Source: Rugalucina vietnamica
Lineage: Eukaryota; Mollusca; Bivalvia; Lucinida; Lucinidae
Direction of reading: 5' to 3'
Assembly (NCBI GenBank): GCA_964017185.1
Contig: OZ024869.1
Coordinates: 68,914,315 to 68,978,314 of the forward strand
DNA length: 64,000 nucleotides
The position numbers and the translations under genes were made by a program. This document shows positions 1 through 64,000 of this stretch, piece after piece (positions within the stretch are counted from its first letter, which is position 1; each line of letters opens with the position of its first letter). The notes beneath the pieces were generated by a model. That model was given only the letters and a program-made list of their open reading frames with translations, did no database searches and had not been told where the DNA came from.

Positions 1-89
1 ATTGTTGTAAAGCTTTGTCACTTTGCCGACATCCCAATGGAATATATAGAGCAATGGCATTGGCAACAACTCTTGAAGCACCATTATAT

Positions 90-310
90 GAGCCACCGCA
101 TGGGAAAACAAACAATCTGCATATGCGAAAACAAAGACGCAGATCAGCTTCGCGGTAACCGCGAAGCTGATCAGCGCCTTTGTTTTCGCTACAGGAATAG
201 TACAACTCCCCAAAATGTGCAGCCTCTAGTCATCTTCTGAGGCTACGCAGCCTAGTTTGCATCAGATTTGGTCGGAAACACAAATTGTTGATATTGTCAT
301 GCAAAGGCTC
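90..310 (+). mobile_element. GAGCC MITE copy 1
   Basis: Non-autonomous DNA element starting GAGCCACCGCATGGG and ending AAAGGCTC. The 4-bp ATAT lies on both sides (86-89 and 311-314). The palindromic core carries the arms CTTCGCGGT/ACCGCGAAG. The right half is diverged and the right inverted repeat is degraded, so this is an older copy. It has no coding capacity; the 67-codon open frame across it is incidental. Confidence 0.85.
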
Positions 311-314
311 ATAT

Positions 315-841
315 ACAAATTTTCATTCACTGTAGACCAGACTGCTCTCCTATATCAAATCTTCTATATTAATATTGGCTTAAAATTCTTCAATTTTCAG
401 CTACTCGTAAACTTGCATGTATAGTTTAAACGAAAGATTTTTTTCCGATACTTTACAGTTTGGTGGCTGCTTTCCTGCCATTGGCTGCTCAGACAATACA
501 TTAGTGATAGTTTTGTAACACATCATCAATCATAAGATGATCATTTATTTATCGTGACAATAGTTGCTGCCATTGTCCTAGAAGATATGAGCAAGAAAAT
601 TTTGTCATAATTCAGACTGCATAGCCTAAAAAGATGGGCATTATACACATATTTCCAAGCGCTATGGCACATTATTCAGCAGGCAGCAAAACAAAGACAC
701 TGATCTGTCCTTAACTTTTTTCGCATAAAGAAAGTGGTGTTGTGTTTTCTTTTCAAGACATGGCTAATTTTATTAATTGAGACAATATAGTGTTGCTGAT
801 GTCCAGGAGAAACATTTTTAGAATTTAACCAATCTCCTTAT
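315..841. other. AT-rich stretch without a recognised gene
   Basis: No convincing open frame or splice-bounded exon is visible. A weak trace of the GAGCC MITE palindrome (AAAACAAAGACACTGATCTG) occurs near 690-710. Most likely old intronic sequence. Confidence 0.4.
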
Positions 842-966
842 TAACCTGGGGTTGTGGGTTCCATCCCGGCTTCCCCAGTCTTTCGGATGAGACTTTACTT
901 GAGGTTGTGCCTCTGTTTGACCATACCTGTTGGTGGGACTTTAAACACAAATCCATTAACTAACTC
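842..966 (+). mobile_element. SINE-A fragment (tRNA-headed SINE)
   Basis: Matches the body and tail of the SINE seen complete at about 51985-52135: a degenerate B-box region (GTGGGTTCCATCCC), the segment CCCCAGTCTTTCGGATGAGAC, and the tail motif TTGGTGGGACTTTAAAC. The tRNA head is mostly lost. It ends close to the left end of the Harbinger element. Confidence 0.55.
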
Positions 967-1761
967 TTCAATGTCATTATGAGCATCTTAAGTCCAATTC
1001 GCATGCGCAAAAAATACACGCGTGTAAATATACTCCGGTGTGTATTTATACTCCGGTGTGCAAATCAACCTGAGAGTAAATTTAAATTGCGTTCGCATGG
1101 GTTTTATCGCCAGGAGTATTTTTGTAGGTAAATTTATCATTTCTGGATTAAAACCTGTTCATTTAAGTTTTCTGTATTCGCAAAACAAGAAGAGGCTGCT
1201 TCAAGGTTAGCCTTGCCCAAGGCTTAGAAATAAAGAAAAACGCCTTTCGTAATTTTCATTTTTTTTTTAATTTCTGCGGCTAGTCTAGTCTATAGAAGGG
1301 GCTCGATTTCTAAAACTCAGCCAAGATGATTGCAGAAAAATTCATTGATAGACTAGCTTAGAGACTCTAGAAATTTCAATATAGAGAAAATAATAAAAAT
1401 GAAAACAATAATCATATGACATAAATATGTTTTACAGACTAGTAGCTAGTCTACTTCAAGGTGTTCATGTAGACTTTGGCAGCAGAGGGGAATCATGAAA
1501 TGGTCAGGCATAACCTTAGCAGTTATACAGTTCCCTTTTTTCATCCTTTTACAAGGAATTACTGTTAAAATGCCCCAAGAATCCTAACCAAGAATGATGA
1601 AGAAATAGTGTGGCTGTTTGCACTCCATATGATCTAAAATGTTATGAATGGCAATAAACTCTTATTTAGCAACAATGTCCACAGTTTCAGCAACTGTCAT
1701 ATAATCAGGTAGGAACAAAAAATGTGAAAATTCATTTTCTAAAAGCAGAATATTGACTTGA

Positions 1762-1934
1762 AATAAAAATACTCATGGGTAAATTTTACTTTGCGTTCGC
1801 ATGGGACATAATAGTAAATTTACACGCTTGTATTTGTAAAAATAAAATTTGCATCTGGTCAGACCCAGGAGTAAATTTACCCATATGTAAATATACTCCG
1901 GTGTGTATTTGCGTTCGCATGCGCCATTTACTTA
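1762..1934 (+). repeat. Right subterminal block of the outer Harbinger element
   Basis: About 175 bp nearly identical in direct orientation to 8347-8520. Both contain CATCTGGTCAGACCCAGGAG and end in CATTTACTTA. In the inner element this block runs straight into the right terminal repeat (CCCCGAGTAAAATTTG). In the outer one it is cut from its terminal repeat by the insertion, which fixes the insertion point at the TTA. Confidence 0.85.
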
Positions 1935-2109
1935 AGTCCAATTCGCATGCGCAAAAAATACACGCGTGTAAATATACTCCGGTGTGTATTTATACTCCGG
2001 TGTGCAAATCAACCTGAGAGTAAATTTAAATTGCGTTCGCATGGGTTTTATCACCTGGAGTATTTTTGTAGGTAAATATCATTTCTGGATTAAATCTTGA
2101 TCAGTGAAG

Positions 2110-3281
2110 ATGTCAACATATTTTGATTTTTTGCGTTTGCAAAACAAGAAGAAGCTGCTGCAAGGAATTGTTGTAGGGCTGACACTGGGATTATCATATG
2201 AAAAGGAGATATGGAAAAGGGATTCATCCTCCCATTGGTGGGAAAGAATTGTCCTTGAAACTTTCACGGAAGAACAGTGGATTGAGAACTTTCGAATGAA
2301 GAGAGAAACATTTGAATTTGTTTGTTCAAAATTAGAACCCACACTGTCAGCAGACGAGAAACATGTGAGAAAACCTCTGGATGTTAAAACACAGGTTGCC
2401 GTGGCACTCTACTGGCTAGCCTCTTCAGCAGAATATCCGACAGTTGGAAATTTATTTGGAATCGGTACATCAACAGTTCACGAATGTGTTCATGATGTCT
2501 GCAATGCTTTGGTGGAATGCTTGTTAGATGACTATGTGCGTTTCCCAAAAGATGATGACTTAAAAGATGTTGTTGCTGGGTACGAGGAACGCTGGGGGTT
2601 TCCTAACTGTGGAGGGGCCATTGATGGCACCCACCTATCAGAGCACCTCAGAATGCTCATGGGGACTATGTGAATAGGAAGGGATTCTATTCTCTGATTA
2701 TGCAGGCTGTATGTGACTATAAGTACATATTCAGAGATATTAATATTGGCTGGCCTGGTCGTGTTCATGATGCAAGAGTGCTTGCGAATTCAGACATCTT
2801 CTTGAAAGGAGAAACTGGTGCTTTGTTTCCTTCCTGGTGTAAACGGTTGCAGTTGCCAGATAAGGAAGTGTCTCTCCCAATTGTACTCATTGGAGACCCA
2901 GCATATCCTCTGAGACCTTGGCTCTTAAGGCCATATTCCAACAGAGGTCAGCTGTCTGTTGTGCAACAGGCTTTCAATTACAGATTAAGTAGAGCAAGGA
3001 TGACAATAGAAAATTCATTTGGAAGGCTAAAAGGGCGTTGGAGATGCTTGCAATATCGTTTGGATGTGGATACATCTTTTGCTTGTACAGTAATTGCTGC
3101 TTGCGTAATTTTGCACAATGTTTGTGAAATCCATAACGAGGGATACAATGAGGACTGGTTGAATGTAGTGGAGGCTAACGCTGATATGGTGGACAGAGAG
3201 GATGGTCATGCTGAAGCTGCCCAAGATGCTAAAAGACTTAGAGATGACATTGCAAGTGCGTTTGCAAATAATGTTATATAA
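2110..3281 (+). pseudogene. HARBI1-like PIF/Harbinger DDE transposase, one frameshift
   Basis: DDE-superfamily nuclease related to HARBI1 (DDE_Tnp_4 type), expected to cut and paste the element with its Myb-like partner. I start at the ATG at 2110. The N-terminal half holds a helical region (residues about 80-130, VKTQVAVALYWLASS then GIGTSTVHECVHDV) of the helix-turn-helix kind. The catalytic acidic residues are visible: D in GGAIDGTH, D in IGDPAYPLRPWLL, and E in ARMTIENSFGRLKGRW. The family motif NRKGFYS follows the first D, and GWPGRVHDARV comes later. The frame changes immediately after IDGTH, near 2635: a loss of 1 or 4 bases relative to the usual THxxIRAP spacing. The two open halves otherwise abut without a gap. 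The summed length of about 390 residues is normal for the family. A sequencing error cannot be excluded. Confidence 0.9.
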
Positions 3282-3630
3282 ATCATGAGAACAACCATGA
3301 TATTAACTTATATTGATTGCATTCTGAATGGTGAACAGAGACTGCAAAGAACCTTGCTACTATATAAAAAGGGGAAATTAAAATAGCTATATGAATCTGC
3401 TCCAAAGACATTTATAATCCAGCTTATTTGATATCTTTACATTTCACCAAAATCATGAAAAGTGTTGATAGGCCACAAACCCCAAAATCAATCAATATGA
3501 ATGTAATTTACTGCCAAAAAGAATTATTTGAATCTGCACATTTATTGCATTATTTTCATATTTGATATATGAATAGTGAATTGTGTTGTCTTCTTTATTT
3601 AAGCTCGCCAGAACCATCAGGCTGTCAAGG
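3282..3630. other. Transposon interior, non-coding
   Basis: AT-rich sequence downstream of the transposase stop. I see no open frame of note and no clear repeat. It may contain the 3' untranslated region and polyadenylation signal of the transposase gene. Confidence 0.4.
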
Positions 3631-3897
3631 TTAACTTATAGTATAGCATTACACTGGCATCTGTCTGCCCGTCAGTCTGTCTGTCTGTCTGTCTCTGTCT
3701 GTTGTCATGACTCTCAAAGTGAACTTATAGTATAGCAATGCTCTGGCATCTGTCCGTTCGTCCGTTCATCTGTCTGTCTGTCATGACTCTCAAGGTGAAC
3801 TTAAAGTATAGCAATGCTCTGGCATTTGTCCATGTGTCTGTCTGTCTATCTGCCATTGGCTGTCTAGGGGAACTTATAGTATAGCAATGCTCTGGCA

Positions 3898-3953
<56 letters not shown>

Positions 3954-4035
3954 AGTGAACTTAACATATAACAATACCCTAGCATATGTCAACCTGTCTG
4001 TCATCATTCTGCCTGTCTGTCTGTCCACCATTTTC
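3631..4035 (+). repeat. Degenerate tandem satellite with embedded (TCTG)n microsatellite
   Basis: Five or so units of about 72-90 bp share GAACTTATAGTATAGCAATG then CTCTGGCATCTGTC, each followed by a stretch of TCTG repeats. The longest uninterrupted microsatellite tract lies at about 3898-3951. Unit length varies because the microsatellite part expands and contracts. Reading frames across it are repeat artefacts. Confidence 0.8.
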
Positions 4036-4295
4036 AAAGGTCTTGTCCTCTGAAACTGCTTGGCTGTTGAAAGAGAAATATGCAACATCCATTGAAGAAA
4101 GTTGGTTCATAAAATGTAGGGCATTATATGCACATGGCCACCATGCTTACAAATGCTTAGAACTATACATCATCATCCCCAGAACCAGTGTATTGATGTT
4201 TAAGAAAAAACATAAAAGGTTCCCCGATCCAAATGATGCACCAACAAGATGCACCATGTCCAACTTGGTACCAGTTTGTGTTCCTGAACAAAATT

Positions 4296-4412
4296 GCTGT
4301 TGAGGCAGGTTCAATCATGGGCTTCTCCAGTCCATCGGATGGGACTATAAACCGAGGTCTCTTCTCCATATGACCTTAGCTGTTGGTGGGACATTAAACC
4401 CCAATCAATCAA
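4296..4412 (+). mobile_element. SINE-A fragment
   Basis: Shares GGGCTTCTCCAGTCCATCGG, ATGGGACTATAAACCGAGG and the tail TTGGTGGGACATTAAACCCCAATCAATCAACC with the copy at about 51985-52135. The tRNA-like head is partly missing. It lies inside the inner Harbinger element and so is probably younger than that element. Confidence 0.7.
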
Positions 4413-4787
4413 CCATCATTATTTTCTTGCTAAATCTTTCCTGTTTTTTGTTTTAATGCTTTACTTCCATGGTCTACAGCTAATGTAATGTCGGTATGGT
4501 CATTGGTGAGATACTGTTAATTCAGAAATTTTCACCTAACTTTTATTTGGAGATTTTTCTAGTGTTGAATTATTAGTAAGTTCTTTCTTAATTTAGCAAT
4601 GGATACATGAACAGTCTATAAAGCTTGTAGTAATTCTTTACTAGCAAGAATATTTAATTTGCAAGGCAACCAATTCCCAAATATTAGGAAAAAAATAGTT
4701 TTCAAGAAAATTTCTGAGCTTACAGTATCATAGCCATATCATAAAGTTTGTCTGAAGAAAGTAGAGTGATGGTTCTACTTATGTAGC

Positions 4788-4872
4788 AAAAAACAAAGGT
4801 GCTGATCAGCAGTGAAGATCAGCAGTGAATTTACTGTGCAGCTGATTTGCTTCTTTGTTTTTGCATATGTGA
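4788..4872 (-). mobile_element. GAGCC MITE fragment (palindrome core only)
   Basis: Contains AAACAAAGGTGCTGATCAGC and, facing it, GCTGATTTGCTTCTTTGTTTTTGC: the two diverged arms of the MITE palindrome. Neither terminal inverted repeat is recognisable. Confidence 0.5.
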
Positions 4873-4880
4873 AAAATCAG

Positions 4881-5025
4881 TAACCTAATGTCTCTTCAGA
4901 ATCTGGATCGAGAGACTATGGGTTCAAACCACAGCTTTGGTGTGTTCTTGAGCGAGACACATTAATTCCCTAATGGATCCATTCAGCCATGATTGAGAAA
5001 ATGTTGACTGGGATGTTACATATAT
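4881..5025 (+). mobile_element. SINE-B fragment
   Basis: Resembles the tRNA-headed SINE at 8090-8290: a degraded B-box-like ATGGGTTCAAACC, the segment TTCTTGAGCGAGACACATTAA, and the tail AAAATGTTGACTGGGATGTTA. Old and incomplete. Confidence 0.5.
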
Positions 5026-5827
5026 AATGTTCATATCCTTGATTCTGATTGGCTTTCGTTAAGTCAGTATGGCTAGTAGCTTGAAATAAAAATGATTTGC
5101 AGGTTTATATTTGATAGCTCATCCAACCTGTCATGACTAAACTTGTTGAATGGGACATAAAAACCACACAATTGACAAAAAGCAATGGAAGTAATGAATG
5201 AACAATTTTTGACCCTCAGTTTTTCTTTTAAATGATAAAGTCAAACGAACAGTAATAAACCAAAAATTTATTTAAGTCTGGAATAAAACTAATTAAATGT
5301 GTGTACTGAAAAAAATGTCTGCTTCAGACAGATGACAACAAAATCAGAAGCTATTCATGTTGTTATTAACGTCTAGTTTACTATGGAGTACCCAGATCAG
5401 CCTTCCTGGATATGGAAACAAGATTTACCTATTGTGTTTTTACACTCTTAAGGCCTGGTCACTCATAAGCAAAAGTTTCTTTGAAATAGATTTTGGTTGA
5501 ATTGTGAAAATGAGTTCTTGTTTCTCTGATTTACTGCTTTATGTCCCAGTCAACAGGTGGCCATGTTGGGATGCTATCGGTTGACTGGGAAGTAAAACAA
5601 TCAATCAATCAAATAACAACTCCTTTTGGCAATTAAATGAATGCCTACATTGGGGAGCTTTTGCTTGTATATGACAAGGCCTTTAATAATAAACGTAATC
5701 AGTTTTCAATTTCATGTCTCATAAGACTTCTTGTCTTTATGATGTCCCATTATGAAAAAACACAACCCTTCTGTGTAATAATAATAAAAAAAAAATAATT
5801 CAACTCTGTTTCAAATCACATTGAAGT
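5026..5827. other. Transposon interior between the two Harbinger genes
   Basis: No gene recognised. A short piece near 5537-5618 (TATGTCCCAGTCAACAGG, then GGCCATGTTGGGATG) is shared with the dispersed CAGTCAACAGCTATGGTC repeat found at 39.2, 51.3 and 58.3 kb. Confidence 0.4.
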
Positions 5828-6044
5828 TCACAGGCTCATGATATCAATTTCTTCATTCGTTGAATTTCCAAGGTAGCTTTCCTGGGAGTCTGTCAGGTAA
5901 GTGGTTGTCGTAGAGGTCTGTGACTGATAAGGACTGTCAGATATCAGTGGCTGATTACTACAGGTGGATGTCTGTTGCTGGTAAATGTTTGCATTCTCGG
6001 ATGGCTGGCCATTTTCGTTGACCCATGACCGAGGCTGGAATGAT

Positions 6045-6515
6045 GTCTGAGGCTGGAAATTAGCACTGGCAGATGTCTGAGGCTGGAAATTAGCAATAGC
6101 TGATGTCTGAGGCTGGAAATCGATGTTGGCTGATGTCTGAGGCTGGAAATCGATGTTGGCCGATGTCTGAGGCTGGAAATTAGCAATAGCTGATGTCTGA
6201 GGCTGGAAATTAGCATTTGCCGATGTCTGAGGCTGGAAAGCATTGGCCGATGTCTGAGGCTGGAAATTAGCATTGGTCGATGTCTGAGGCTGGAAATTAG
6301 CATTTGCCGATGTCTGAGGCTGGAAATTAGCATTGGCCGATGTCTGAGGCTGGAAATTAGCATTGGTCGATGTCTGAGGCTGGAAATTAGCATTGGTCGA
6401 TGTCTGAGGCTGGAAATTAGCATTGGTCGATGTCTGAGGCTGGAAATTAGCATGGGCTGATGTCTGAGGCTGGAAATAAGCATTGGCCAATGTCTGAGGC
6501 TGGAACAAAGTGCTG
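6045..6515 (-). repeat. 30-bp coding minisatellite in the accessory gene
   Basis: About 15 direct units of 30 bp (GATGTCTGAGGCTGGAAATT plus a variable decamer on the plus strand). They encode FQPQTSANAN on the minus strand, and one unit is 27 bp, so length changes keep the frame. Neighbouring units near 6100-6210 are identical in pairs, a sign of recent slippage or unequal exchange. The opposite strand is also open but has no independent support. Confidence 0.9.
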
Positions 6516-6818
6516 GCCGATGCCTGAGGTGGAAAATTAGTGTTGAGATGTCCTTGTGAATTAGATATCATATTCATCATCATTTGCATCATATCAAACT
6601 GATGCTTTCTTTCTTCACGTTTCTGTCTCTCCTCTGACTCTAATTTTGCTTTTTCAAACTCAAGCCTTTTCTTCTCAATGTCAAGTTTTTCCTTTTGAAG
6701 ATCTGCAAACTTTCCTTCAGTTTTTTCATTTGAACTACTAAAACCCTCCATGACTGAACCAAGAGCAATTTCTAGGCGACTTTTTCTCATTTTTCGTTTC
6801 ACCCTTGACTCCTTTTGA

Positions 6819-6912
6819 TAACTTGGGTTCTTAGTTTTATCTGTCTCATCCTTTGGGTTCTTGGCTTTATCTGTCTCATCCTTTGGGTTCTTGGCTTTAT
6901 CTGTCTCATCTT
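6819..6912 (-). repeat. 30-bp coding tandem repeat (NPKDETDKAK)
   Basis: Three direct units of GGGTTCTTGGCTTTATCTGT plus CTCATCCTTT, in frame in the accessory gene and lysine/aspartate rich. It is separate from the decapeptide array. Confidence 0.85.
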
Positions 6913-7465
6913 TTTTCTTTACTTTCAAGTTTTCAGCAGTAGCATCATTAGCTTTATTCTTGTCATCTTCTACACTCTCTTTTTCTTCTGCCTCATCCAT
7001 ATCATTGCCATCACTTTTTTCATTCCCCTCTGTCAGTTTATCTTGTTCATTCTCATTCTCTGAATCACTCATATCACTGTCTGAAGACTGTGCCTTTCTC
7101 TTAGCAGATTCTATGACTATTACTGGCTCTGAAGCAGGACGGGTTCCAAGAATCATATCTAACTTATCATAGAATTTACATGTTATTCTTCCTTTTCCAC
7201 TCTTATTTAGAGCATTTTTGCATTTCCTGTAACTTCTCCTCAAGGTATGCATCCGTGTTTTACACTATTCTGATGTCTTCTTGTAACCATTTTCTTTCAT
7301 GTCATTTGACACAGAAACATAAATTTTCTGACAGCTGACTTTCCCATCTTCCAACTGTTCTTCAATATTTTTATCCATCCAAATATTCAAAAGACATTCA
7401 GTTTCCTCATCTGACCAGGCGGCTCCCCTTCCTTTGGAGTTTTCCCCTTTACAACTTTTTGACAT

Positions 7466-8015
7466 TTTTTACACTATATTTCAGGTCTTGCAGCTTTAAA
7501 CTGAGAGTATATGATGATATCTGATTTTGAGGGAAGTATTTTTTTCAGGTTGTAAACAGATTATCATTTGAGCTTCATTATAAAAAAAAAAACCTGTCTT
7601 CAGTGCTTTCGACCAGGTCCGACACAAACAAGGCTATCCAATCACAAAAAAAAAAAATGGCTATCTGCTAGACTTAAAAATTTACTTCAAAATTTGGAAA
7701 AAGAAGCTCTACCTTAAATACGTGCTGGTCAGCTATTTAGTTATATACTGGTTTAGGCATTGCAGAAAGTAGATTTTTCATGGCACAGCCCATTTATTAT
7801 ATCATGTATTTGGGTAATCAGTTTTGAAAATAAATCAATCTAACAAAAGTGTCAGTAGCCAATTCATGAAAATAACTGTGAATTGATGACATAAGGTCAC
7901 ATTCTGCTTTCACAAGAAAATGGGAATACAAAACAACACAAAAGAATTAAAATGAAATAACTGCAATAAAAAAAGATAATAGAAATCAGACTAATGAGAC
8001 TACACTTGTTTTCAT
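7466..8015. other. Transposon interior upstream of the accessory gene
   Basis: Should contain the promoter of the minus-strand Myb-like gene, but I see no diagnostic element. A short diverged piece near 7603-7640 (GCTTTCGACCAGGTCCGACA) matches the right half of the GAGCC MITE. Confidence 0.4.
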
Positions 8016-8064
8016 CTCTCTCTCTCTCTCCCTCTCTCTCTCTCCCTCTCTCTCTCTCTATCCA
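8016..8064 (+). repeat. (TC)n microsatellite running into (ATCC)n
   Basis: About 45 bp of CT/TC dinucleotides with a few CCC interruptions, then ATCCATCCATC. It lies directly 5' of the SINE at 8090. Confidence 0.85.
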
Positions 8065-8089
8065 TCCATCAATCCAAAAGCTAGATATT

Positions 8090-8292
8090 CAGGGAGCGTG
8101 GTGTTGTGGTAGAGCGTCAGACTCCGAATCGAGGGGTCCTGTGTTCGATCCCCACAGGCATCACCGCACTGTGTCCTTGAGCAAGACCATTAACTCCTTA
8201 TATGGTACTTATTAAAACCAGGAAGAATTGGCTCTGTCCAGACATGACTGAAAAATTGTTGACAGGGATTTTAAGCCTCAATACAATACAAT
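8090..8292 (+). mobile_element. SINE-B, tRNA-derived, nearly complete
   Basis: The head has an A-box-like TTGTGGTAGAGCGTC and a good B box GTTCGATCCCC at tRNA-like spacing, so it derives from a tRNA and would have an internal Pol III promoter. The body includes TGTCCTTGAGCAAGACCATT, CAGGAAGAATTGG and CATGACTGAAAAATTGTTGAC. It ends in (CAATA)n. The same body recurs at 47.6, 58.95, 59.65 and 63.0 kb. It is not a functional tRNA: the acceptor stem is not formed. Confidence 0.8.
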
Positions 8293-8346
8293 ACAATACT
8301 GAATGCATATTCTATTAGCAGATTCTGCAACCAAATTATTAATTAG

Positions 8347-8588
8347 AAATAAAAATACTCATGGGTAAATTTACTTTGCGTTCGCATGGGACATAATAGT
8401 AAAATTTACACGTGTGTATTTGTAAAAATAAAATTTGCATCTGGTCAGACCCAGGAGTTAATTTACCTATAGGTAAATATACTCCGGTGTGTATTTGCGT
8501 TCGCATGCACCATTTACTTACCCCGAGTAAAATTTGCACACCGGAGTATATTTACACGCGTGTATTTTTGGCGCATGCGAATTGGACT
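8347..8588 (+). repeat. Right subterminal and terminal repeat of the inner Harbinger element
   Basis: The direct copy of the block at 1762-1934 is followed without break by the 68-bp right end (CCCCGAGTAAAATTTGCACA to GAATTGGACT). That end is repeated at 8592-8659 as the right end of the outer element, differing at one visible base (CACGCGTG against CACGTGTG). Confidence 0.88.
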
Positions 8589-8662
8589 TTACCCCGAGTA
8601 AAATTTGCACACCGGAGTATATTTACACGTGTGTATTTTTGGCGCATGCGAATTGGACTTTA

Positions 8663-8698
8663 ATCATTCAACAAAGTTGACAAAACCAGGTTTTTTAC
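8663..8698 (-). other. Start of the intron after the BTB exon
   Basis: Only 36 bp of intron (beginning GTAAAAAACC) separate the exon from the target duplication of the Harbinger element, so the transposon lies almost on the splice donor. The donor itself is intact. Confidence 0.8.
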
Positions 8699-9021
8699 CT
8701 GTATAAGCAAAGTTGACAATGGCTGCCAAAGCATCTGGATCCACGTCCTTCATCTTTATCTCCTCCATTGTCGCTTCTCGGACATCATTAGTAAACATCG
8801 CCGCAAAGTAATCCGAAGCCGCACTCAGTACTAGTCTATGTGCTGGCAGTCTCCGTTGCCCTGCAACCAGTACGACATCACAGAGGGATCGTTTGTTGAC
8901 GTAAGCCTCCATTTTCTTCATCATTCGTTCGGCGTGGTTCATGGAATGAAAAGCATCGCCGAGGTCCTCCATCTTGGTGTTATTGAATGATGACGCTGCA
9001 TAGGTATGGTGGACCAAATAC
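8699..9021 (-). CDS. KLHL4/KLHL5-like gene, exon with first part of the BTB domain
   Basis: Internal exon of a Kelch-like protein, a substrate adaptor for Cullin-3 ubiquitin ligases. The peptide runs YLVHHTYAASSFNNTK, a linker, then SMNHAERMMKKMEAYV, LCDVVLVAGQRRLPAHRLVL, SAASDYFAAMFTNDVREATM, and ends AIVNFAYTG. The NHAE helix plus CDVxLxAGxRRxPAHRLVLS and DYFAAMFTNDVREA are, among families I know, closest to KLHL1, KLHL4 and KLHL5. The acceptor TATTTTCAG precedes GTATTTGG and the donor is CAG|GTAAAA. The exon is 323 bp and begins with the third base of a codon (phase 2). The rest of BTB, BACK and the Kelch repeats are not in the window; the next exon must lie left of base 1. The open frame continues past both splice sites but loses similarity there. 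Confidence 0.9.
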
Positions 9022-9268
9022 CTGAAAATAGACAATATGTTTTTTTGAAATATGGCTTAATGTGCAGGGTTCAAACTAGCCAAAGTCTTGTCTCTCCCCA
9101 AGAAAATTTGGGAGAAGTTTTTACTTGAATTAAAGGTTTGCCTATATATTCTATATATTTTCTCTTCTCCCTAAACTGAAAAAAGGAAGAAGTTTGTTCA
9201 TGTAGGGAGACTATTTTCCCTAATCGCCGTGTAGGCTATTCTCTGATGCGTCCTATTAAAACAAATTT

Positions 9269-9390
9269 TCTGTCATGTTGGGACAGTGCCATCACTTCTT
9301 GGGAGCTAAACTAGTAATGTGGGGAGTAAATTGTCTTGCTCATTGACAATGTTTTGAAATCTCAACCCCTAGATCCAGTCATGAGTCAGT
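9269..9390 (-). mobile_element. SINE-B-like degenerate fragment
   Basis: Contains TGTCATGTTGGGACAGTGCC, a shortened GGAGCTAAACTAGTAATGTG, and TCTTGCTCATTGACAATG, the reverse complement of the SINE-B body. Heavily diverged, with no tRNA head. Confidence 0.45.
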
Positions 9391-9469
9391 CATTGAGCTA
9401 CAGATTTCACCTGCAAAAAATTGACCCATATAAATTATGATGAATGAACTTGTCCATCATTATTATTTG

Positions 9470-9662
9470 GGTGAGTCCACTTTCTATTTTAAGGGCGTTA
9501 TATAGGAGTGATTTTAATTTGTATCTCATTTTTTGATGAAATTCCTTTTATCAAACAGAATAGCCCCAGATGGGACGCCGCATTCTGTGGCGTCACATCT
9601 GGGGTTATGCTGTTTGCCTATATCCCATAAAAACATGCCAAGCTCATATGAGTTAATAAAAC
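9470..9662 (+). repeat. GCCCCAGATGGGACGC repeat, copy 1
   Basis: Shared with about 31655-31817 and with 46316-47385: GTGAGTCCACTTTC, then GATGAAATTCC, CAAACAGAATAGCCCCAGAT, and CATAAAA followed by GAGTTAA. The centre, AGCCCCAGATGGGACGCCGC to GTCACATCTGGGGT, forms an imperfect hairpin. Class unknown; probably a small non-autonomous element. The open frames on both strands follow from the palindrome. Confidence 0.7.
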
Positions 9663-9993
9663 TTAGAGTCCATATTATAAACAAAACTACTGCACATTCT
9701 TCTGGTAGGACCAAGGATACTTTCCTCTAGAAGGATCCAGCAGAAGTTGGCAAAGGCCACAAATTTTTTTGTCCCAACATAATTTCATGCTGTCATTTTA
9801 CTCTATGTATATTCCATATGAAAACAATGATAAAGTGTCCAACCCCATCCTCATAAAAAATGTAATGGCACTCTTTTGTAGATGTAGAAAAACTACAGTA
9901 GGCAGAGCAATGGGAATTCTTACATCATGAATAACTACTAAACACATTATTTTCATATCATTTTAATTGCATTTCATGTTCATGTAAGAAGTA
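9663..9993. other. Intronic sequence, nothing recognised
   Basis: Unremarkable AT-rich DNA between the hairpin repeat and the next MITE. No repeat partner in the window was noticed. Confidence 0.35.
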
Positions 9994-9997
9994 AAAT

Positions 9998-10207
9998 GAG
10001 CCGCATCATGAGAAAAGCAATATTTCGCGTATGCGAAAACAAAGGCGCAGATCAGCTTCGCAGTAACTGATTTGTTTTCACTAGCTACATGGATTGTACA
10101 ATTCCTCTAATTTCTAAAACCAAAATTTCAAGCTTCTAGCCTGCTCCTGTGACTGTAATACAACCTGGTCGGAGACCAAAACTGTTGGTTTTCTCATGCA
10201 AAGGCTC
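9998..10207 (+). mobile_element. GAGCC MITE copy 2
   Basis: Flanked by AAAT on both sides (9994-9997, 10208-10211). The right palindrome arm is mostly deleted (TTCGCAGTAACTGATTTG), so the copy is shorter than the 234-bp form. The ends GAGCCGCATCATGAGAAAA and TTTTCTCATGCAAAGGCTC remain recognisable. Confidence 0.85.
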
Positions 10208-10301
10208 AAATACATGATGTTGATGCACCTTTATCATTTCATGAGCATGAAATGCAGTTTTGCATGATTATCATGATTAAAGTTTTCATCCATTAACATT
10301 T

Positions 10302-10535
10302 GAGCCACCTCATGGGAAAACCAACAATCTGCATAGGCGAAAACAAAGACGCAGATCAGCTTCGCGGTAACCGCGAAGCTGATCAGCGCCTTTGTTTTCG
10401 CTACTCGGATAGTACAGTTCCTCTTCTACTTAAATCCGAAATTTCAAGATTCTAGCTCTTTTCTGTGACTGTACAGGTCGGTTTGTGTCGGACCTGTTCG
10501 GAAACCACATCGTTGGTTTTCCCACGAGGCGGCTC
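10302..10535 (+). mobile_element. GAGCC MITE copy 3 (full length)
   Basis: Exactly 234 bp, with ATTT duplications at 10298-10301 and 10536-10539. Inverted ends are GAGCCACCTCATGGGAAAAC and GTTTTCCCACGAGGCGGCTC. Its core arms are CTTCGCGGT/ACCGCGAAG with one unpaired position in the whole 64-bp palindrome. The asymmetric half (GGATAGTACAGTTCC to GACCTGTTCGG) marks orientation. Confidence 0.92.
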
Positions 10536-10743
10536 ATTTTTAAGATAAAATCGAAAGCTCAAATGTCAACAGGCTCATCAACCATCTGTTTAAATCATTG
10601 TCAAAAATTGATTTTAGAGTAAATCAAGCATTTCGAGTAACTCATGAAGATATGTATATGTAATATTATGGGAAAGAGTCAAAAGAATTTCACAATGTAA
10701 AATCCATACTCATTGGAACAGGAACACCATTGACAAAAAGCAA

Positions 10744-12268
10744 CAACCAGAGGACCAATGGTCCTGTAAACGCTCACCTGAGATCTGCTGCATATATACA
10801 AACAAACATGTTTGAATATTATGGTATTTAACTCCAGTGCAGGGGCAGATGAAGCCCTTGGGCCATTTTCTTTTTTCAGAATCTTCAATATTCTGTCCAA
10901 ATGCCAATTTCCTGCTGGCTTTTCCCTTCAAATGACATTTTAACAGTTTTCCCAATTCAAATGCATAGACAACCCATGTTGACCTTGCCATAAACTTGGT
11001 CAAGGTCATCACAGGGTCATGATTTATATATACATTGGAGTACTTAAGCCATCCATGCTTCACGCCAAGTTTCCTTGAAATCAGTTTATTGGTTTCAGAG
11101 AAGATTTTTGATGGGTTTTTACCATATATGGGCATGGCGGCCATCTTTGTCATGTGTACTAGATTATTTATATACACATTGATTGCCTCATTCTATAGAT
11201 GCTTCACATAAAATTTGGCTTTGATTGGCCAAGCGGTTTCAGAGGAGAAGACGTTTGAATATTATGGAAATATACATGTATATTGCCGCGGGGTGGGGGC
11301 ACATGAGCCCCTGGGGTCCAATTTTTTTCAGAATCATTAATATTCAGTCCTACTTCCCATTTCCTGCAAGACTTTCACTTTAAATGACGTTTTAAAAGTT
11401 TTCCCCATTCAAATGCATTGGCGACCTATGTTGACCTTGCCGTAAAATAGGTCAAGGTCATCACAGGGTCATGATTTACATACACATTGTAGTGCTTGAG
11501 CCATCAAAGCTTCATGCCAAGTTTTGCTGAAATGGGTCCACCGGTTTTGGAGAAGAAGATTTTTGAAGGGTTTTTACCATATATGGGCATGGCAGCCATC
11601 TTGGTCATGTGACCTCGATTTTTTTATATACATATTTGTTACCCCTTCCTATTGATGCTTCACATAAAATTTGGCTTTGATTGGCCAAGTGGTTTCAGAG
11701 GAGAAGACTTTTGAATATTATGGAGATATACATGTATATTGCCCCGGGGTGGGGGCACATGAGCCCCTGGGGTCCAATTTTTTTCAGAATCATTAATATT
11801 CAGTCCTACTGCCCATTTCCTGCAAGACTTTCACTTCAAATGACATTTTAAAAGTTTTCCCCATTCAAATGCATTGGCGACCTATGTTGACCTTGCTGTA
11901 AAATAGGTCAAGGTCATCACAGGGTCATGATTTATATATACATTGTAGTGCTTGGGGCATTAATGCTTCATGCCAAGTTTCGTTGAAATCGGTCCACCGG
12001 TTCTGGAGAAGAAGATTTTTGAAGGGTTTTTACCATATATGGGCATGGCGGCCATCTTGGTCATGTGACCTGGATTTCTTATATACACATTGGTTCCCCC
12101 TTCCTATTGATGCTTCATATAAAATTTGGATTTGATTGGCCAAGCGGTTTCAGAGGAGAAGATCTTTGAAATTGTGGACGGACGGACGACGGACGGACGG
12201 ACGGACGCCGGATCATGGCCATCCTATAAGCTCACCTTGTGAGCCTAACGGCTCAGGTGAGCTAAAAA
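10744..12268 (+). mobile_element. HINE/pearl-like Helentron derivative H1
   Basis: The left end has a hairpin (AGGACCAATGGTCCT) then GCTCACCTGAG (10772-10782). The right end has the matching subterminal inverted repeat CTCAGGTGAGC (12252-12262) after a hairpin (AGCTCACCTTGTGAGC). Between them lie three tandem cores of about 455 bp, each with GGTCAAGGTCATCACAGGGT, CGGTTCTGGAGAAGAAGATT, ATATATGGGCATGGCGGCC and TTGGTCATGTGACCTGG. A short (GGAC)n tract follows at about 12176-12208. Subterminal rather than terminal repeats, tandem cores and a GGAC microsatellite are the marks of pearl/HINE elements. No Rep or helicase coding is present. Confidence 0.75.
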
Positions 12269-12369
12269 AGAAATAAGGTAAGTTTTTCGAGGCTCACAAA
12301 TACCAAAAATTTTCAGACTGAGTATTTTGATTACCTTAAAATTAGCACTAAATTAAGTACTGCCAGTCA

Positions 12370-12426
12370 ACAATTTTAAAGTCATGTTGGGATGGTGCCA
12401 CTGCTTCCTCAGGATACCACATTAAT
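12370..12426 (-). mobile_element. Short SINE-B-like fragment
   Basis: AACAATTTTAAAGTCATGTT then GGGATGGTGCCACTGCTTCC matches the tail portion of SINE-B on the minus strand. Too short to say more. Confidence 0.4.
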
Positions 12427-12441
12427 CAGTACATACTAAAG

Positions 12442-12643
12442 GAGCCGTGCCATGAGAAAACCACATTTTTGCCTATATGCGAAAACAAAGACGCAGATCA
12501 GCTGTGCAGTAACTGCACAGTACAATTCCTCTTCTTCCTAAATCCGAAATTTCAAGCTCCTAGCCATCTTCTACCGATGCACAGGCTGGTTTGTGTCGGA
12601 CCTGGTCGAAAACCTGATGACCTGTTTTCTGGTGTTGCAGCTC
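12442..12643 (+). mobile_element. GAGCC MITE copy 4 (degenerate)
   Basis: Left end GAGCCGTGCCATGAGAAAAC; core CAGCTGTGCAGTAACTGCACAG with the outer part of the right arm deleted; right end decayed (GTTGCAGCTC). It belongs to the second sequence type, with GTGCAGT/ACTGCAC arms. No target duplication can be read. Confidence 0.65.
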
Positions 12644-12951
12644 ATCGGGAATTAAATGTAACTTTCTCAAAAACACAACTCTGCACTAGGGCCTCTGGAT
12701 TTGGTGTTAGAATGGTTAGAAAGGTTAGAAAGTAAGAAAACTTCATAATAAAGGTGATTTCGGAGAAAATTTAGTGCTAATAATGATTACTAAAACATCC
12801 TGCAATTCTCAAAGACCACCATTTAAGCTGTTACATGATATTGTTGTTCAGAAACTTTTCTTCTAAATTTTTCCCAGGTGAATAACCTGATTAATTTTTA
12901 CCATTCATCACCATCATCAAAATGGAACAATAAAATAATTGTTAGCCTTCA

Positions 12952-13010
12952 AGTGGAACCTTGGTGCCCCCCCCCCCCCAATAATTTGTTAGCCTTCAAG
13001 TGGAACCTTG

Positions 13011-13059
<49 letters not shown>
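12952..13059 (+). repeat. Duplicated unit with long poly-C tracts
   Basis: The segment GTTAGCCTTCAAGTGGAACC then TTGGTGCCCC occurs twice in tandem. The second copy runs into an uninterrupted run of 45 C (13014-13058). The proline-rich and glycine-rich reading frames here are homopolymer artefacts. Length is probably unreliable in the assembly, and the tract could form i-motif or G4 structure. Confidence 0.85.
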
Positions 13060-13363
13060 CGAGGCCTTGCAAATCTTTAGAAGCTTGAAATGCATTTCAT
13101 TGATAAAGACTTTATCTAATGTGCAACCTAATGTGCAACCCTTCAAAACGTGATATGATATGATACGACTGTCTATCCCATAGTGTGCTTTTCTGATAAT
13201 ATGGTGGGGTGCATGAGTTTTGCAGAACTTTCACTTTCACACACAAGGAGTTTTTCATGACAAGCAAATTAAATCTAAATGTTCTGATATAATAAGACAT
13301 TCGATTATCAAATCTTTGACTCCGTGAAATAACCGCAATTTCAGTGAAATTTTATTGAAGTTA

Positions 13364-13582
13364 TGCACTAGTCATTTGTAACCCCCCACTCGCACAGCCC
13401 CCAGAGGAATAGTGTGGACTTTGACATTTGTTTCAGCAAATCCCTTCTAAAAGCCCCACCCTGCGGGGGGATTGCACATTAATAAAAACACGGCTTCCTA
13501 CCCCCCCCCCCCCCACATTCTGCTACCTTGGTGTGTGTGTGGGGGGGGGGGGGAGGGGGGGGGGGTACAAATGACTAGTGCA
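13364..13582. mobile_element. MITE with TTA target duplication and poly-C/G subterminal tracts
   Basis: Inverted ends TGCACTAGTCATTTGTAACC and TACAAATGACTAGTGCA are flanked by TTA (13361-13363, 13583-13585), consistent with PIF/Harbinger. The ends run into C-rich DNA on the left and G-rich DNA on the right ((TG)n then G13-A-G11), so the arms continue as a poly-purine/poly-pyrimidine fold-back. No coding capacity. Confidence 0.75.
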
Positions 13583-13639
13583 TTATAATATGACACTTTT
13601 GTTTTTAAATGTGGCTTGAATTGTCATTTACAATCACTG

Positions 13640-14070
13640 TGGAACACTTTAAGCTATGTGTTCACTGTCCAAGTTTAACTCCCCAGTTGACCCCGGTTTG
13701 ATAAACAGGGATAGAACCGTAGCAATACCATGGCAAATTGGGAAGAACCAGGACCTACTGTGATACCACCAGGGTAATCTGGCACAAATCCGGACTCCAT
13801 CAAGGTGAACCAGGATGCCACCAGGGCAAACTGGCTTTACAGATTTGGCCACGGTGCACCCAGGTTTGCCCCGGTGGCGTCCCGGTTCACCCTGTTGGTA
13901 TCCAATTTTAACCCGGTTGCTATCATTTTCAATAACGGGACATAACTGTGGCGTGACTGGCTGTCACCGAGACGCCGTAGACATTTTGTAGGAACCGTCC
14001 CTCGGTTTACCACTGTATACCAGCTTGTCTTCACTGTGGCGAACCGGGACAGTTAGAACGGGGCTTTAGC
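13640..14070. repeat. Possible MITE built of repeated CCGGTT motifs
   Basis: GC-rich island in AT-rich surroundings with many imperfect copies of ACCCCGGTT/AACCGGG in both orientations. The end sequence GTTCTAACTGTCCCGGTTCG (minus strand, right side) loosely resembles TGTTCACTGTCCAAGTTTAA at the left. Exact ends and target duplication are not clear. Its open frames are repeat-driven. Confidence 0.4.
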
Positions 14071-14697
14071 CAGTTGCAATACACAGAATCCAGAGAACTA
14101 AATTAAGTTTAGCCATTTGCAATAGACTTATAGCTACAAAATCAAACCTTTGAATTACTTTCACCTGTTTTTATCCTTTTTTCTGGTAATCATTTTCTCA
14201 CAGAAAACAAAGCTTACTCATTGCGTTAAAACCTGCATAAAGTTCATCCTCCCAGCAGGAAGAGGAAAGCCTTGTAAGACAGCTGGATTAACCTTTTGCC
14301 GCAGCTAAAACAAACCCAATTTCAGATCTGCTTGCTGTGCTAGCTGACCCAAGCCTTGCCTATGTTCTCAGAGCCATGTGCAAAGTCATGTGGCCCTACT
14401 GAAGGAGGATGGGGGCATGGGGGCGGGGGTGGGTCTTGGCTCCCTGCTCCCTGAAAAAGAAATAACCTTTCTCCCCACCTCCTTAAAATGTTTCTCTTCA
14501 GTATTCCGCTCCCTGCTCCCTAAAACCTCAAAATTTTATGCTTGCTCCCCATCTCCCTTAAAATATTTTCAGGGTCTCCTCAGCTCTGTTAAAATAAATA
14601 GCCCTTCTCCGCAGCTCCCAAAAACTCCTGGCCGGGTCCCAGTCATGGCATACTGAGACACAAGAGCTCATACGATAGGAGACTTGTTGTGCACTTA
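14071..14697. other. Intronic sequence with CTCCCT-rich patch
   Basis: No exon recognised. About 14440-14620 has irregular CTCCCTGCTCCCT-type pyrimidine repeats. They give a plausible-looking open frame but no protein signature. Confidence 0.35.
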
Positions 14698-14704
14698 CAA
14701 ATAC

Positions 14705-14731
14705 CAGGAGCATAGAGATTATATGCTCCTG
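14705..14731. mobile_element. Tiny palindromic insertion (27 bp) with 7-bp duplication
   Basis: CAGGAGCATAGAG then ATTATATGCTCCTG: ends CAGGAGCAT and ATGCTCCTG are inverted. It is flanked directly by CAAATAC on both sides (14698-14704, 14732-14738). The right half AGAGATTATATGCTCCTG nearly equals the right half of the 42-bp insertion at 42296-42337. See the findings. Confidence 0.6.
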
Positions 14732-15041
14732 CAAATACATAAATGCAAATCAGAGGCTTTTAAGATACTTAGCCACAAGTGTGAAAAGCTTAAGCAAGTA
14801 AGGTTTCGTTATTCCCTCTTTAAAAGCATGTGTTTGTTTTTAACCTGGAACAACAAAAGGAGCACATCATTAGCACCACACAGGTGTTTTACATAAACTT
14901 TCACTAATGCATTTGTTTAATAGGAAACTCAAGGTAAATATGTAAAGAATAACACAGTTTTGTGCCCATTATCAGCTCTGACATTGACTGCAGCTGTAGA
15001 TGTAGCCATGTGATTTTGAATATTTAGGAATGAAAGAAACA

Positions 15042-15269
15042 GGCATCATGAGAAAACCGGATTTTTGCCTATGCGAAAACAAAGGTGCAGATCAGCTGTG
15101 CAGTAACTGCACAGCTGATCAGCGCATTTGTTTTAGCTACGAGTATAGCACAATCCCTCTTTTTACTAAATCTGAAATTTCAAGCTAATAGCCTGCTTCT
15201 GTGATAGTACAGACCATTTTGTGTCGAACCTGGTCGGATACCCCGAAGACCAGTGTTTCTTGCATCGCA
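15042..15269 (+). mobile_element. GAGCC MITE copy 5 (ends decayed)
   Basis: Core arms CTGTGCAGT/ACTGCACAG, second sequence type. The left end has lost GAGCC but keeps CATCATGAGAAAACCGG. The right end is changed to CAGTGTTTCTTGCATCGC. No target duplication is visible. Confidence 0.75.
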
Positions 15270-15985
15270 CCAACTTCAAAAACCATGATGCATGTTATAT
15301 CATAGTCAGAGAGCCCCTTGTGAGGGTTCCAAAACATCCTGAAGATTTTCTGCAAACGATGATGATGATGATGATGATGAAGATGATGAAAAGGATGATC
15401 ATAATAGCCAATCCTTTGTCCAGAGTTTACTTTTTTTTTTTCTTTAAGCATTTGACATTCATACTACTGTCTAACTGGGGCTATGCCAACTTAAGGATTC
15501 ATTCACCTTAAATGTAAATGCTGCATGAATGTTTATGTCAGCAATATCACTCTAAATTTCATTGTATAGAAAATGAATTAATTTGAATGCAGCATCATGA
15601 TCTACCTTGATAGGTGTAAACTTCCTAACGAAGTCACATTTTGCATTCAGGTCATGGAAGCGCCACACACTATTTATTTCAGTAAGGCAATCTCTATTCA
15701 ACTAAATGTCATTTTTTTTCTTTGGTGTCTTTCTTGCATCCGAGGATGTTGATAGGACGTAACTCTTAAACGCAACAAAGCTTGCAGCACATTCACCTTC
15801 AATTTTTGTAGGTTCCAGCTAGATAAAATCGAAGAAAAACAGTTATGCATTATCAAACTGTCATCAGATCCTTAAAATCAAAACCTTCGATCAGTTTTCA
15901 ATTTAATTGAATGTTCTACAATATTTCTTCACAGAAATTACAGGTGCAGAATGACTTCATACCCTGATTGGGTGTGACTAATATC
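15270..15985. other. Intronic sequence with (ATG)n tract
   Basis: A (GATGAT)n microsatellite at about 15358-15390 and a T10 run near 15430. Otherwise nothing recognised. The open frame across the trinucleotide repeat is not supported as a gene. Confidence 0.4.
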
Positions 15986-15989
15986 AATT

Positions 15990-16216
15990 GAGCCGCGGCG
16001 TGAGAAAACAAGTCTTTGGAGTTTTCGACCAGGTCTGACACAATCGGCCTGTGCAGCTACAGAAGATGGCTAGAAGCTTGAAATTTCAGCTTTTAAGGAA
16101 AAAGAAGAATTGTACTATCTGTGTGGCAAAAACAAAGGCGCTGATCAGCTGTACTGCACAGCTGATCTGCGCCTTTTTCGCATAGGCAAAAATCCGGTTT
16201 TCTCATGACATGGCTC
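15990..16216 (-). mobile_element. GAGCC MITE copy 6
   Basis: Reverse orientation. AATT duplications lie at 15986-15989 and 16217-16220. The core (CAGCTGTACTGCACAGCTG) has lost a few bases at the turn. Ends are GAGCCGCGGCGTGAGAAAAC and TTTTCTCATGACATGGCTC. Confidence 0.88.
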
Positions 16217-16448
16217 AATTAACTCTGCCATTTAATCAAAGCAATTATGATTTCCTTATTGATTAAACAATTTAAAATCACATTTCATACTTTACGATTT
16301 GATTAAACAATTTAAAATCACATAAAACCAATACCAATTTGCCAATGAAACTAAAGAACCATGGAGGCAATTAATATCTAAGGCCAAGGGAATGCCATAA
16401 ACAAGCAATGCAGCCAATATATCGCAATCCTAAGCTCTAAGAGCAAAA

Positions 16449-16590
16449 GGTTGGTTGGTACGGAGTTTAATGTCCCACCAATATGGGCTTACGGAGACAT
16501 CATCTTGATTTTAAGTCTAATCTGATGGATGGAACCTACGACCCCTGGTTTACGAAGCCAGCGGCTTAACCACAATGCCACAGAGGCTTC
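16449..16590 (-). mobile_element. SINE-A copy
   Basis: Reverse complement of the tRNA-headed SINE: tail GGTTGGTTGGTACGGAGTTT then AATGTCCCACCAATA, and head GACCCCTGGTTTACGAAGCC then AACCACAATGCCACAGAGGC. The A-box and B-box regions are diverged. Confidence 0.75.
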
Positions 16591-16677
16591 TTGGCGAAAA
16601 AGAAAATAGCTTCACACAGAAACATTTTAAAGAACAAACAACAGAATGGAAACACTCAGGACATAATAAAAACATAT

Positions 16678-16911
16678 GAGCCACCTCGTGGAAAAACCAA
16701 CAATGTGGTTTCCGAACAGGTCTGACACAAATCAGGCTGTACAGCTACAGAAGCAGGCTAGAAGCTTGAAATTTCGGATTTAAGTAGAAGAGGAATTGAA
16801 CTATCCGAGTTGCGAAAACAAAGGCGCTGATCAGCTTCGCGGTTACCGCGAAGCTGATCTGCGTCTTTGTTTTCGCCTATGCAGATTGCTGGTTTTCCCA
16901 TGAGGCGGCTC
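16678..16911 (-). mobile_element. GAGCC MITE copy 7 (full length)
   Basis: 234 bp, ATAT duplications at 16674-16677 and 16912-16915. Reverse orientation; core arms CTTCGCGGT/ACCGCGAAG with a T/A turn opposite to copy 3. Confidence 0.92.
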
Positions 16912-17079
16912 ATATAGATTACATCTGAATCACCGCCTTATAATGGTCCTTAGTGAGTTTCAAACATATAGAAACCTTGTGTGGGGGAGACATAACGTCA
17001 TAAGCATAGGTTTTTGAACCCAAACCTCTCACTACAGTATTATGCACTAACCTAACACTGCCAAACCCCCTCCCCCTAC

Positions 17080-17110
17080 CCCCCCCCCCCCCCCCCCCCC
17101 CCACACACAC
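17080..17110 (+). repeat. Poly-C tract followed by (CA)n
   Basis: About 22 consecutive C then CACACACACAC. Length is likely polymorphic or poorly assembled. The glycine-run frame opposite is an artefact. Confidence 0.8.
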
Positions 17111-17484
17111 ACTCCCCAGTGTTGGAGTTTTAATTTAATGGACCAATGTCCCACTACTGGCAGCTTTTGAGGGACATTTTGACTAACTGTTGAGATTTTG
17201 GGGGATTTTACTTCAGGAAACAGAATTATTGAGAATTTAGGGGGACATCATTGTCCCCTCTCTGGACAGTTTTGGGGGTCATTGGAGGCCAACAGGCATC
17301 AAAATGCACTTTTAGTGTCAAGTAGTGTGCCAGGGAAAACCCTGCTCCCAGACAATATACATGTAATTGGCAGAAGAAGAGGAGGAGTGGCCATAGAATC
17401 TTTTATCTTAATGACAAAATCTTCAAGAAAGAAATGTACAGGACACACGCCACCGCGGGCGTCATTCTTGGGTTGGCTTAATTT

Positions 17485-17720
17485 GAGCCGCGATGCAAGA
17501 AAATCGGCCTTCAGAGTTTCCGACCAGGTGCGACAAAAATCAGCCTGTAAAGTCACAGAAGCAGGCTAGAGGCTTGAAATTTTGGCTTTAAGTTAAGAAG
17601 AGGAATTGTACTATCCGATAGCGAAAACAAAGGCGCTGATCAGCTTCGCAGTTACTGCAAAGCTGATCTATGACTTTGCTTTCGCCCAGGCAAAAATCCG
17701 GTTTTCTCATGGCACGGCTC
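17485..17720 (-). mobile_element. GAGCC MITE copy 8
   Basis: 236 bp with ATTT on both sides (17481-17484, 17721-17724). Core arms CTTCGCAGT/ACTGCAAAG carry one mismatch. Left end GAGCCGCGATGCAAGAAAAT is diverged; right end TTTTCTCATGGCACGGCTC. Confidence 0.88.
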
Positions 17721-17724
17721 ATTT

Positions 17725-18620
17725 AATAATGAATGTATGGTAACAGAAATGGATTACCTAAACGAATGAGTGGACATCTTTTTCTTCTTCCAAAGCCTCA
17801 TTGAGACGTTGTCAACAATATTAGAGATCACACCACAGGACACAAATAGTTCCAACAACATTAATTAACAATATAATTCAAATACACGTCATGTTTAGTC
17901 ATCTAAGTTTGTCTTTCATTCTAACAATTCCACTATAACCACAATTACATCCTAAATACATTTACCTTTTTTTTTTTAATTATTGTACCATAAACAAATT
18001 TAAGTCATTTTTAAAGTTTGTATTTGTTTATATAATAACAGCTAGTATTAAACTATCGAACATATATATTTTTTTATTATTTCAATGCAGTAACTGTCAC
18101 AAAAATCATCACATTTTCACATAATTTAACATTTAATTTGATTAAAAGTCACATAATACGTTTAATCAAATTGCCGAACATCAAAATGTTAATTTTAGTA
18201 TATAGTAATAATGTATTAACACTCTTTAAAATGTTGCCATTACCAGTACAACTTTCCAAAATCATGTAATGAAAATAAAAACTTTGACATTTTCTCAAGT
18301 CATGATAACTGCTGACACATGGTGGTATCCGTAAATGTCAAAAAAAAAGTTTCACAGTAATCAAAAGTAACAAGGAAATCCAGACTGGTACATACAGTAG
18401 CAAATTTCAGCTTGAAATGATGCTGAACCAAAGTAATTATGCTGTAACCAGTCAATGATCTGGTTCCCAGCAATGAGTAGAAGACAAAGCCACTGCAAAC
18501 ATAAATGGTACTGGGAAACTGTATGTCATGAGCGCTGGATCCATAGCTTATTATATTATTATTATAGGCTTAACACAGACCTGAAAACATACAAAAAGTA
18601 GAAGGCACATCCTGGACTTT
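17725..18620. other. AT-rich intronic sequence
   Basis: No open frame, repeat partner or structured RNA gene recognised. Includes a T10 run near 17970. Confidence 0.35.
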
Positions 18621-18627
18621 TTGAAAT

Positions 18628-18864
18628 GAGCCAGCTCGTGGGAAAACCAACAATGTGGTTTCCGAACAGGTCCGACACAAACCGGCCTGTACAAGCACAG
18701 GAAAAAGCTAGAAGCTTGAAATTTCGGATTTAAGAAGAAGAGAAATTGTACTATCCCCAGTGTAGCAAAAACAAAGGCGCTGATCAGCTTCGCAGTTACT
18801 GCAAAGCTGATCTGAGCCTTTGTTTTCGCATAGGCAAAAATCCGGTTTTCACACGATGCGGCTC
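18628..18864 (-). mobile_element. GAGCC MITE copy 9
   Basis: 237 bp, reverse orientation, core arms CTTCGCAGT/ACTGCAAAG. The left flank is AAAT but the right flank reads CATT after an extra C, so its duplication has decayed. Ends are GAGCCAGCTCGTGGGAAAAC and CACACGATGCGGCTC. Confidence 0.85.
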
Positions 18865-20204
18865 CATTATTGATGTGGGCAATAAGTCGCCTTTTTTTAT
18901 CGCACTGACCAATTCTGGACTGAAATAGTCCAGCAGGAAATCAATTTGACCTGGTAATGAGGTATAAAGTTTTTTTCTTTACTGATTCGTGTTGGATAGG
19001 CATTGTCTTCAAAGAATCCAACTGATGACACCTTGTCATCATTGGGGAATTTGAGAAAATCAAGATGGCATCCAAAAGGTCTTCCAGAAATTCAAAGCTT
19101 TGATATAATGGTACTTTTCATCCCGTAAATGAATCAAAAATGCATTTTTCCTTCACATATTGCACACAGCAACTTATCTGACCGTAGTCATTCTGAATAT
19201 ACTGGTGTATCAAAGATGGTGTCCAAGAAGGCTGCCAGAATATCGATTTTCGGTAATTTTAACAGTTTTGACAATGCATTTAGCATACATTGTTTTCTAT
19301 AAAAACTGCCCACATTCACATATCTGACTGTGTCATAATTTCACAGATTTGTCGTTGAATCACGATGTTTAAGATAGCTGCCACAATATGGTTCTTATTT
19401 GATTGCCAATAGTTTTCAAAGATGGCTGCCAGAATATTGATTTTCAGTGATATTGTTCATAGCAATTATGGATTCACTCGTAGTGCTTTTAACTCAACAG
19501 TCTTAGCATTAACATTTGTTAATCATAGATGATGTCCAAGATGGCTGCCATAATGTGGAAAGTCTGTGATGTTTAATAGTTTTGACAATAGGGAGATTAT
19601 GGACTCATCAGATATAAGTACTTCTCAGCCATTACATAGAAATTTGTGTCCAAGAAGGTGCATGATTAAAAACAAAACATGATTAACCTCCGTCCTGTGC
19701 CAGACCCACGTTAGAATTGGCCGGTCGCCCCCTCTTGCGGAACCATTAAACCTGGTCGAATAGAGGAGCGGCTCGTTTGCCATGAGTGGCGACCCGTGTC
19801 GTTTGGATTAAGGGATCCTGGTGATTGAGTGTGTCTGCTGTGCTGACGTTAATAGTCGGCGTGCAACACATCACTTTGGCCCTGATTTCGGCTAGATGGG
19901 AGGCCATGCGGACTCGGGTATGGTCAATCGAATTTGTCGCGCCAAGCCCTAGGAATACATTTTGCTTCCTCTTCCTGTCTTTCAGTATCGTCCCTGATAC
20001 CTACCATATGCCCATAAACGTCTTTCTATCTTTATCATTCCTAGAATGCGGCGGTTCAACGGGTCAATCGTGTAAGCATCAAGATTCTACGAGTATATCT
20101 CTGTGTATTTCTTTGAGTTGGAAAGCCACTCATTTTATGCGTTCCCTTGTAGTGCTAAATGGAGGGCGTAGCGCATTTGAGATGAATCATCCATCCATTT
20201 AATT

Positions 20205-21186
20205 ATGAGAGATTCGAATAAGCAATCGTCACAAACTTCATCCAAGCGTAAGAAATTCGCGGAGGAGTCGGATGAATCTTCGGATTCTGAACCATCAACT
20301 CAAAAGCCCATTACACAGCGTCACAATCAGCTTCGAACGTATCGCGCTTCTCAGTCATGCAGTCTCAAGGTGACAACTCAAGGTGTCATAGAGATTCGAA
20401 ACATTCACGTTCGCAGAAACAGTGTCCTCAAACGAACAAACACTTACATTTTGACTTTCACTACACCCATATTGCCAAAGAAAATAAAAGCAGCATATAT
20501 ATCTGTGAACGTAGAGGTATACGTACAAAATCCTCTACGATGTTACAATTGCCAGTTTTTCGGCCATCATGAAAGTAGATGTACCAGGGAAAAGGTATGT
20601 GCAAAATTTGGAGAGGTTGGTTGATTGGGGTTTAACGTCTCACCAACAGCTAAGGTCATATGGAGACGGGACCTTGGTTTATAGTCCCATCCGACGGACT
20701 GGAGAACCTGCGACCCCTGGTTTACAAGGCGAGTGGCATAACCACTGCACCACGAAGGCTTCTCAAACTGTGGAGAAGAGAAACACTGCAGTGATGATCG
20801 CAACTTTGAGAAAGCAGCAAAGTGCGTCAACTGCAGTGGCCCACACCCAACTTTTTTACATGACTGTCCGACTTGGCACAAAGAAAAGGAGCTCCTTAAG
20901 ATAAAATGTACAAGAAATCTGTCCTTCATTGAAGCGCGAAAAATTGTAGAACAGCAATCGTCCACCCACGACAAACAAGAACTACGCCAGCATCATAAAA
21001 AGTACTGGCACACAAGTCAAACTAGTTGATGCCATGACGCAAACTGATGAAACATACGACGTTCAGATTAAAAAACGTAAAAATCCAGGAGGCGATGCCC
21101 CTTCTGGTACCAACCAGACTGCAGGAGGTAAAGTATCCCCTGCACTAGCAGGAGGCAATCCTCCCTCTGTGCAAAGCACTCCGTAG
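20205..21186 (+). pseudogene. LINE ORF1 (nucleic-acid-binding, CCHC knuckles), interrupted
   Basis: Begins MRDSNKQSSQTSSKRKKFAE, then a region like VIEIRNIHVRRNSVLKRTNT and KIKAAYISVNVEVYVQNPLR. The first knuckle is CYNCQFFGHHESRC. After VCAKFGE the frame is split by a minus-strand SINE (20615-20763). It resumes with CGEEKHCSDD, CVNCSGPHPTFLHDC (second knuckle) and WHKEKELLKIKCTRNLSFIE. A further shift lies before TGTQVKLVDAMTQTDETYDV, and a stop at about 21184. ORF1 proteins of this kind bind LINE RNA. Confidence 0.72.
20615..20763 (-). mobile_element. SINE-A inserted in LINE ORF1
   Basis: Complete or nearly so: tail GGTTGGTTGATTGGGGTTTA, body GGTCATATGGAGACGGGACC, head CAAGGCGAGTGGCATAACCA then CTGCACCACGAAGGCTTC. 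The target duplication is about 13 bp, CAAAATTTGGAGA on the left and CAAACTGTGGAGA on the right (two differences). It lies in the zinc-knuckle codons, so insertion post-dates the LINE. Confidence 0.85.
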
Positions 21187-21501
21187 AGCAAAACTGCAGA
21201 AGGTAAGCATCTTACTGCAAGTGGTAAACCTTCAGCTGCTGGAGGGAAGCCTCTTCCACCATCAAAACCTCACTCAGCAAAGGAAAAAACAGAAGCTTCT
21301 GTCCGAGAAAATACCTAAAGGGGCTGAAGACACCTTTAGATCTGAGAATTACTATGACTGTCTTGGTGAGAGCATGGAAGAGGATATCACTCCTCCTAGT
21401 CCTCGCAAATTGCATCTTCCAAGAATTACCAATACTGAAAGTAGGTTCCTGTCTTTTATAATAAAGAAAGGTCAAGTTCTTAATTCTCTGAAAATCATTT
21501 A

Positions 21502-21805
21502 ATGGAAAGAATAAACAAAGAATTACATGTATACAGTGGAATTGTCGAGGAATTAAACCAAGTTATGAGTAATTGATGTTAAACTTAACTCTGCTAGGAC
21601 CGTCTGTTTTCTGTCTTAAAGAAACTTTTCTGAAAACTGACGACAACTTTACTTTCAAAGGCTTTAATGTTTACAATCACATCCACTGGGATTGTGCCAG
21701 AGCTTCTGGTGGAAGTTCTATTCTAGTAAAGTCTTCTTTACCTCAACGTGAAGTTAAGTTAAAAGCAATTGCAAATTTACAAGCTACAGCTGTTTCTGTG
21801 TCAGA
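21502..21805 (+). pseudogene. LINE ORF2 start: AP-endonuclease N-terminus
   Basis: After MERINKELHV a frame change leads to IQWNCRGIKPSYE, then VFCLKETFLKTDDNFTFKGF, NVYNHIHWDCARASGGSSIL and LQATAVSV. The QWNCRG, LKETFL and GGSSIL blocks are the start of the apurinic/apyrimidinic-like endonuclease of Jockey/CR1-type LINEs. Downstream catalytic blocks and the RT are missing. Confidence 0.75.
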
Positions 21806-21859
21806 CCTCATCGGAAACCCCGAAGACTGGTTTTTTCTCACGTTGCGGCTCAATTATAG
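21806..21859 (+). mobile_element. GAGCC MITE right-end fragment
   Basis: TCAGACCTCATCGGAAACCC through TTTTTCTCACGTTGCGGCTC, then AATT. Only the last 54 bp of the element are present. They abut the LINE break, so a deletion through both is likely. Confidence 0.7.
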
Positions 21860-22951
21860 TTGAGTTTTGAGTCAAACCACTTAGTGGACAGGAAACCAGA
21901 CCCTTTATTGTAACTTTCAGTAGATGCATCTGGACTGGCAAGAATATAACAATTCATACACAGCATTACTTATTAATATGGAAACCTGGACATTATAAAC
22001 CATATAAGTACCCACTGTGTGCTTAGTAGATTGTTACTATCATTTCCACGTATGAAGCAAACACTGATCAAATTGGACAGACATATACAAGCTAACAAAT
22101 CTTTGTGTCAACCTCTTATGCTACACTGTTTATGCTACTGTTGAAGTTATTGCCTAACGATAACTGCTTTGTGTTAAATATACAATTACATTGAAGCCAT
22201 TTATTCGTGGATCATATTCCCCGACTTGTCATTTCATGTTCAGTAATACAATATTAGAACTGTGAACATATAGTCTTCTGTTGTGTTAAATCTGTACTTT
22301 TCATTAGATATTGAGATGCAGCAAAGCTTTTATTCATTAAAATATAGGCAAAACACTAGTTAATGGACTTAGAAGATATATGGCATCATCATACCCAGGC
22401 TTTTTTTGCCAATTTTGCACCGACATGAAAACTAAAGAAAAATCGTATATTTCTGGCAGCCATTTTGGATGCCACCTTGAAACATCTTATGTTAACAGCT
22501 TTCTTAAAAGGAATAAAGCTACATCTTTAATTGTCCCCCATTATTAATGTCATTAAAAATAAATACAACAATACTTTTAGGTCATTGTGAATAATGATTT
22601 GGTTGAAAAATATATTTCTGTCGGGCATTTTGGATGCCATCTTGAAAAGATTGATGTTTACAGCTTTCTTACAAATAGTGAAGCTTCACCTTTAATCAGC
22701 AGTCATGATTTGATGACAAAATAAGCACAGAAATACTTTAAAATCATTATAACTAAAATTATAGTTGAAATCCCTGTATTTGGCAGACATATTGGACGCC
22801 ATCTTGAATTTCTCAAAACCCCCAATGATGACAAAGTGCCATCAGTCAGATTCTTGAAAGACAATGCCTATAGTACAAGAATCCATCAAGAAAAAAACTT
22901 TATACCTGATTACCAGGTCCAGTGAAAATATCCCATATTCCTGCCGGACTA

Positions 22952-24109
22952 AAAGCACCACATTGTTTTTTGTTGCTGAAAGTATTAAAGCAACTGTTAC
23001 ACGTGATTAATATCTAGCTTTTTAATATTGCATTTCTGGTCTTTGTTATTTGCTCAGTTTTTGCTCTATTTGCCATATGTTCGAACTGATCAAATTGATA
23101 ATGAACTTTAACTCATTTTCATTACAGAAAAATCCATATTATAATCAGGATATATATTATAGAGGACTCTGGCAATAATTTGCAAATTGAAATTGTTTAA
23201 TTAAACACACTGATCAACTTTATAAAATGAACTAAACATCACATTTGGTCTGCTATATGACAGTTGCGATCTGTATCTACCGACGTCCAGGCTTGAAAGG
23301 GTTATGATTTTATACCATATTTTTTATTCATCAATTCTTGTAATTAATTCTTCATGCAATTTAGCAGTTTTTCAACATGCAATCAAGCAATTTGTCAAAA
23401 ACAGAATCATAAAAGTCAATGAGGAGAAAAATTAAGACTTAATCAAATCCAAGCCACAGAAAAAAGTAAAAGCTTCTACACCACATTGTTTGCTCGCTTT
23501 TATGAAAAGCTAAATGCTTGTTATACCAAAATTAGATGAAAAGTAAGAATAGAGGGCCAGGAATCGATGGACTTTGTATTAAATTTAAAGTCCCAACATA
23601 GACACCAGGTGAGAAAGAAAATACATAAAACATAAAACGTTTTTCCGACAACACACTCGAAGAGCAGAATGACTAGCTCTTTCCCAACAAGGTAGCCATC
23701 CAGCTAAGTTTCAACCAAAACCAAAGGCATGGGCCTAACAGAGAGTCAGGCACAATAAACAGTTGTATCATGAAGATAAACCACTTTTCCTGGGATGCAG
23801 ATTACCGTTTTTATTAGGGACCTGAAAACCATTTTTCCTGGGGGAAAATGTGAAAAATAATTCTTTAAAAAATCTGTACTCAATTATGAATTGTTTATAG
23901 AACCTTAGGTGCCAATTACCTGTACAGTTACTATGACCCCTAGCTAGGCAGCAGCTTCTCCCTATTTATTTTCATAATGATTATAGTGGCATTACCTACC
24001 CCCAAAGATATGTCTGGTCTGAAGTAAACTTTAATGGAATCCACGTGGCTTTGCACAGGACTGAAAATGCTCCACATTCCAAAATCCTTGATTAACAGTG
24101 ACTTATACT
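22952..24109. other. Intronic sequence, no gene recognised
   Basis: AT-rich. A block near 23590-23720 (AAACATAAAACGTTTTTCCG, CAACAAGGTAGCCATCCAG) loosely resembles the repeat at 43.1-43.5 kb. No open frame worth calling. Confidence 0.35.
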
Positions 24110-24714
24110 CTGTTTAGATGGGTTCGAACCAGGTCCGATCCAACTTGGACCGGTCCAAGTTGGTACGGAACAAATTCTTCTTCTTGTTTACATTGAAATA
24201 TTTAGATCGGAACAAATGTCTCGTGCGATAAGCTGACATGTTTTGTGCACTGGCATCCATGATCATTCAGATTCGTATTTAGACTGGGCTTAATAAAAGA
24301 AGCACAAAATTTAATGTCTCCCTCACTCAATAGGTGCGACTTCAACAAAAACAAAAACAACAACAACCTAATAATAATAATATTAAACAGACAAACACAA
24401 TAACAAGCAAACAAACAAATCCGTCAAAGCATATTCAATGCTATTTCCATTATATTGGCATCCAATTAATTGTACTTAGTGCACATTTGTACATTATTAG
24501 TTTTTTCAACCTTGGACCGAAACAAAGTGTTTAGACGGAATATTTGTACCGAACCAGGATCGGAACAAGATTTGGACTGGACCAGGTCCTAGGTTATGTA
24601 GCGGGCCAAGTTGGACCGTTCCAAAATTTTGGAGCGAACCAAATGTATTCGTCTAAACACTTGGACCGAACCAGGTCCGAACCTGGTTCGGAACAAATTC
24701 GTCCGTGTAAACAG
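24110..24714. mobile_element. MITE with CTGTTTA ends and repeated GGACC/AACCAGG motifs
   Basis: Inverted ends CTGTTTAGATGGGTTCGAAC and GAACAAATTCGTCCGTGTAA-ACAG. Subterminal DNA has many inverted and direct copies of GGACCGAACCAGGTCCGA-like motifs, possibly transposase-binding sites. The 605-bp element has no coding capacity. The flanking ATACT and CATATT do not give a clean duplication, so the superfamily is not assigned. Confidence 0.6.
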
Positions 24715-25413
24715 CATATTAGTCTATTAATTTTGTGATGTGTTTATTTTATTATTATTATTTTTATTACAGACTCTATTTACTGAGAGGGTTACACGTT
24801 TAGCAACAAAATATAAGATAATCTTCCATGAGGCCCTCCTACTGTATACAGAATGTGGAAAAAAAATCTGTTGCCTCCTTTCTGAAATCGAAATACAATT
24901 TTAGTACTGAAACTCCTGGACTATGGACAACAAATCTTATGACCAATATCATGTCGAACACATTTTTTAATAAAGAAAGAAAGAAAAAAAAAAAAAAAAA
25001 GAAACTGCTAGTAGGGTCACAGTCATGACCACAACAACCCTATGGAAGCCATTTGCTGCCTTGGAAACCAGAGTTCTATACTGACCTATTTTCCAAACTG
25101 CAACCCTCATCCCAATGATGCTGCTGCACCTTGGAACTGTTTGGAAAGATCGATGACCAGACCGATGCTGCTCACCTAAAATGCATGAACTTCTGATTCA
25201 GGTGAGTCTGCCTTTGGCTCAAGTGAGTAAAAACTGCCTGTATAACATCAAAGTGAACCTTTAACTTAGCCATGAAATAACAGGTGTAATGGATCATAAC
25301 ATTTTATTACATTTTCTTTAATAAAACTTGCTGCAGCCCATAATATCTTTCATTTAAAACAGGTTTCCATTTATCTTCGCTAATTAACCTTTTTACCAGT
25401 TTAATGCATACTA
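24715..25413. other. Intronic sequence with A-rich tract
   Basis: Contains an A17 run near 24985 (AAAGAAAGAAAAAAA). The upstream AATAAAG could mark a retroposed tail, but no recognised body precedes it. Confidence 0.3.
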
Positions 25414-27554
25414 ATACCAGAGGACCATTGGTCCTGAGAACGATCACCTGAAGCCTGATCTTGGAGTATTAAGTCATAATGAAATGACCTTGACCTTGAA
25501 TACTCACACACCTTTATTCACTTCATAAGTTGTCTGCATCTGCAAAGTTTCAGGTCTCATGCTGCAATAGTTTCCAAACCCAGTGATTTCTGAGAAAACC
25601 ATGATTTTAATTTTGATATTTAAATGACCTTGGGCCAAGGTCAAGACATGACCTTGGCCTTCATTAATTACTTACCTTCATTGACACCATTAGTTGTCTG
25701 CATCTAGCAACTTTCAGGTCTCAGGCTGCAACAGTTTGTTTTCGCCTTTTCCCATGTGAAAGCCTATGTTTCCAAAATTGACCTTGCCGTAAAATAGGTC
25801 AAGGTCATCATAGGGTCATCATTTCAACAAACTATGATGGAATGGAGTCCCAAATGCTACATACCAAGTTTCATGAAAATTGGCCTGCCGGTTCTGGAGA
25901 AGATTTTTGAAAGGTTTTTACCATATATGGGCGTGACGGCCATCTTGGTCATGTGACCTGGATTTAGCGATCAAACTTTTGTCTCCCCTACCCATGGATG
26001 CTGCACAAAAAATTTCACTTTGATTTGCCAAGCAGTTTCAGAGAAGAAGATCTTTGAAAAGTGTGTATGGACAACAGACTGGCCAAGGTCAAGAGATGAC
26101 CTTGACCTATATTAAACACATACCTTCATCTACTCCATTAGTTGTTTGCATCTACCACTTTTCAGGCCTCAGGCTGCAATAGTTTTCAAAAAATCCATAG
26201 TTTTCACTTCTACCTATGTAAAAGCCTATGTTTCCAAATTTGACCTTGTCGTAAATTAGGTCAAGGTCATCCAAGGGTCATCATTTTATCAAACTATGAT
26301 GGGCTGAGGTCCCCAATGCTACATACCAAGTTTCGTGGAAATCGGCCCACCGGTTCTGGAGAAGAAGATTTTTGAGTGGTTTTAACCATATATGGGCGTG
26401 GCGGCCATCTTGGTCATGTGACCTGGATTTCGCGATCAAACTTTCGTCTCCCCTACCCATGGATGCTCCACATAAAATTTCACTTTGATTGGCCGCCCAG
26501 TTTCAGAGAAGGAAGATCTTTGTAAAGTGTGTATGGACAACAGACTGGCCAAGGTCAAGAGATGACCTTGACCTATATTAATCACATACCTTCATCTACT
26601 CCATTAGTTGTTTGCATCTACCACTTTTCAGGCCTCAGGCTGCAATAGTTTTCAAAAAATCCATAGTTTTCACTTTTTCCTATGTAAAAGCCTATGTTTC
26701 CAAATTTGACCTTGCCGTAAAATAGGTCAAGGTCATCCAAGGGTCATCATTTTATCAAACTATGATGGGCTGAAGTCCTTGATGCTACATACTAAGTTTC
26801 GTGGAAATCGGCCCACCAGTTCTGGAGAAGAAGATTTTTGAGTGGTTTTTACCATATATGGGCGTGGCCGCCATCTTGGTCATGTGACCTGGATTTCCCG
26901 ATCAAACTTTCGTCTCCCCTACCCATGGATGCTCCACATAAAATTTCACTTTGATTGGCCAAGCAGTTTCAGAGAAGAAGATCTTTGAAAAGTGTGTATG
27001 GACAACAGACTGGCCAAGGTCAAGATATGACCTTGACCTATATTAATCACATACCTTCATCTACTCCATTAGTTGTTTGCATCTACCACTTTTCAGGCCT
27101 CAGGCTGCAATAGTTTTCAAAAAATCCATAGTTTTCACTTTTTCCCATGTAAAAGCCTATGTTTCCAAATTTGACCTTGCCATAAAATAGGTCAAGGTCA
27201 TCCAAGGGTCATCATTTTATCAAACTATGATGGGCTGAAGTCCCCGATGCTACATACCAAGTATCGTGGAAATCGGCCCACCGGTTCTGGAGAAGAAGAT
27301 TTTTGAGTGGTTTTTACCATATATGGGCGTGGCGGCCATCTTGGTCATGTGACCTGGATTTCGCGATCAAACTTGAAATGCCACTACCCAAGGAGGCTCT
27401 ACATAAAATTTCAACAAGATCGGCCAAGCGATTTCAGAGAAGAAGATCTTTGAAATTGTGGACGACGGACGGACGGACGACGGACGGACGGACGCCGGAT
27501 CATGGCCATCCTATAAGCTCACCTTGTGAGCCTTCGGCTCAGGTGAGCTAAAAA
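25414..27554 (+). mobile_element. HINE/pearl-like Helentron derivative H2
   Basis: Left hairpin AGGACCATTGGTCCT then ATCACCTGA; right CTCAGGTGAGC (27538-27548) after AGCTCACCTTGTGAGCC. Four core units of about 465 bp are spaced very regularly (CCATATATGGGCG at about 25921, 26386, 26852 and 27317). The (GGAC)n tract is at 27461-27495. Cores share the CGGTTCTGGAGAAGAAGATT and TTGGTCATGTGACCTGG blocks with H1, but the part between is different (GACCTTGACCTATATTAA, TTCATCTACTCCATTAG). The last three units are closest to each other, which points to local amplification. Confidence 0.75.
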
Positions 27555-27614
27555 CACTATTAGTTTTTGGCCTCACACTAACTCAAAATTTCCAAACACG
27601 TTTGGAACATATTA

Positions 27615-28778
27615 AACTAGAAAAAGTGCCTTCAGAGGCATGTATACCCCCGGCTGGTAGCTCCTCCCCACCCCCATGCCACCAGGCCCACGGCCCCCGA
27701 CCCAGACATGCTCACTGACACTGACACAAGGAACCTGCCCTCTCGAATAAAAGAGTACTACTTATAAATTTGTATTTGCAAAAAGCACTGTATAAAACCA
27801 TGGGGAGGGGGGAGTGTAGTAGAATGACAGATCTATTTTAAAACAGTATACAGAGCTGACATGCATTCTCAATCTAGGACTTAATCGCGGACATTGAGGG
27901 TCAGGTCCTCGGTCCTAGATGGAAAATAGAATGTCATTCTTCAATAATATTAATAATAAAAAAAACAAAAACGTCCTAGATCTTGACCTCTAGCCCCACC
28001 CTTGGCATAGACCCTAGAGTCTAATGTCATTAGGAACAATGCAAACCTTATAGAGTACCTATGGTGCATGTATGAATGATTTCAAAACATGGTGGTGAAG
28101 AAAAGTACAGAAAATAAAATTTTTAAAGAAGTTCGAGAATTTGACCTCTAGCCCCACCCCCACACATGGACCCTAGAGTCTGAACCTTACATGGTACCTT
28201 ATGGTCTCAGTATGAATGCTTTCTGACAAGACTTAATGGATGGCAAGAAAATAGACTTACAGAAAATTTATCATGGTACATGTATCTATCATATTATAAA
28301 TGTGTCCTAGATTTTGACCTCTAGCCCCACCCCTGGGGATGTTACCCAGGATCTGGTGACATGGAATATGAAAGCAAACCCTATAGGGTATCTATGAACT
28401 AAATAAGAATACATCCCTATGATTCTTTGTTAAGATATGGACTAAGAGAAGAAACATTAACATTGTAAACTGCACATTTTAAAGGTGACCTAGATTTTGA
28501 CCTCCAGCCCCACCCCCGGGCACGGACCCTGGGGTCCAAACTCATGGAAACAAAGCAAACCCTACAGGGTACCTATGGTCCAAATATGAATGGTTTCTGA
28601 CCACTGGCTCATGAGATATATACACCCCTAGAGAAACTTTAACCAAAACTTTGACGTAAATTCTATAGATACGAACGTTCCGGAATTACGAACGAACACA
28701 CAAACTTACTAACATACGAATGGACGAACGGAAAAGCAAAAACTATATACCCGTCGGCATAAAAGCCGGGGGTATAAC
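27615..28778 (+). mobile_element. HINE-like element H3
   Basis: Left hairpin GTGCCTTCAGAGGCA, then TATACCCCCGGCT (27643-27655). The exact inverted match AGCCGGGGGTATA is at 28764-28776. Four diverged units of about 170-190 bp carry CTAGATTTTGACCTCTAGCC then CCACCCC, and GGTACCTATGGTC. There is no long microsatellite, but GAACGTTCCGGAATTACGAA and GAACGGAAAAGCAAAAACTA occupy its place. It starts 60 bp after H2 ends. Confidence 0.7.
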
Positions 28779-29518
28779 AAATCTGGTTATCAGCAGTTTG
28801 ATTCTCTGATTATGGTAGCCATTTTAGTCATGTGACATGATTTTCAATCGATCTATATTTCCATAACCCATAGTTTTTAAAGTATATATCATTTTATGAA
28901 GCAAATGAAAGAACTAAAAGCAACCACTTGTATGAAATATCAAGCCAGACATTTTATCAAATTTACAGTGGACAAAATATAATAAAGCGTACCTGATCAA
29001 TAGCGTTAAAGACAAAATGATTTCCAGGAAACATCTTTATGACACAATAATAACCTGCCGTTTATACGAACATTGAATTATTTTGAACTTCTTTGACACT
29101 CGATGTCTACTTAAGGCAAGACGAGCTTGGTATTTATCTAAGTCGGCTGACAGACATTCAATTTATCAGGGGGATATAAAAACGGAAAGTATCTGATTGG
29201 ACGCGACTTGATATCTGGCCAAAATAATACTGGATCGAATGTAAAACCAGACAGCTCATGTCTGGTTGAGTAAGCAAGCAGCGCACTTCCCGAGAGACAA
29301 ATTACACTCCTTTGAAATGACAAATGAATAATGCAAGGGGCATAACTCGATTTTTTTTTAATTAATGTTCCAGAAAACAGCGATGTCATGTAGGGATTTC
29401 AAACACTTGTTTTCAAGTGACTCCTAAGTCCTAAAGCTTACCCAAAATTGAGATAACATAACAATTTTTTGTTGAGAATAGAATTGCTTATTTTAGAGAA
29501 AAAAAAATGTTTTATAAC
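28779..29518. other. Intronic sequence, nothing recognised
   Basis: No repeat partner noticed in this window and no splice-bounded open frame. Possibly unique intronic DNA. Confidence 0.35.
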
Positions 29519-29522
29519 ATTT

Positions 29523-29756
29523 GAGCCGCCTCATGGGAAAACCAACAAAGTGGTTTCCGAACAGGTCCGACAAAAACCGGCCTGTACAGTTCCAGAACCC
29601 GGCTAGAAGCTTGAAATTTTGGATTTAAGAAGAAGAGGGAGTGTACTATTCATGTAGCGAAAACAAAGGCGCTGATCAGCTTCGCAGTTACTGCGAAGCT
29701 GATCTGCGCCTTTGTTTTTGCCTATGCAGATTGCTGGTTTTCCCATGCGGCGGCTC
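29523..29756 (-). mobile_element. GAGCC MITE copy 10 (full length)
   Basis: 234 bp, ATTT duplications at 29519-29522 and 29757-29760. Reverse orientation; core arms CTTCGCAGT/ACTGCGAAG are fully paired at the turn. Ends GAGCCGCCTCATGGGAAAAC and TTTTCCCATGCGGCGGCTC. Confidence 0.92.
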
Positions 29757-29988
29757 ATTTTTGTATTACATGTATTTTACAGTCAGCAGCTTTACTCTGT
29801 TGTCCAGTATGATGTGAGAAATGACAATAATTCATTCTCACAAACCTTGGTCCTAATAAGCTGCCAATCTTCAGGAACAAGAGATCAATGTTTGTTTATT
29901 CAGGTTCACTGATCTGATTCCAACCAACAAGAAGAATGGATTTCATAAAAGTACAACTGTGGCACTATACAAATGCATAATAAGAGCT

Positions 29989-30695
29989 GTCGCAGGACAT
30001 GGTATGTAGTTCGCCTGACTTGTGCTTTGCCACTAAAACTATTAAAATCTACTTTCCATGTCCATGACCTTGAGGTCAAGGTCACTCAGCTGGGTCAGAA
30101 TGGTACACCATAAAACTACAGACTAATATAACTTAAGGCAAATTATCAACTTGATTCATCCACATGTTCAAGAAATATAGAATCCTTAAAGCCTGTGACC
30201 TTGACCTCAAGGTCACCCATGTGGGCTGTGATGGTACACTTCTGACCAATATATACCAACATGCAAAATATCAACTTGATCCATCAACATGTTCCAAGAG
30301 ATATAGACTTATAAAAACTTTAACCGAAAACTTTATCACAAAATTTCTAAGTCTGTGACCAATTGGTGGGTCATGATGGTACAGCATGAAACTTCAGACC
30401 ATTACTTCCAACCTGCAAAGTATCAACTTGATCCATCAATATGTTCAAAAGATACAGAACTTTAACCAAAATTTTTAAGACAAAATGACCTTGACCTCTA
30501 TGTCGACCAGGTGGGTCAAGATGGTACAGCATAAAACTTCAGACCAATTGTCCAATATCTATCAACATGCAAAGTATCAACTTGATCCATCCATATGTTC
30601 AAGAGATATAGACTTATAAAACTTTAACATTTGAGCAACGGCGATGTGGTGACTGCAGTAGCTCTTCCTGTACTTTCGTACAGGTGAGCTAAAAA
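29989..30695 (+). mobile_element. HINE-like element H4
   Basis: Left end AATAAGAGCTGTCGCAGGAC is the same start as H5, then GTTCGCCTGAC. Right end has TCCTGTACTTTCGTACAGGTGAGC (hairpin CTGTACTTTCGTACAG, subterminal CAGGTGAGC). About four units of 130-150 bp carry GACCTTGAGGTCAAGGTCAC or relatives and ATCAACTTGATCCATC. No microsatellite. Confidence 0.7.
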
Positions 30696-31166
30696 GCTAA
30701 GGTCACAAATTATGCACCAGTCCAGTCATTTATGACAATGTTCCCTTCATGACCGAGGAATAGTGGTGATATGATTTTTGTCTTTTCAAACCCCAGATAT
30801 AACTCTACACTGTTGCTACACTCTTACAACCAAAGCTCTGCAACAGGCCCACTCAAATCCCAGCAGGAACACCGAAATTTCAACAATTTTGGGCGAGGAA
30901 TCAAAACCCCTGGGGAAGACAAATAATGCAGTTAAGCCTAGCTATGCCACCCACCCCCAACACTTGCTATCCCTGGTCCCGAGGAGGACGACATTGCCAA
31001 TGACTGGTGCACTGGCTTCTGTAGATGACAAAAGGCTCAAACTAAAAACATTATAACAGGATATTAGAATCCTATAGATTTATTAATGTCACTTGTTTTA
31101 CATCAAGCCCAGTCCAATTCTGGACAAATTAGACAGATTGTGTGACCCGAATGTCTAGTATGATAT

Positions 31167-31391
31167 GAGCCGTGTCATGAGAAAACCGATTTTTTGCTTA
31201 TGCAAAAACAAAGGCGCAGATCAGCTTCGCAGTAACTGCGAAGCTGATCAGCACCTTTGTTTTCACTACACGGATAGCACAATTATTTCTCTTCTTCATA
31301 AAGCTTCTGGCCTGCTTCTGTGACTTTACAGGTTGGTTTGTGTTGGACCTGGTCAGAAACCCCGAAGACCGGTTTTCTCGCATCACGTCTC
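31167..31391 (+). mobile_element. GAGCC MITE copy 11
   Basis: 225 bp, ATAT on both sides (31163-31166, 31392-31395). Core arms CTTCGCAGT/ACTGCGAAG; ends GAGCCGTGTCATGAGAAAAC and TTTTCTCGCATCACGTCTC. Left-end type (GTGTCATGAG) is that of the second subfamily, but the core is of the first. Confidence 0.88.
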
Positions 31392-31654
31392 ATATATTCT
31401 AAAACCTTCTCATTACTGGTGTTTGACAATCCTTTCCTTATCAATACCAGAATCTGTCTTGGAATGTCTGGTATTCAGACTAATTTTGTCCTTTTTTCTG
31501 TTGGAGAATTTCTTTCAGCGGAGTGGTCAAGAATGGGCAGTATATGGTGGCTGCAGACCTGCTCAGTGGTTGACAGTGACTGCAAAAAGTACATTTTCCA
31601 CACTATCGATAGTGTAGTAGCAGTTTGGCGAATGGAATTTCCCATTATCATCAT

Positions 31655-31817
31655 TTGGGTGAGTCCACTGATTGTCAATTTCAGTGGTGTTAGGAGTGAA
31701 TTTGATTTTTTATTCCATTTTTCGATGAAATTCCTCTAAAGCAAACAGAATAGCCCCAGATAGGACACCGCGTTCTGCATATGTCCCATAAAAGGGACAC
31801 CAGGCTTAAATGAGTTA
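31655..31817 (+). repeat. GCCCCAGATGGGACGC repeat, copy 2
   Basis: GGGTGAGTCCACTGATTGTC, GATGAAATTCCTC, CAAACAGAATAGCCCCAGAT and GGACACCAGGCTTAAATGAG, in the order of copies 1 and 3. Part of the central hairpin is deleted. Confidence 0.7.
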
Positions 31818-31980
31818 AACAGATAGCTGACCCAGTCTCTGCACATACAAGACATGTTATTGGAGAGTCTTACAACAAAAATGCTGTTTTATAATATCTT
31901 AGGTCGGCCATCACTTTTGCCAAAATGTCCCCAACACAAGCAATATCATATTGGCTGTAATTCCCATATTACAATTAATA

Positions 31981-32192
31981 CTGTAGATCCGGAAATATTA
32001 TTTGCGAGAACTTAATTTTTGCTAATATTCGCGAATTGGTTTCCTCGCAAATTCAAAGTTCTCGCTAATAAAGAGTCACTATAAACTTTATAGAATACAT
32101 GGACTCTAACTCGTGAATTCAAGAACTCGCCAATAATTTGGAAATAGAAAATTCGCGAAATAAAAGTCACGCGAAAATTTCCGAATTTACAG
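31981..32192. mobile_element. TA-flanked MITE with TTCGCGAA-rich interior
   Basis: Inverted ends CTGTAGATCCGGAAATATTA and TTTCCGAATTTACAG, flanked by TA (31979-31980, 32193-32194). The interior has several TTCGCGAA, TTCTCGC and GCGAATT motifs in both orientations. TA duplication and size fit a Tc1/mariner-type MITE. Non-coding. Confidence 0.7.
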
Positions 32193-33174
32193 TACCAGAT
32201 GAAACTGTAACAATCAGTGTATCCACTTCCAGTTTCAGTTACTGTCCGCCGCAAGTCACATCTACTGTGAGACCTCCAGTGGCTGTTACCCTGTGAATAT
32301 TTGCAAGCAAATTTAGGCTGCAAATAAGAACTGTTATAGCCTTGTAACTTAATTCAATTGTTTCTGTTGATGTTTCAATTTGCTTCACAAAAGGTTCTTA
32401 ATTAGCACTATCTGACAATGCCCTGGGGATTTCATGCCACACAGAAATTGCATTTTAGCATCAATAATGCATTTATTGCATTAGAAAGAGAAAATTCGAA
32501 CCACAACTTGACAGAATGAGCCGAATAAAACCTGAAATCAGTCGAGGAATCTACGTATATGTAGTCTTATCAAAGAAGACATGTCCACTGTGGTACCCTT
32601 CTGGTCAAACATAGCCAATGCCCTTGTTGATCTGAGTCATTTATGAGCATAATAATGGTGATTTTGTCATGATGTTAGAAGCAAATAATGAAGCCATTAA
32701 ATTTTCATTTTCTGCAAGTTTGATGCAGCTTTATGATGCCATCTTCTTTCATGTTTATACAACTGACATTAACAAGCTACATGTATATCATGCAAAAGCA
32801 TGTCTTAGGGAAGTTTCCAGCAATATCAAACATGAACTGAACCTTCAAAAAATACCATATTAGTCTTGAAATTTAAAATCAAACACAGCTAGGAATATCA
32901 CACAGGTTTTGTACTGAATGAAGCACCACAGACTGTTTGATCATATGGACATAATACACATTTTCATAAGGCCACGGCAATCACAGTTTCAATCAAACAA
33001 TGATAAAAGTTTTAATTGTTATCATTATTGATTTCTGATGCCCCTGCAGCTTTGTTTCCTTATAAGGAAAACAACAGAAACAACAATATGAAAAGGAACT
33101 ATTCTTTTCATCGAAATGACTTTTTGTTCAAGAACTCCTTGAGGATCTATCCCAGCTGATCTTTCCTATACAAT
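32193..33174. other. Intronic sequence, nothing recognised
   Basis: No exon, tRNA or repeat family noticed. AT-rich with no long open frame. Confidence 0.3.
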
Positions 33175-33177
33175 TTT

Positions 33178-33416
33178 GAGCTGTGACGCAAGAAAACCGG
33201 TCTTCGGGGTTTCCGACCAGGTCCAACACAAACCAGCCTGTACGGTCACAGAAGATGGCTATGAGATAGAATTTTCTGGTTAAAGAAGAAGACTGGGATT
33301 GTACTATCTGTGTAGCGAAAAGAAAGGCACTGATCATCTGTGCAATTACTACACAGCTGATCTGAACCTTTTTTTTTTGGCATAGGCGAAAATCTGGTTT
33401 TCTCATGACACGTCTC
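33178..33416 (-). mobile_element. GAGCC MITE copy 12
   Basis: 239 bp, reverse orientation. Core arms CTGTGCAAT/ACTACACAG with mismatches; the outer arm is altered (ATCATCTG). Left flank TTTT, right flank ATAT, so the duplication is lost. Ends GAGCTGTGACGCAAGAAAAC and TTTTCTCATGACACGTCTC. Confidence 0.82.
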
Positions 33417-33967
33417 ATATGATTTCTAGTTCCAGTCTTAAAACCCCAGGGTTTTCTAGGAATTATATTGCTACCTGTAGTTCTATTGAAAAATAAACAC
33501 AACATACACAACTAATGATGTCAGTCCCTAAACTTTATGAAGGAATAAACTGGTTGAACTACTGGATTTCTTAACACAAATACAACATACATTTCTGAAA
33601 CCAGTTTTTTTCTTGGATAATTATTGGAAGCCCTACTGTAATTCACACATCAAAGCCGTTTCCATTAACTATCGGAATCTCTTCCATTCCTGCAATCATT
33701 TTCTTACACTTTGATAAAGAAACTAATAAACAGTTCTTTGACCAAGTCAGAATTGATCATTTATTGAGTCACGTCGTTCATGTTGTTTCATGACTCAGTT
33801 TATTTTGTGACAAGAATATAAAGCGTCTCATCAACAGGTCAATAGCTGTCGCAAATAAATTTCACACAAAAGGGCCAAACATGCCAAACAAAAACACGCC
33901 ACAACAAAAATCTTAAGACATTTCATGTATTCAGATCTGAAAAGAGTCAGTGCATGTCATGTCATTT

Positions 33968-34201
33968 GAGCCGCCTCATGGGAAAACCAACAATCTGCAT
34001 AGGCGAAAACAAAGGCGCAGATCAGCTTCGCGGTAACCACGAAGCTGATCAGCGCCTCTGTTTTCGCTACACGGATAGTACAATTCCTCTACTTTCTAGA
34101 TCCAAAATTTCAAGTCTCTAGCCATCTTCTGTGCTTGTACAGGCCGGTTTGTGTCGGACTTGTTCGGAAACCACATTGTTGGTTTTCCCACGAGACGGCT
34201 C
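33968..34201 (+). mobile_element. GAGCC MITE copy 13 (full length)
   Basis: 234 bp, ATTT duplications at 33964-33967 and 34202-34205. Core arms CTTCGCGGT/ACCACGAAG, one mismatch, so a young copy with a single arm change. Confidence 0.92.
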
Positions 34202-34205
34202 ATTT

Positions 34206-35050
34206 TTGTCGTTATTTATGATTCATGTAAGAACCTAGAAGAAAGCAATTGTAGGCAGTGTTACACCTGATTCCAGGTAGACAACTCAAATTCTACAAGA
34301 CTCATTGATCCTCTTCATTTGCCTCCCTTGTTTGCTTCCATCACAGCTGAGGTCAGGTCAGGTATGATTTGCAGTATTCTAGTAATATTGGACAAAACTA
34401 AGTGCATATTTCTGATGCCATTCATTGAAATTACATGTAGCAGAAGAGGAAAAAATTTTCAAGGCCAAATTTTCAAAACAACAGCAACAACAAAAACAAT
34501 AGAAAAAATTTAAATTGACCAAATAACAAAAGCATTCTATTACCTTTCTTCTGATATTAAATTGAAAATATCTAAAATTTAATGAAGCTTAATTTTTCAC
34601 TGTCCACAAAATAACAATAGCAATTCCAAAGCTAAGATTTTCTCGATACAGAATTTCTCAATCTGAAATTAAATGAAGTTACTGTTCCAACAGATTACTT
34701 CAATTAAATGATATTAAAACAATAAAAGTGAATTAAGTACTAATCAAACAAACCCTACCTGAGTTTAATTTTATCCATTGTCAGTATTATCCCATCTTGA
34801 TAAACAATTTACGAGCTGAACAAACAACAAATAAATTGCGATAGAGGAGAAAAAATCGACAAAAATCACCGGCTTATGTTTCTGATCAATGAATCAGTTT
34901 GTCATGAATAAAAACTGTCCAAGACCATGACTCAACTTTATTTACCGTAAATCAAGCAGGAATCTTCATTGAATGGCTCAAGTCACACAATGAAATAAAT
35001 GAAACTGAGCCCAATAGTCACTCAAGGACATATAGCCAACTCTGAGAATA
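34206..35050. other. AT-rich intronic sequence
   Basis: Nothing recognised. The text around 34950-35010 (CAGGAATCTTCATTGAATGG then CTCAAGTCACACAATGAAAT) recurs diverged at 35608-35660, a local duplication. Confidence 0.4.
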
Positions 35051-35056
35051 TATTGT

Positions 35057-35290
35057 GAGCCTCCTCATGGGAAAACCAACAATCTGCATAGGCGAAAACA
35101 AAGGCGCAGATCAGCTTCGCGGTAACCGCGAAGCTGATCAGCGCCTTTGTTTTCGCTACTCGGATAGTACAATTCCTCTTCTACTTAAATCCGAAATTTC
35201 AAGCTTGTAGCTCTTTTCTGTGCTTGTACAGGCCGGTTTGTGTCGGACCTGTTCGGAAACCACATTGTTGGTTTTCCCACGAGGCGGCTC
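35057..35290 (+). mobile_element. GAGCC MITE copy 14 (full length)
   Basis: 234 bp with the standard core CTTCGCGGT/ACCGCGAAG. Flanks are TTGT and TTGA, so the duplication is imperfect and does not fit A-N-N-T: either an exceptional insertion or later mutation. Confidence 0.9.
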
Positions 35291-35442
35291 TTGAATTGAA
35301 ACTTCGCAATGTCTTTTCTACTGATTTTGAGGGATTTGACTGAGATAATCATTACGAAAACTTGCCCATGCAGTGTTCAGAGAATTTTTTCAGCATTAAA
35401 AATTGAAAATTTCAATGGAAAAAATTTGATATTTTCAATAAT

Positions 35443-35592
35443 TTTGCTCAAAACGTTGATTGTGCCGAGGTGGTTCTAACGAGTACCCACAATCTATTTT
35501 GGAACAAAAAAAAAAGAAAAATAGTTATACCCCTGCATACCCCCGTTTTACTAATAAAAGTGGGGTTTAAGGGGGTATACATTTCACGGACA
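35443..35592 (-). repeat. GATTGTGGGTAC hairpin repeat, copy 1
   Basis: CAAAACGTTGATTGTGCC and GTACCCACAATCTATTTTGG form a stem. A second stem follows: GTATACCCC then CCCCC facing AAGGGGGTATAC. Same arrangement (opposite orientation) at about 63100-63245 and 63815-63960. Probably a small fold-back element of unknown class. Confidence 0.65.
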
Positions 35593-35910
35593 TGTTATCA
35601 TGATGTCAAGCAGAATTTTCATTGAATGGCTCAATTAACACAATGAAATAAATGAAACTGAACACAAGACTGTTATTAAAGGTTAGCCACTCACCGACAT
35701 CGAGCCAATTCTCGAGAATATTGTCCACAATGTCTTTCAATTAATTTTGAGGGATCTGCTCAGATCATCCACACACCATTATACATGCAAAGATACTGAA
35801 CAACATGCATCATTCTAATTGTCTGGTCCATCATGTCCAAATATGCAATACCTCCTCTAAAACAATGCAACCACAATGTTTGCTTATATTATTTATATAT
35901 CAGATGTATT

Positions 35911-35933
35911 TAAAAAAAAAAAAAAAAAAAAAA
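35911..35933 (+). repeat. Poly-A tract (about 23 A)
   Basis: Uninterrupted A run. No retrotransposon body recognised upstream on the plus strand, so its origin is unclear. Confidence 0.8.
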
Positions 35934-36437
35934 ACCCTTAAAAGACAATGATATGAAAGTAAAATCTAGGATATAATCCAAAACAATATTATGTAATGAT
36001 AATAAAACCATTTTATTAACTTGTGAATATAATAATACAATGACACCACTCACATAAGCAGGAAGATGAAATACTTCAAATAGATTAAAAATAAATAGAA
36101 TATCAGATATCCAGATGTAAATTTCTTGCCCCTTTCCTTTTTTTCTCACGCAACCATGGTATCCATGACAACCATGGTAGGGATCATAAGCCTATGTACC
36201 CTAGAGGCACCAATGCACTCGCACAGTCTATTAGGGATATAACCATGTTGCACTAAGGTCTATAACAGTCTGACCCCGGCAGTTGGTGTCATAGTACAGA
36301 ATGACCAGGAACGTAATGTCAATAGAAGAATTCTTTGCAAGTGGTTGGGGCAGGGCCAACCTAGTCACAGTCCAATGATTGACATGTTTCTACATTCTGT
36401 CAATGTCTGCTACAGGTAAACATAAAACTGGACATTT

Positions 36438-36665
36438 GAGCCGCCTCGTGGGAAAACCAACAATGTGGTTTCCGACCAGGTCCGACACAAACCGGCCTGT
36501 ACAAGCACAGAAAAGAGCTAGAAGCTTGAAATTTCGGATTTAAGTAGAAGAGGAACTGTACTATCGGAGTAGCGAAAACAAAGGCGCTGATCAGCTTCGC
36601 GGTTACCGCGAAGCTGATATTTGTTTTCGCCTATGCAGATTGTTGGTTTTCCCATGGGGCGGCTC
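36438..36665 (-). mobile_element. GAGCC MITE copy 15
   Basis: 228 bp; ATTT on both sides (36434-36437 and from 36666). Core arms CTTCGCGGT/ACCGCGAAG, but six bases of the outer arm are missing (GCTGATATTTGTTTTCGCC), accounting for the short length. Confidence 0.9.
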
Positions 36666-36669
36666 ATTT

Positions 36670-38172
36670 TATAAGCAGGTTTGTGCCCATTGCACAATAA
36701 TATGAATCATAATAGCATTCACTATTGTCCAAGACTTGAACCTGACAACACCTGTTTTTATGAATGGCGAAGTGGAAAGGGTTTGTTTTTTTTTTGTTCA
36801 CTTGGTTGTTTCCTTGGTGCATACAAATATCCCGCCTTTTTAGGCATCTTTGTTTGGCTCAAACTCGAATGAATCTAACTTCCCAATGTCCCGTTTCATT
36901 TACGAAAACTGCATGTGCTGTAATACCTGTATGATAATGTGATACACCATACAGAAGCATGGACGCTAAAGTCACTCACCGGGCTGCAATGTAATTCAAC
37001 GCAAAATTGGGGATGAAATCGGAAACATATTTATTTTTAGGGCTATGCAACTAGATAAGACGTGAGGCTACCTTGATAAAATGCTTTCACGTCTTAACAC
37101 ACAGAATGCAAACGATCTGTAGTTTGCTGGATTGAAAACTTTCTTCCTATTTCACAACGGACCAACTCATTTTGCTACATACTATATAACATAACTGTCG
37201 TGGTTTGTTATGTCCACAGGCATTCATAGTTGTGTCCATAGACATATAATATTTCACAAAAAATGTGTGAACTGAAGGTGAGCACGCATTGAGATTCTGC
37301 CTTTTAGTTACTCCAATTTTTTGAGTTCGCATTCTTTTTTTTTTCATCGGATATTGTCACAATTCAGCCAGATAACATAAACATAAATATAAAAAGAAAA
37401 TGACCAATGAAAACGTAAAATAAAAATGTGAATGATAATAATTGAATTGCGAAGTCTCATTTAATGGGACTACCTTTTAGTGAATCATTATGTTTATGGA
37501 CAGAACACCTGTGGTTATGTCCCACCCACTTTATCGCAATCACAACACACAACCTTTTCTACTTTCTGCAGTGAATGCCATTGCAAAGTTTCAAACTATG
37601 TCAAACATTTTGCTCAAAGACATTGATCCGCATGACGTCATAGGTCATTCGTACGAGGTGAATTACTCGGTGTTTATCGCTGTGACCTTACTGAATTTAA
37701 AGCAGAAAATATGAAAACAAAATTAAAATATTAATAAAAAACTTGCATGTATTTTTTGCTCTTCATTATTTCTTCAACTCAAGGTATGAACCCCGTTATA
37801 TTTTGGGCATATGATTTTATAAGCGTCTAAAAATGAATAAATCACAACGATATTGACCGAGTTATACCCTCGACCACATGAGCGAAGAGGCGGGTAAAGG
37901 TGCAGTTCCGGTAGCCAATATTGATTTTTTCTCACGAAAGAGTAGCTTGCAGACCGGGTCTATAACACTGTGCCAGTGGGCTCAGATCCTAGTATTGTAA
38001 ACCTCTAGGCCACCAAGCTCCCCGCATCCCGGTTGCAACTTAAATGCCTCTTTAATGACAAGGTTTGGATTTGGAAAGCATTTTTGTTTAACGAAAGAAA
38101 TATCTCAGCTATTTACACAAAGTTCTGTTCAAAAGCCTGAAAAGGTCTACACATAAGAAATTGTTGTAAACA
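36670..38172. other. Intronic sequence, no gene recognised
   Basis: A weak SINE-B-like patch lies near 37960-38045 (ACCTCTAGGCCACCAAGCTC). Otherwise there is no repeat or exon I can support. Confidence 0.35.
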
Positions 38173-39136
38173 AAGAAACCAACAAAAACTATCACTCAAA
38201 ATGTAAACCCAGATCAGCTATTCATTACCTGCAGTTTCTATTCAGGTCAAAACGCCAAGATCCTGTAGACAAAACATCCATTTACCAGTCGCCATAAACA
38301 AAGTTTCTTAATTGGCAAACAGGAAATGTCTAAATTGTCACACAATACAGGGTTCAGTCAACACACTTTTGTGTATTCCACTACACACTGAGGTACAGGA
38401 TATTGCCAAAAGTTATTTCCTGTAGAAATCTTTTTTGTTGGTTGAGAAACTGTGTTGAATGGCACTCAGCAGAGAATAAAAATGAAAATAATTGTTATAG
38501 GACACTATTTTGTCAGATGCCAGATTAATGTACAATTACAGTTATGTGGTTTAACATCCCAGTCAACAAGTTTTCAATAGAATCACTATACCCAAAGACC
38601 CTATATCAAATATATGTCATATATGGTCCTATACCTTTAGAGATACAGAAAGTCAAGAAACCAACAAAAACTATCACTCAAAATGTAAACCCAGATCAGC
38701 TATTCATTACCTGCAGTTTCTATTCAGGTCAAAACGCCAAGATCCTGTAGACAAAACATCCATTTACCAGTCGCCATAAACAAAGTTTCTTAATTGGCAA
38801 ACAGGAAATGTCTAAATTGTCACACAATACAGGGTTCAGTCAACACACTTTTGTGTATTCCACTACACACTGAGGTACAGGATATTGCCAAAAGTTATTT
38901 CCTGTAGAAATCTTTTTTGTTGGTTGAGAAACTGTGTTGAATGGCACTCAGCAGAGAATAAAAATGAAAATAATTGTTATAGGACACTATTTTGTCAGAT
39001 GCCAGATTAATGTACAATTACAGTTATGTGGTTTAACATCCCAGTCAACAAGTTTTCAATAGAATCACTATACCCAAAGACCCTATATCAAATATATGTC
39101 ATATATGGTCCTATACCTTTAGAGATACAGAAAGTC
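38173..39136 (+). repeat. Exact tandem duplication, 2 x 482 bp
   Basis: 38173-38654 and 38655-39136 appear identical base for base on reading: both run AAGAAACCAACAAAAAC to AGATACAGAAAGTC. The repeated unit includes a piece of the dispersed GTGGTTTAACATCCCAGTCA repeat. Either a very recent duplication or an assembly duplication. Confidence 0.9.
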
Positions 39137-39139
39137 GAA

Positions 39140-39215
39140 TGGAGTCACCATTTCTCCTAGGTGTTAACTGGTACTATGGTGAACAAAGTTAATGTGTCTT
39201 GCCCAAAAACACAAC
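39140..39215 (-). mobile_element. SINE-B-like fragment
   Basis: AGGTGTTAACTGGTACTATG and AATGTGTCTTGCCCAAAAAC match the minus-strand body of SINE-B (compare 59680-59720). Short and diverged. Confidence 0.4.
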
Positions 39216-39234
39216 AGGTAAGTTTGTTTGTTTG

Positions 39235-39565
39235 AAATGATGCTTAACGTCCCAGTCAACAGCTATGGTCATGTCGGGATGTTGAATCCACTTTACGAGA
39301 CTTTTACCCTAAAATAAGATGTCATGACATCCAAAAAGTGCTTCAAATATAACCACCCAACTAAACCATTAAGGCTTATAAGTATGGATAGTTTGACTTG
39401 AACTACTTTTCCTGGGCAAGCTCAGACCTGAGCGCCAGTGAGCAGTTGACAAGTGCATCAGATGTTCAGTCAGTAGTGTAGAAGCATTGCCTGGAGGCAC
39501 AAGCAGCCCATCTATTTCTTTAGGCCCTAATGGGCAGGGGCCCACAACTGGTAAGGACGCTGGTG
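39235..39565 (+). repeat. Dispersed CAGTCAACAGCTATGGTC repeat
   Basis: Shares CTTAACGTCCCAGTCAACAG then CTATGGTCATGTCGGGATG, ATGTCATGACATCC, CTTTTCCTGGGCAAGCTCAG, and AGGCACAAGCAGCCCATCTA with 51285-51670 and, inverted, 58258-58555. About 300 bp. Looks like a SINE body or LINE 3' end, but the head is not identified. Confidence 0.6.
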
Positions 39566-40375
39566 AACTTGAACCTATTTTTTTCTCATATTGTGGTCAA
39601 CCGAAGGGTCATCCAAAATGTCTTCTAAATGACTATAAACAAATTTATATTTACCACTTCTTATGAAATTCCTGGTTAAAATGCATTCTTTGGACTTAAA
39701 ATGCCAAACAATCATCAATCTTCGTCAAGTTTCAGATTGAAATATCTTGGATAATGCAGAGAACCTGATGTGTATAATGCCTTTATGGCATGCTTTAAAT
39801 TATGCATATTTTTTGTCAAATGCTACCCTTGTCTGGGGCTCTGCAAATATAACAATCATAAATTTAATTATTTTGTCGTTTGTGAAACATTTTAAATTGG
39901 GACTATGCAATAACAACAACACAACTGCTTACAACTTTTCATGTCATGTTCCATAGTTTTGGATTGTATCTGTAGATTTTTTTTTCTAATAATATATCAA
40001 GGGAGCAAACTAGAGTTAATTCGAATAAGCAACATTTTTGAGTTACCTCCATTGATAAGCTAGTATACTCATACCTAGACCATTCCATATCTTCAATAAA
40101 ATAGAATGACTATGCAGTGAAGCAGCTAATACTCATACCAAAAAGAAATGACTTGAGGTCACTGAAATCATGTATTTTTTTTCTTCTTCTTCCTTTCTTT
40201 TTTTGCTGACTTAAATAATAAGAATGTTGTCCCTGCACAAAAAGTACTGCCTTTGCTTGTGAAAAATACTGGCACAAACAGGGGCAAACAGGCAAGATTA
40301 ATTCCGCCAATTACAATGCTGTTTTGTCTTGCAAAATTTTTGCTTTGGAAAATGATATGTTGTGAGGTTGGTATG
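39566..40375. other. Intronic sequence, nothing recognised
   Basis: AT-rich with a T/C-rich patch near 40165-40205. No supported exon. Confidence 0.3.
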
Positions 40376-40380
40376 GACCC

Positions 40381-40544
40381 CAGGGGCGTAGCCAGGAAAT
40401 GTGTAATGTTGAAGCCCAACACCTTTTTTCAGTTAAAATTACTTGTTTTTCATAATTTTTCTCAGAAAGACCGGGGGAAATACCATACTTGAAAAAATCA
40501 CGTTGAAGCCCGGGCTTCCAGGCGTCCGCCTGGATACGCCCCTG
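40381..40544. mobile_element. MITE with CAGGGGCGTAGCC ends
   Basis: Inverted ends CAGGGGCGTAGCCAGG and CCTGGATACGCCCCTG, flanked by GACCC (40376-40380, 40545-40549). The GGGGCGTAGCC end is a common animal hAT-like MITE terminus in my knowledge, but hATs make 8-bp duplications and only 5 bp match here. 164 bp, non-coding. Confidence 0.65.
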
Positions 40545-40549
40545 GACCC

Positions 40550-42039
40550 CACACTATGGAGGGGAAGGTGTATCCTGTAAACATGTTAATTCTTTAAGTC
40601 CGAAAGCCTTGTCCTGGTGACACCATTTTCTCTAATGATAATCTAACAAAGTTATTTTTCGTAAGCTTTATTTCTAGGTCGACCTCCCAGAATGTTACTG
40701 ATGGTATTTACAGATCAGCCATTGATAATTGTTAATCATCCATCAATTAGCACACACCTATACCTGTTGTACTTGCTCTAAAAATTAAATAGATAATGCC
40801 ACAGTAAAAATGGCTAAGAGCTTGAAACTTATGATTTAGAATGTACTGTACTATAGATAGTGAAAACAACAGCACTTATATGTATAAAACATTGCAGCTT
40901 TTTTGAGTCTATATTTAGTCATTTGAAAAAAAAGGGGTGGAGGGTATTCATGACTTTATGTCGGTTGACCTTTAACTTGTTATCCAGACATGAGTGCACA
41001 CCCTTATTCTCCAGCAACTTTAGCAATGCAAGTGCGGGTCTCAGAACAGAATTAAATTCATAACGCTCTGAGTCAAAGCCATTTTTTTTTTTCAAATTTT
41101 ACAAGTGTTTGGTCTTGCTAAAATCCTAAAATCTATCAACATGACTGTATCTTCATTATACTGAGTCAATCATTTTCTGATCATCATTTCAGGTGATCAG
41201 TTCATGTAACAAAATTGTAGCACTTAACAGAAAGAATCATTCGGAAGAACAAACTCTGATCATGCAAGCTTGGGAGTTGAACCAAAACTTTCTAGTCACC
41301 TGATGGGGATAAGTTTTGGAGAGTGTCATTGCACCTACTTTTTCTGGAATACGGATTTGCGAATACTGCATTTTCAATGTACAAGACAACCAGCCTCTAG
41401 GTTGGTTGGTTTGGCACCTTTTTACCCAAATACATGTAGATTCATAATTATGTAGGTAAAAGTATGACACCCTGTGAGTCATAGAGATAAGCAGTCTCAG
41501 TAAGAGATGCCAAGTGATTAGCTGCTGCCACTGAGTGTGTGTTTGTTGATGTACCCCATAGGGTTAATCAGCCCTCCCTCAGGTATCTAACTGATAAAAA
41601 CTGTAAGATATCAGAAAAAGAAACATAAGAATCCAGTAAACATACTGTAGAATACCATATTTTCTCTATTTATTTTTCTGCATAGTGTGTTGAGGCACTT
41701 GAACTGCTATTGTAAGCATATTCACTCGGCCACACAGGGGTCTCTAGGTAGCTCAATTTTGAGCAGCCCATTAGAGAGGATAGACAGTTAGCTCTAGCAC
41801 CTTTTTGACATTAAGAATGAACATGTGTAAATGATATGGCCATTAAATCTGTCAGATATAGCACTAGAGATTTTCCGGATGTGGGATTTCAGCAAACAGA
41901 ATCATACATTTAGTGAACACTGTTGCTTGGAATGGTAATAATTGTCAGAAATTTTCAAATTTAAAAGTTAAAATTCATAAAACATAATATGAGTAAATAT
42001 GTTTATATAGCAATTAATTCTATTTTTTTTTTCTCTTTT
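40550..42039. other. Intronic sequence with faint repeat traces
   Basis: Near 40802-40870 (TGGCTAAGAGCTTGAAACTT, then TACTGTACTATAGATAGTGA) there is a highly diverged GAGCC MITE trace. Near 41715-41745 (CACTCGGCCACACAGGGGTC) there is a short inverted match to 44528-44550. No exon. Confidence 0.35.
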
Positions 42040-42044
42040 AATTA

Positions 42045-42273
42045 AGTTTTACGTCCCTTTCAAGATTATTTCAGCTCATATGAGTCGGGCAAGTCAGTAG
42101 ATGGGGCGAAAACGGGAGAACACCGAGAACAACCTCCTGACACACCAGTAAGCAGAACTTGGCTTGTCTCACATGTGGCCAGAGCTGGGCTCGAACCCAC
42201 ACCAGACACAGTGGTGAGATGATCGAGTGATTCAGAAACAGCGCTCTTAACCGCTCGGCCATGGGGGCCGCCA
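42045..42273 (-). mobile_element. SINE-C, derived from a Ser/Leu-type tRNA
   Basis: On the minus strand the head reads ATGGCCGAGCGGTTAAGAGC (an A box of the tRNA-Ser/Leu kind), followed by a variable-arm-like stretch and the B box GGGTTCGAGCC. The body continues to a tail with GGGACGTAAAACTTAATTAA. The A-to-B spacing and TGGCCGAGCGGTTAAG sequence suggest a class II tRNA source, unlike SINE-A and SINE-B. The acceptor stem is not closed, so it is not a working tRNA gene. Confidence 0.75.
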
Positions 42274-42295
42274 TTTAATTCTATTGAGTATCCCC

Positions 42296-42337
42296 CAGGA
42301 GCCTATAATCTCTATAGGGAGAGATTATAGGCTCCTG
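42296..42337. mobile_element. Tiny palindromic insertion (42 bp) with 8-bp duplication
   Basis: A perfect 18-bp stem CAGGAGCCTATAATCTCT and its complement enclose a 6-base loop (ATAGGG). It is flanked exactly by GTATCCCC on both sides (42288-42295, 42338-42345). Nothing but the inverted ends is present. 8-bp duplications are typical of hAT-type transposases. Confidence 0.75.
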
Positions 42338-42387
42338 GTATCCCCATATTTTATTTCCATCACATGCTAAGCCAAATAATCATAAAG

Positions 42388-42419
42388 CAAGTGGCATATA
42401 AGCGCTTATATGCCACTTG
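42388..42419. mobile_element. Tiny palindromic insertion (32 bp) with 8-bp duplication
   Basis: Perfect palindrome with arms CAAGTGGCATATAAGC and GCTTATATGCCACTTG and no loop. It is flanked exactly by TCATAAAG on both sides (42380-42387, 42420-42427). Different sequence from the 42-bp insertion but the same architecture, 50 bp away. Confidence 0.75.
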
Positions 42420-42549
42420 TCATAAAGTTATCACTAAATAGCCACTAGTACTCTTATTACTACAACAAGTTTCCTATTTGATACAAAAAAAAAAAAAAAT
42501 GAATGTCCATTGCACAAGAAATGTTTTAGCCACATGTTTCTATGCATAT

Positions 42550-42775
42550 GAGCCGCCTTGTGAGAAAACCAACAATTTGCTTAGGCGAAAACAAAGACGC
42601 AGATCAGCTTTGCGGTAACTGATCAGCGCCTTTGTTTTCGCTACACGGATAGTACACTTACTCTTCTTCTTAATACGAAATTTTCAACTTCAAGCCTGTT
42701 TCTATTACTGCACAGATCGGTTTGTGTCGGACCTGTTCGGAAACCACCTTGTTAGTTTTTGTACGAGACTGGCTC
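42550..42775 (+). mobile_element. GAGCC MITE copy 16
   Basis: 226 bp, ATAT duplications at 42546-42549 and 42776-42779. The core has lost the inner right arm (CTTTGCGGTAACTGATCAGC), which shortens the copy. Right end TTTTTGTACGAGACTGGCTC has a one-base insertion. Confidence 0.88.
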
Positions 42776-42971
42776 ATATTAATTAAAATGCATACGATTG
42801 CGAGCAAAATTTTAAAATTAATTTTCACAAAATATAAAGCACCCTGTTTTTTCAATCAGGTTTCCTTGTTAATTTATCGTTATTGTTCCATAAAATGACT
42901 TATGTGTGTACTCACAATAATTATTTTATCAATGAAGCATTGGTCTACTATAAGATCGACAGTCTGTGATG

Positions 42972-43085
42972 TTAAAAGGTACAAGTTGGCAAAGATCAGG
43001 AAAAGACGCAATCAGAAAAAGATTCCCACTCCAAAAACCGAGGTGGGAAAAAAACCAAACTAACAATCAGGTACTTATACCATGA
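42972..43085 (-). repeat. Dispersed repeat shared (inverted) with 63243-63350
   Basis: AAAAGGTACAAGTTGGC, GACGCAATCAGAAAAAGATT, CCCACTCCAAAAACCGAGGT and AACAATCAGGTACTTATACC are the reverse complement of the 63.3-kb copy. Family unknown. Confidence 0.7.
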
Positions 43086-43099
43086 AACATATCGTAAGC

Positions 43100-43760
43100 C
43101 GAATGAGCAGCTATTTTCCCAATAGGTGGCCACTCAGTTACCTTAACTTAATTAAAAATATGAAAACATACATAAGGCGCCAACAGCACAAAAAAAAATT
43201 AAACACCAAGACACAAAACAAAAAAGAACCACCACAGAAGTATCGCCTTGGAACGATCAGTAACACAAAGTTACTGGCGGACTTAAACCGATTTTACAGG
43301 ATCCTAACCTCGCCCTCTGCTGTGGTTCATTTATACACAGATATATTAAGAAATAAGGTAAATCATGATACGAACATATATAATAATTTATAATATAGGT
43401 ACCAACATGTAACATGTAAAACGGAAAACAGGGTGAGCAGCTATTGAAGTAAGGTGGTCACAGTGCTAGCTTGGACAGAAAAAAGTAAAATGCAGAGGGC
43501 TAAGTGAACAGCGAAATTAAATTCTGGTGGCCACAAAGTCATGCAATATGAAACTCATAATAAGAATGAATTGGATAAATGTGAATCACAACAGCAGTAC
43601 CGCCTTGGAACGGTCAGTTATAAATAATTGGGGTGGGGGGGGGGCTTAAACCGTTTTTACAGGATCCTAACCTCACCCTCAGCTTCTGCAGTGGTTCATA
43701 ACATTTAGTTAGTTCTTCGGTCCTCGTGATGAATCTCTAACTAGTCAAAAATCATCAAGA
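43100..43760 (+). repeat. Diverged tandem duplication (period about 358 bp)
   Basis: GAGCAGCTATT, CGCCTTGGAACGATCAGT, TACAGGATCCTAACCTCGCC and GTGGTTCAT occur at about 43107/43435, 43244/43602, 43296/43657 and so on. The second unit has a G11 run near 43635. No coding signature found in either unit. Confidence 0.65.
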
Positions 43761-44039
43761 ACAAACAAATAAATCATGATAAACATCCTGATGAATCAAA
43801 AACAAGGACTCACAGATTGAGTAAGCTGCCCGACGATGGAGATCCCTGGGCGCCGAATAACCTACTAACTCCGGAGCAAAAAAAAACACCAGTTGGACCC
43901 CGGTGGGCCAAGCAACAGACAAGAAGCTCCGTCCCCAACCAACTAAAATGAATATCTCATCAAAACATCATATAACAGAAAAATAAAAATTATCTCTTAT
44001 AAAACTCAAAATGTGATGCATCACAGGAAAAAAACTGTT
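43761..44039. other. Intronic sequence next to the tandem duplication
   Basis: A GC-richer patch (GGAGATCCCTGGGCGCCGAA, TTGGACCCCGGTGGGCCAAG) near 43843-43915 stands out from its AT-rich neighbours. I do not recognise it. Confidence 0.3.
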
Positions 44040-44161
44040 TTTACAATGCTGTTCAGTTCCTTTGTTTTCACTGTTTTAAAGCTATTTCTATTCTTGCACA
44101 GCATGCTATGTCTCAGACCAGGTCAGAAACCCAAAGACAGGTGTTTTCATGAAGTGGCTCA
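44040..44161 (+). mobile_element. GAGCC MITE right-half fragment
   Basis: CAGTTCCTTTGTTTTCACTG, CTTGCACAGCATGCTATGTC, CAGACCAGGTCAGAAACCCA and TTTTCATGAAGTGGCTC follow the right half of the element. No left half. Confidence 0.6.
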
Positions 44162-45008
44162 AATAGCCTGCTTATAAAACTTATAAGAAGAATGTCCATA
44201 ATTATTTCAAAAATCATATGATGGCAAAAATCATACGATGGCAAAATATTTGTAACAGTTTTATTCATCAGGAAAATATTCAATATGAAATCATTTGTGA
44301 AAGAGTTTTACCTTCGAATGAATTTATATTTTCGAAATCTTCTGCTAGGAAGAAATTGACTTCTTGTATTAACCCCTGCAAAGTTCAACATCTGAGGGCA
44401 AACACATGTGTAGTAAATTCTCATTAGACATATCATTTTCAAATAATAATGTCTTGGCTGACAGTATCCCGTGAAGTTTAACTGTACATGATGATTACTG
44501 CTTTCCTAGGAAATTCTGGGAGAACAGACCCCTGTGTGACCGAGTGTATTCATGCAGAAAGCTGTAACCAACATAGCCTATTCAAATACCCAAAGCCTGT
44601 CTAATCATGACCACCCCAGCTGGCCACCTCCTTCCCACATTACCTGATGCTCATGATAGCTCAATCAACAGCATGTCCCCGATTTATAATGAAATTGACC
44701 TGTGATCGATCATTTTGGTCATGAAAATATTAGAATGCAGAGGCATTCTTCTTCTTCCACTTATCAAACAAGAATGTTTGTCAGCAAGTGGTGAAAGAAG
44801 TGTGCACTGACTACTGGTAACCTGCCTCTGGGAGGCTTGCTAAGGAACAGCATCACTAACTTGCTAAGATGATTGACCATCCCAACATGACCTTTGCTAT
44901 TGACCCTGGACATGGTGCACTACCGGTAAATCAAACAAAGAAACAAAAAAGTTTGTCAACAAAATATTTGTCAAATCACTGAAAACTCTAAAACATGATC
45001 TAACTTAC

Positions 45009-45235
45009 CAGGTTTTCTTGTTTACAGATTTTCTTGGAATCGTGGCAAAGTTCATACGATTATACAGCGGTACGTCTTTGACGGTACCAAGATCGTCCTC
45101 CCACATACGGCGATGATCATCCATCTTCTTCTTCTCCAGGCAGCTAGACCATTCTGCCAATGACTCGAAAGGATCGCTTTTCGCTGGCTGCTCCAGGGTT
45201 AAGGTTTGGTTCAAAAATCCTTTAGATGAAGTAGT
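45009..45235 (-). CDS. Probable upstream coding exon of the KLHL4/5-like gene
   Basis: The peptide includes QTLTLEQPAKSDPFESLAEW, SSCLEKKKMDDHRRMWEDDL and GTVKDVPLYNRMNFATIPRK, ending NKKT plus two bases. Composition is protein-like and richer in CpG than the flanks. The donor is a consensus CTG|GTAAGTTA and leaves phase 2, as the BTB exon at 8699-9021 requires; the join would read NKKTWYLVHH. Possible acceptors are at 45236/45235 (AAAAG) or 45220/45219 (CTAAAG); both are weak. An in-frame TAA lies just upstream. It might instead be a first coding exon starting at the ATG at 45124. I do not recognise a domain; N-termini of KLHL4/5 proteins are poorly conserved. Confidence 0.6.
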
Positions 45236-45240
45236 CTTTT

Positions 45241-46315
45241 ACTCAAGTCCACAATTAACAGCCTGCACCATTCACTAATTTAAAGTCACTGCCTAATTTA
45301 CAGATTCATTGCCTAATCCTTTTTTTTCTAGTGTTTTATTATTAAATCAAGAGTTTTGCCTTGTCAAGAAATAAAAGTGTTTGAAATTGCTTTTCCAACC
45401 TTGTCTTACTGCTATACAAAATTATTCAACTATAGATTCTATTCATCAAGAGCGATTTTGTCTACAATGGTGACTAAGTTATATCATGTTGTTATGTAAA
45501 CAGCAGGTCTCCTCAAAAGTACTTCCTGGTATCCAAACTGACTCTATGAAATCAACATAGTTTCCTCAAAGTAATAAACTTAATTATTTTCCTCAATATT
45601 TTCATATCATTACAACACAGCTGGTTTCAGTCTCAGAGATACTGCAATTGCATTCCAAATTTCATGAAAACTAATCAGCATAAGCACAAATGTGTTCCAT
45701 CCTCTATAAAATCCATAAAACCATCCAAAATTCTGTCAGCATTCAAAAATATCTTTCATAAAACCAACTGCTTTATACCTTCCAAACAAGTCTAAAGCTT
45801 GAGTCAATGGTTTCTCAGTACAGGTACATGAGGCTGATAACACCTTTAGTAAAAGTTCTAAAAATTAGGATTATCTCCTTAGTGAGTTCCAACAAATGCT
45901 CATCAATGATTGGCAAGAGAAATTATACTGCCACGGCAAATGCAAGTCTAAAGTCAGTTATGTACTTCAAATATTAATGAACAAACTTTTGTGAACAACC
46001 TGTAACATTAAATTGTAACATGGGCCAGAATACCATCACAATTACTGGTGACATTTATCCACAAAGCCCCTGACTTCCTTAAGGTAAACTTGGTAACTTA
46101 TCACTGATCAATCTCAGTTCAGCAAGTCAAAATATCCCTGAAGCAATCAGTCTGGAATTCTGTGCTATCAGAATGATTCACCCAGAATTTGCCAAATTAT
46201 CTCAGAGAGGCATCAAAATGTTACCTCATGCAGCATCTAAAATGCACAAACTTATGTAATCATTCAAATAAAGTTAACCCATATTTGATGAATTGATTCT
46301 CCCAATATTATATCA
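45241..46315. other. Sequence upstream of the candidate exon
   Basis: No exon or clear repeat. If the 45-kb exon is a first exon, promoter elements would lie here, but I see no CpG island or convincing TATA/Inr arrangement. Confidence 0.35.
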
Positions 46316-47385
46316 ATTGGATGAGTCCACTTTCATTTTTAGGGGTGTTAGGAGTGATTTTTTAATTTTTATCTTACACTGAAAAGCTTTAAAAACGCAA
46401 AAGTTGTAATTCAAATGTTTTTTCGTATTTCTAGTTGTTCGATTTTAATGAAATTTGACACACATAAGCATTGATATATTTGCAAACTATGCTGTGAATT
46501 TTGTTTCAAAATAATGAATTATGTCGAAGCAACAGTCCTTGAAATGGCGATACCCCTAAAATCCAAAACTGCAAACGATATTAAGCACGACTACTATTTG
46601 CTCCTTTGTATTAAGAGCATTGATATTTCATTAAAAGCAAAGGTTTTGCGAGTTGCCTTGATTGTCTGGCAATAATGCTAGCTTGTCTGAATGGTCTTGG
46701 TCGACGTAATCGACGTAATATAGCGTTTTTTACGTCAAATCTCTAGAGACATTAGTGCCTTGACGTGAAAAGTTCGGTTGATCAGACCGGCGTCGACCTT
46801 TCACTGTTCCAATAGCTTGGGAGGGACTGCTGTAGTGCCGTATTGATGAAAGATGGTAAATATGACGTCACGTGACGTCACATATATGTCATCAAGTTTG
46901 TAAAAATTCAATTGTGCCGGATAATTCATTTTCAAACACCCGTAGAATGGTCAAAAATTAGACAAAAGTAAAACTTTATTGTTTTTTATATATGGATTAC
47001 TACAAGCTCCGTGTGAAATGGTCAAATATTTTTTCTCATTAATTCAACGAGGCGCCACATAGCAAAATGTGTAAAATAGCTTTTTATTCCTTTGGGTGGT
47101 CAGTGACGTTACAAATACCGGTTTCATGTAAAAATAGAAGTAGAGTACAGTAACCGACCCCTTTCATCTGTTAAGAAAGACTAAAAATGTCCTTGGTGCA
47201 AAAAATACCAATTCTCTTTTTTTGCGTTTTTAAAGCTCTTCAGTGTACTTTCTGATGAAATTCCTCCAAGCAAACAGAATAGCCCCAGATGGGACGCCGC
47301 GTTCTGCGGCGTCGCATCTAGGGCTATGCTGTTTGCCTGGGACCCATAAAAGGGACGCCAGGCTTAAATGAGTGAACACCACACA
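46316..47385 (+). repeat. GCCCCAGATGGGACGC repeat, copy 3, split by an insertion
   Basis: The left part (GGATGAGTCCACTTTCATTT, TTAGGAGTGATTTT, TATCTTA) and right part (CTGATGAAATTCC, CAAACAGAATAGCCCCAGAT, GACGCCGCGTTCTGCGGCGT, GGACGCCAGGCTTAAATGAG) are contiguous in copies 1 and 2. The 869 bp between are a separate transposon. The central hairpin is the best preserved of the three copies. Confidence 0.78.
46377..47245. mobile_element. TA-flanked DNA transposon, non-autonomous, 869 bp
   Basis: Inverted ends CACTGAAAAGCTTTAAAAAC and TTTTTAAAGCTCTTCAGTG (one mismatch over about 26 bp), flanked by TA (46375-46376, 47246-47247). Removing it restores the host repeat. TA duplication fits the Tc1/mariner superfamily. 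The interior has ACGTCA-rich segments (about 46690-46880) but no open frame. Confidence 0.82.
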
Positions 47386-47569
47386 CAGAACATACGAAAA
47401 GTATTTTTTCCAAGAACCAGAGGTGTGCAGGGTCCAGTTTGACTGAAACTCAAACAAACAACGACCTGACCATAGTATCCCTGCCATGATCAGCTCATTC
47501 AGCGGACAGTGATTTGTGTCACAAGTCTTTGGTTGGTGGACCAGCTGTAACAACATCAGACTGGATCAA

Positions 47570-47750
47570 AAGGTCTGGGGTTTGAACCCCACTTGTGTCC
47601 TTATGCAAAGCTAGCCCAGTTACTACCTAAAGTAAGATAGATTAACTCCTTAGTAATATAGCACTGAATAATACACAGGAAGAATTGACTCCATCCTGAT
47701 ATGACTAAAAAATTGTTGACTGGGATGTTAAGCCATAACAAAAACGAAAC
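47570..47750 (+). mobile_element. SINE-B copy
   Basis: B box GGTTTGAACCCC, body AGTTACTACC to ACACAGGAAGAATTGACTCC, tail ATATGACTAAAAAATTGTTG then ACTGGGATGTTAAGCC, ending in (AAAACG)-like sequence. The A-box region is diverged. Confidence 0.65.
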
Positions 47751-48778
47751 AACTCTTGAAAAGAGATGTTCCTGACAATGGTATTACCCATTACAAGAAA
47801 GATTTATTTAGCACCAAGAGGATAACAAAGGTTAGGTATGCTTTGATGTGAGAGTTTAAGCAATTACTGTCCATTTGGCTGCCAATGAGGTTCTAAATCA
47901 TGTAAACAAAATCATCTCCCAGACAAATTACAAACCACTGTGAAAACAGAATCCCAAAGCTACCATAATTATTATATGATATTACACACAAGCAAGTCCA
48001 TAACCTGACATGTTATTTTTCAAGTTCATGCATTGATGATGCTTTGGGTGGTACAGACCTTGGTATATATTTGAGACTGAATTCACTTCTGATATAACTT
48101 ACGGCAACTGCATTTTTCTGAAAGAGGAGTGATACCCACAGAATAGCAGTTTTCCAGGCATCAGACATATTCCAGGCAAGACTATTTACAGAGGCTATAT
48201 TAGAAGTAAAGATCTTGTAAGACAGTCTTAACAAACAGCCCTGGCGAACATAAAAATAAAAGCATATTCGTCAAAGAACAATGACCACAAAAACAATCTC
48301 TATTGTCCCCCATGATAGTCGCCATACATGAACATCCGTGCTTCCTTAATATCCCTGACAAGACTGCAATTACACTAAGTAAAAAGTTAATTCCTGATAA
48401 AGAATTCTCCTGTTAATTATCACAGAAACATGTCAGGTTCATCACAGACAATTATTCCAATTTCAAAAATTCTGTATTCAAATCCCAAGTTATTTCTGGA
48501 TAACAGACTTGATGATTCAGCAATGGAATTTGCGACCACATCCTAGCAAAAGATTATTTTACAAGGCATCTAGCCTTCAATAATCCCAGGCTTGCAGTGC
48601 AGACCCAGATCAGATGTTCACCAATTTCTAACAGTTCGTTCTACTGAAACCCAAATTTCCTGGCAGTATGCATTGCTTGATTCCAATATGCCATAAGGCA
48701 GATTTTCCTCATAGTGCCAAAGACAGAATTATTGATTTGATATAAAATTGTGCTTATCATGGTAATTATGCTGAAAAT
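47751..48778. other. Sequence without recognised gene
   Basis: Short open frames exist on the minus strand (48013-48234) but lack domains or flanking splice consensus. No repeat recognised. Confidence 0.3.
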
Positions 48779-48782
48779 ATCT

Positions 48783-49016
48783 GAGCCACATCATGAGAAA
48801 ACCAACAATGTGGTTTCTGAACAGGTTCGACACAATCCGAGCTGTACAAGCACAGAAGATGGCTAGAGGTTTGAGATTTTGGATTTAAATGGTAGGGGAG
48901 TTGTACTAACTGTGTAGCGAAATCAAAGGCGCTGATCAGCTTCGCAGTTACTGCGAAGCTGATCTGCGCCTTTGTTTTCGCATATGCCAAATGTTAATTT
49001 TCTCAAGATGCGGCTC
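48783..49016 (-). mobile_element. GAGCC MITE copy 17 (full length)
   Basis: 234 bp, ATCT duplications at 48779-48782 and 49017-49020: the one clear case with a C inside the duplicated tetramer. Core arms CTTCGCAGT/ACTGCGAAG; ends GAGCCACATCATGAGAAAAC and TTTTCTCAAGATGCGGCTC. Confidence 0.92.
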
Positions 49017-49322
49017 ATCTATTATCTGTTAACAAGCAGTATGTAGAAAATGAAAACTGGCATTCTTGGCATGTTGTTTTGACCTCAAAAGTTTTATTAC
49101 CATCAAATTGGATTAACATCATAAATGATGCAAATTAATTATTTTGCTTTTGTTGGATTTTATCATGACATGTGGTCTTTTGTTTGTTTGAGTTGTGGTT
49201 TAGCATCCCAGTCAACAGCTATGGTCATATGTGGTCGTTTATGGTAACCAATTATTTTATCCATATTTTGTTTGTCTGTGGCTCAATAATTCTGCAAGGA
49301 AGACTCTTTACCTTTTCTAAAT

Positions 49323-49420
49323 GAGCCACATCATGAGAAAACCAACACAGTTACTGTGAAGCTGATCTGCACCTTTATTTTCGTTTATGCAAAATGTTGG
49401 TTTTCTCAAGATGCGTCTTC
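49323..49420 (-). mobile_element. GAGCC MITE copy 18 (internal deletion)
   Basis: Left end GAGCCACATCATGAGAAAAC joins directly to the second palindrome arm (CAGTTACTGTGAAGCTGATC) and the right end (TTTTCTCAAGATGCGTCTT). About 135 bp including the first palindrome arm are missing. Its ends match copy 17, 300 bp away. Confidence 0.82.
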
Positions 49421-49533
49421 AATACCTGATTTAGAAGAGCTGTTTAAAATGCAACATAGATGTGATTTGCACCAATGGTCTAGGTACCTCCCTCATGCTT
49501 TCCTAGATTATTGTTGTTTTTTTTAGTAAATGG

Positions 49534-49795
49534 TAAAGGTTTTGTTACACCCTTCCACAGGATGCTAGGACTCCTTGTAAATGTTTTGTAAGACCCTTCC
49601 ACAGGGAGCTGGGACTCTGTGTACATGTTTTGTAAGACCCTTCCACAGGGAGCTGTGACTCCATGTAAATGTTTTGTAAGACCCTTCCACAGGGAGCTGG
49701 GACTCTGTGTAAATGTTTTGAAACACCCTTCCACAGGGATGGGACTCCGTGTAAATGTTTTGTAAGACCCTTCCACAGGGAGCTGGGACTTCGTT
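49534..49795 (-). repeat. 44-bp tandem repeat, about 6 units
   Basis: CCCTTCCACAGGGAGCTGGG, then ACTCTGTGTAAATGTTTTG TAAGA, at regular 44-bp spacing (49550, 49594, 49638, 49682, 49726; last 42). Because 44 is not a multiple of three, all minus-strand frames are open and read the same repeating peptide in turn. This is not evidence of a gene. Confidence 0.88.
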
Positions 49796-49799
49796 CTGA

Positions 49800-50940
49800 G
49801 AAAATTCTCTGGTTAAACACATGATGAAGTTATGAACAGTGTGGCAGTTAATTAGACTGCTTCTAGAGGTCTACTGCTTCTAGAGGTCTGGTCTGATCAG
49901 GGTCTATGGTGCTTACCCAAACATACCTGATAAAACAGGTATTACCATAGGGTCATTACCATTTACCTGTATATTTGTTTGGATCTGTAACATATCTAAA
50001 CCTGCAATCTGGTCAAAATAAGCCATTAGCATCACTAATAAGCTGAAACAGAAACTATAATGCACCTGGATCAAGCTTATCATGTAGGCTGACCTCATAA
50101 ACAAGGCACCCACCTAAACTGGCCTAATAATGATCAATAATGGACATGAGGATGGCAATGATGATACCAAACATATCATGCTGCAAAACTGACATATTGA
50201 ATGTTCTGAAAAAAATTGAATGACAAAGCCCTTGTTTTGAGTTCTACATCATCCAAGAAGATAAAGAGATAGGAAGCAAACTCATGCTACCCTGATTATT
50301 TTACTAAATGCAGTTTTACATGTTACAGTGAAGTAACCCATTTGGATAGCAATTCTATTTCATCCCTGGTCCAAATGGGTAACTCCCCTTTTCAGAATAA
50401 AATTGGGTCCAATTGCTGCTAGTGTTCCTTAGAGCAACTACGGTACCCCAATTATTTTACTGTTATCATTTTCTCTCCAGAGACAAAGAAAGACCTCTCA
50501 GGTAAATTGACTTTCTGGCAACTAAACAAGCTGCCTTTCTTCAACAGGAACAAACTGAATCCATCACTCTCAGAAAGTTTACTGTAAATAATCTTAATGT
50601 TTAAACTGAGTATCCAAAATAATGAAAGAATACAAAATATTATTACAAGTATTTTTTTTTAAAGTTGCTAACAATACACATTTTTAAAAACAAAATTATA
50701 AATTACAAACTATGTATAACCATAATGTTTATCAGTCCCTTCTAGGCTGCCAAGGAAGCTTCTGACCCATTCTCAAATTCTGTCCACTCCATTTTTACAA
50801 TAGTGGACATATACTAGAACAAAAAAGAAAGCATCTATTGATTGTAATGTGTTAGCTAGGATGTTTGTTGAACATTGTAGATCTAAGATATGAGAAAACA
50901 TAGTGCAGTACTCTGAGTACAGTTTCAGTAGATCATAATT
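49800..50940. other. Sequence without recognised gene
   Basis: One imperfect short hairpin (ACCCATTTGGA and TCCAAATGGGT, about 50337-50384) occurs without a clear flanking duplication. Nothing else noted. Confidence 0.35.
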
Positions 50941-50944
50941 ATTT

Positions 50945-51020
50945 GAGCTGCATAGTGAGAAAACCGGATTTTTGCTTATGTGAAAACAAAGGCACGGATC
51001 AGATTCGCAACTGCGAAAAA
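50945..51020 (+). mobile_element. GAGCC MITE left-end fragment
   Basis: GAGCTGCATAGTGAGAAAAC, GGATTTTTGCTTATG, AAAACAAAGGCACGGATCAG, then a collapsed core ATTCGCAACTGCGAA. The right half is absent. Confidence 0.7.
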
Positions 51021-51284
51021 TTGAAAATTTTCAATTTTTTAAGCTAAAAAAATCTCTGTTTATTGCATGGGCAAGTTTTAAAGGAAGCACTTGAGCAAAT
51101 GTCGGTATTGTTCTCTTGTCAGGGTTGGTGACTTGTTGAGGTGGGAGTGGGGGTGAAGTTTTCTAACCTCATCTGTCTTGTTGACTGTAGACGAAATCAT
51201 TGGTGTTGTCTATCCTAGATCACTGTGGCTGTAGTTCCTGAAAACAGAGGAATTGTTTGTCTTAAACATCTGAGGAAAATCTCT

Positions 51285-51670
51285 TTGCTTTGTTGCTTAA
51301 TGTCCAAGTCAACAGCTATGGTTACGTCGAGACGTCACCTCCATTTTCATAGGATTTCTAAGTCCAAAACTTTGTTAGCTTAATGACATCGTTAAGACCT
51401 AACCTCGTTAAGTAAATGCCCACTACATAAGCAAATACACTGTTATTTTTTGTTGAAAAAATGTGAGAATCTCTCTCACATTTTATCAACAAAAAATAAC
51501 AGTGTATTTGTAATACTCATGTTTGAAATTTTAACAAATCTCGTTAATTTTGAACAACTGGGCCCAGGATGTCATGACATCCTCAATGTGCTGAAATATA
51601 GCACCAGCCAAGTAAAGGACTAAAGCCTATGGATGTCCATGTTTCCTGGGCAGACTTTCTAAGCAATTAC
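51285..51670 (+). repeat. Dispersed CAGTCAACAGCTATGGTC repeat, with an inserted hairpin
   Basis: TGCTTAATGTCCAAGTCAAC, AGCTATGGTTACGTCGAGAC, CAGGATGTCATGACATCC and TGTTTCCTGGGCAGAC match the 39.2-kb copy. A long hairpin lies within it (51432-51510). Confidence 0.6.
51432..51510. repeat. Long imperfect hairpin, about 37-bp arms
   Basis: Left arm CAAATACACTGTTATTTTTT-GTTGAAAAAATGTGAGA and its near-perfect complement flank a 5-base centre (ATCTC). No flanking duplication was found, so it may have arisen by replication template switching rather than transposition. Confidence 0.7.
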
Positions 51671-51806
51671 TTATAGCCATTACTCATGTCAGTTGCATAC
51701 TAGCTTTGTGCAGCCCATCGTAGACTACTCATTATGATATCTTTTCATACTGTTTGTAGTAGTTACTTCCCTTGGACAAAAGCAGAGTGACTGGATGTCT
51801 TTGTAG

Positions 51807-52250
51807 TATGGAAGGCCGGGGCAACATGCTAACTGCTATTTGCTAATGCTAATTGTTAAACGCTTTTTGCAAACTAAGAATTTTGAAAAGAGTTGAATTA
51901 AAGGATATTGATAATATTCATAATTTTACATGATGCTGGATTGATAAACAATGTAAAAACATTATACATACAAGTATAAGAAGCCTGGTGCAGTGGTTAT
52001 GTCACTCGCCTTGTAAACCAGGGGTCACAGGTTTGATCCCGGGCTTCTCCAGTCAGTCGGATGGGACTATAAACCAAGGCCCCGTCTCCATATAACCTTA
52101 GCTATTGGTGGGACGTTAAACTCCAATCAACCAACCAACATACAAGCATAGTCAGTTAAATTTGCAATAAGCATTAAGCAGTTAGCATTTAGCAACTAGC
52201 AATCAGCAACTAGCAATAAGCATTTAGCAAATACAGCATTTAGCAAATAG
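51807..52250. mobile_element. GGAAGGCCGGGGC fold-back element, right end lost
   Basis: Starts TATGGAAGGCCGGGGCAACA then TGCTAACTGCTATTTGCTAA. The distal part is TTAGCAA-rich (52155-52250) like the right arm of the complete copy at 55751-56201. It lacks the GGCCTTCC end because a HINE (H5) starts there. A SINE-A copy sits in the middle. Confidence 0.7.
51982..52139 (+). mobile_element. SINE-A, complete copy
   Basis: Head AGAAGCCTGGTGCAGTGGTT (A box TGGTGCAGTGG), then CCTTGTAAACCAGGGGTCAC and B box GGTTTGATCCC. Body CTCCAGTCAGTCGGATGGGA, tail GGTGGGACGTTAAACTCCAA then TCAACCAACC. ACATACAAG occurs just before it and again at its end, a probable target duplication. Best reference copy in the window. 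Confidence 0.85.
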
Positions 52251-52377
52251 TAATAAGAGCTGTCGCAGGACAGCGTGCTCGACTGCTTCTGACCTTTGTC
52301 AAACATAAGGCCAAACCCGACCAGTAAACCAAAGCATTATGCTCATACATCTTTTTGCTTTGCATATGCAATAAGGC

Positions 52378-53800
52378 AAAATCACTGAACCATGAAAGTT
52401 AACTATAACTACCTAAGATTTAAAGGTCTCACTCATATTGTGAAAGAAATGTGTTCATATACCAACTGAGTGCCAAGACACAAGGCAAAATCACTGAACC
52501 GTGAAATAAGGTCACACTGACCTATAAGTATTTCAGGGTCAAAGGTCTAGTGATACTTACTCATAATGTGAAAGAAATATGATCATACGCATTCAGTGTT
52601 GAAATATAAAGCAAAATCACTGAACCATGAAATTAGGTCATAGTGACCTATAAGTATGTTTGGGTTAAAGGTCTGGTCATACTCATTCATAATCAGAAAG
52701 AAGTATGAAAAAATACCAACTGAGTGTCGAGATATAAGGCAAAATCACTGAACCATGAAATTAGGTCACAGTGACCCAGGAATACTTTACGGTCAAAGGT
52801 CTTGTCATTCTCATACATATCGTGAAGGAAGTATGTTCATATACCAATTGAGTGCCGAGATATAAAGGAAAATCACTGAACCGTGAAATTAGGTCATATT
52901 GACCTAAGACTACTTAAGGGTCAAAGGTCTTGTCATACGCAAACATAGTGTGAAAGAAGTTTGTTCATAAACCACTTGAGTGCCGAGATATAAGGCAAAG
53001 TCACTGAACCGTGAAATTAGGTCACAGTGACCTATAAGTATATTGGGGTCAAAGGTCTGGTCATACTCATAATTTGAAAAAAGTATGAAAATATACTAAT
53101 TGAGTGTCAAGATATAAGGCAAAATCACTGAACCATGAAATTAGGTCAAAGTGACCTAGGACTACTTCAGGGTCAAAGGTCTTGTCATACGCAAACATAC
53201 TTTGAAAGAAGTTTGTTCATAAACCATTTGAGTGCCGAGATACAAGGCAAAATCACTGAACCGTGAAATTAGGTCCCAGTGACCTATAAGTATATTGGGG
53301 TCAAAGGTCTGGTCATACTCACTCATAATCTGAAAAAAGTATGAAAATATACTAATTGAGTGTCAAGATATAAGGCAAAATCACTGAAGCGTGAAATTGG
53401 GTCACAGTGACCTAGGACTACTTCAGGGTCAAAGGTCTTGTCATACGCAAACATACTTTGAAAGAAGTTTGTTCATAAACCATTTGAGTAACGAGATATA
53501 AGGCAAAGTCACTGAACCGTGAAATTAGGTCACAGTGACCTATAAGTATATTAGGGTCAAAGGTCTGGTCATTCTCACTCATAATCTGAAAAAAGTATGA
53601 AAATATACTAATTGAGTGTCAAGATATAAGGCAAAATCACTGAACCGTGAAATTAGGTCACAGTGACCTATAAGTATATTGGGGTCAAAGGCCTGCTCCT
53701 ACTAACTCATAATCTGAAAGAAGTAAGAAAATATACTAATTGAGTGTCAAGATATAAGGCAAAATCACTGAACCATGGAAAGTAGGTCAACCGACCCTTA
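52378..53800 (+). repeat. 128-bp tandem array with alternating two-unit structure
   Basis: TCACTGAACC occurs twelve times from 52382 to 53765. The last nine intervals are 128 bp except one of 124. From about 52873 two types alternate: one with GACTACTTCAGGGTCAAAGG and GTTTGTTCATAAACCA, the other with TATAAGTATATTGGGGTCAA and ATGAAAATATACTAATTGAG. Confidence 0.88.
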
Positions 53801-54511
53801 CCGTCATGACACACAAGTCAGTGTCACAAAGTCAAAAGATGAATGACCAACCATCTTCCTAAGTTGTTTCTATTAAGAAATAAAAAGAAAAAAAAATTCA
53901 GAGAGTTCTAGATTTTGACCTCTAGCCCCGCCCCCTGACTCCCACCCAGAGGTCCGATGTCATGGAACCTAAAGTGTATGAAGTATGAATGCTTTATGAT
54001 AAGTTGTTGTCAAGATATGGACTCCTTGTAAAAGTTACACAGCAGTACATCTATTTTTTACAGTGTTCTAGTTTTTAACCTCCAGCCCCACCCCCAGGCA
54101 TGGACCCAGAGATCCGATGCCATGAATTGAAACTCAACCCTACAGGGTACCTATGATCCGTGTATTAAAGCCCTCTGATAAAAAGTTTTCAAGATATAGA
54201 CTTCTAGAATACTATATCACAGAAAAGCCATTATTATTAATGGTGTTCTAGATTTTAACCTCTAGCCCCACCCCCTGGCATGGACCCAGGGATCTGATGC
54301 CATGGAATGAAAGCCGACCCTACAGGGTGTCAATGGCTCAAGTATCAATGCTTTCTGATGAGTGGTTGTCAAGATATGGACTTCTGGAAAACTTTAACAC
54401 AAGAATGGCCATTTTTGAAGGTGTTCTAGATTTTAACCTCCAGCCCCACCCCCTGGCCTGGACCCAGGGGCCCGATGCCATGGAATGAAAGCTAACCCTA
54501 GAGGGTATCTA

Positions 54512-55529
54512 CGAGGGGAAAGCAAAAAGTTCGTGGACTTTGTCAATAAAATCAAAAGTACATATGCGATTTCTCTGAAATTACCGTATCTTTGCGATCA
54601 ATTTAATACAAACAAGCATAGAAAGTTTCAGACAAATCGCTTGATAAACGTCGTTTCTATTGCAATTTGTTTGATGCGTGTTAGCGCTACCCGGAGCACG
54701 TTGAGACGTTAACGTCATTTGCCAACGGGTTTTCTGTATACGCTGGCCGAGTCAAAAAATCCTGTAAAAACATTTTTTCTCATTTGACTTCAAGCAAATT
54801 TTCATATATTTATTCCCCATCCGTGAAGGATTACAGTAGAAAGTTTAAGGCAAATCGCTAGAAAAATTTAGTTTTTATGACAATTTCTGCGACAGACGCT
54901 AGGATTATACGGGGCATGCCATGACGTTTAAGTTGTTTGCGTAGATTTTTGTGCTTACTTGTTGTTTTTAATCGCTATTTCGTTGTGACAAACACTTTGC
55001 ACATCATTGAACACTGTTGTATGCTTCAGTTCTGATGTGTCTCTAGCTGTTTGTAACAAATCAGACGTTTCTGTAAGTTTTATTCGGAAGTCTCGCACAA
55101 ATTTTATCGATGTGCAAGTTTCCGCCATTTACCAGTAACGTCATTTTTACTAATTTTTTGCTTAGACTTGTCTTTCAAAAAGTTACGCTGTAGCGTTGTC
55201 TTTCAAATGCGAGAACTGCAATTTCACATTTGAAGCCGAGTTACATCATTATCAATATTTCCATAATTTAAGGAGATTTAGAAATGACATTTTTTAAAAT
55301 ATTTATATATTTATAAACACGTAAACAGAGATTTTACGGCGTGCTCCGGGGTAGCAAACCCCACGTGTTTGTCGATGTAATTTGACCAATCAAAAATAAG
55401 ATTCGACAAACAACATTTTACATGAATGTCGACAATAGACCATTATTACACTTGTGAAAATACGAAAACAATCGGACGTCAATTATAAAAGTTATTAAGA
55501 AAGTCCACGAACTTTTTGCTTTCCCCTCG
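54512..55529. mobile_element. Mariner-like non-autonomous transposon, 1018 bp
   Basis: Perfect 30-bp inverted ends beginning CGAGGGGAAAGCAAAAAGTT, flanked by TA (54510-54511, 55530-55531). Removal restores a HINE core (GGGTATCTATGGTCCAAGTA). End sequence, end length and TA duplication fit mariner. The interior has no transposase: no D,D(34)D motifs and no frame over 80 codons. It has a loose internal duplication (AAAGTTTCAGACAAATCGCT and AAAGTTTAAGGCAAATCGCT). Confidence 0.85.
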
Positions 55530-55750
55530 TATGGTCCAAGTATGAATGCTATCTGTTGAGTGGTTGTCAAGATATGGACCTCTAGAAAACTTTAACGCAA
55601 GTGTGACGCGCACGTGCACGCGCACACGTACGGGAACGCGCACGGGAACGTGGACGACCGGGGTGACTGCAATAGCTCTATGCACTTTGTGCAGTCGAGC
55701 TAAAAAGCATTTATAAATTAGACATTGTGGTCTTTGTCTTTTCCCTTTTC

Positions 55751-56201
55751 TATGGAAGGCCGGGGCGACATGCTAATTGCTATTTGCTAAATGCTATATG
55801 CAAAATGCTTATTGTCTTTTGCTAAATTCAAATTGCTAATTGACACATCCTTATGGAAAATTTTGTGGTCAACCACGTTTTTGTTCAACAGGAAGACTAC
55901 ATTGACAAATTTGCCTAAATTATAAATGATAAATGCTATTTGCTAAATGCTATTTGCTAAATGCTAAATTCTAGATGCTAATTGCTTAATGCTGATTGTA
56001 AATTTAACTCTCAATGCTTGCACATATATAACGTTTTATATTGAAAATGAATTCCAACATAGTGTGAAATTATGAATATTCTCAATATCCTTCAATATCC
56101 CTTATCGACCCTTTTCAAAATTCTTGTTACCATTTAACATTTTGCAATAAGCATTTAGCAATTAGCAAATAGCAATTAGCATGTCGCCCCGGCCTTCCAT
56201 A
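55751..56201. mobile_element. GGAAGGCCGGGGC fold-back element, complete
   Basis: Ends TATGGAAGGCCGGGGCGACA and TGTCGCCCCGGCCTTCCATA are inverted. Arms continue as TGCTAATTGCTATTTGCTAA on the left and complement on the right. CTTTTC on both sides (55745-55750, 56202-56207) gives a 6-bp duplication. Non-coding. A right-end piece of another copy lies at about 56245-56345 (AGCAAGTCGCCCCAACCTTC). Confidence 0.78.
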
Positions 56202-56446
56202 CTTTTCATTCCCTGTTAGTTGTAGGAACTAAACAAAAACAAAATTTGCAATTAGGATTTGTCAATTAGCAATTCCTATTTCGCAAAAGACAATAAAATA
56301 AGCATTTTAGCAAATAGCATCTAGCAGTTAGCAAGTCGCCCCAACCTTCAATATCAAAGTCTAACTATATAAAATGTTTATTAATTTCTTTAATAAATGT
56401 ACAATGTTGGTTTGTTTGTACTGATCAGGTTCAACAATTTTTCAGT

Positions 56447-57806
56447 CAGGCCTAAATGAAATATATGTGAGGTTCCTGTTTCATGCCCCCAAAAATTAGG
56501 GTAGGTAGGGATTATTATTTCATTTAGTCAAAACATTTAAGACAGAAAACGGCTTCAAAATCGGAAAATGTGGCTATTTTTTTTTTTTAAGTTGTTTTTC
56601 TCCCCAAAGACAATTTTAATGATTAGAGTAGGGTGAAACAAGCAAATTCAGAGAATTTATGTCCCCCGCCTTAATTGTTTAGTTACACAAATATATCTGA
56701 CAATAATGTATATCCAAATCACATGCATTTACTTCATGTCACAGTGTCAAACATTAATTTGAGGATTATATTCAAACCACATGCTAATCTTCAAATCATG
56801 GTCAGGACATCTGTACAGTTTGAAAAGAATCAGAATAAAACTGAGGGAGGAGTTTGCACACAAGGTACACAATGTCCATTCACTTTCATTGTATAAATGC
56901 CTGAAAAACGACTAAGTTCAAATTGCGAAAAAGTGTCAAAAATTAACCTGAGGATTATATCCAAAGCACATGCATATCTTCAAAGCATCATCAAGACATC
57001 TATAAAGTTTCAAAAGAATCTGAATTAAAAACTGAAGGAGGAGTTGCGCACACAAGGCACCCACTGTCCATTCACTTTCATTGTCAAAATACCAAAAAAC
57101 GACTAAGTTCAATTTGCAAAAAAAAGTGTCAAAAATTAATCTGAGGATTATATCCAAACCACATGCACATCTTCAAAGTATGATGAAGACATCTGTAAAG
57201 TTTCAAAATAATCGGAATAAAACTGTAGGAGGAGTTGCGCACACAAGGTACCCTTTGTCTATTCACTTTCATTATCAAAATGCCCGAAAAATGACTAAGT
57301 TCAAATTGCAAAAAAAGTGTCAAAAATTAATCTGAGGATTATATCCAAACCACATGCACATCTTCAAAGCATGATGAAGACATCTGTAAAGTTTCAAAAG
57401 AATTGGAATAAAACTGTAGGAGGAGTTGCGCACACAAGGTACCCACTGTCTATTCACTTTCATTATCAAAATGCCCAAAAAATGACTAAGTTCAAATTGC
57501 GAAAAAAGTGTCAAAAATTAATCTGAGGATTATATCCAAACCACATGCACATCTTCAAAGCATGATGAAGACATCTGTAAAGTTTCAAAAGAATCGGAAT
57601 AAAACTGTAGGAGGAGTTGCGCACACAAGGTACATACTCCTATAGGGGGACGGAAGGACGGACGGACGGAAGGACGGACGGAAGGACGGACGGAAGGACG
57701 GAAAGCCAAAAACTATGTCCCTCCGCTTTTCTTCGAAAAGGCGGGGGACAAAAATTAGGGTAGGTAGGGAAACCGGAACCACACATATAAATCATTTAGG
57801 CCTCAT
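56447..57806. repeat. Inverted repeat pair surrounding HINE H6
   Basis: AGGCCTAAATGAAATATATG then TGAGGTTCCTGTTTC (56447 on) is the near reverse complement of GAAACCGGAACCACACATAT then AAATCATTTAGGCCT (57768-57804). AAAAATTAGGGTAGGTAGGG occurs in direct orientation at about 56493 and 57749. Possibly an older terminal-repeat element into which H6 was inserted. Confidence 0.5.
56655..57757 (+). mobile_element. HINE/pearl-like element H6
   Basis: Subterminal inverted repeats GTCCCCCGCCTT (56661-56672) and AAGGCGGGGGAC (57738-57749). Five cores of about 191 bp (GAGGATTATATCCAAACCAC, CATCTTCAAAGCATGATGAA, GGAGGAGTTGCGCACACAAG). Then a (GGAC/GGAAGGAC)n tract (57648-57702), AAAAACTATGTCCC and a hairpin CTTTTCTTCGAAAAGG. 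Same plan as H1-H5 with unrelated cores. Confidence 0.78.
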
Positions 57807-57960
57807 GTTGGGACAGAGCCACAGCTTCTTGGATATTAACCAGTAATCCCCAGGGCAGTTAAAAGTCCTAATGTGTCCTCAAGGAAGAAACTCGGTGCCC
57901 CCAGTTAATACATCTCAATTTGGAATGCAACATGCTACCACTAGGCCACCGAGCAGACCC
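57795..57960 (-). mobile_element. SINE-B copy, minus strand
   Basis: CTCATGTTGGGACAGAGCCA, GATATTAACCAGTAATCCC, TAATGTGTCCTCAAGGAAG, then a degenerate head CATGCTACCACTAGGCCACC (complement of the tRNA-like A-box region). Confidence 0.6.
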
Positions 57961-58257
57961 CTTTTTGTACAAAGACAAGTCAACTGAACAGCCTGCAGAT
58001 TGTCATGCTTATACAAGTTTTTTTGGGTACTTGTATGTACATCATTATACGATATTGTTGTTTTCACCATGCGGCCCATATTCAGATTCAGTTACAATAA
58101 CAAGTGAAATCACTCTCGGAATCCAACATTTGCCAAGATTCACTAACAAGCTTCATTTCTCTTAGACATAGTAAATGTTAAAGGTGATTAACTTTTTATC
58201 ATTTTCACCTTTTTCTTTAGAACAAAGTTCCAAGGTATATTGCATAACATGTACTTA

Positions 58258-58555
58258 ATATCCTGGGCCCCCGCCCATTGGGGCCTAGGAGAAATAGATG
58301 GGCTGCTTGTGCCTCCAGCCAAAGTTTCTGATCTACTGACCAACCATCTAATTACTGGTTAACCGCTCATGTCTGAGCCTGTCCACGAAAAGTGGTTCAG
58401 TCAAACCACCCATACATAACCTTATTGGCTTAGTTGGATGGTTATATTTATGAAGCACATTCTGAGTGTCATGACACCCTAATGTTGGGTATAAGTCCCA
58501 TAAAATAATGTCCCAACACGACCATTGCTGTTGACGGACATAAAGCATCAATTCA
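58258..58555 (-). repeat. Dispersed CAGTCAACAGCTATGGTC repeat, minus strand
   Basis: CCCATTGGGGCCTAGGAGAA, GATGGGCTGCTTGTGCCTCC, CTCATGTCTGAGCCTGTCCA, AGTGTCATGACACCC and CCAACACGACCATTGCTGTT correspond in reverse to the 39.2-kb copy. Confidence 0.6.
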
Positions 58556-58947
58556 AACAAATTAACTTAATATCCCAGAAATTAGCAATGCCAAGTCATG
58601 TCTGAGGACCATCTTTTCATACATATTAAATTAAATATGCCAATTAATAATGGAAATGATACAATTTCTCTTTATAAAGTAAATTTGTACAAACTCTAAT
58701 TATAATGGCATAAACACATTTTATTCAAAATCAGAATTTATGATATCTTCAATAGATTTCCTGGGAAATGTATTGCATAGCCATCTCACATAAGTAAACT
58801 TTAATCTCTACAAAAACAGCATGAAAAGATAAGAATATTACGCATTATCAGCAAAACAGGTTATATAAATATTCTGTTTTCTTGCTGACTTTTTGATGTA
58901 TAGAATTGCACTAACTTGTAGTGAAATAATGTGTCCTGGTTCTTAGC

Positions 58948-59150
58948 CTGGGAGCGCAGTGGCGTAGCGGTAGAGCGTCAGACTCTGCATCAAGAGGTCC
59001 TGGGCTCAATCATCATTGCTGGCATCATGTTGTATCCTTGAGCAAAGCAGTCATTAACTCTGCAGAGTATTGATTAATACCCAGGAAGCGATGGCACCGT
59101 CCTGACATGACAGAAAAATTGTTAACTGGGACATTTAACCTCAAAACAAA
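58948..59150 (+). mobile_element. SINE-B copy
   Basis: Head GGGAGCGCAGTGGCGTAGCG then GTAGAGCGTCAGACTC; B box decayed (GGGCTCAATCA). Body GTTGTATCCTTGAGCAAAGC, CAGGAAGCGATGG, TGACAGAAAAATTGTTAACT; tail CCTCAAAACAAAAC. Confidence 0.78.
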
Positions 59151-59252
59151 ACTGGTTCTTTGCCTCCACCCACCAGGGCTTTTACTATGAGAAACAGACT
59201 AGCAGAATTCTTGCCAAATTTGAGAGTTTTTGTTAACAAGAAATTGTTATAT

Positions 59253-59486
59253 GAGCCGCCTCATGGGAAAACCAACAATCTGCATAGGCGAAAACAAAGA
59301 CGCAGATCAGCTTCGCGGTAACCGCGAAGCTGATCAGCGCCTTTGTTTTCGCTACTCGGATAGTACAATTCCACTTCTACTTAAATCCGAAATTTCCAGC
59401 TTCTAGCCAGGTTCTGTGACGGTACAGATCAGTTTGTGTCGGACCTGTCCGGAAGCCACATTGTTGGTTTTTCCACGAGGCGGCTC
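59253..59486 (+). mobile_element. GAGCC MITE copy 19 (full length)
   Basis: 234 bp, ATAT duplications at 59249-59252 and 59487-59490. Core arms CTTCGCGGT/ACCGCGAAG; ends GAGCCGCCTCATGGGAAAAC and TTTTTCCACGAGGCGGCTC. Close to copies 3, 13, 14 and 20. Confidence 0.92.
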
Positions 59487-59635
59487 ATATATAGCATAAT
59501 TATCAGTGCACCTTGATCCCGCTATCTGTTGGCAGACAATAATTAGTTCTTTTTCAGTTTTATGAAAAAATAAATCAATCATAACCAAACACAAAGAGTC
59601 ATATGCCAATGATCTTTAGCATTACCGTATTACAT

Positions 59636-59801
59636 TGTTCCAGTCAACACTTTCTCAGTCATGTCACTTCCTGGGTATTAACCAGTAGTGTGGGGAGTTG
59701 ATGTGTCTTGCTCAAGGACAAAAAAAAAGTGCACCTTTTGGGGATCAGACCCAGGACCTCTCGATTCAAAGTCTGATGTTCTACCACCAGGCCTGCGTAC
59801 T
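59636..59801 (-). mobile_element. SINE-B copy, minus strand
   Basis: CTTTCTCAGTCATGTCACTT, CTGGGTATTAACCAGTAGTG, GTGTCTTGCTCAAGGACA, B-box complement GGGGATCAGACCC, and head complement AGTCTGATGTTCTACCACCA. The minisatellite begins at its 5' end (AGTACTCC). Confidence 0.75.
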
Positions 59802-60455
59802 CCCCACTGTCATTCAGGCCACTGCACTCCCCAATGTCATTCAGGCCACTCCACTCCCCAATATCATTCAGGCCACCGCACTCCCCAATGTCATTCAGGC
59901 CACTGCACTCCCCAATGTCATTCAGGCCACTGCACTCCCCAATATCATTCAGGCCATCACACTCCCCAATGTCATTCAGGCAACCACACTCCCCAATGTC
60001 ATTCAGGCTACGGCACTCCCCAATGTCATTCAGGCCACCACCTCCCCAATGTCATTCAGGCCACCGCACTCCCCAATGTCATTCAGGCCACCGCACTCCC
60101 CAATGTCATTCAGGCCACCGCACTCCCCAATGTCATTCAGGCCACCGCACTCCCCAATGTCATTCAGGCCACTGCACTCCCCAATGTCATTCAGGCCACT
60201 GCACTCCCCAATGTCATTCAGGCCACCGCACTCCCCAATGTCATTCAGGCCACCACACTCCCCAATGTCATTCAGGCCACTGCACTCGCCAATGTCATTC
60301 AGGCCACCGCACTCCCCAATGTCATTCAGGCCACCACACTCCCCAATGTCATTCAGGCCACCGCACTCCCCAATGTCATTCAGGCCACTGCACTCCCCAA
60401 TGTCATTCAGGCCACTGCACTCCCCAATGTCATTCAGGCTACCACACTCCCAATG
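59802..60455 (+). repeat. 27-bp minisatellite, about 24 units
   Basis: Unit CCCCAATGTCATTCAGGCCA plus CYGCACT, with C/T and A/G variants. Two units are one or two bases short (near 60040 and 60450). Since 27 is divisible by three, all three plus frames stay open for over 250 codons and give repeating peptides (MSFRPPHSP, NVIQATALP, QCHSGHRTP). No start context, homologue or splice signal supports translation. Confidence 0.92.
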
Positions 60456-60532
60456 TCATTTCAGAGCTTGATTTTCAGCTTCTTTGGAAGACTTTAAACA
60501 CCAAGGATCACAACCAGATTCCCAGGGCCCCT

Positions 60533-60751
60533 GAGGTTATAAAACTTTTTTCATGCTCAGCTCAGCTGAGACTAAAATTTATCCTGCTCATAAATGATAA
60601 AATGCCAACAATTGATGGCATTTTAACATTTCTCAGCAGCATAAATTACAGGCTTTGGTGATATATAAACCTGAAATTTAAATTCGTCATTTATGAGCAG
60701 TTAAAATTTTATGCTCAGCTGTGCTGAGCATGGAAAAAGTTTTATAACCTC
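60533..60751. mobile_element. MITE with about 65-bp inverted ends (GAGGTTATAAAAC)
   Basis: Left GAGGTTATAAAACTTTTTTC, ATGCTCAGC, CTGCTCATAAATGA; the right end is the reverse complement with few differences. The centre holds a further small hairpin AAAATGCCAACAATTGATGGCATTTT. A clear target duplication is not seen. Confidence 0.75.
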
Positions 60752-60863
60752 GGGACCTGGTTTACATGGCATGTAGCTCAATAACATCACCAGCAGTATT
60801 TTCTGAGAAAAACTATGCCCTTTACCATTAAGCAATTGCACAAAACAATTTTTTGAATTTTTT

Positions 60864-61052
60864 TAAGGGTTGGTGACCTTGAAAATTAGGTCAAGGCCAC
60901 AAATCTTATGAACTCCTCCAAACAATGTTTCTATGCAAGTTTCGTTGACATCCATATAGGTTAAGAGATCTTAAGAAGGTAGTGAGTCAGAAAAACTAAT
61001 TGTACTACTTTTAAATAGGTAGTGACCTTGAAAATTAGGTTAAAGGCCTACG
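60864..61052 (+). repeat. Fragment of HINE-type core repeats
   Basis: GGTGACCTTGAAAATTAGGT occurs twice about 130 bp apart, with AAGTTTCGTTGACATCC between. Similar to pearl/HINE cores, but no element ends are visible. Confidence 0.5.
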
Positions 61053-61054
61053 TC

Positions 61055-61178
61055 GGCGGGGTGGACAGTGGGGGCAGGGTTACGGGGGATGAGGGGGCGG
61101 GGAGAGAGGGGGTGGGGGACAGGGAGAGAGGGTGCGGGGAATGGGGGAAGAGGGGGCGGGGGTGGGGATAGGGTGGCT
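61055..61178 (+). repeat. G-rich low-complexity tract
   Basis: Irregular GGGGG/GGCGGGG/GGGAGAGAGGG runs on the plus strand over about 120 bp, with many runs of at least three G. Strong G-quadruplex potential; not a gene. Confidence 0.85.
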
Positions 61179-61424
61179 GGGTAATTATCAGTTATTTCAT
61201 TGACATTAGTCTACCTTAGGGCTTTAATTTGTCTATTGATGGGCTTTAAATGATATTTTGAGTCTTTTACAGCATTTATTTGCTATTTACCATCATACTT
61301 CCATTCAGCCATACACTACCTGACATCCCTTCGTCGGAAAATGACATTGAATGAAATGACTGGTACGAAATTTAGATCGTGTGAAGACCTTTACCGTCGC
61401 ACCACCAATTACCATGAAAAAGGG

Positions 61425-61755
61425 TCATGATTTATATACACAATGTAGTGCTTGAGCCATCGATGCTTCATGCCAAGTTTCGTTGAAATCAGTCCACCGG
61501 TTCTGGAGAAGAAGATTTTTGAAGGGTTTTTACCATATATGGGCATGGAGGCCATCTTGGTCATGTGACCTGGATTTCTTATATATACATTGGTTCCCCC
61601 TTCCTATATATGCTTCATATAAAATTTGGCTTTGTTTGGCCAAGCGGTTTCAGAGAAGATCTTTGAAAATGGTGGACGTACGACGACGGACGGACACCGG
61701 GTGCCTGCCTATCCTATAAGCTCACCTGTGAGCCTTCAGCTCAGGTGAGCTAATA
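61425..61755 (+). mobile_element. HINE H1-type right-end fragment
   Basis: One core (AGGGTCATGATTTATATACA, CGGTTCTGGAGAAGAAGATT, ATATATGGGCATGGAGGCC) plus GACGACGGACGGAC and the right terminus CTCAGGTGAGC. No left end: either truncated or broken by the LINE that abuts it. Confidence 0.75.
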
Positions 61756-61759
61756 ATTT

Positions 61760-62552
61760 GGCAAATAGAATAGAATAGAATAGAATAGAATAGAATAGAA
61801 TAGAATATATTTTATTTGCCAATTATGGACCCTTTCGGGTAGATATTTACAAACAAATAAATTATTACAAACAAATATAACGTGATTTGATTGATTTGAA
61901 AAAAAGAGGGAAATAAAAAGTATGTACACAATAAATAAATTAACATGAAATATCTTCATATATTTAAAGATAATAACCCATGGTGAATGACGGAGGACTC
62001 TTAAACTAGGTCTATACATGTATTCAAATCTAAAGTTCTCAGTTATCTACATTTTAACCCTATCCTAGTTCTACACATAATGGATTTTTCTTTTTAAAAA
62101 ACAATTTTCTATAAAACTTGCAAGGTGTTCTAAAATATTCAAATCTTCTTGCGTTAATAACCATAATCCTTTATCTGTTAGATTTAAAAATCTGAAATTA
62201 GTATTAAGCAAATTTATTCTATTAAACAAATTTTCCCTTTCATCGTGATACAAGGAGCAGTTCAGCAAAAAGTGAAATTCGTTTTCAACCTCATGCGCGT
62301 CACACCTTGTACATATTCTGTCAGTCCTGTTAATGTAATTTTTCGCATATCGACCCGATTCTATTCTTAAATCATGAGCACTAATTCTAAACCTACACAT
62401 AGCTTTTCTCAGCTTAAATTTATTTATTGATAAGTATTTCTCCTGATGAAAAGTGTTCTTTACTTTAAAATATGTAGTTAATTTTCCAGATGATAATTTT
62501 TCTCTTTCAGTTAGCCAATATTTTTCAAATTTATTTATATATTTGTTGACTC
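61760..62552 (-). mobile_element. LINE 3' end, 5'-truncated
   Basis: Coding tail followed by an AT-rich 3' untranslated region ending in (TATTC)n on the minus strand (61766-61807). Heavy 5' truncation is the usual outcome of target-primed reverse transcription. The simple-repeat tail rather than poly-A suggests a CR1/RTE-like type. Confidence 0.7.
62071..62552 (-). pseudogene. C-terminal part of LINE ORF2
   Basis: The open frame enters at about 62550 with NKYINKFEKYWLTEREKLSS, continues GKLTTYFKVKNTFHQEKYLS, then MCRFRISAHDLRIESGRYAK. The zinc-finger-like ICTRCDAHEVENEFHFLLNC (C-x2-C, then H and C) follows, and it stops at 62071. The region after RT in many LINEs has this RISAHxLxIExGRY plus CxxC-HFLxxC pattern. 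Upstream, SWSSFETCFESTNI is readable in another frame, so a small frame change may separate a little more coding sequence. Confidence 0.75.
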
Positions 62553-62559
62553 AAAGCAT

Positions 62560-62900
62560 GTTTCAAAAGAACTCCATGATTTATGCACATTAATAGAAAG
62601 CAACTAGCAAGTAATATGATTTTCTGCATTTGAGTTTATGTATTTTCCCCTGATATAGATAAATGAATCATAATTGAGGACATATTGCACAAGTGACAGC
62701 TTTTGTTTAATATTATTGTAACATTCAATGGGAATTTGACATTTTGAAAAGTCAATTCAGCTTTGGACTGTGGGAAGTTAACAAGTTTTAATATAACTTT
62801 TCTGTAACCTTGAGCTGATGATTTGTTCATTCAGTGGCATTTTATTCAGAATTCAGTCACATTCAGTGCTTAATACATGTATTTATTCAGCTGCATTGCC
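62560..62900. other. Sequence without recognised gene
   Basis: AT-rich, no repeat identified. Confidence 0.3.
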
Positions 62901-62904
62901 CGTG

Positions 62905-63060
62905 CTTAATAATTCCCAGGACCTCTCCATTCTGAGTGTGATGCTCTACCTCAAGACCACTGCTCTCTCCTCAGTCATGTTAGGATGAGGATATCACTTT
63001 ACAGGTATTAACCAGTACTATTTGGAGTTGCTCCAGGACACAACCTGTGCCTATGGAATT
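62905..63060 (-). mobile_element. SINE-B copy, minus strand, diverged
   Basis: CCCAGGACCTCTCCATTCTG then AGTGTGATGCTCTACCTCAA is the complement of the tRNA-like head. CAGTCATGTTAGGATGAGGA, AGGTATTAACCAGTACTATT and CTCCAGGACACAACC follow the body. Confidence 0.6.
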
Positions 63061-63099
63061 CAGGAATCCATCATGAAAAGATTTCCATGCAATGAATAC

Positions 63100-63245
63100 C
63101 CATTGTACCCTACTTTTTTTAGTTAAAATGGGGTTTACAAGGGTATACGTATCTCTCTTAATTTTGCTACAAAACATAGATTGTCAGTACTCGTTAGAAC
63201 CGCCTTGGTGAGGCGGCTCTAACATTTACCCACAATCAGTGTTTC
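63100..63245 (+). repeat. GATTGTGGGTAC hairpin repeat, copy 2
   Basis: TAAAATGGGGTTTACAAGGG, then AGATTGTCAGTACTCGTTAG, inner stem GAACCGCCTTGGTGAGGCGG-CTC, then TTACCCACAATC. Continues into the dispersed repeat shared with 43.0 kb. Confidence 0.65.
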
Positions 63246-63350
63246 ATGGTATAAGTACCTGATTGTTAGTTTGGTTTTTTTCCCACCTCGGTTTTTGGAG
63301 TGGGAATCTTTTTCTGATTGCGCCTTTTCCTACTTGTACCTTTTTTTGAG
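63243..63350 (+). repeat. Dispersed repeat shared (inverted) with 42972-43085
   Basis: GGTATAAGTACCTGATTGTT, AGTTTGGTTTTTTTCCCACC, TCGGTTTTTGGAGTGGGAAT and GATTGCGCCTTTTCC. High similarity with one short gap relative to the other copy. Confidence 0.7.
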
Positions 63351-63557
63351 CAAACATATCAAAATTATGAAAACGATTCCATTGCAATTTTCAATTTTTG
63401 CAGCTGAAAAGAATTCTCTGTTTATTGCATTGGCCTGTCTTTGTAATGCCGACACACTAACCATTGGGCTACGAGGCTTCCCTGAAACAGTTACTATGGT
63501 AGTTGCTGTATAACAAGTATGAATGCATCACGTTTCTCCAAAACATCACAATAAAAT

Positions 63558-63791
63558 GAGCCGCCTCATGGGAAAACCAACAATCTGCATAGGCGAAAAC
63601 AAAGGCGCAGATCAGCTTCGCCATTACCGCGAAGCTGATCAGCGCCTTTGTTTTCGCTACCCGGATAGTACAATTCCTCTTCTACTTAAATCCAAAATTT
63701 CAAGCTTCTAGCTCTTTTCTGTGACTGTACAGGTTGGTTTGTGTCGGACCTGCTCGGAAACCACATTGTTGGTTTTCCAACGAGACGGCTC
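63558..63791 (+). mobile_element. GAGCC MITE copy 20 (full length)
   Basis: 234 bp, AAAT duplications at 63554-63557 and 63792-63795. Core arms CTTCGCCAT/ACCGCGAAG: the left arm has changed while the right keeps the standard sequence. Ends GAGCCGCCTCATGGGAAAAC and TTTTCCAACGAGACGGCTC. Confidence 0.92.
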
Positions 63792-63814
63792 AAATGTCTG
63801 TGAATATATACTCC

Positions 63815-63962
63815 ATTATACCCCAACTTTATATAGTAAAACTGGGGTTAACAGGGTGTACCTATTTTTCTTATTTTTTATCCAAAACATAGATTGTGGG
63901 TACTCGCTAGAACTGCCTCACTGAGGCGGTTCAAACGTGTACCCACAATCAATGTTTTGAGC
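63815..63962 (+). repeat. GATTGTGGGTAC hairpin repeat, copy 3
   Basis: Best preserved copy: CAAAACATAGATTGTGGGTA-C and GTACCCACAATCAATGTTTTG form the outer stem (about 63885-63960), with GAACTGCCTCA facing TGAGGCGGTTC inside. Preceded by TATACCCCAAC and AACTGGGGTTAACAGGGTGT as in copy 1. Confidence 0.7.
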
Positions 63963-64000
63963 AAAATTAAGAAAAAATATCATTTTTAAAGCTTCAAAAA

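What the first reader, a model, noticed from the sequence alone, without database searches (positions are those of the whole stretch)
42288..42427. Two tiny perfect palindromes, each an insertion with an exact 8-bp target duplication, 50 bp apart
A 42-bp hairpin (18-bp perfect stem) is flanked by GTATCCCC/GTATCCCC. A 32-bp perfect palindrome is flanked by TCATAAAG/TCATAAAG. Each consists of almost nothing but its own inverted ends. The two are unrelated in sequence but identical in design, so a process that inserts minimal hairpins with 8-bp staggered cuts is implied. 8-bp duplications fit a hAT-type transposase, but elements this short are far below usual MITE length.
Basis: partly seen in the sequence, partly recalled or inferred. 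Interest (0 to 1): 0.85.

Follow-up and report, generated by a model that had tools for sequence, protein, structure and literature searches.

The report
Tiny hairpin insertions with 8-bp duplications
Very short hairpin sequences (27 to 42 bases) in this genome window carry the footprint of a jumping gene's insertion although almost nothing but the element's two ends is present, which is shorter than the ends that well-studied transposons of the best-fitting type are known to need.

Summary
E1 (42296-42337, 18-bp perfect stem, 6-nt loop) lies between copies of GTATCCCC; E2 (42388-42419, perfect 32-bp palindrome) between copies of TCATAAAG. Chance is excluded: of 64 hairpins in the window, E1, E2 and one more have abutting direct repeats of 7-8 bp; of 1928 hairpins in 150 shuffles two reach 7 and none 8. 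The third, E3 (14705-14731, 27 bp, repeat CAAATAC), is not in the finding. It belongs to E1's family: 26 of its 27 bases align to E1 with one 15-bp gap. So these are transposon-derived insertions with CA...TG ends and 8-bp (once 7-bp) target duplications. They work like hAT insertions, but I do not file them as hAT: no transposase was found, and two hAT features are not met. Best reading: ultra-short, ends-only MITE-like elements. Whether the tiny form itself moves or is the collapsed rest of longer insertions cannot be settled here, because no host genome is held. New variant of a known kind. Thirty bacterial hairpins with the same outer arms have no such duplication.

The parts
42288..42295 (.). 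left target-site duplication of E1, GTATCCCC
42296..42337 (.). E1: 42-bp palindromic element, 18-bp perfect arms CAGGAGCCTATAATCTCT, 6-nt loop ATAGGG
42338..42345 (.). right target-site duplication of E1, GTATCCCC
42380..42387 (.). left target-site duplication of E2, TCATAAAG
42388..42419 (.). E2: 32-bp perfect palindrome, 16-bp arms CAAGTGGCATATAAGC
42420..42427 (.). right target-site duplication of E2, TCATAAAG
14698..14704 (.). left 7-bp duplication of E3, CAAATAC
14705..14731 (-). E3: 27-bp element of the E1 family, reverse orientation relative to E1; 10-bp outer arms; aligns to E1 at 26 of 27 bases with one 15-bp gap
14732..14738 (.). right 7-bp duplication of E3, CAAATAC

Best explanation
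E1, E2 and E3 are insertions of ends-only (ultra-short MITE-like) elements of DNA transposons that cut their target with an 8-bp stagger, working like hAT elements. Mechanism committed to: a transposase encoded elsewhere recognises the 16-18-bp CA...TG ends, joins them to staggered target cuts, and host repair fills the gaps to give the duplications; the form that propagates is already tiny, and E3 lost a further 15 bp inside it. Shown: the palindromes, the duplications, the E1/E3 family relation. Inferred: the transposase type, that the short form itself moves, and the 15-bp deletion.
For: Abutting repeats of 7-8 bp in 3 of 64 hairpins against 2 of 1928 in shuffles. E1 and E3: 26 of 27 bases with one 15-bp gap; their 18-nt arms differ at one position, a score reached by 0 of 20000 shuffled arms. 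All three begin CA and end TG. No other place in the window has 3 or fewer mismatches to CAGGAGCNTATAATCTC; for the E2 arm there is one, at 1691, with 3 mismatches, not followed up. hAT elements have 8-bp duplications and 5-27-bp ends (PMC3517528, passages). No mismatch between the arms or between the duplications of any of the three, so they look recent.
Against: Known hAT elements need far longer ends: Tol2 200 and 150 bp, Tag1 about 100 bp, Ac at least 200 bp, Hermes about 200 bp (PMC10368747, passages); a 32-bp duplex also leaves little room to bring two ends side by side (inference). What E1 and E3 share is almost only arm sequence plus two loop bases, which collapse of longer elements would also leave, so their likeness does not by itself show that the short form moves. 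E3's duplication is 7 bp. No hAT transposase: Pfam on 10 of 38 listed ORFs, none hAT; the other 28 and anything under 100 aa were not scanned. One window only. Asking for perfect arms and repeats favours young copies.
Confidence: 0.46

Rival explanations
1. Collapse after arrival: ordinary, longer elements inserted with 8-bp duplications and then lost nearly all internal sequence, for example by interrupted gap repair after excision. The tiny form itself never moved.
For: Needs no break with known hAT end-length requirements. E1 and E3 have different lengths (42 and 27 bp), and in E1's orientation E3 keeps 20 nt on one side and 7 nt on the other, as unequal remnants would. The E1/E3 likeness is nearly confined to the arms.
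Against: Three loci with two kinds of end are all within 0-7 nt of a pure palindrome, and no second end within 3 mismatches was seen that would make a longer copy of the E1 family in 64 kb. A random internal deletion seldom ends symmetrically on both arms, as in E2 (inference).
Confidence: 0.36
2. Same design, but a transposase superfamily other than hAT with duplications of about 8 bp (P, Mutator-like, Merlin, Zisupton and relatives; list recalled). This cuts across the two readings above.
For: Duplication length alone does not single out hAT; the hAT end consensus YARNG (recalled, no call) fails at position 5 in both kinds of end; only one of two 8-bp duplications fits a hAT target pattern fully (patterns).
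Against: CA...TG ends suit hAT. If the host is a bivalve (recalled impression, not tested), hAT follows Tc/mariner as the richest DDE superfamily there and Zisupton and Novosib types were found almost only in cephalopods; the same paper does list 39 Mutator-like and 3 Merlin elements in its curated bivalve library (PMC10294476, passages).
Confidence: 0.2
3. Not transposition: template-switch or break-repair events that wrote palindromic filler between duplicated overhangs.
For: Loop-free palindromes such as E2 can arise by fold-back copying (general knowledge, no call); E2 has no second copy in the window.
Against: E1 and E3 share sequence at separate sites, and three events with 7-8-bp duplications and CA...TG ends are not expected from random repair.
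Confidence: 0.06
4. Chance coincidence of palindromes and direct repeats.
For: The window is rich in other hairpins, and shuffles do give 7-bp repeats twice.
Against: 0 of 1928 shuffled hairpins have 8-bp repeats; 0 of 30 bacterial hairpins with the same outer arms have abutting repeats of 3 bp or more.
Confidence: 0.01

Closest known systems
hAT MITEs, for example Mar of Drosophila willistoni, 610 bp, 11-bp ends, 8-bp duplications (PMC3517528, passages)
   Same: 8-bp target duplications, short inverted ends starting CA, no coding capacity
   Different: 14 to 23 times longer, with internal sequence; Mar ends are CAG(G/A)GGTAGGC, not CAGGAGC or CAAGTGG
MADE1-type palindromic mariner MITEs of human (recalled; one search listed 0 papers holding all four terms)
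   Same: an element that is almost only two inverted ends with a loop of about 6 nt (recalled)
   Different: about 80 bp and TA duplications (recalled); E1 is half as long with 8-bp duplications
Palindromic MITE-like clusters of Anopheles gambiae (PMC3212995, passages)
   Same: six of 32 clusters are palindromic repeats with no match to known elements
   Different: total lengths 430-1678 nt

Membership tests
hAT superfamily (non-autonomous) | 8-bp target-site duplication | tested here: met
   E1 and E2 exact 8 of 8; E3 only 7 bp; feature
hAT superfamily (non-autonomous) | short terminal inverted repeats (5-27 bp) | tested here: met
   18, 16 and 10 bp perfect outer arms; range
hAT superfamily (non-autonomous) | end consensus YARNG (recalled, no call) | tested here: not met
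   CAGGA and CAAGT fit positions 1-4, not position 5 (sequence)
hAT superfamily (non-autonomous) | target pattern nTnnnnAn (Hermes) or nnnTAnnn (Buster) | tested here: inconclusive
   TCATAAAG fits nnnTAnnn; GTATCCCC fits each pattern at one of two positions; patterns
hAT superfamily (non-autonomous) | long ends with subterminal transposase-binding repeats (about 100-200 bp in tested elements) | tested here: not met
   elements are 27-42 bp; requirements from PMC10368747. E2 holds AAGT, then GGC, then ATATAA in each arm; E1 has no AAGT or AAGC on either strand (sequence)
hAT superfamily (non-autonomous) | matching autonomous element with a hAT transposase | not testable with these tools
   no host genome held; 10 of 38 listed window ORFs scanned, none hAT
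MITE | non-coding, inverted ends, target duplication | tested here: met
MITE | many near-identical copies in the genome | tested here: inconclusive
   two copies of the E1 family and one of E2 in 64 kb; genome not available

The most novel reading that the evidence does not exclude
Perfect palindromes of 30-42 bp are themselves mobile: a transposase with 8-bp staggered cuts moves elements that are nothing but two abutting ends, so the long subterminal regions and end spacing thought to be essential for hAT elements are dispensable, perhaps through extrusion of the palindrome or pairing of ends in trans.
Probability: 0.33. Interest if true: 0.78.

Novelty: new variant of a known kind. Interest (0 to 1): 0.55.

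Why it matters
Elements this short are easily passed over when repeats are annotated, so a class of insertions could be missing from annotations (inference). If the tiny form moves, it sets a new lower bound for what a cut-and-paste transposase can mobilise; if it is a remnant, it is a scar of failed excision. Each copy plants a strong hairpin. Three in 64 kb would scale to tens per megabase, but this is one chosen window.

Tried and rejected
Rejected: chance. One search also lists other 8-bp repeat/end pairs in the window (for example three rows inside the 30-bp tandem array at 6042-6540 and several between copies of the 65-bp hairpin family); I put these down to repeats, by eye. Rejected: structured RNA; no Rfam match at gathering score in the window; six matches at E up to 1 in 41980-42480, five of them over E1 (one of these over both E1 and E2), all below their gathering scores. 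Rejected: a shared element with bacteria or viruses; 3 viral contigs match the 17-nt arm, with no E1-like partner arm in the 45 bases shown on either side; paired-arm patterns match 0 viral contigs; 29 bacterial contigs hold 30 hairpins with the outer arms, 0 of 30 continue as AATCTC in the orientation printed and 0 of 30 have abutting repeats of 3 bp or more. Led nowhere: empty sites in the window. The joined flanks of E1, E2 and E3 had no second match across the insertion point; partial matches were the repeat family to the right of E1 and E2, the neighbouring hairpin itself, and a weak 61-base match in E3's left flank. Led nowhere: the end motifs in papers (10 papers, judged from titles and abstract starts, other fields); wording such as shortest or smallest MITE (20 of 22 listed, 5 papers), palindromic hAT MITEs (2 papers, 20 of 58 listed, 20 of 139 listed) and bivalve hAT MITEs (15 papers). 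In those listings I saw no description of elements of this size; this covers open-licence PubMed Central papers only. Passages were read in PMC3517528, PMC10368747, PMC3212995, PMC10294476 and PMC12595863 (the last gave one passage, nothing on length); no paper was read whole.

In the alignment that partner base can equally belong to the loop side of the gap, so it is not independent evidence; this, and the fact that the E1/E3 likeness is nearly confined to the arms, lowered the favoured reading from 0.5 to 0.46 and raised the collapse reading from 0.33 to 0.36 (novel case 0.35 to 0.33).

Full report
Observation. E1 is CAGGAGCCTATAATCTCT-ATAGGG-AGAGATTATAGGCTCCTG between two copies of GTATCCCC. 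E2 is CAAGTGGCATATAAGC-GCTTATATGCCACTTG between two copies of TCATAAAG.

Is it chance? One search listed 47 hairpin rows with stems of 11 or more (loop up to 60) against 0 to 4 in ten shuffles; most of the 47 belong to one unrelated 65-bp repeat family or to a C/G run. In one search, 64 hairpins (stem 9 or more, loop up to 40, low-complexity arms dropped by rule) gave abutting direct repeats of 8 bp in two, 7 in one, 5 in one, and 3 or fewer in sixty. 150 shuffles gave 1928 hairpins with none at 8, two at 7, two at 6, six at 5, and no stem above 14. In the window, then, a group at 7-8 bp stands apart from a group at 5 bp or less. A stricter scan (exact 8-bp repeat, at least 10 of 12 end matches, 80 bp or shorter) gave E1 and E2 in the window and none in 60 shuffles. 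A second control came from outside: 29 bacterial contigs hold 30 hairpins with the outer arms CAGGAGCNTAT...ATANGCTCCTG; the longest abutting direct repeat is 2 bp.

A third member. The scan found E3 at 14705-14731, CAGGAGCATAGAGATTATATGCTCCTG between two copies of CAAATAC. Turned over, it reads CAGGAGCATATAATCTCTAT-GCTCCTG and aligns to E1 at 26 of 27 bases with a single 15-bp gap. The substitution is at position 8 (C in E1, A in E3). E3's outer arms agree with each other there (A opposite T), but the T can also be read as loop sequence next to the gap, so a matched change on both arms is possible and not shown. If E3 came from a 42-bp form with A at that position, a deletion between two TAT words would explain it (inference). 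The 7-bp duplication is one base short of 8.

Are E1 and E2 related? The E3-type arm and the E2 arm align with CATATAA in common after a one-base gap; 269 of 20000 shuffled arms (CA kept) score as well, and 1142 of 20000 for the E1 arm. Suggestive, not proven.

Age. No mismatch occurs between the arms (18, 16 and 10 pairs) or between the duplications (8, 8 and 7 bp). A relaxed scan (ends CA...TG, at least 10 of 14 end matches, at least 6 of 8 duplication matches, 20-699 bp) returned 11 rows: E1, E2 and 9 others whose ends are different sequences (E3 is not caught because its repeat is 7 bp). No decayed copy of either kind was seen in that scan.

Source. All three elements begin CA and end TG with 7-8-bp duplications. 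This fits hAT elements (8-bp duplications, 5-27-bp ends; PMC3517528, passages). TCATAAAG fits the Buster target pattern nnnTAnnn; GTATCCCC fits neither that nor nTnnnnAn fully. Each arm of E2 carries AAGT, then GGC, then ATATAA; AAGT with a following AT-rich region is the site bound by the Hermes BED domain (PMC10368747, passages); E1 has no AAGT. The recalled end consensus YARNG fails at position 5 for both. The elements are far shorter than the ends needed by Tol2, Tag1, Ac and Hermes. Pfam on 10 of 38 listed ORFs found a DDE_Tnp_4 transposase and a BTB domain above cut-off, no hAT. hAT is the leading guess, not a finding, and I do not file the elements as hAT members.

How it works. Two readings fit. 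Either the tiny form is the mobile unit, or longer insertions collapsed. For the first: three loci with two kinds of end are all tiny, and no second end that would make a longer copy of the E1 family was seen in 64 kb. For the second: hAT end requirements, the unequal arms of E3, and the fact that E1 and E3 share little beyond their arms. I favour the first at 0.46 and give the second 0.36. No host genome was available, and the joined flanks have no second match across the insertion points in the window.

Novelty. Elements reduced to their ends are known in principle (MADE1, recalled), but I saw none of 27-42 bp with 8-bp duplications in the paper listings. I rate it a new variant of a known kind.

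Noticed in passing
window 40381-40544: A 164-bp element with 16-bp inverted ends CAGGGGCGTAGCCAGG / CAGGGGCGTATCCAGG (15 of 16 alike) and TGGACCCCA repeated around and overlapping its ends; looks like an ordinary hAT-type MITE, with the duplication boundary ambiguous.
   Followed up: partly
window 125-189, 10337-10401, 16812-16876, 35092-35156, 42585-42641, 59288-59352, 63593-63657 and others: A near-perfect palindrome family of about 65 bp (GCGAAAACAAAG...CTTTGTTTTCGC) with conserved flanks, so part of a longer repeat; a 26-nt half-motif matches 36 places at 5 mismatches or fewer.
   Followed up: partly
window 51432-51510: A 79-bp hairpin with a 25-bp perfect stem plus an inner 11-bp stem, CAAATACACTG...CAGTGTATTTG, with no abutting direct repeat of 5 bp or more.
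   Followed up: partly
window 50336-50380: An 11-bp-stem hairpin with a possible 5-bp flanking repeat GTAAC; compatible with chance (10 of 1928 shuffled hairpins have 5 or more).
   Followed up: no
window 38173-39136: Two tandem copies of a 482-bp unit, 100 percent matches in Tandem Repeats Finder.
   Followed up: no
window 2101-3281: Two overlapping ORFs in different frames; the second matches DDE_Tnp_4 (PF13359), the first has no Pfam match; perhaps a Harbinger-like transposase gene (link recalled).
   Followed up: partly
window 42080-42270: On the minus strand a stretch that by eye resembles a tRNA-derived SINE head next to E1; ARAGORN and Rfam called no tRNA there.
   Followed up: partly
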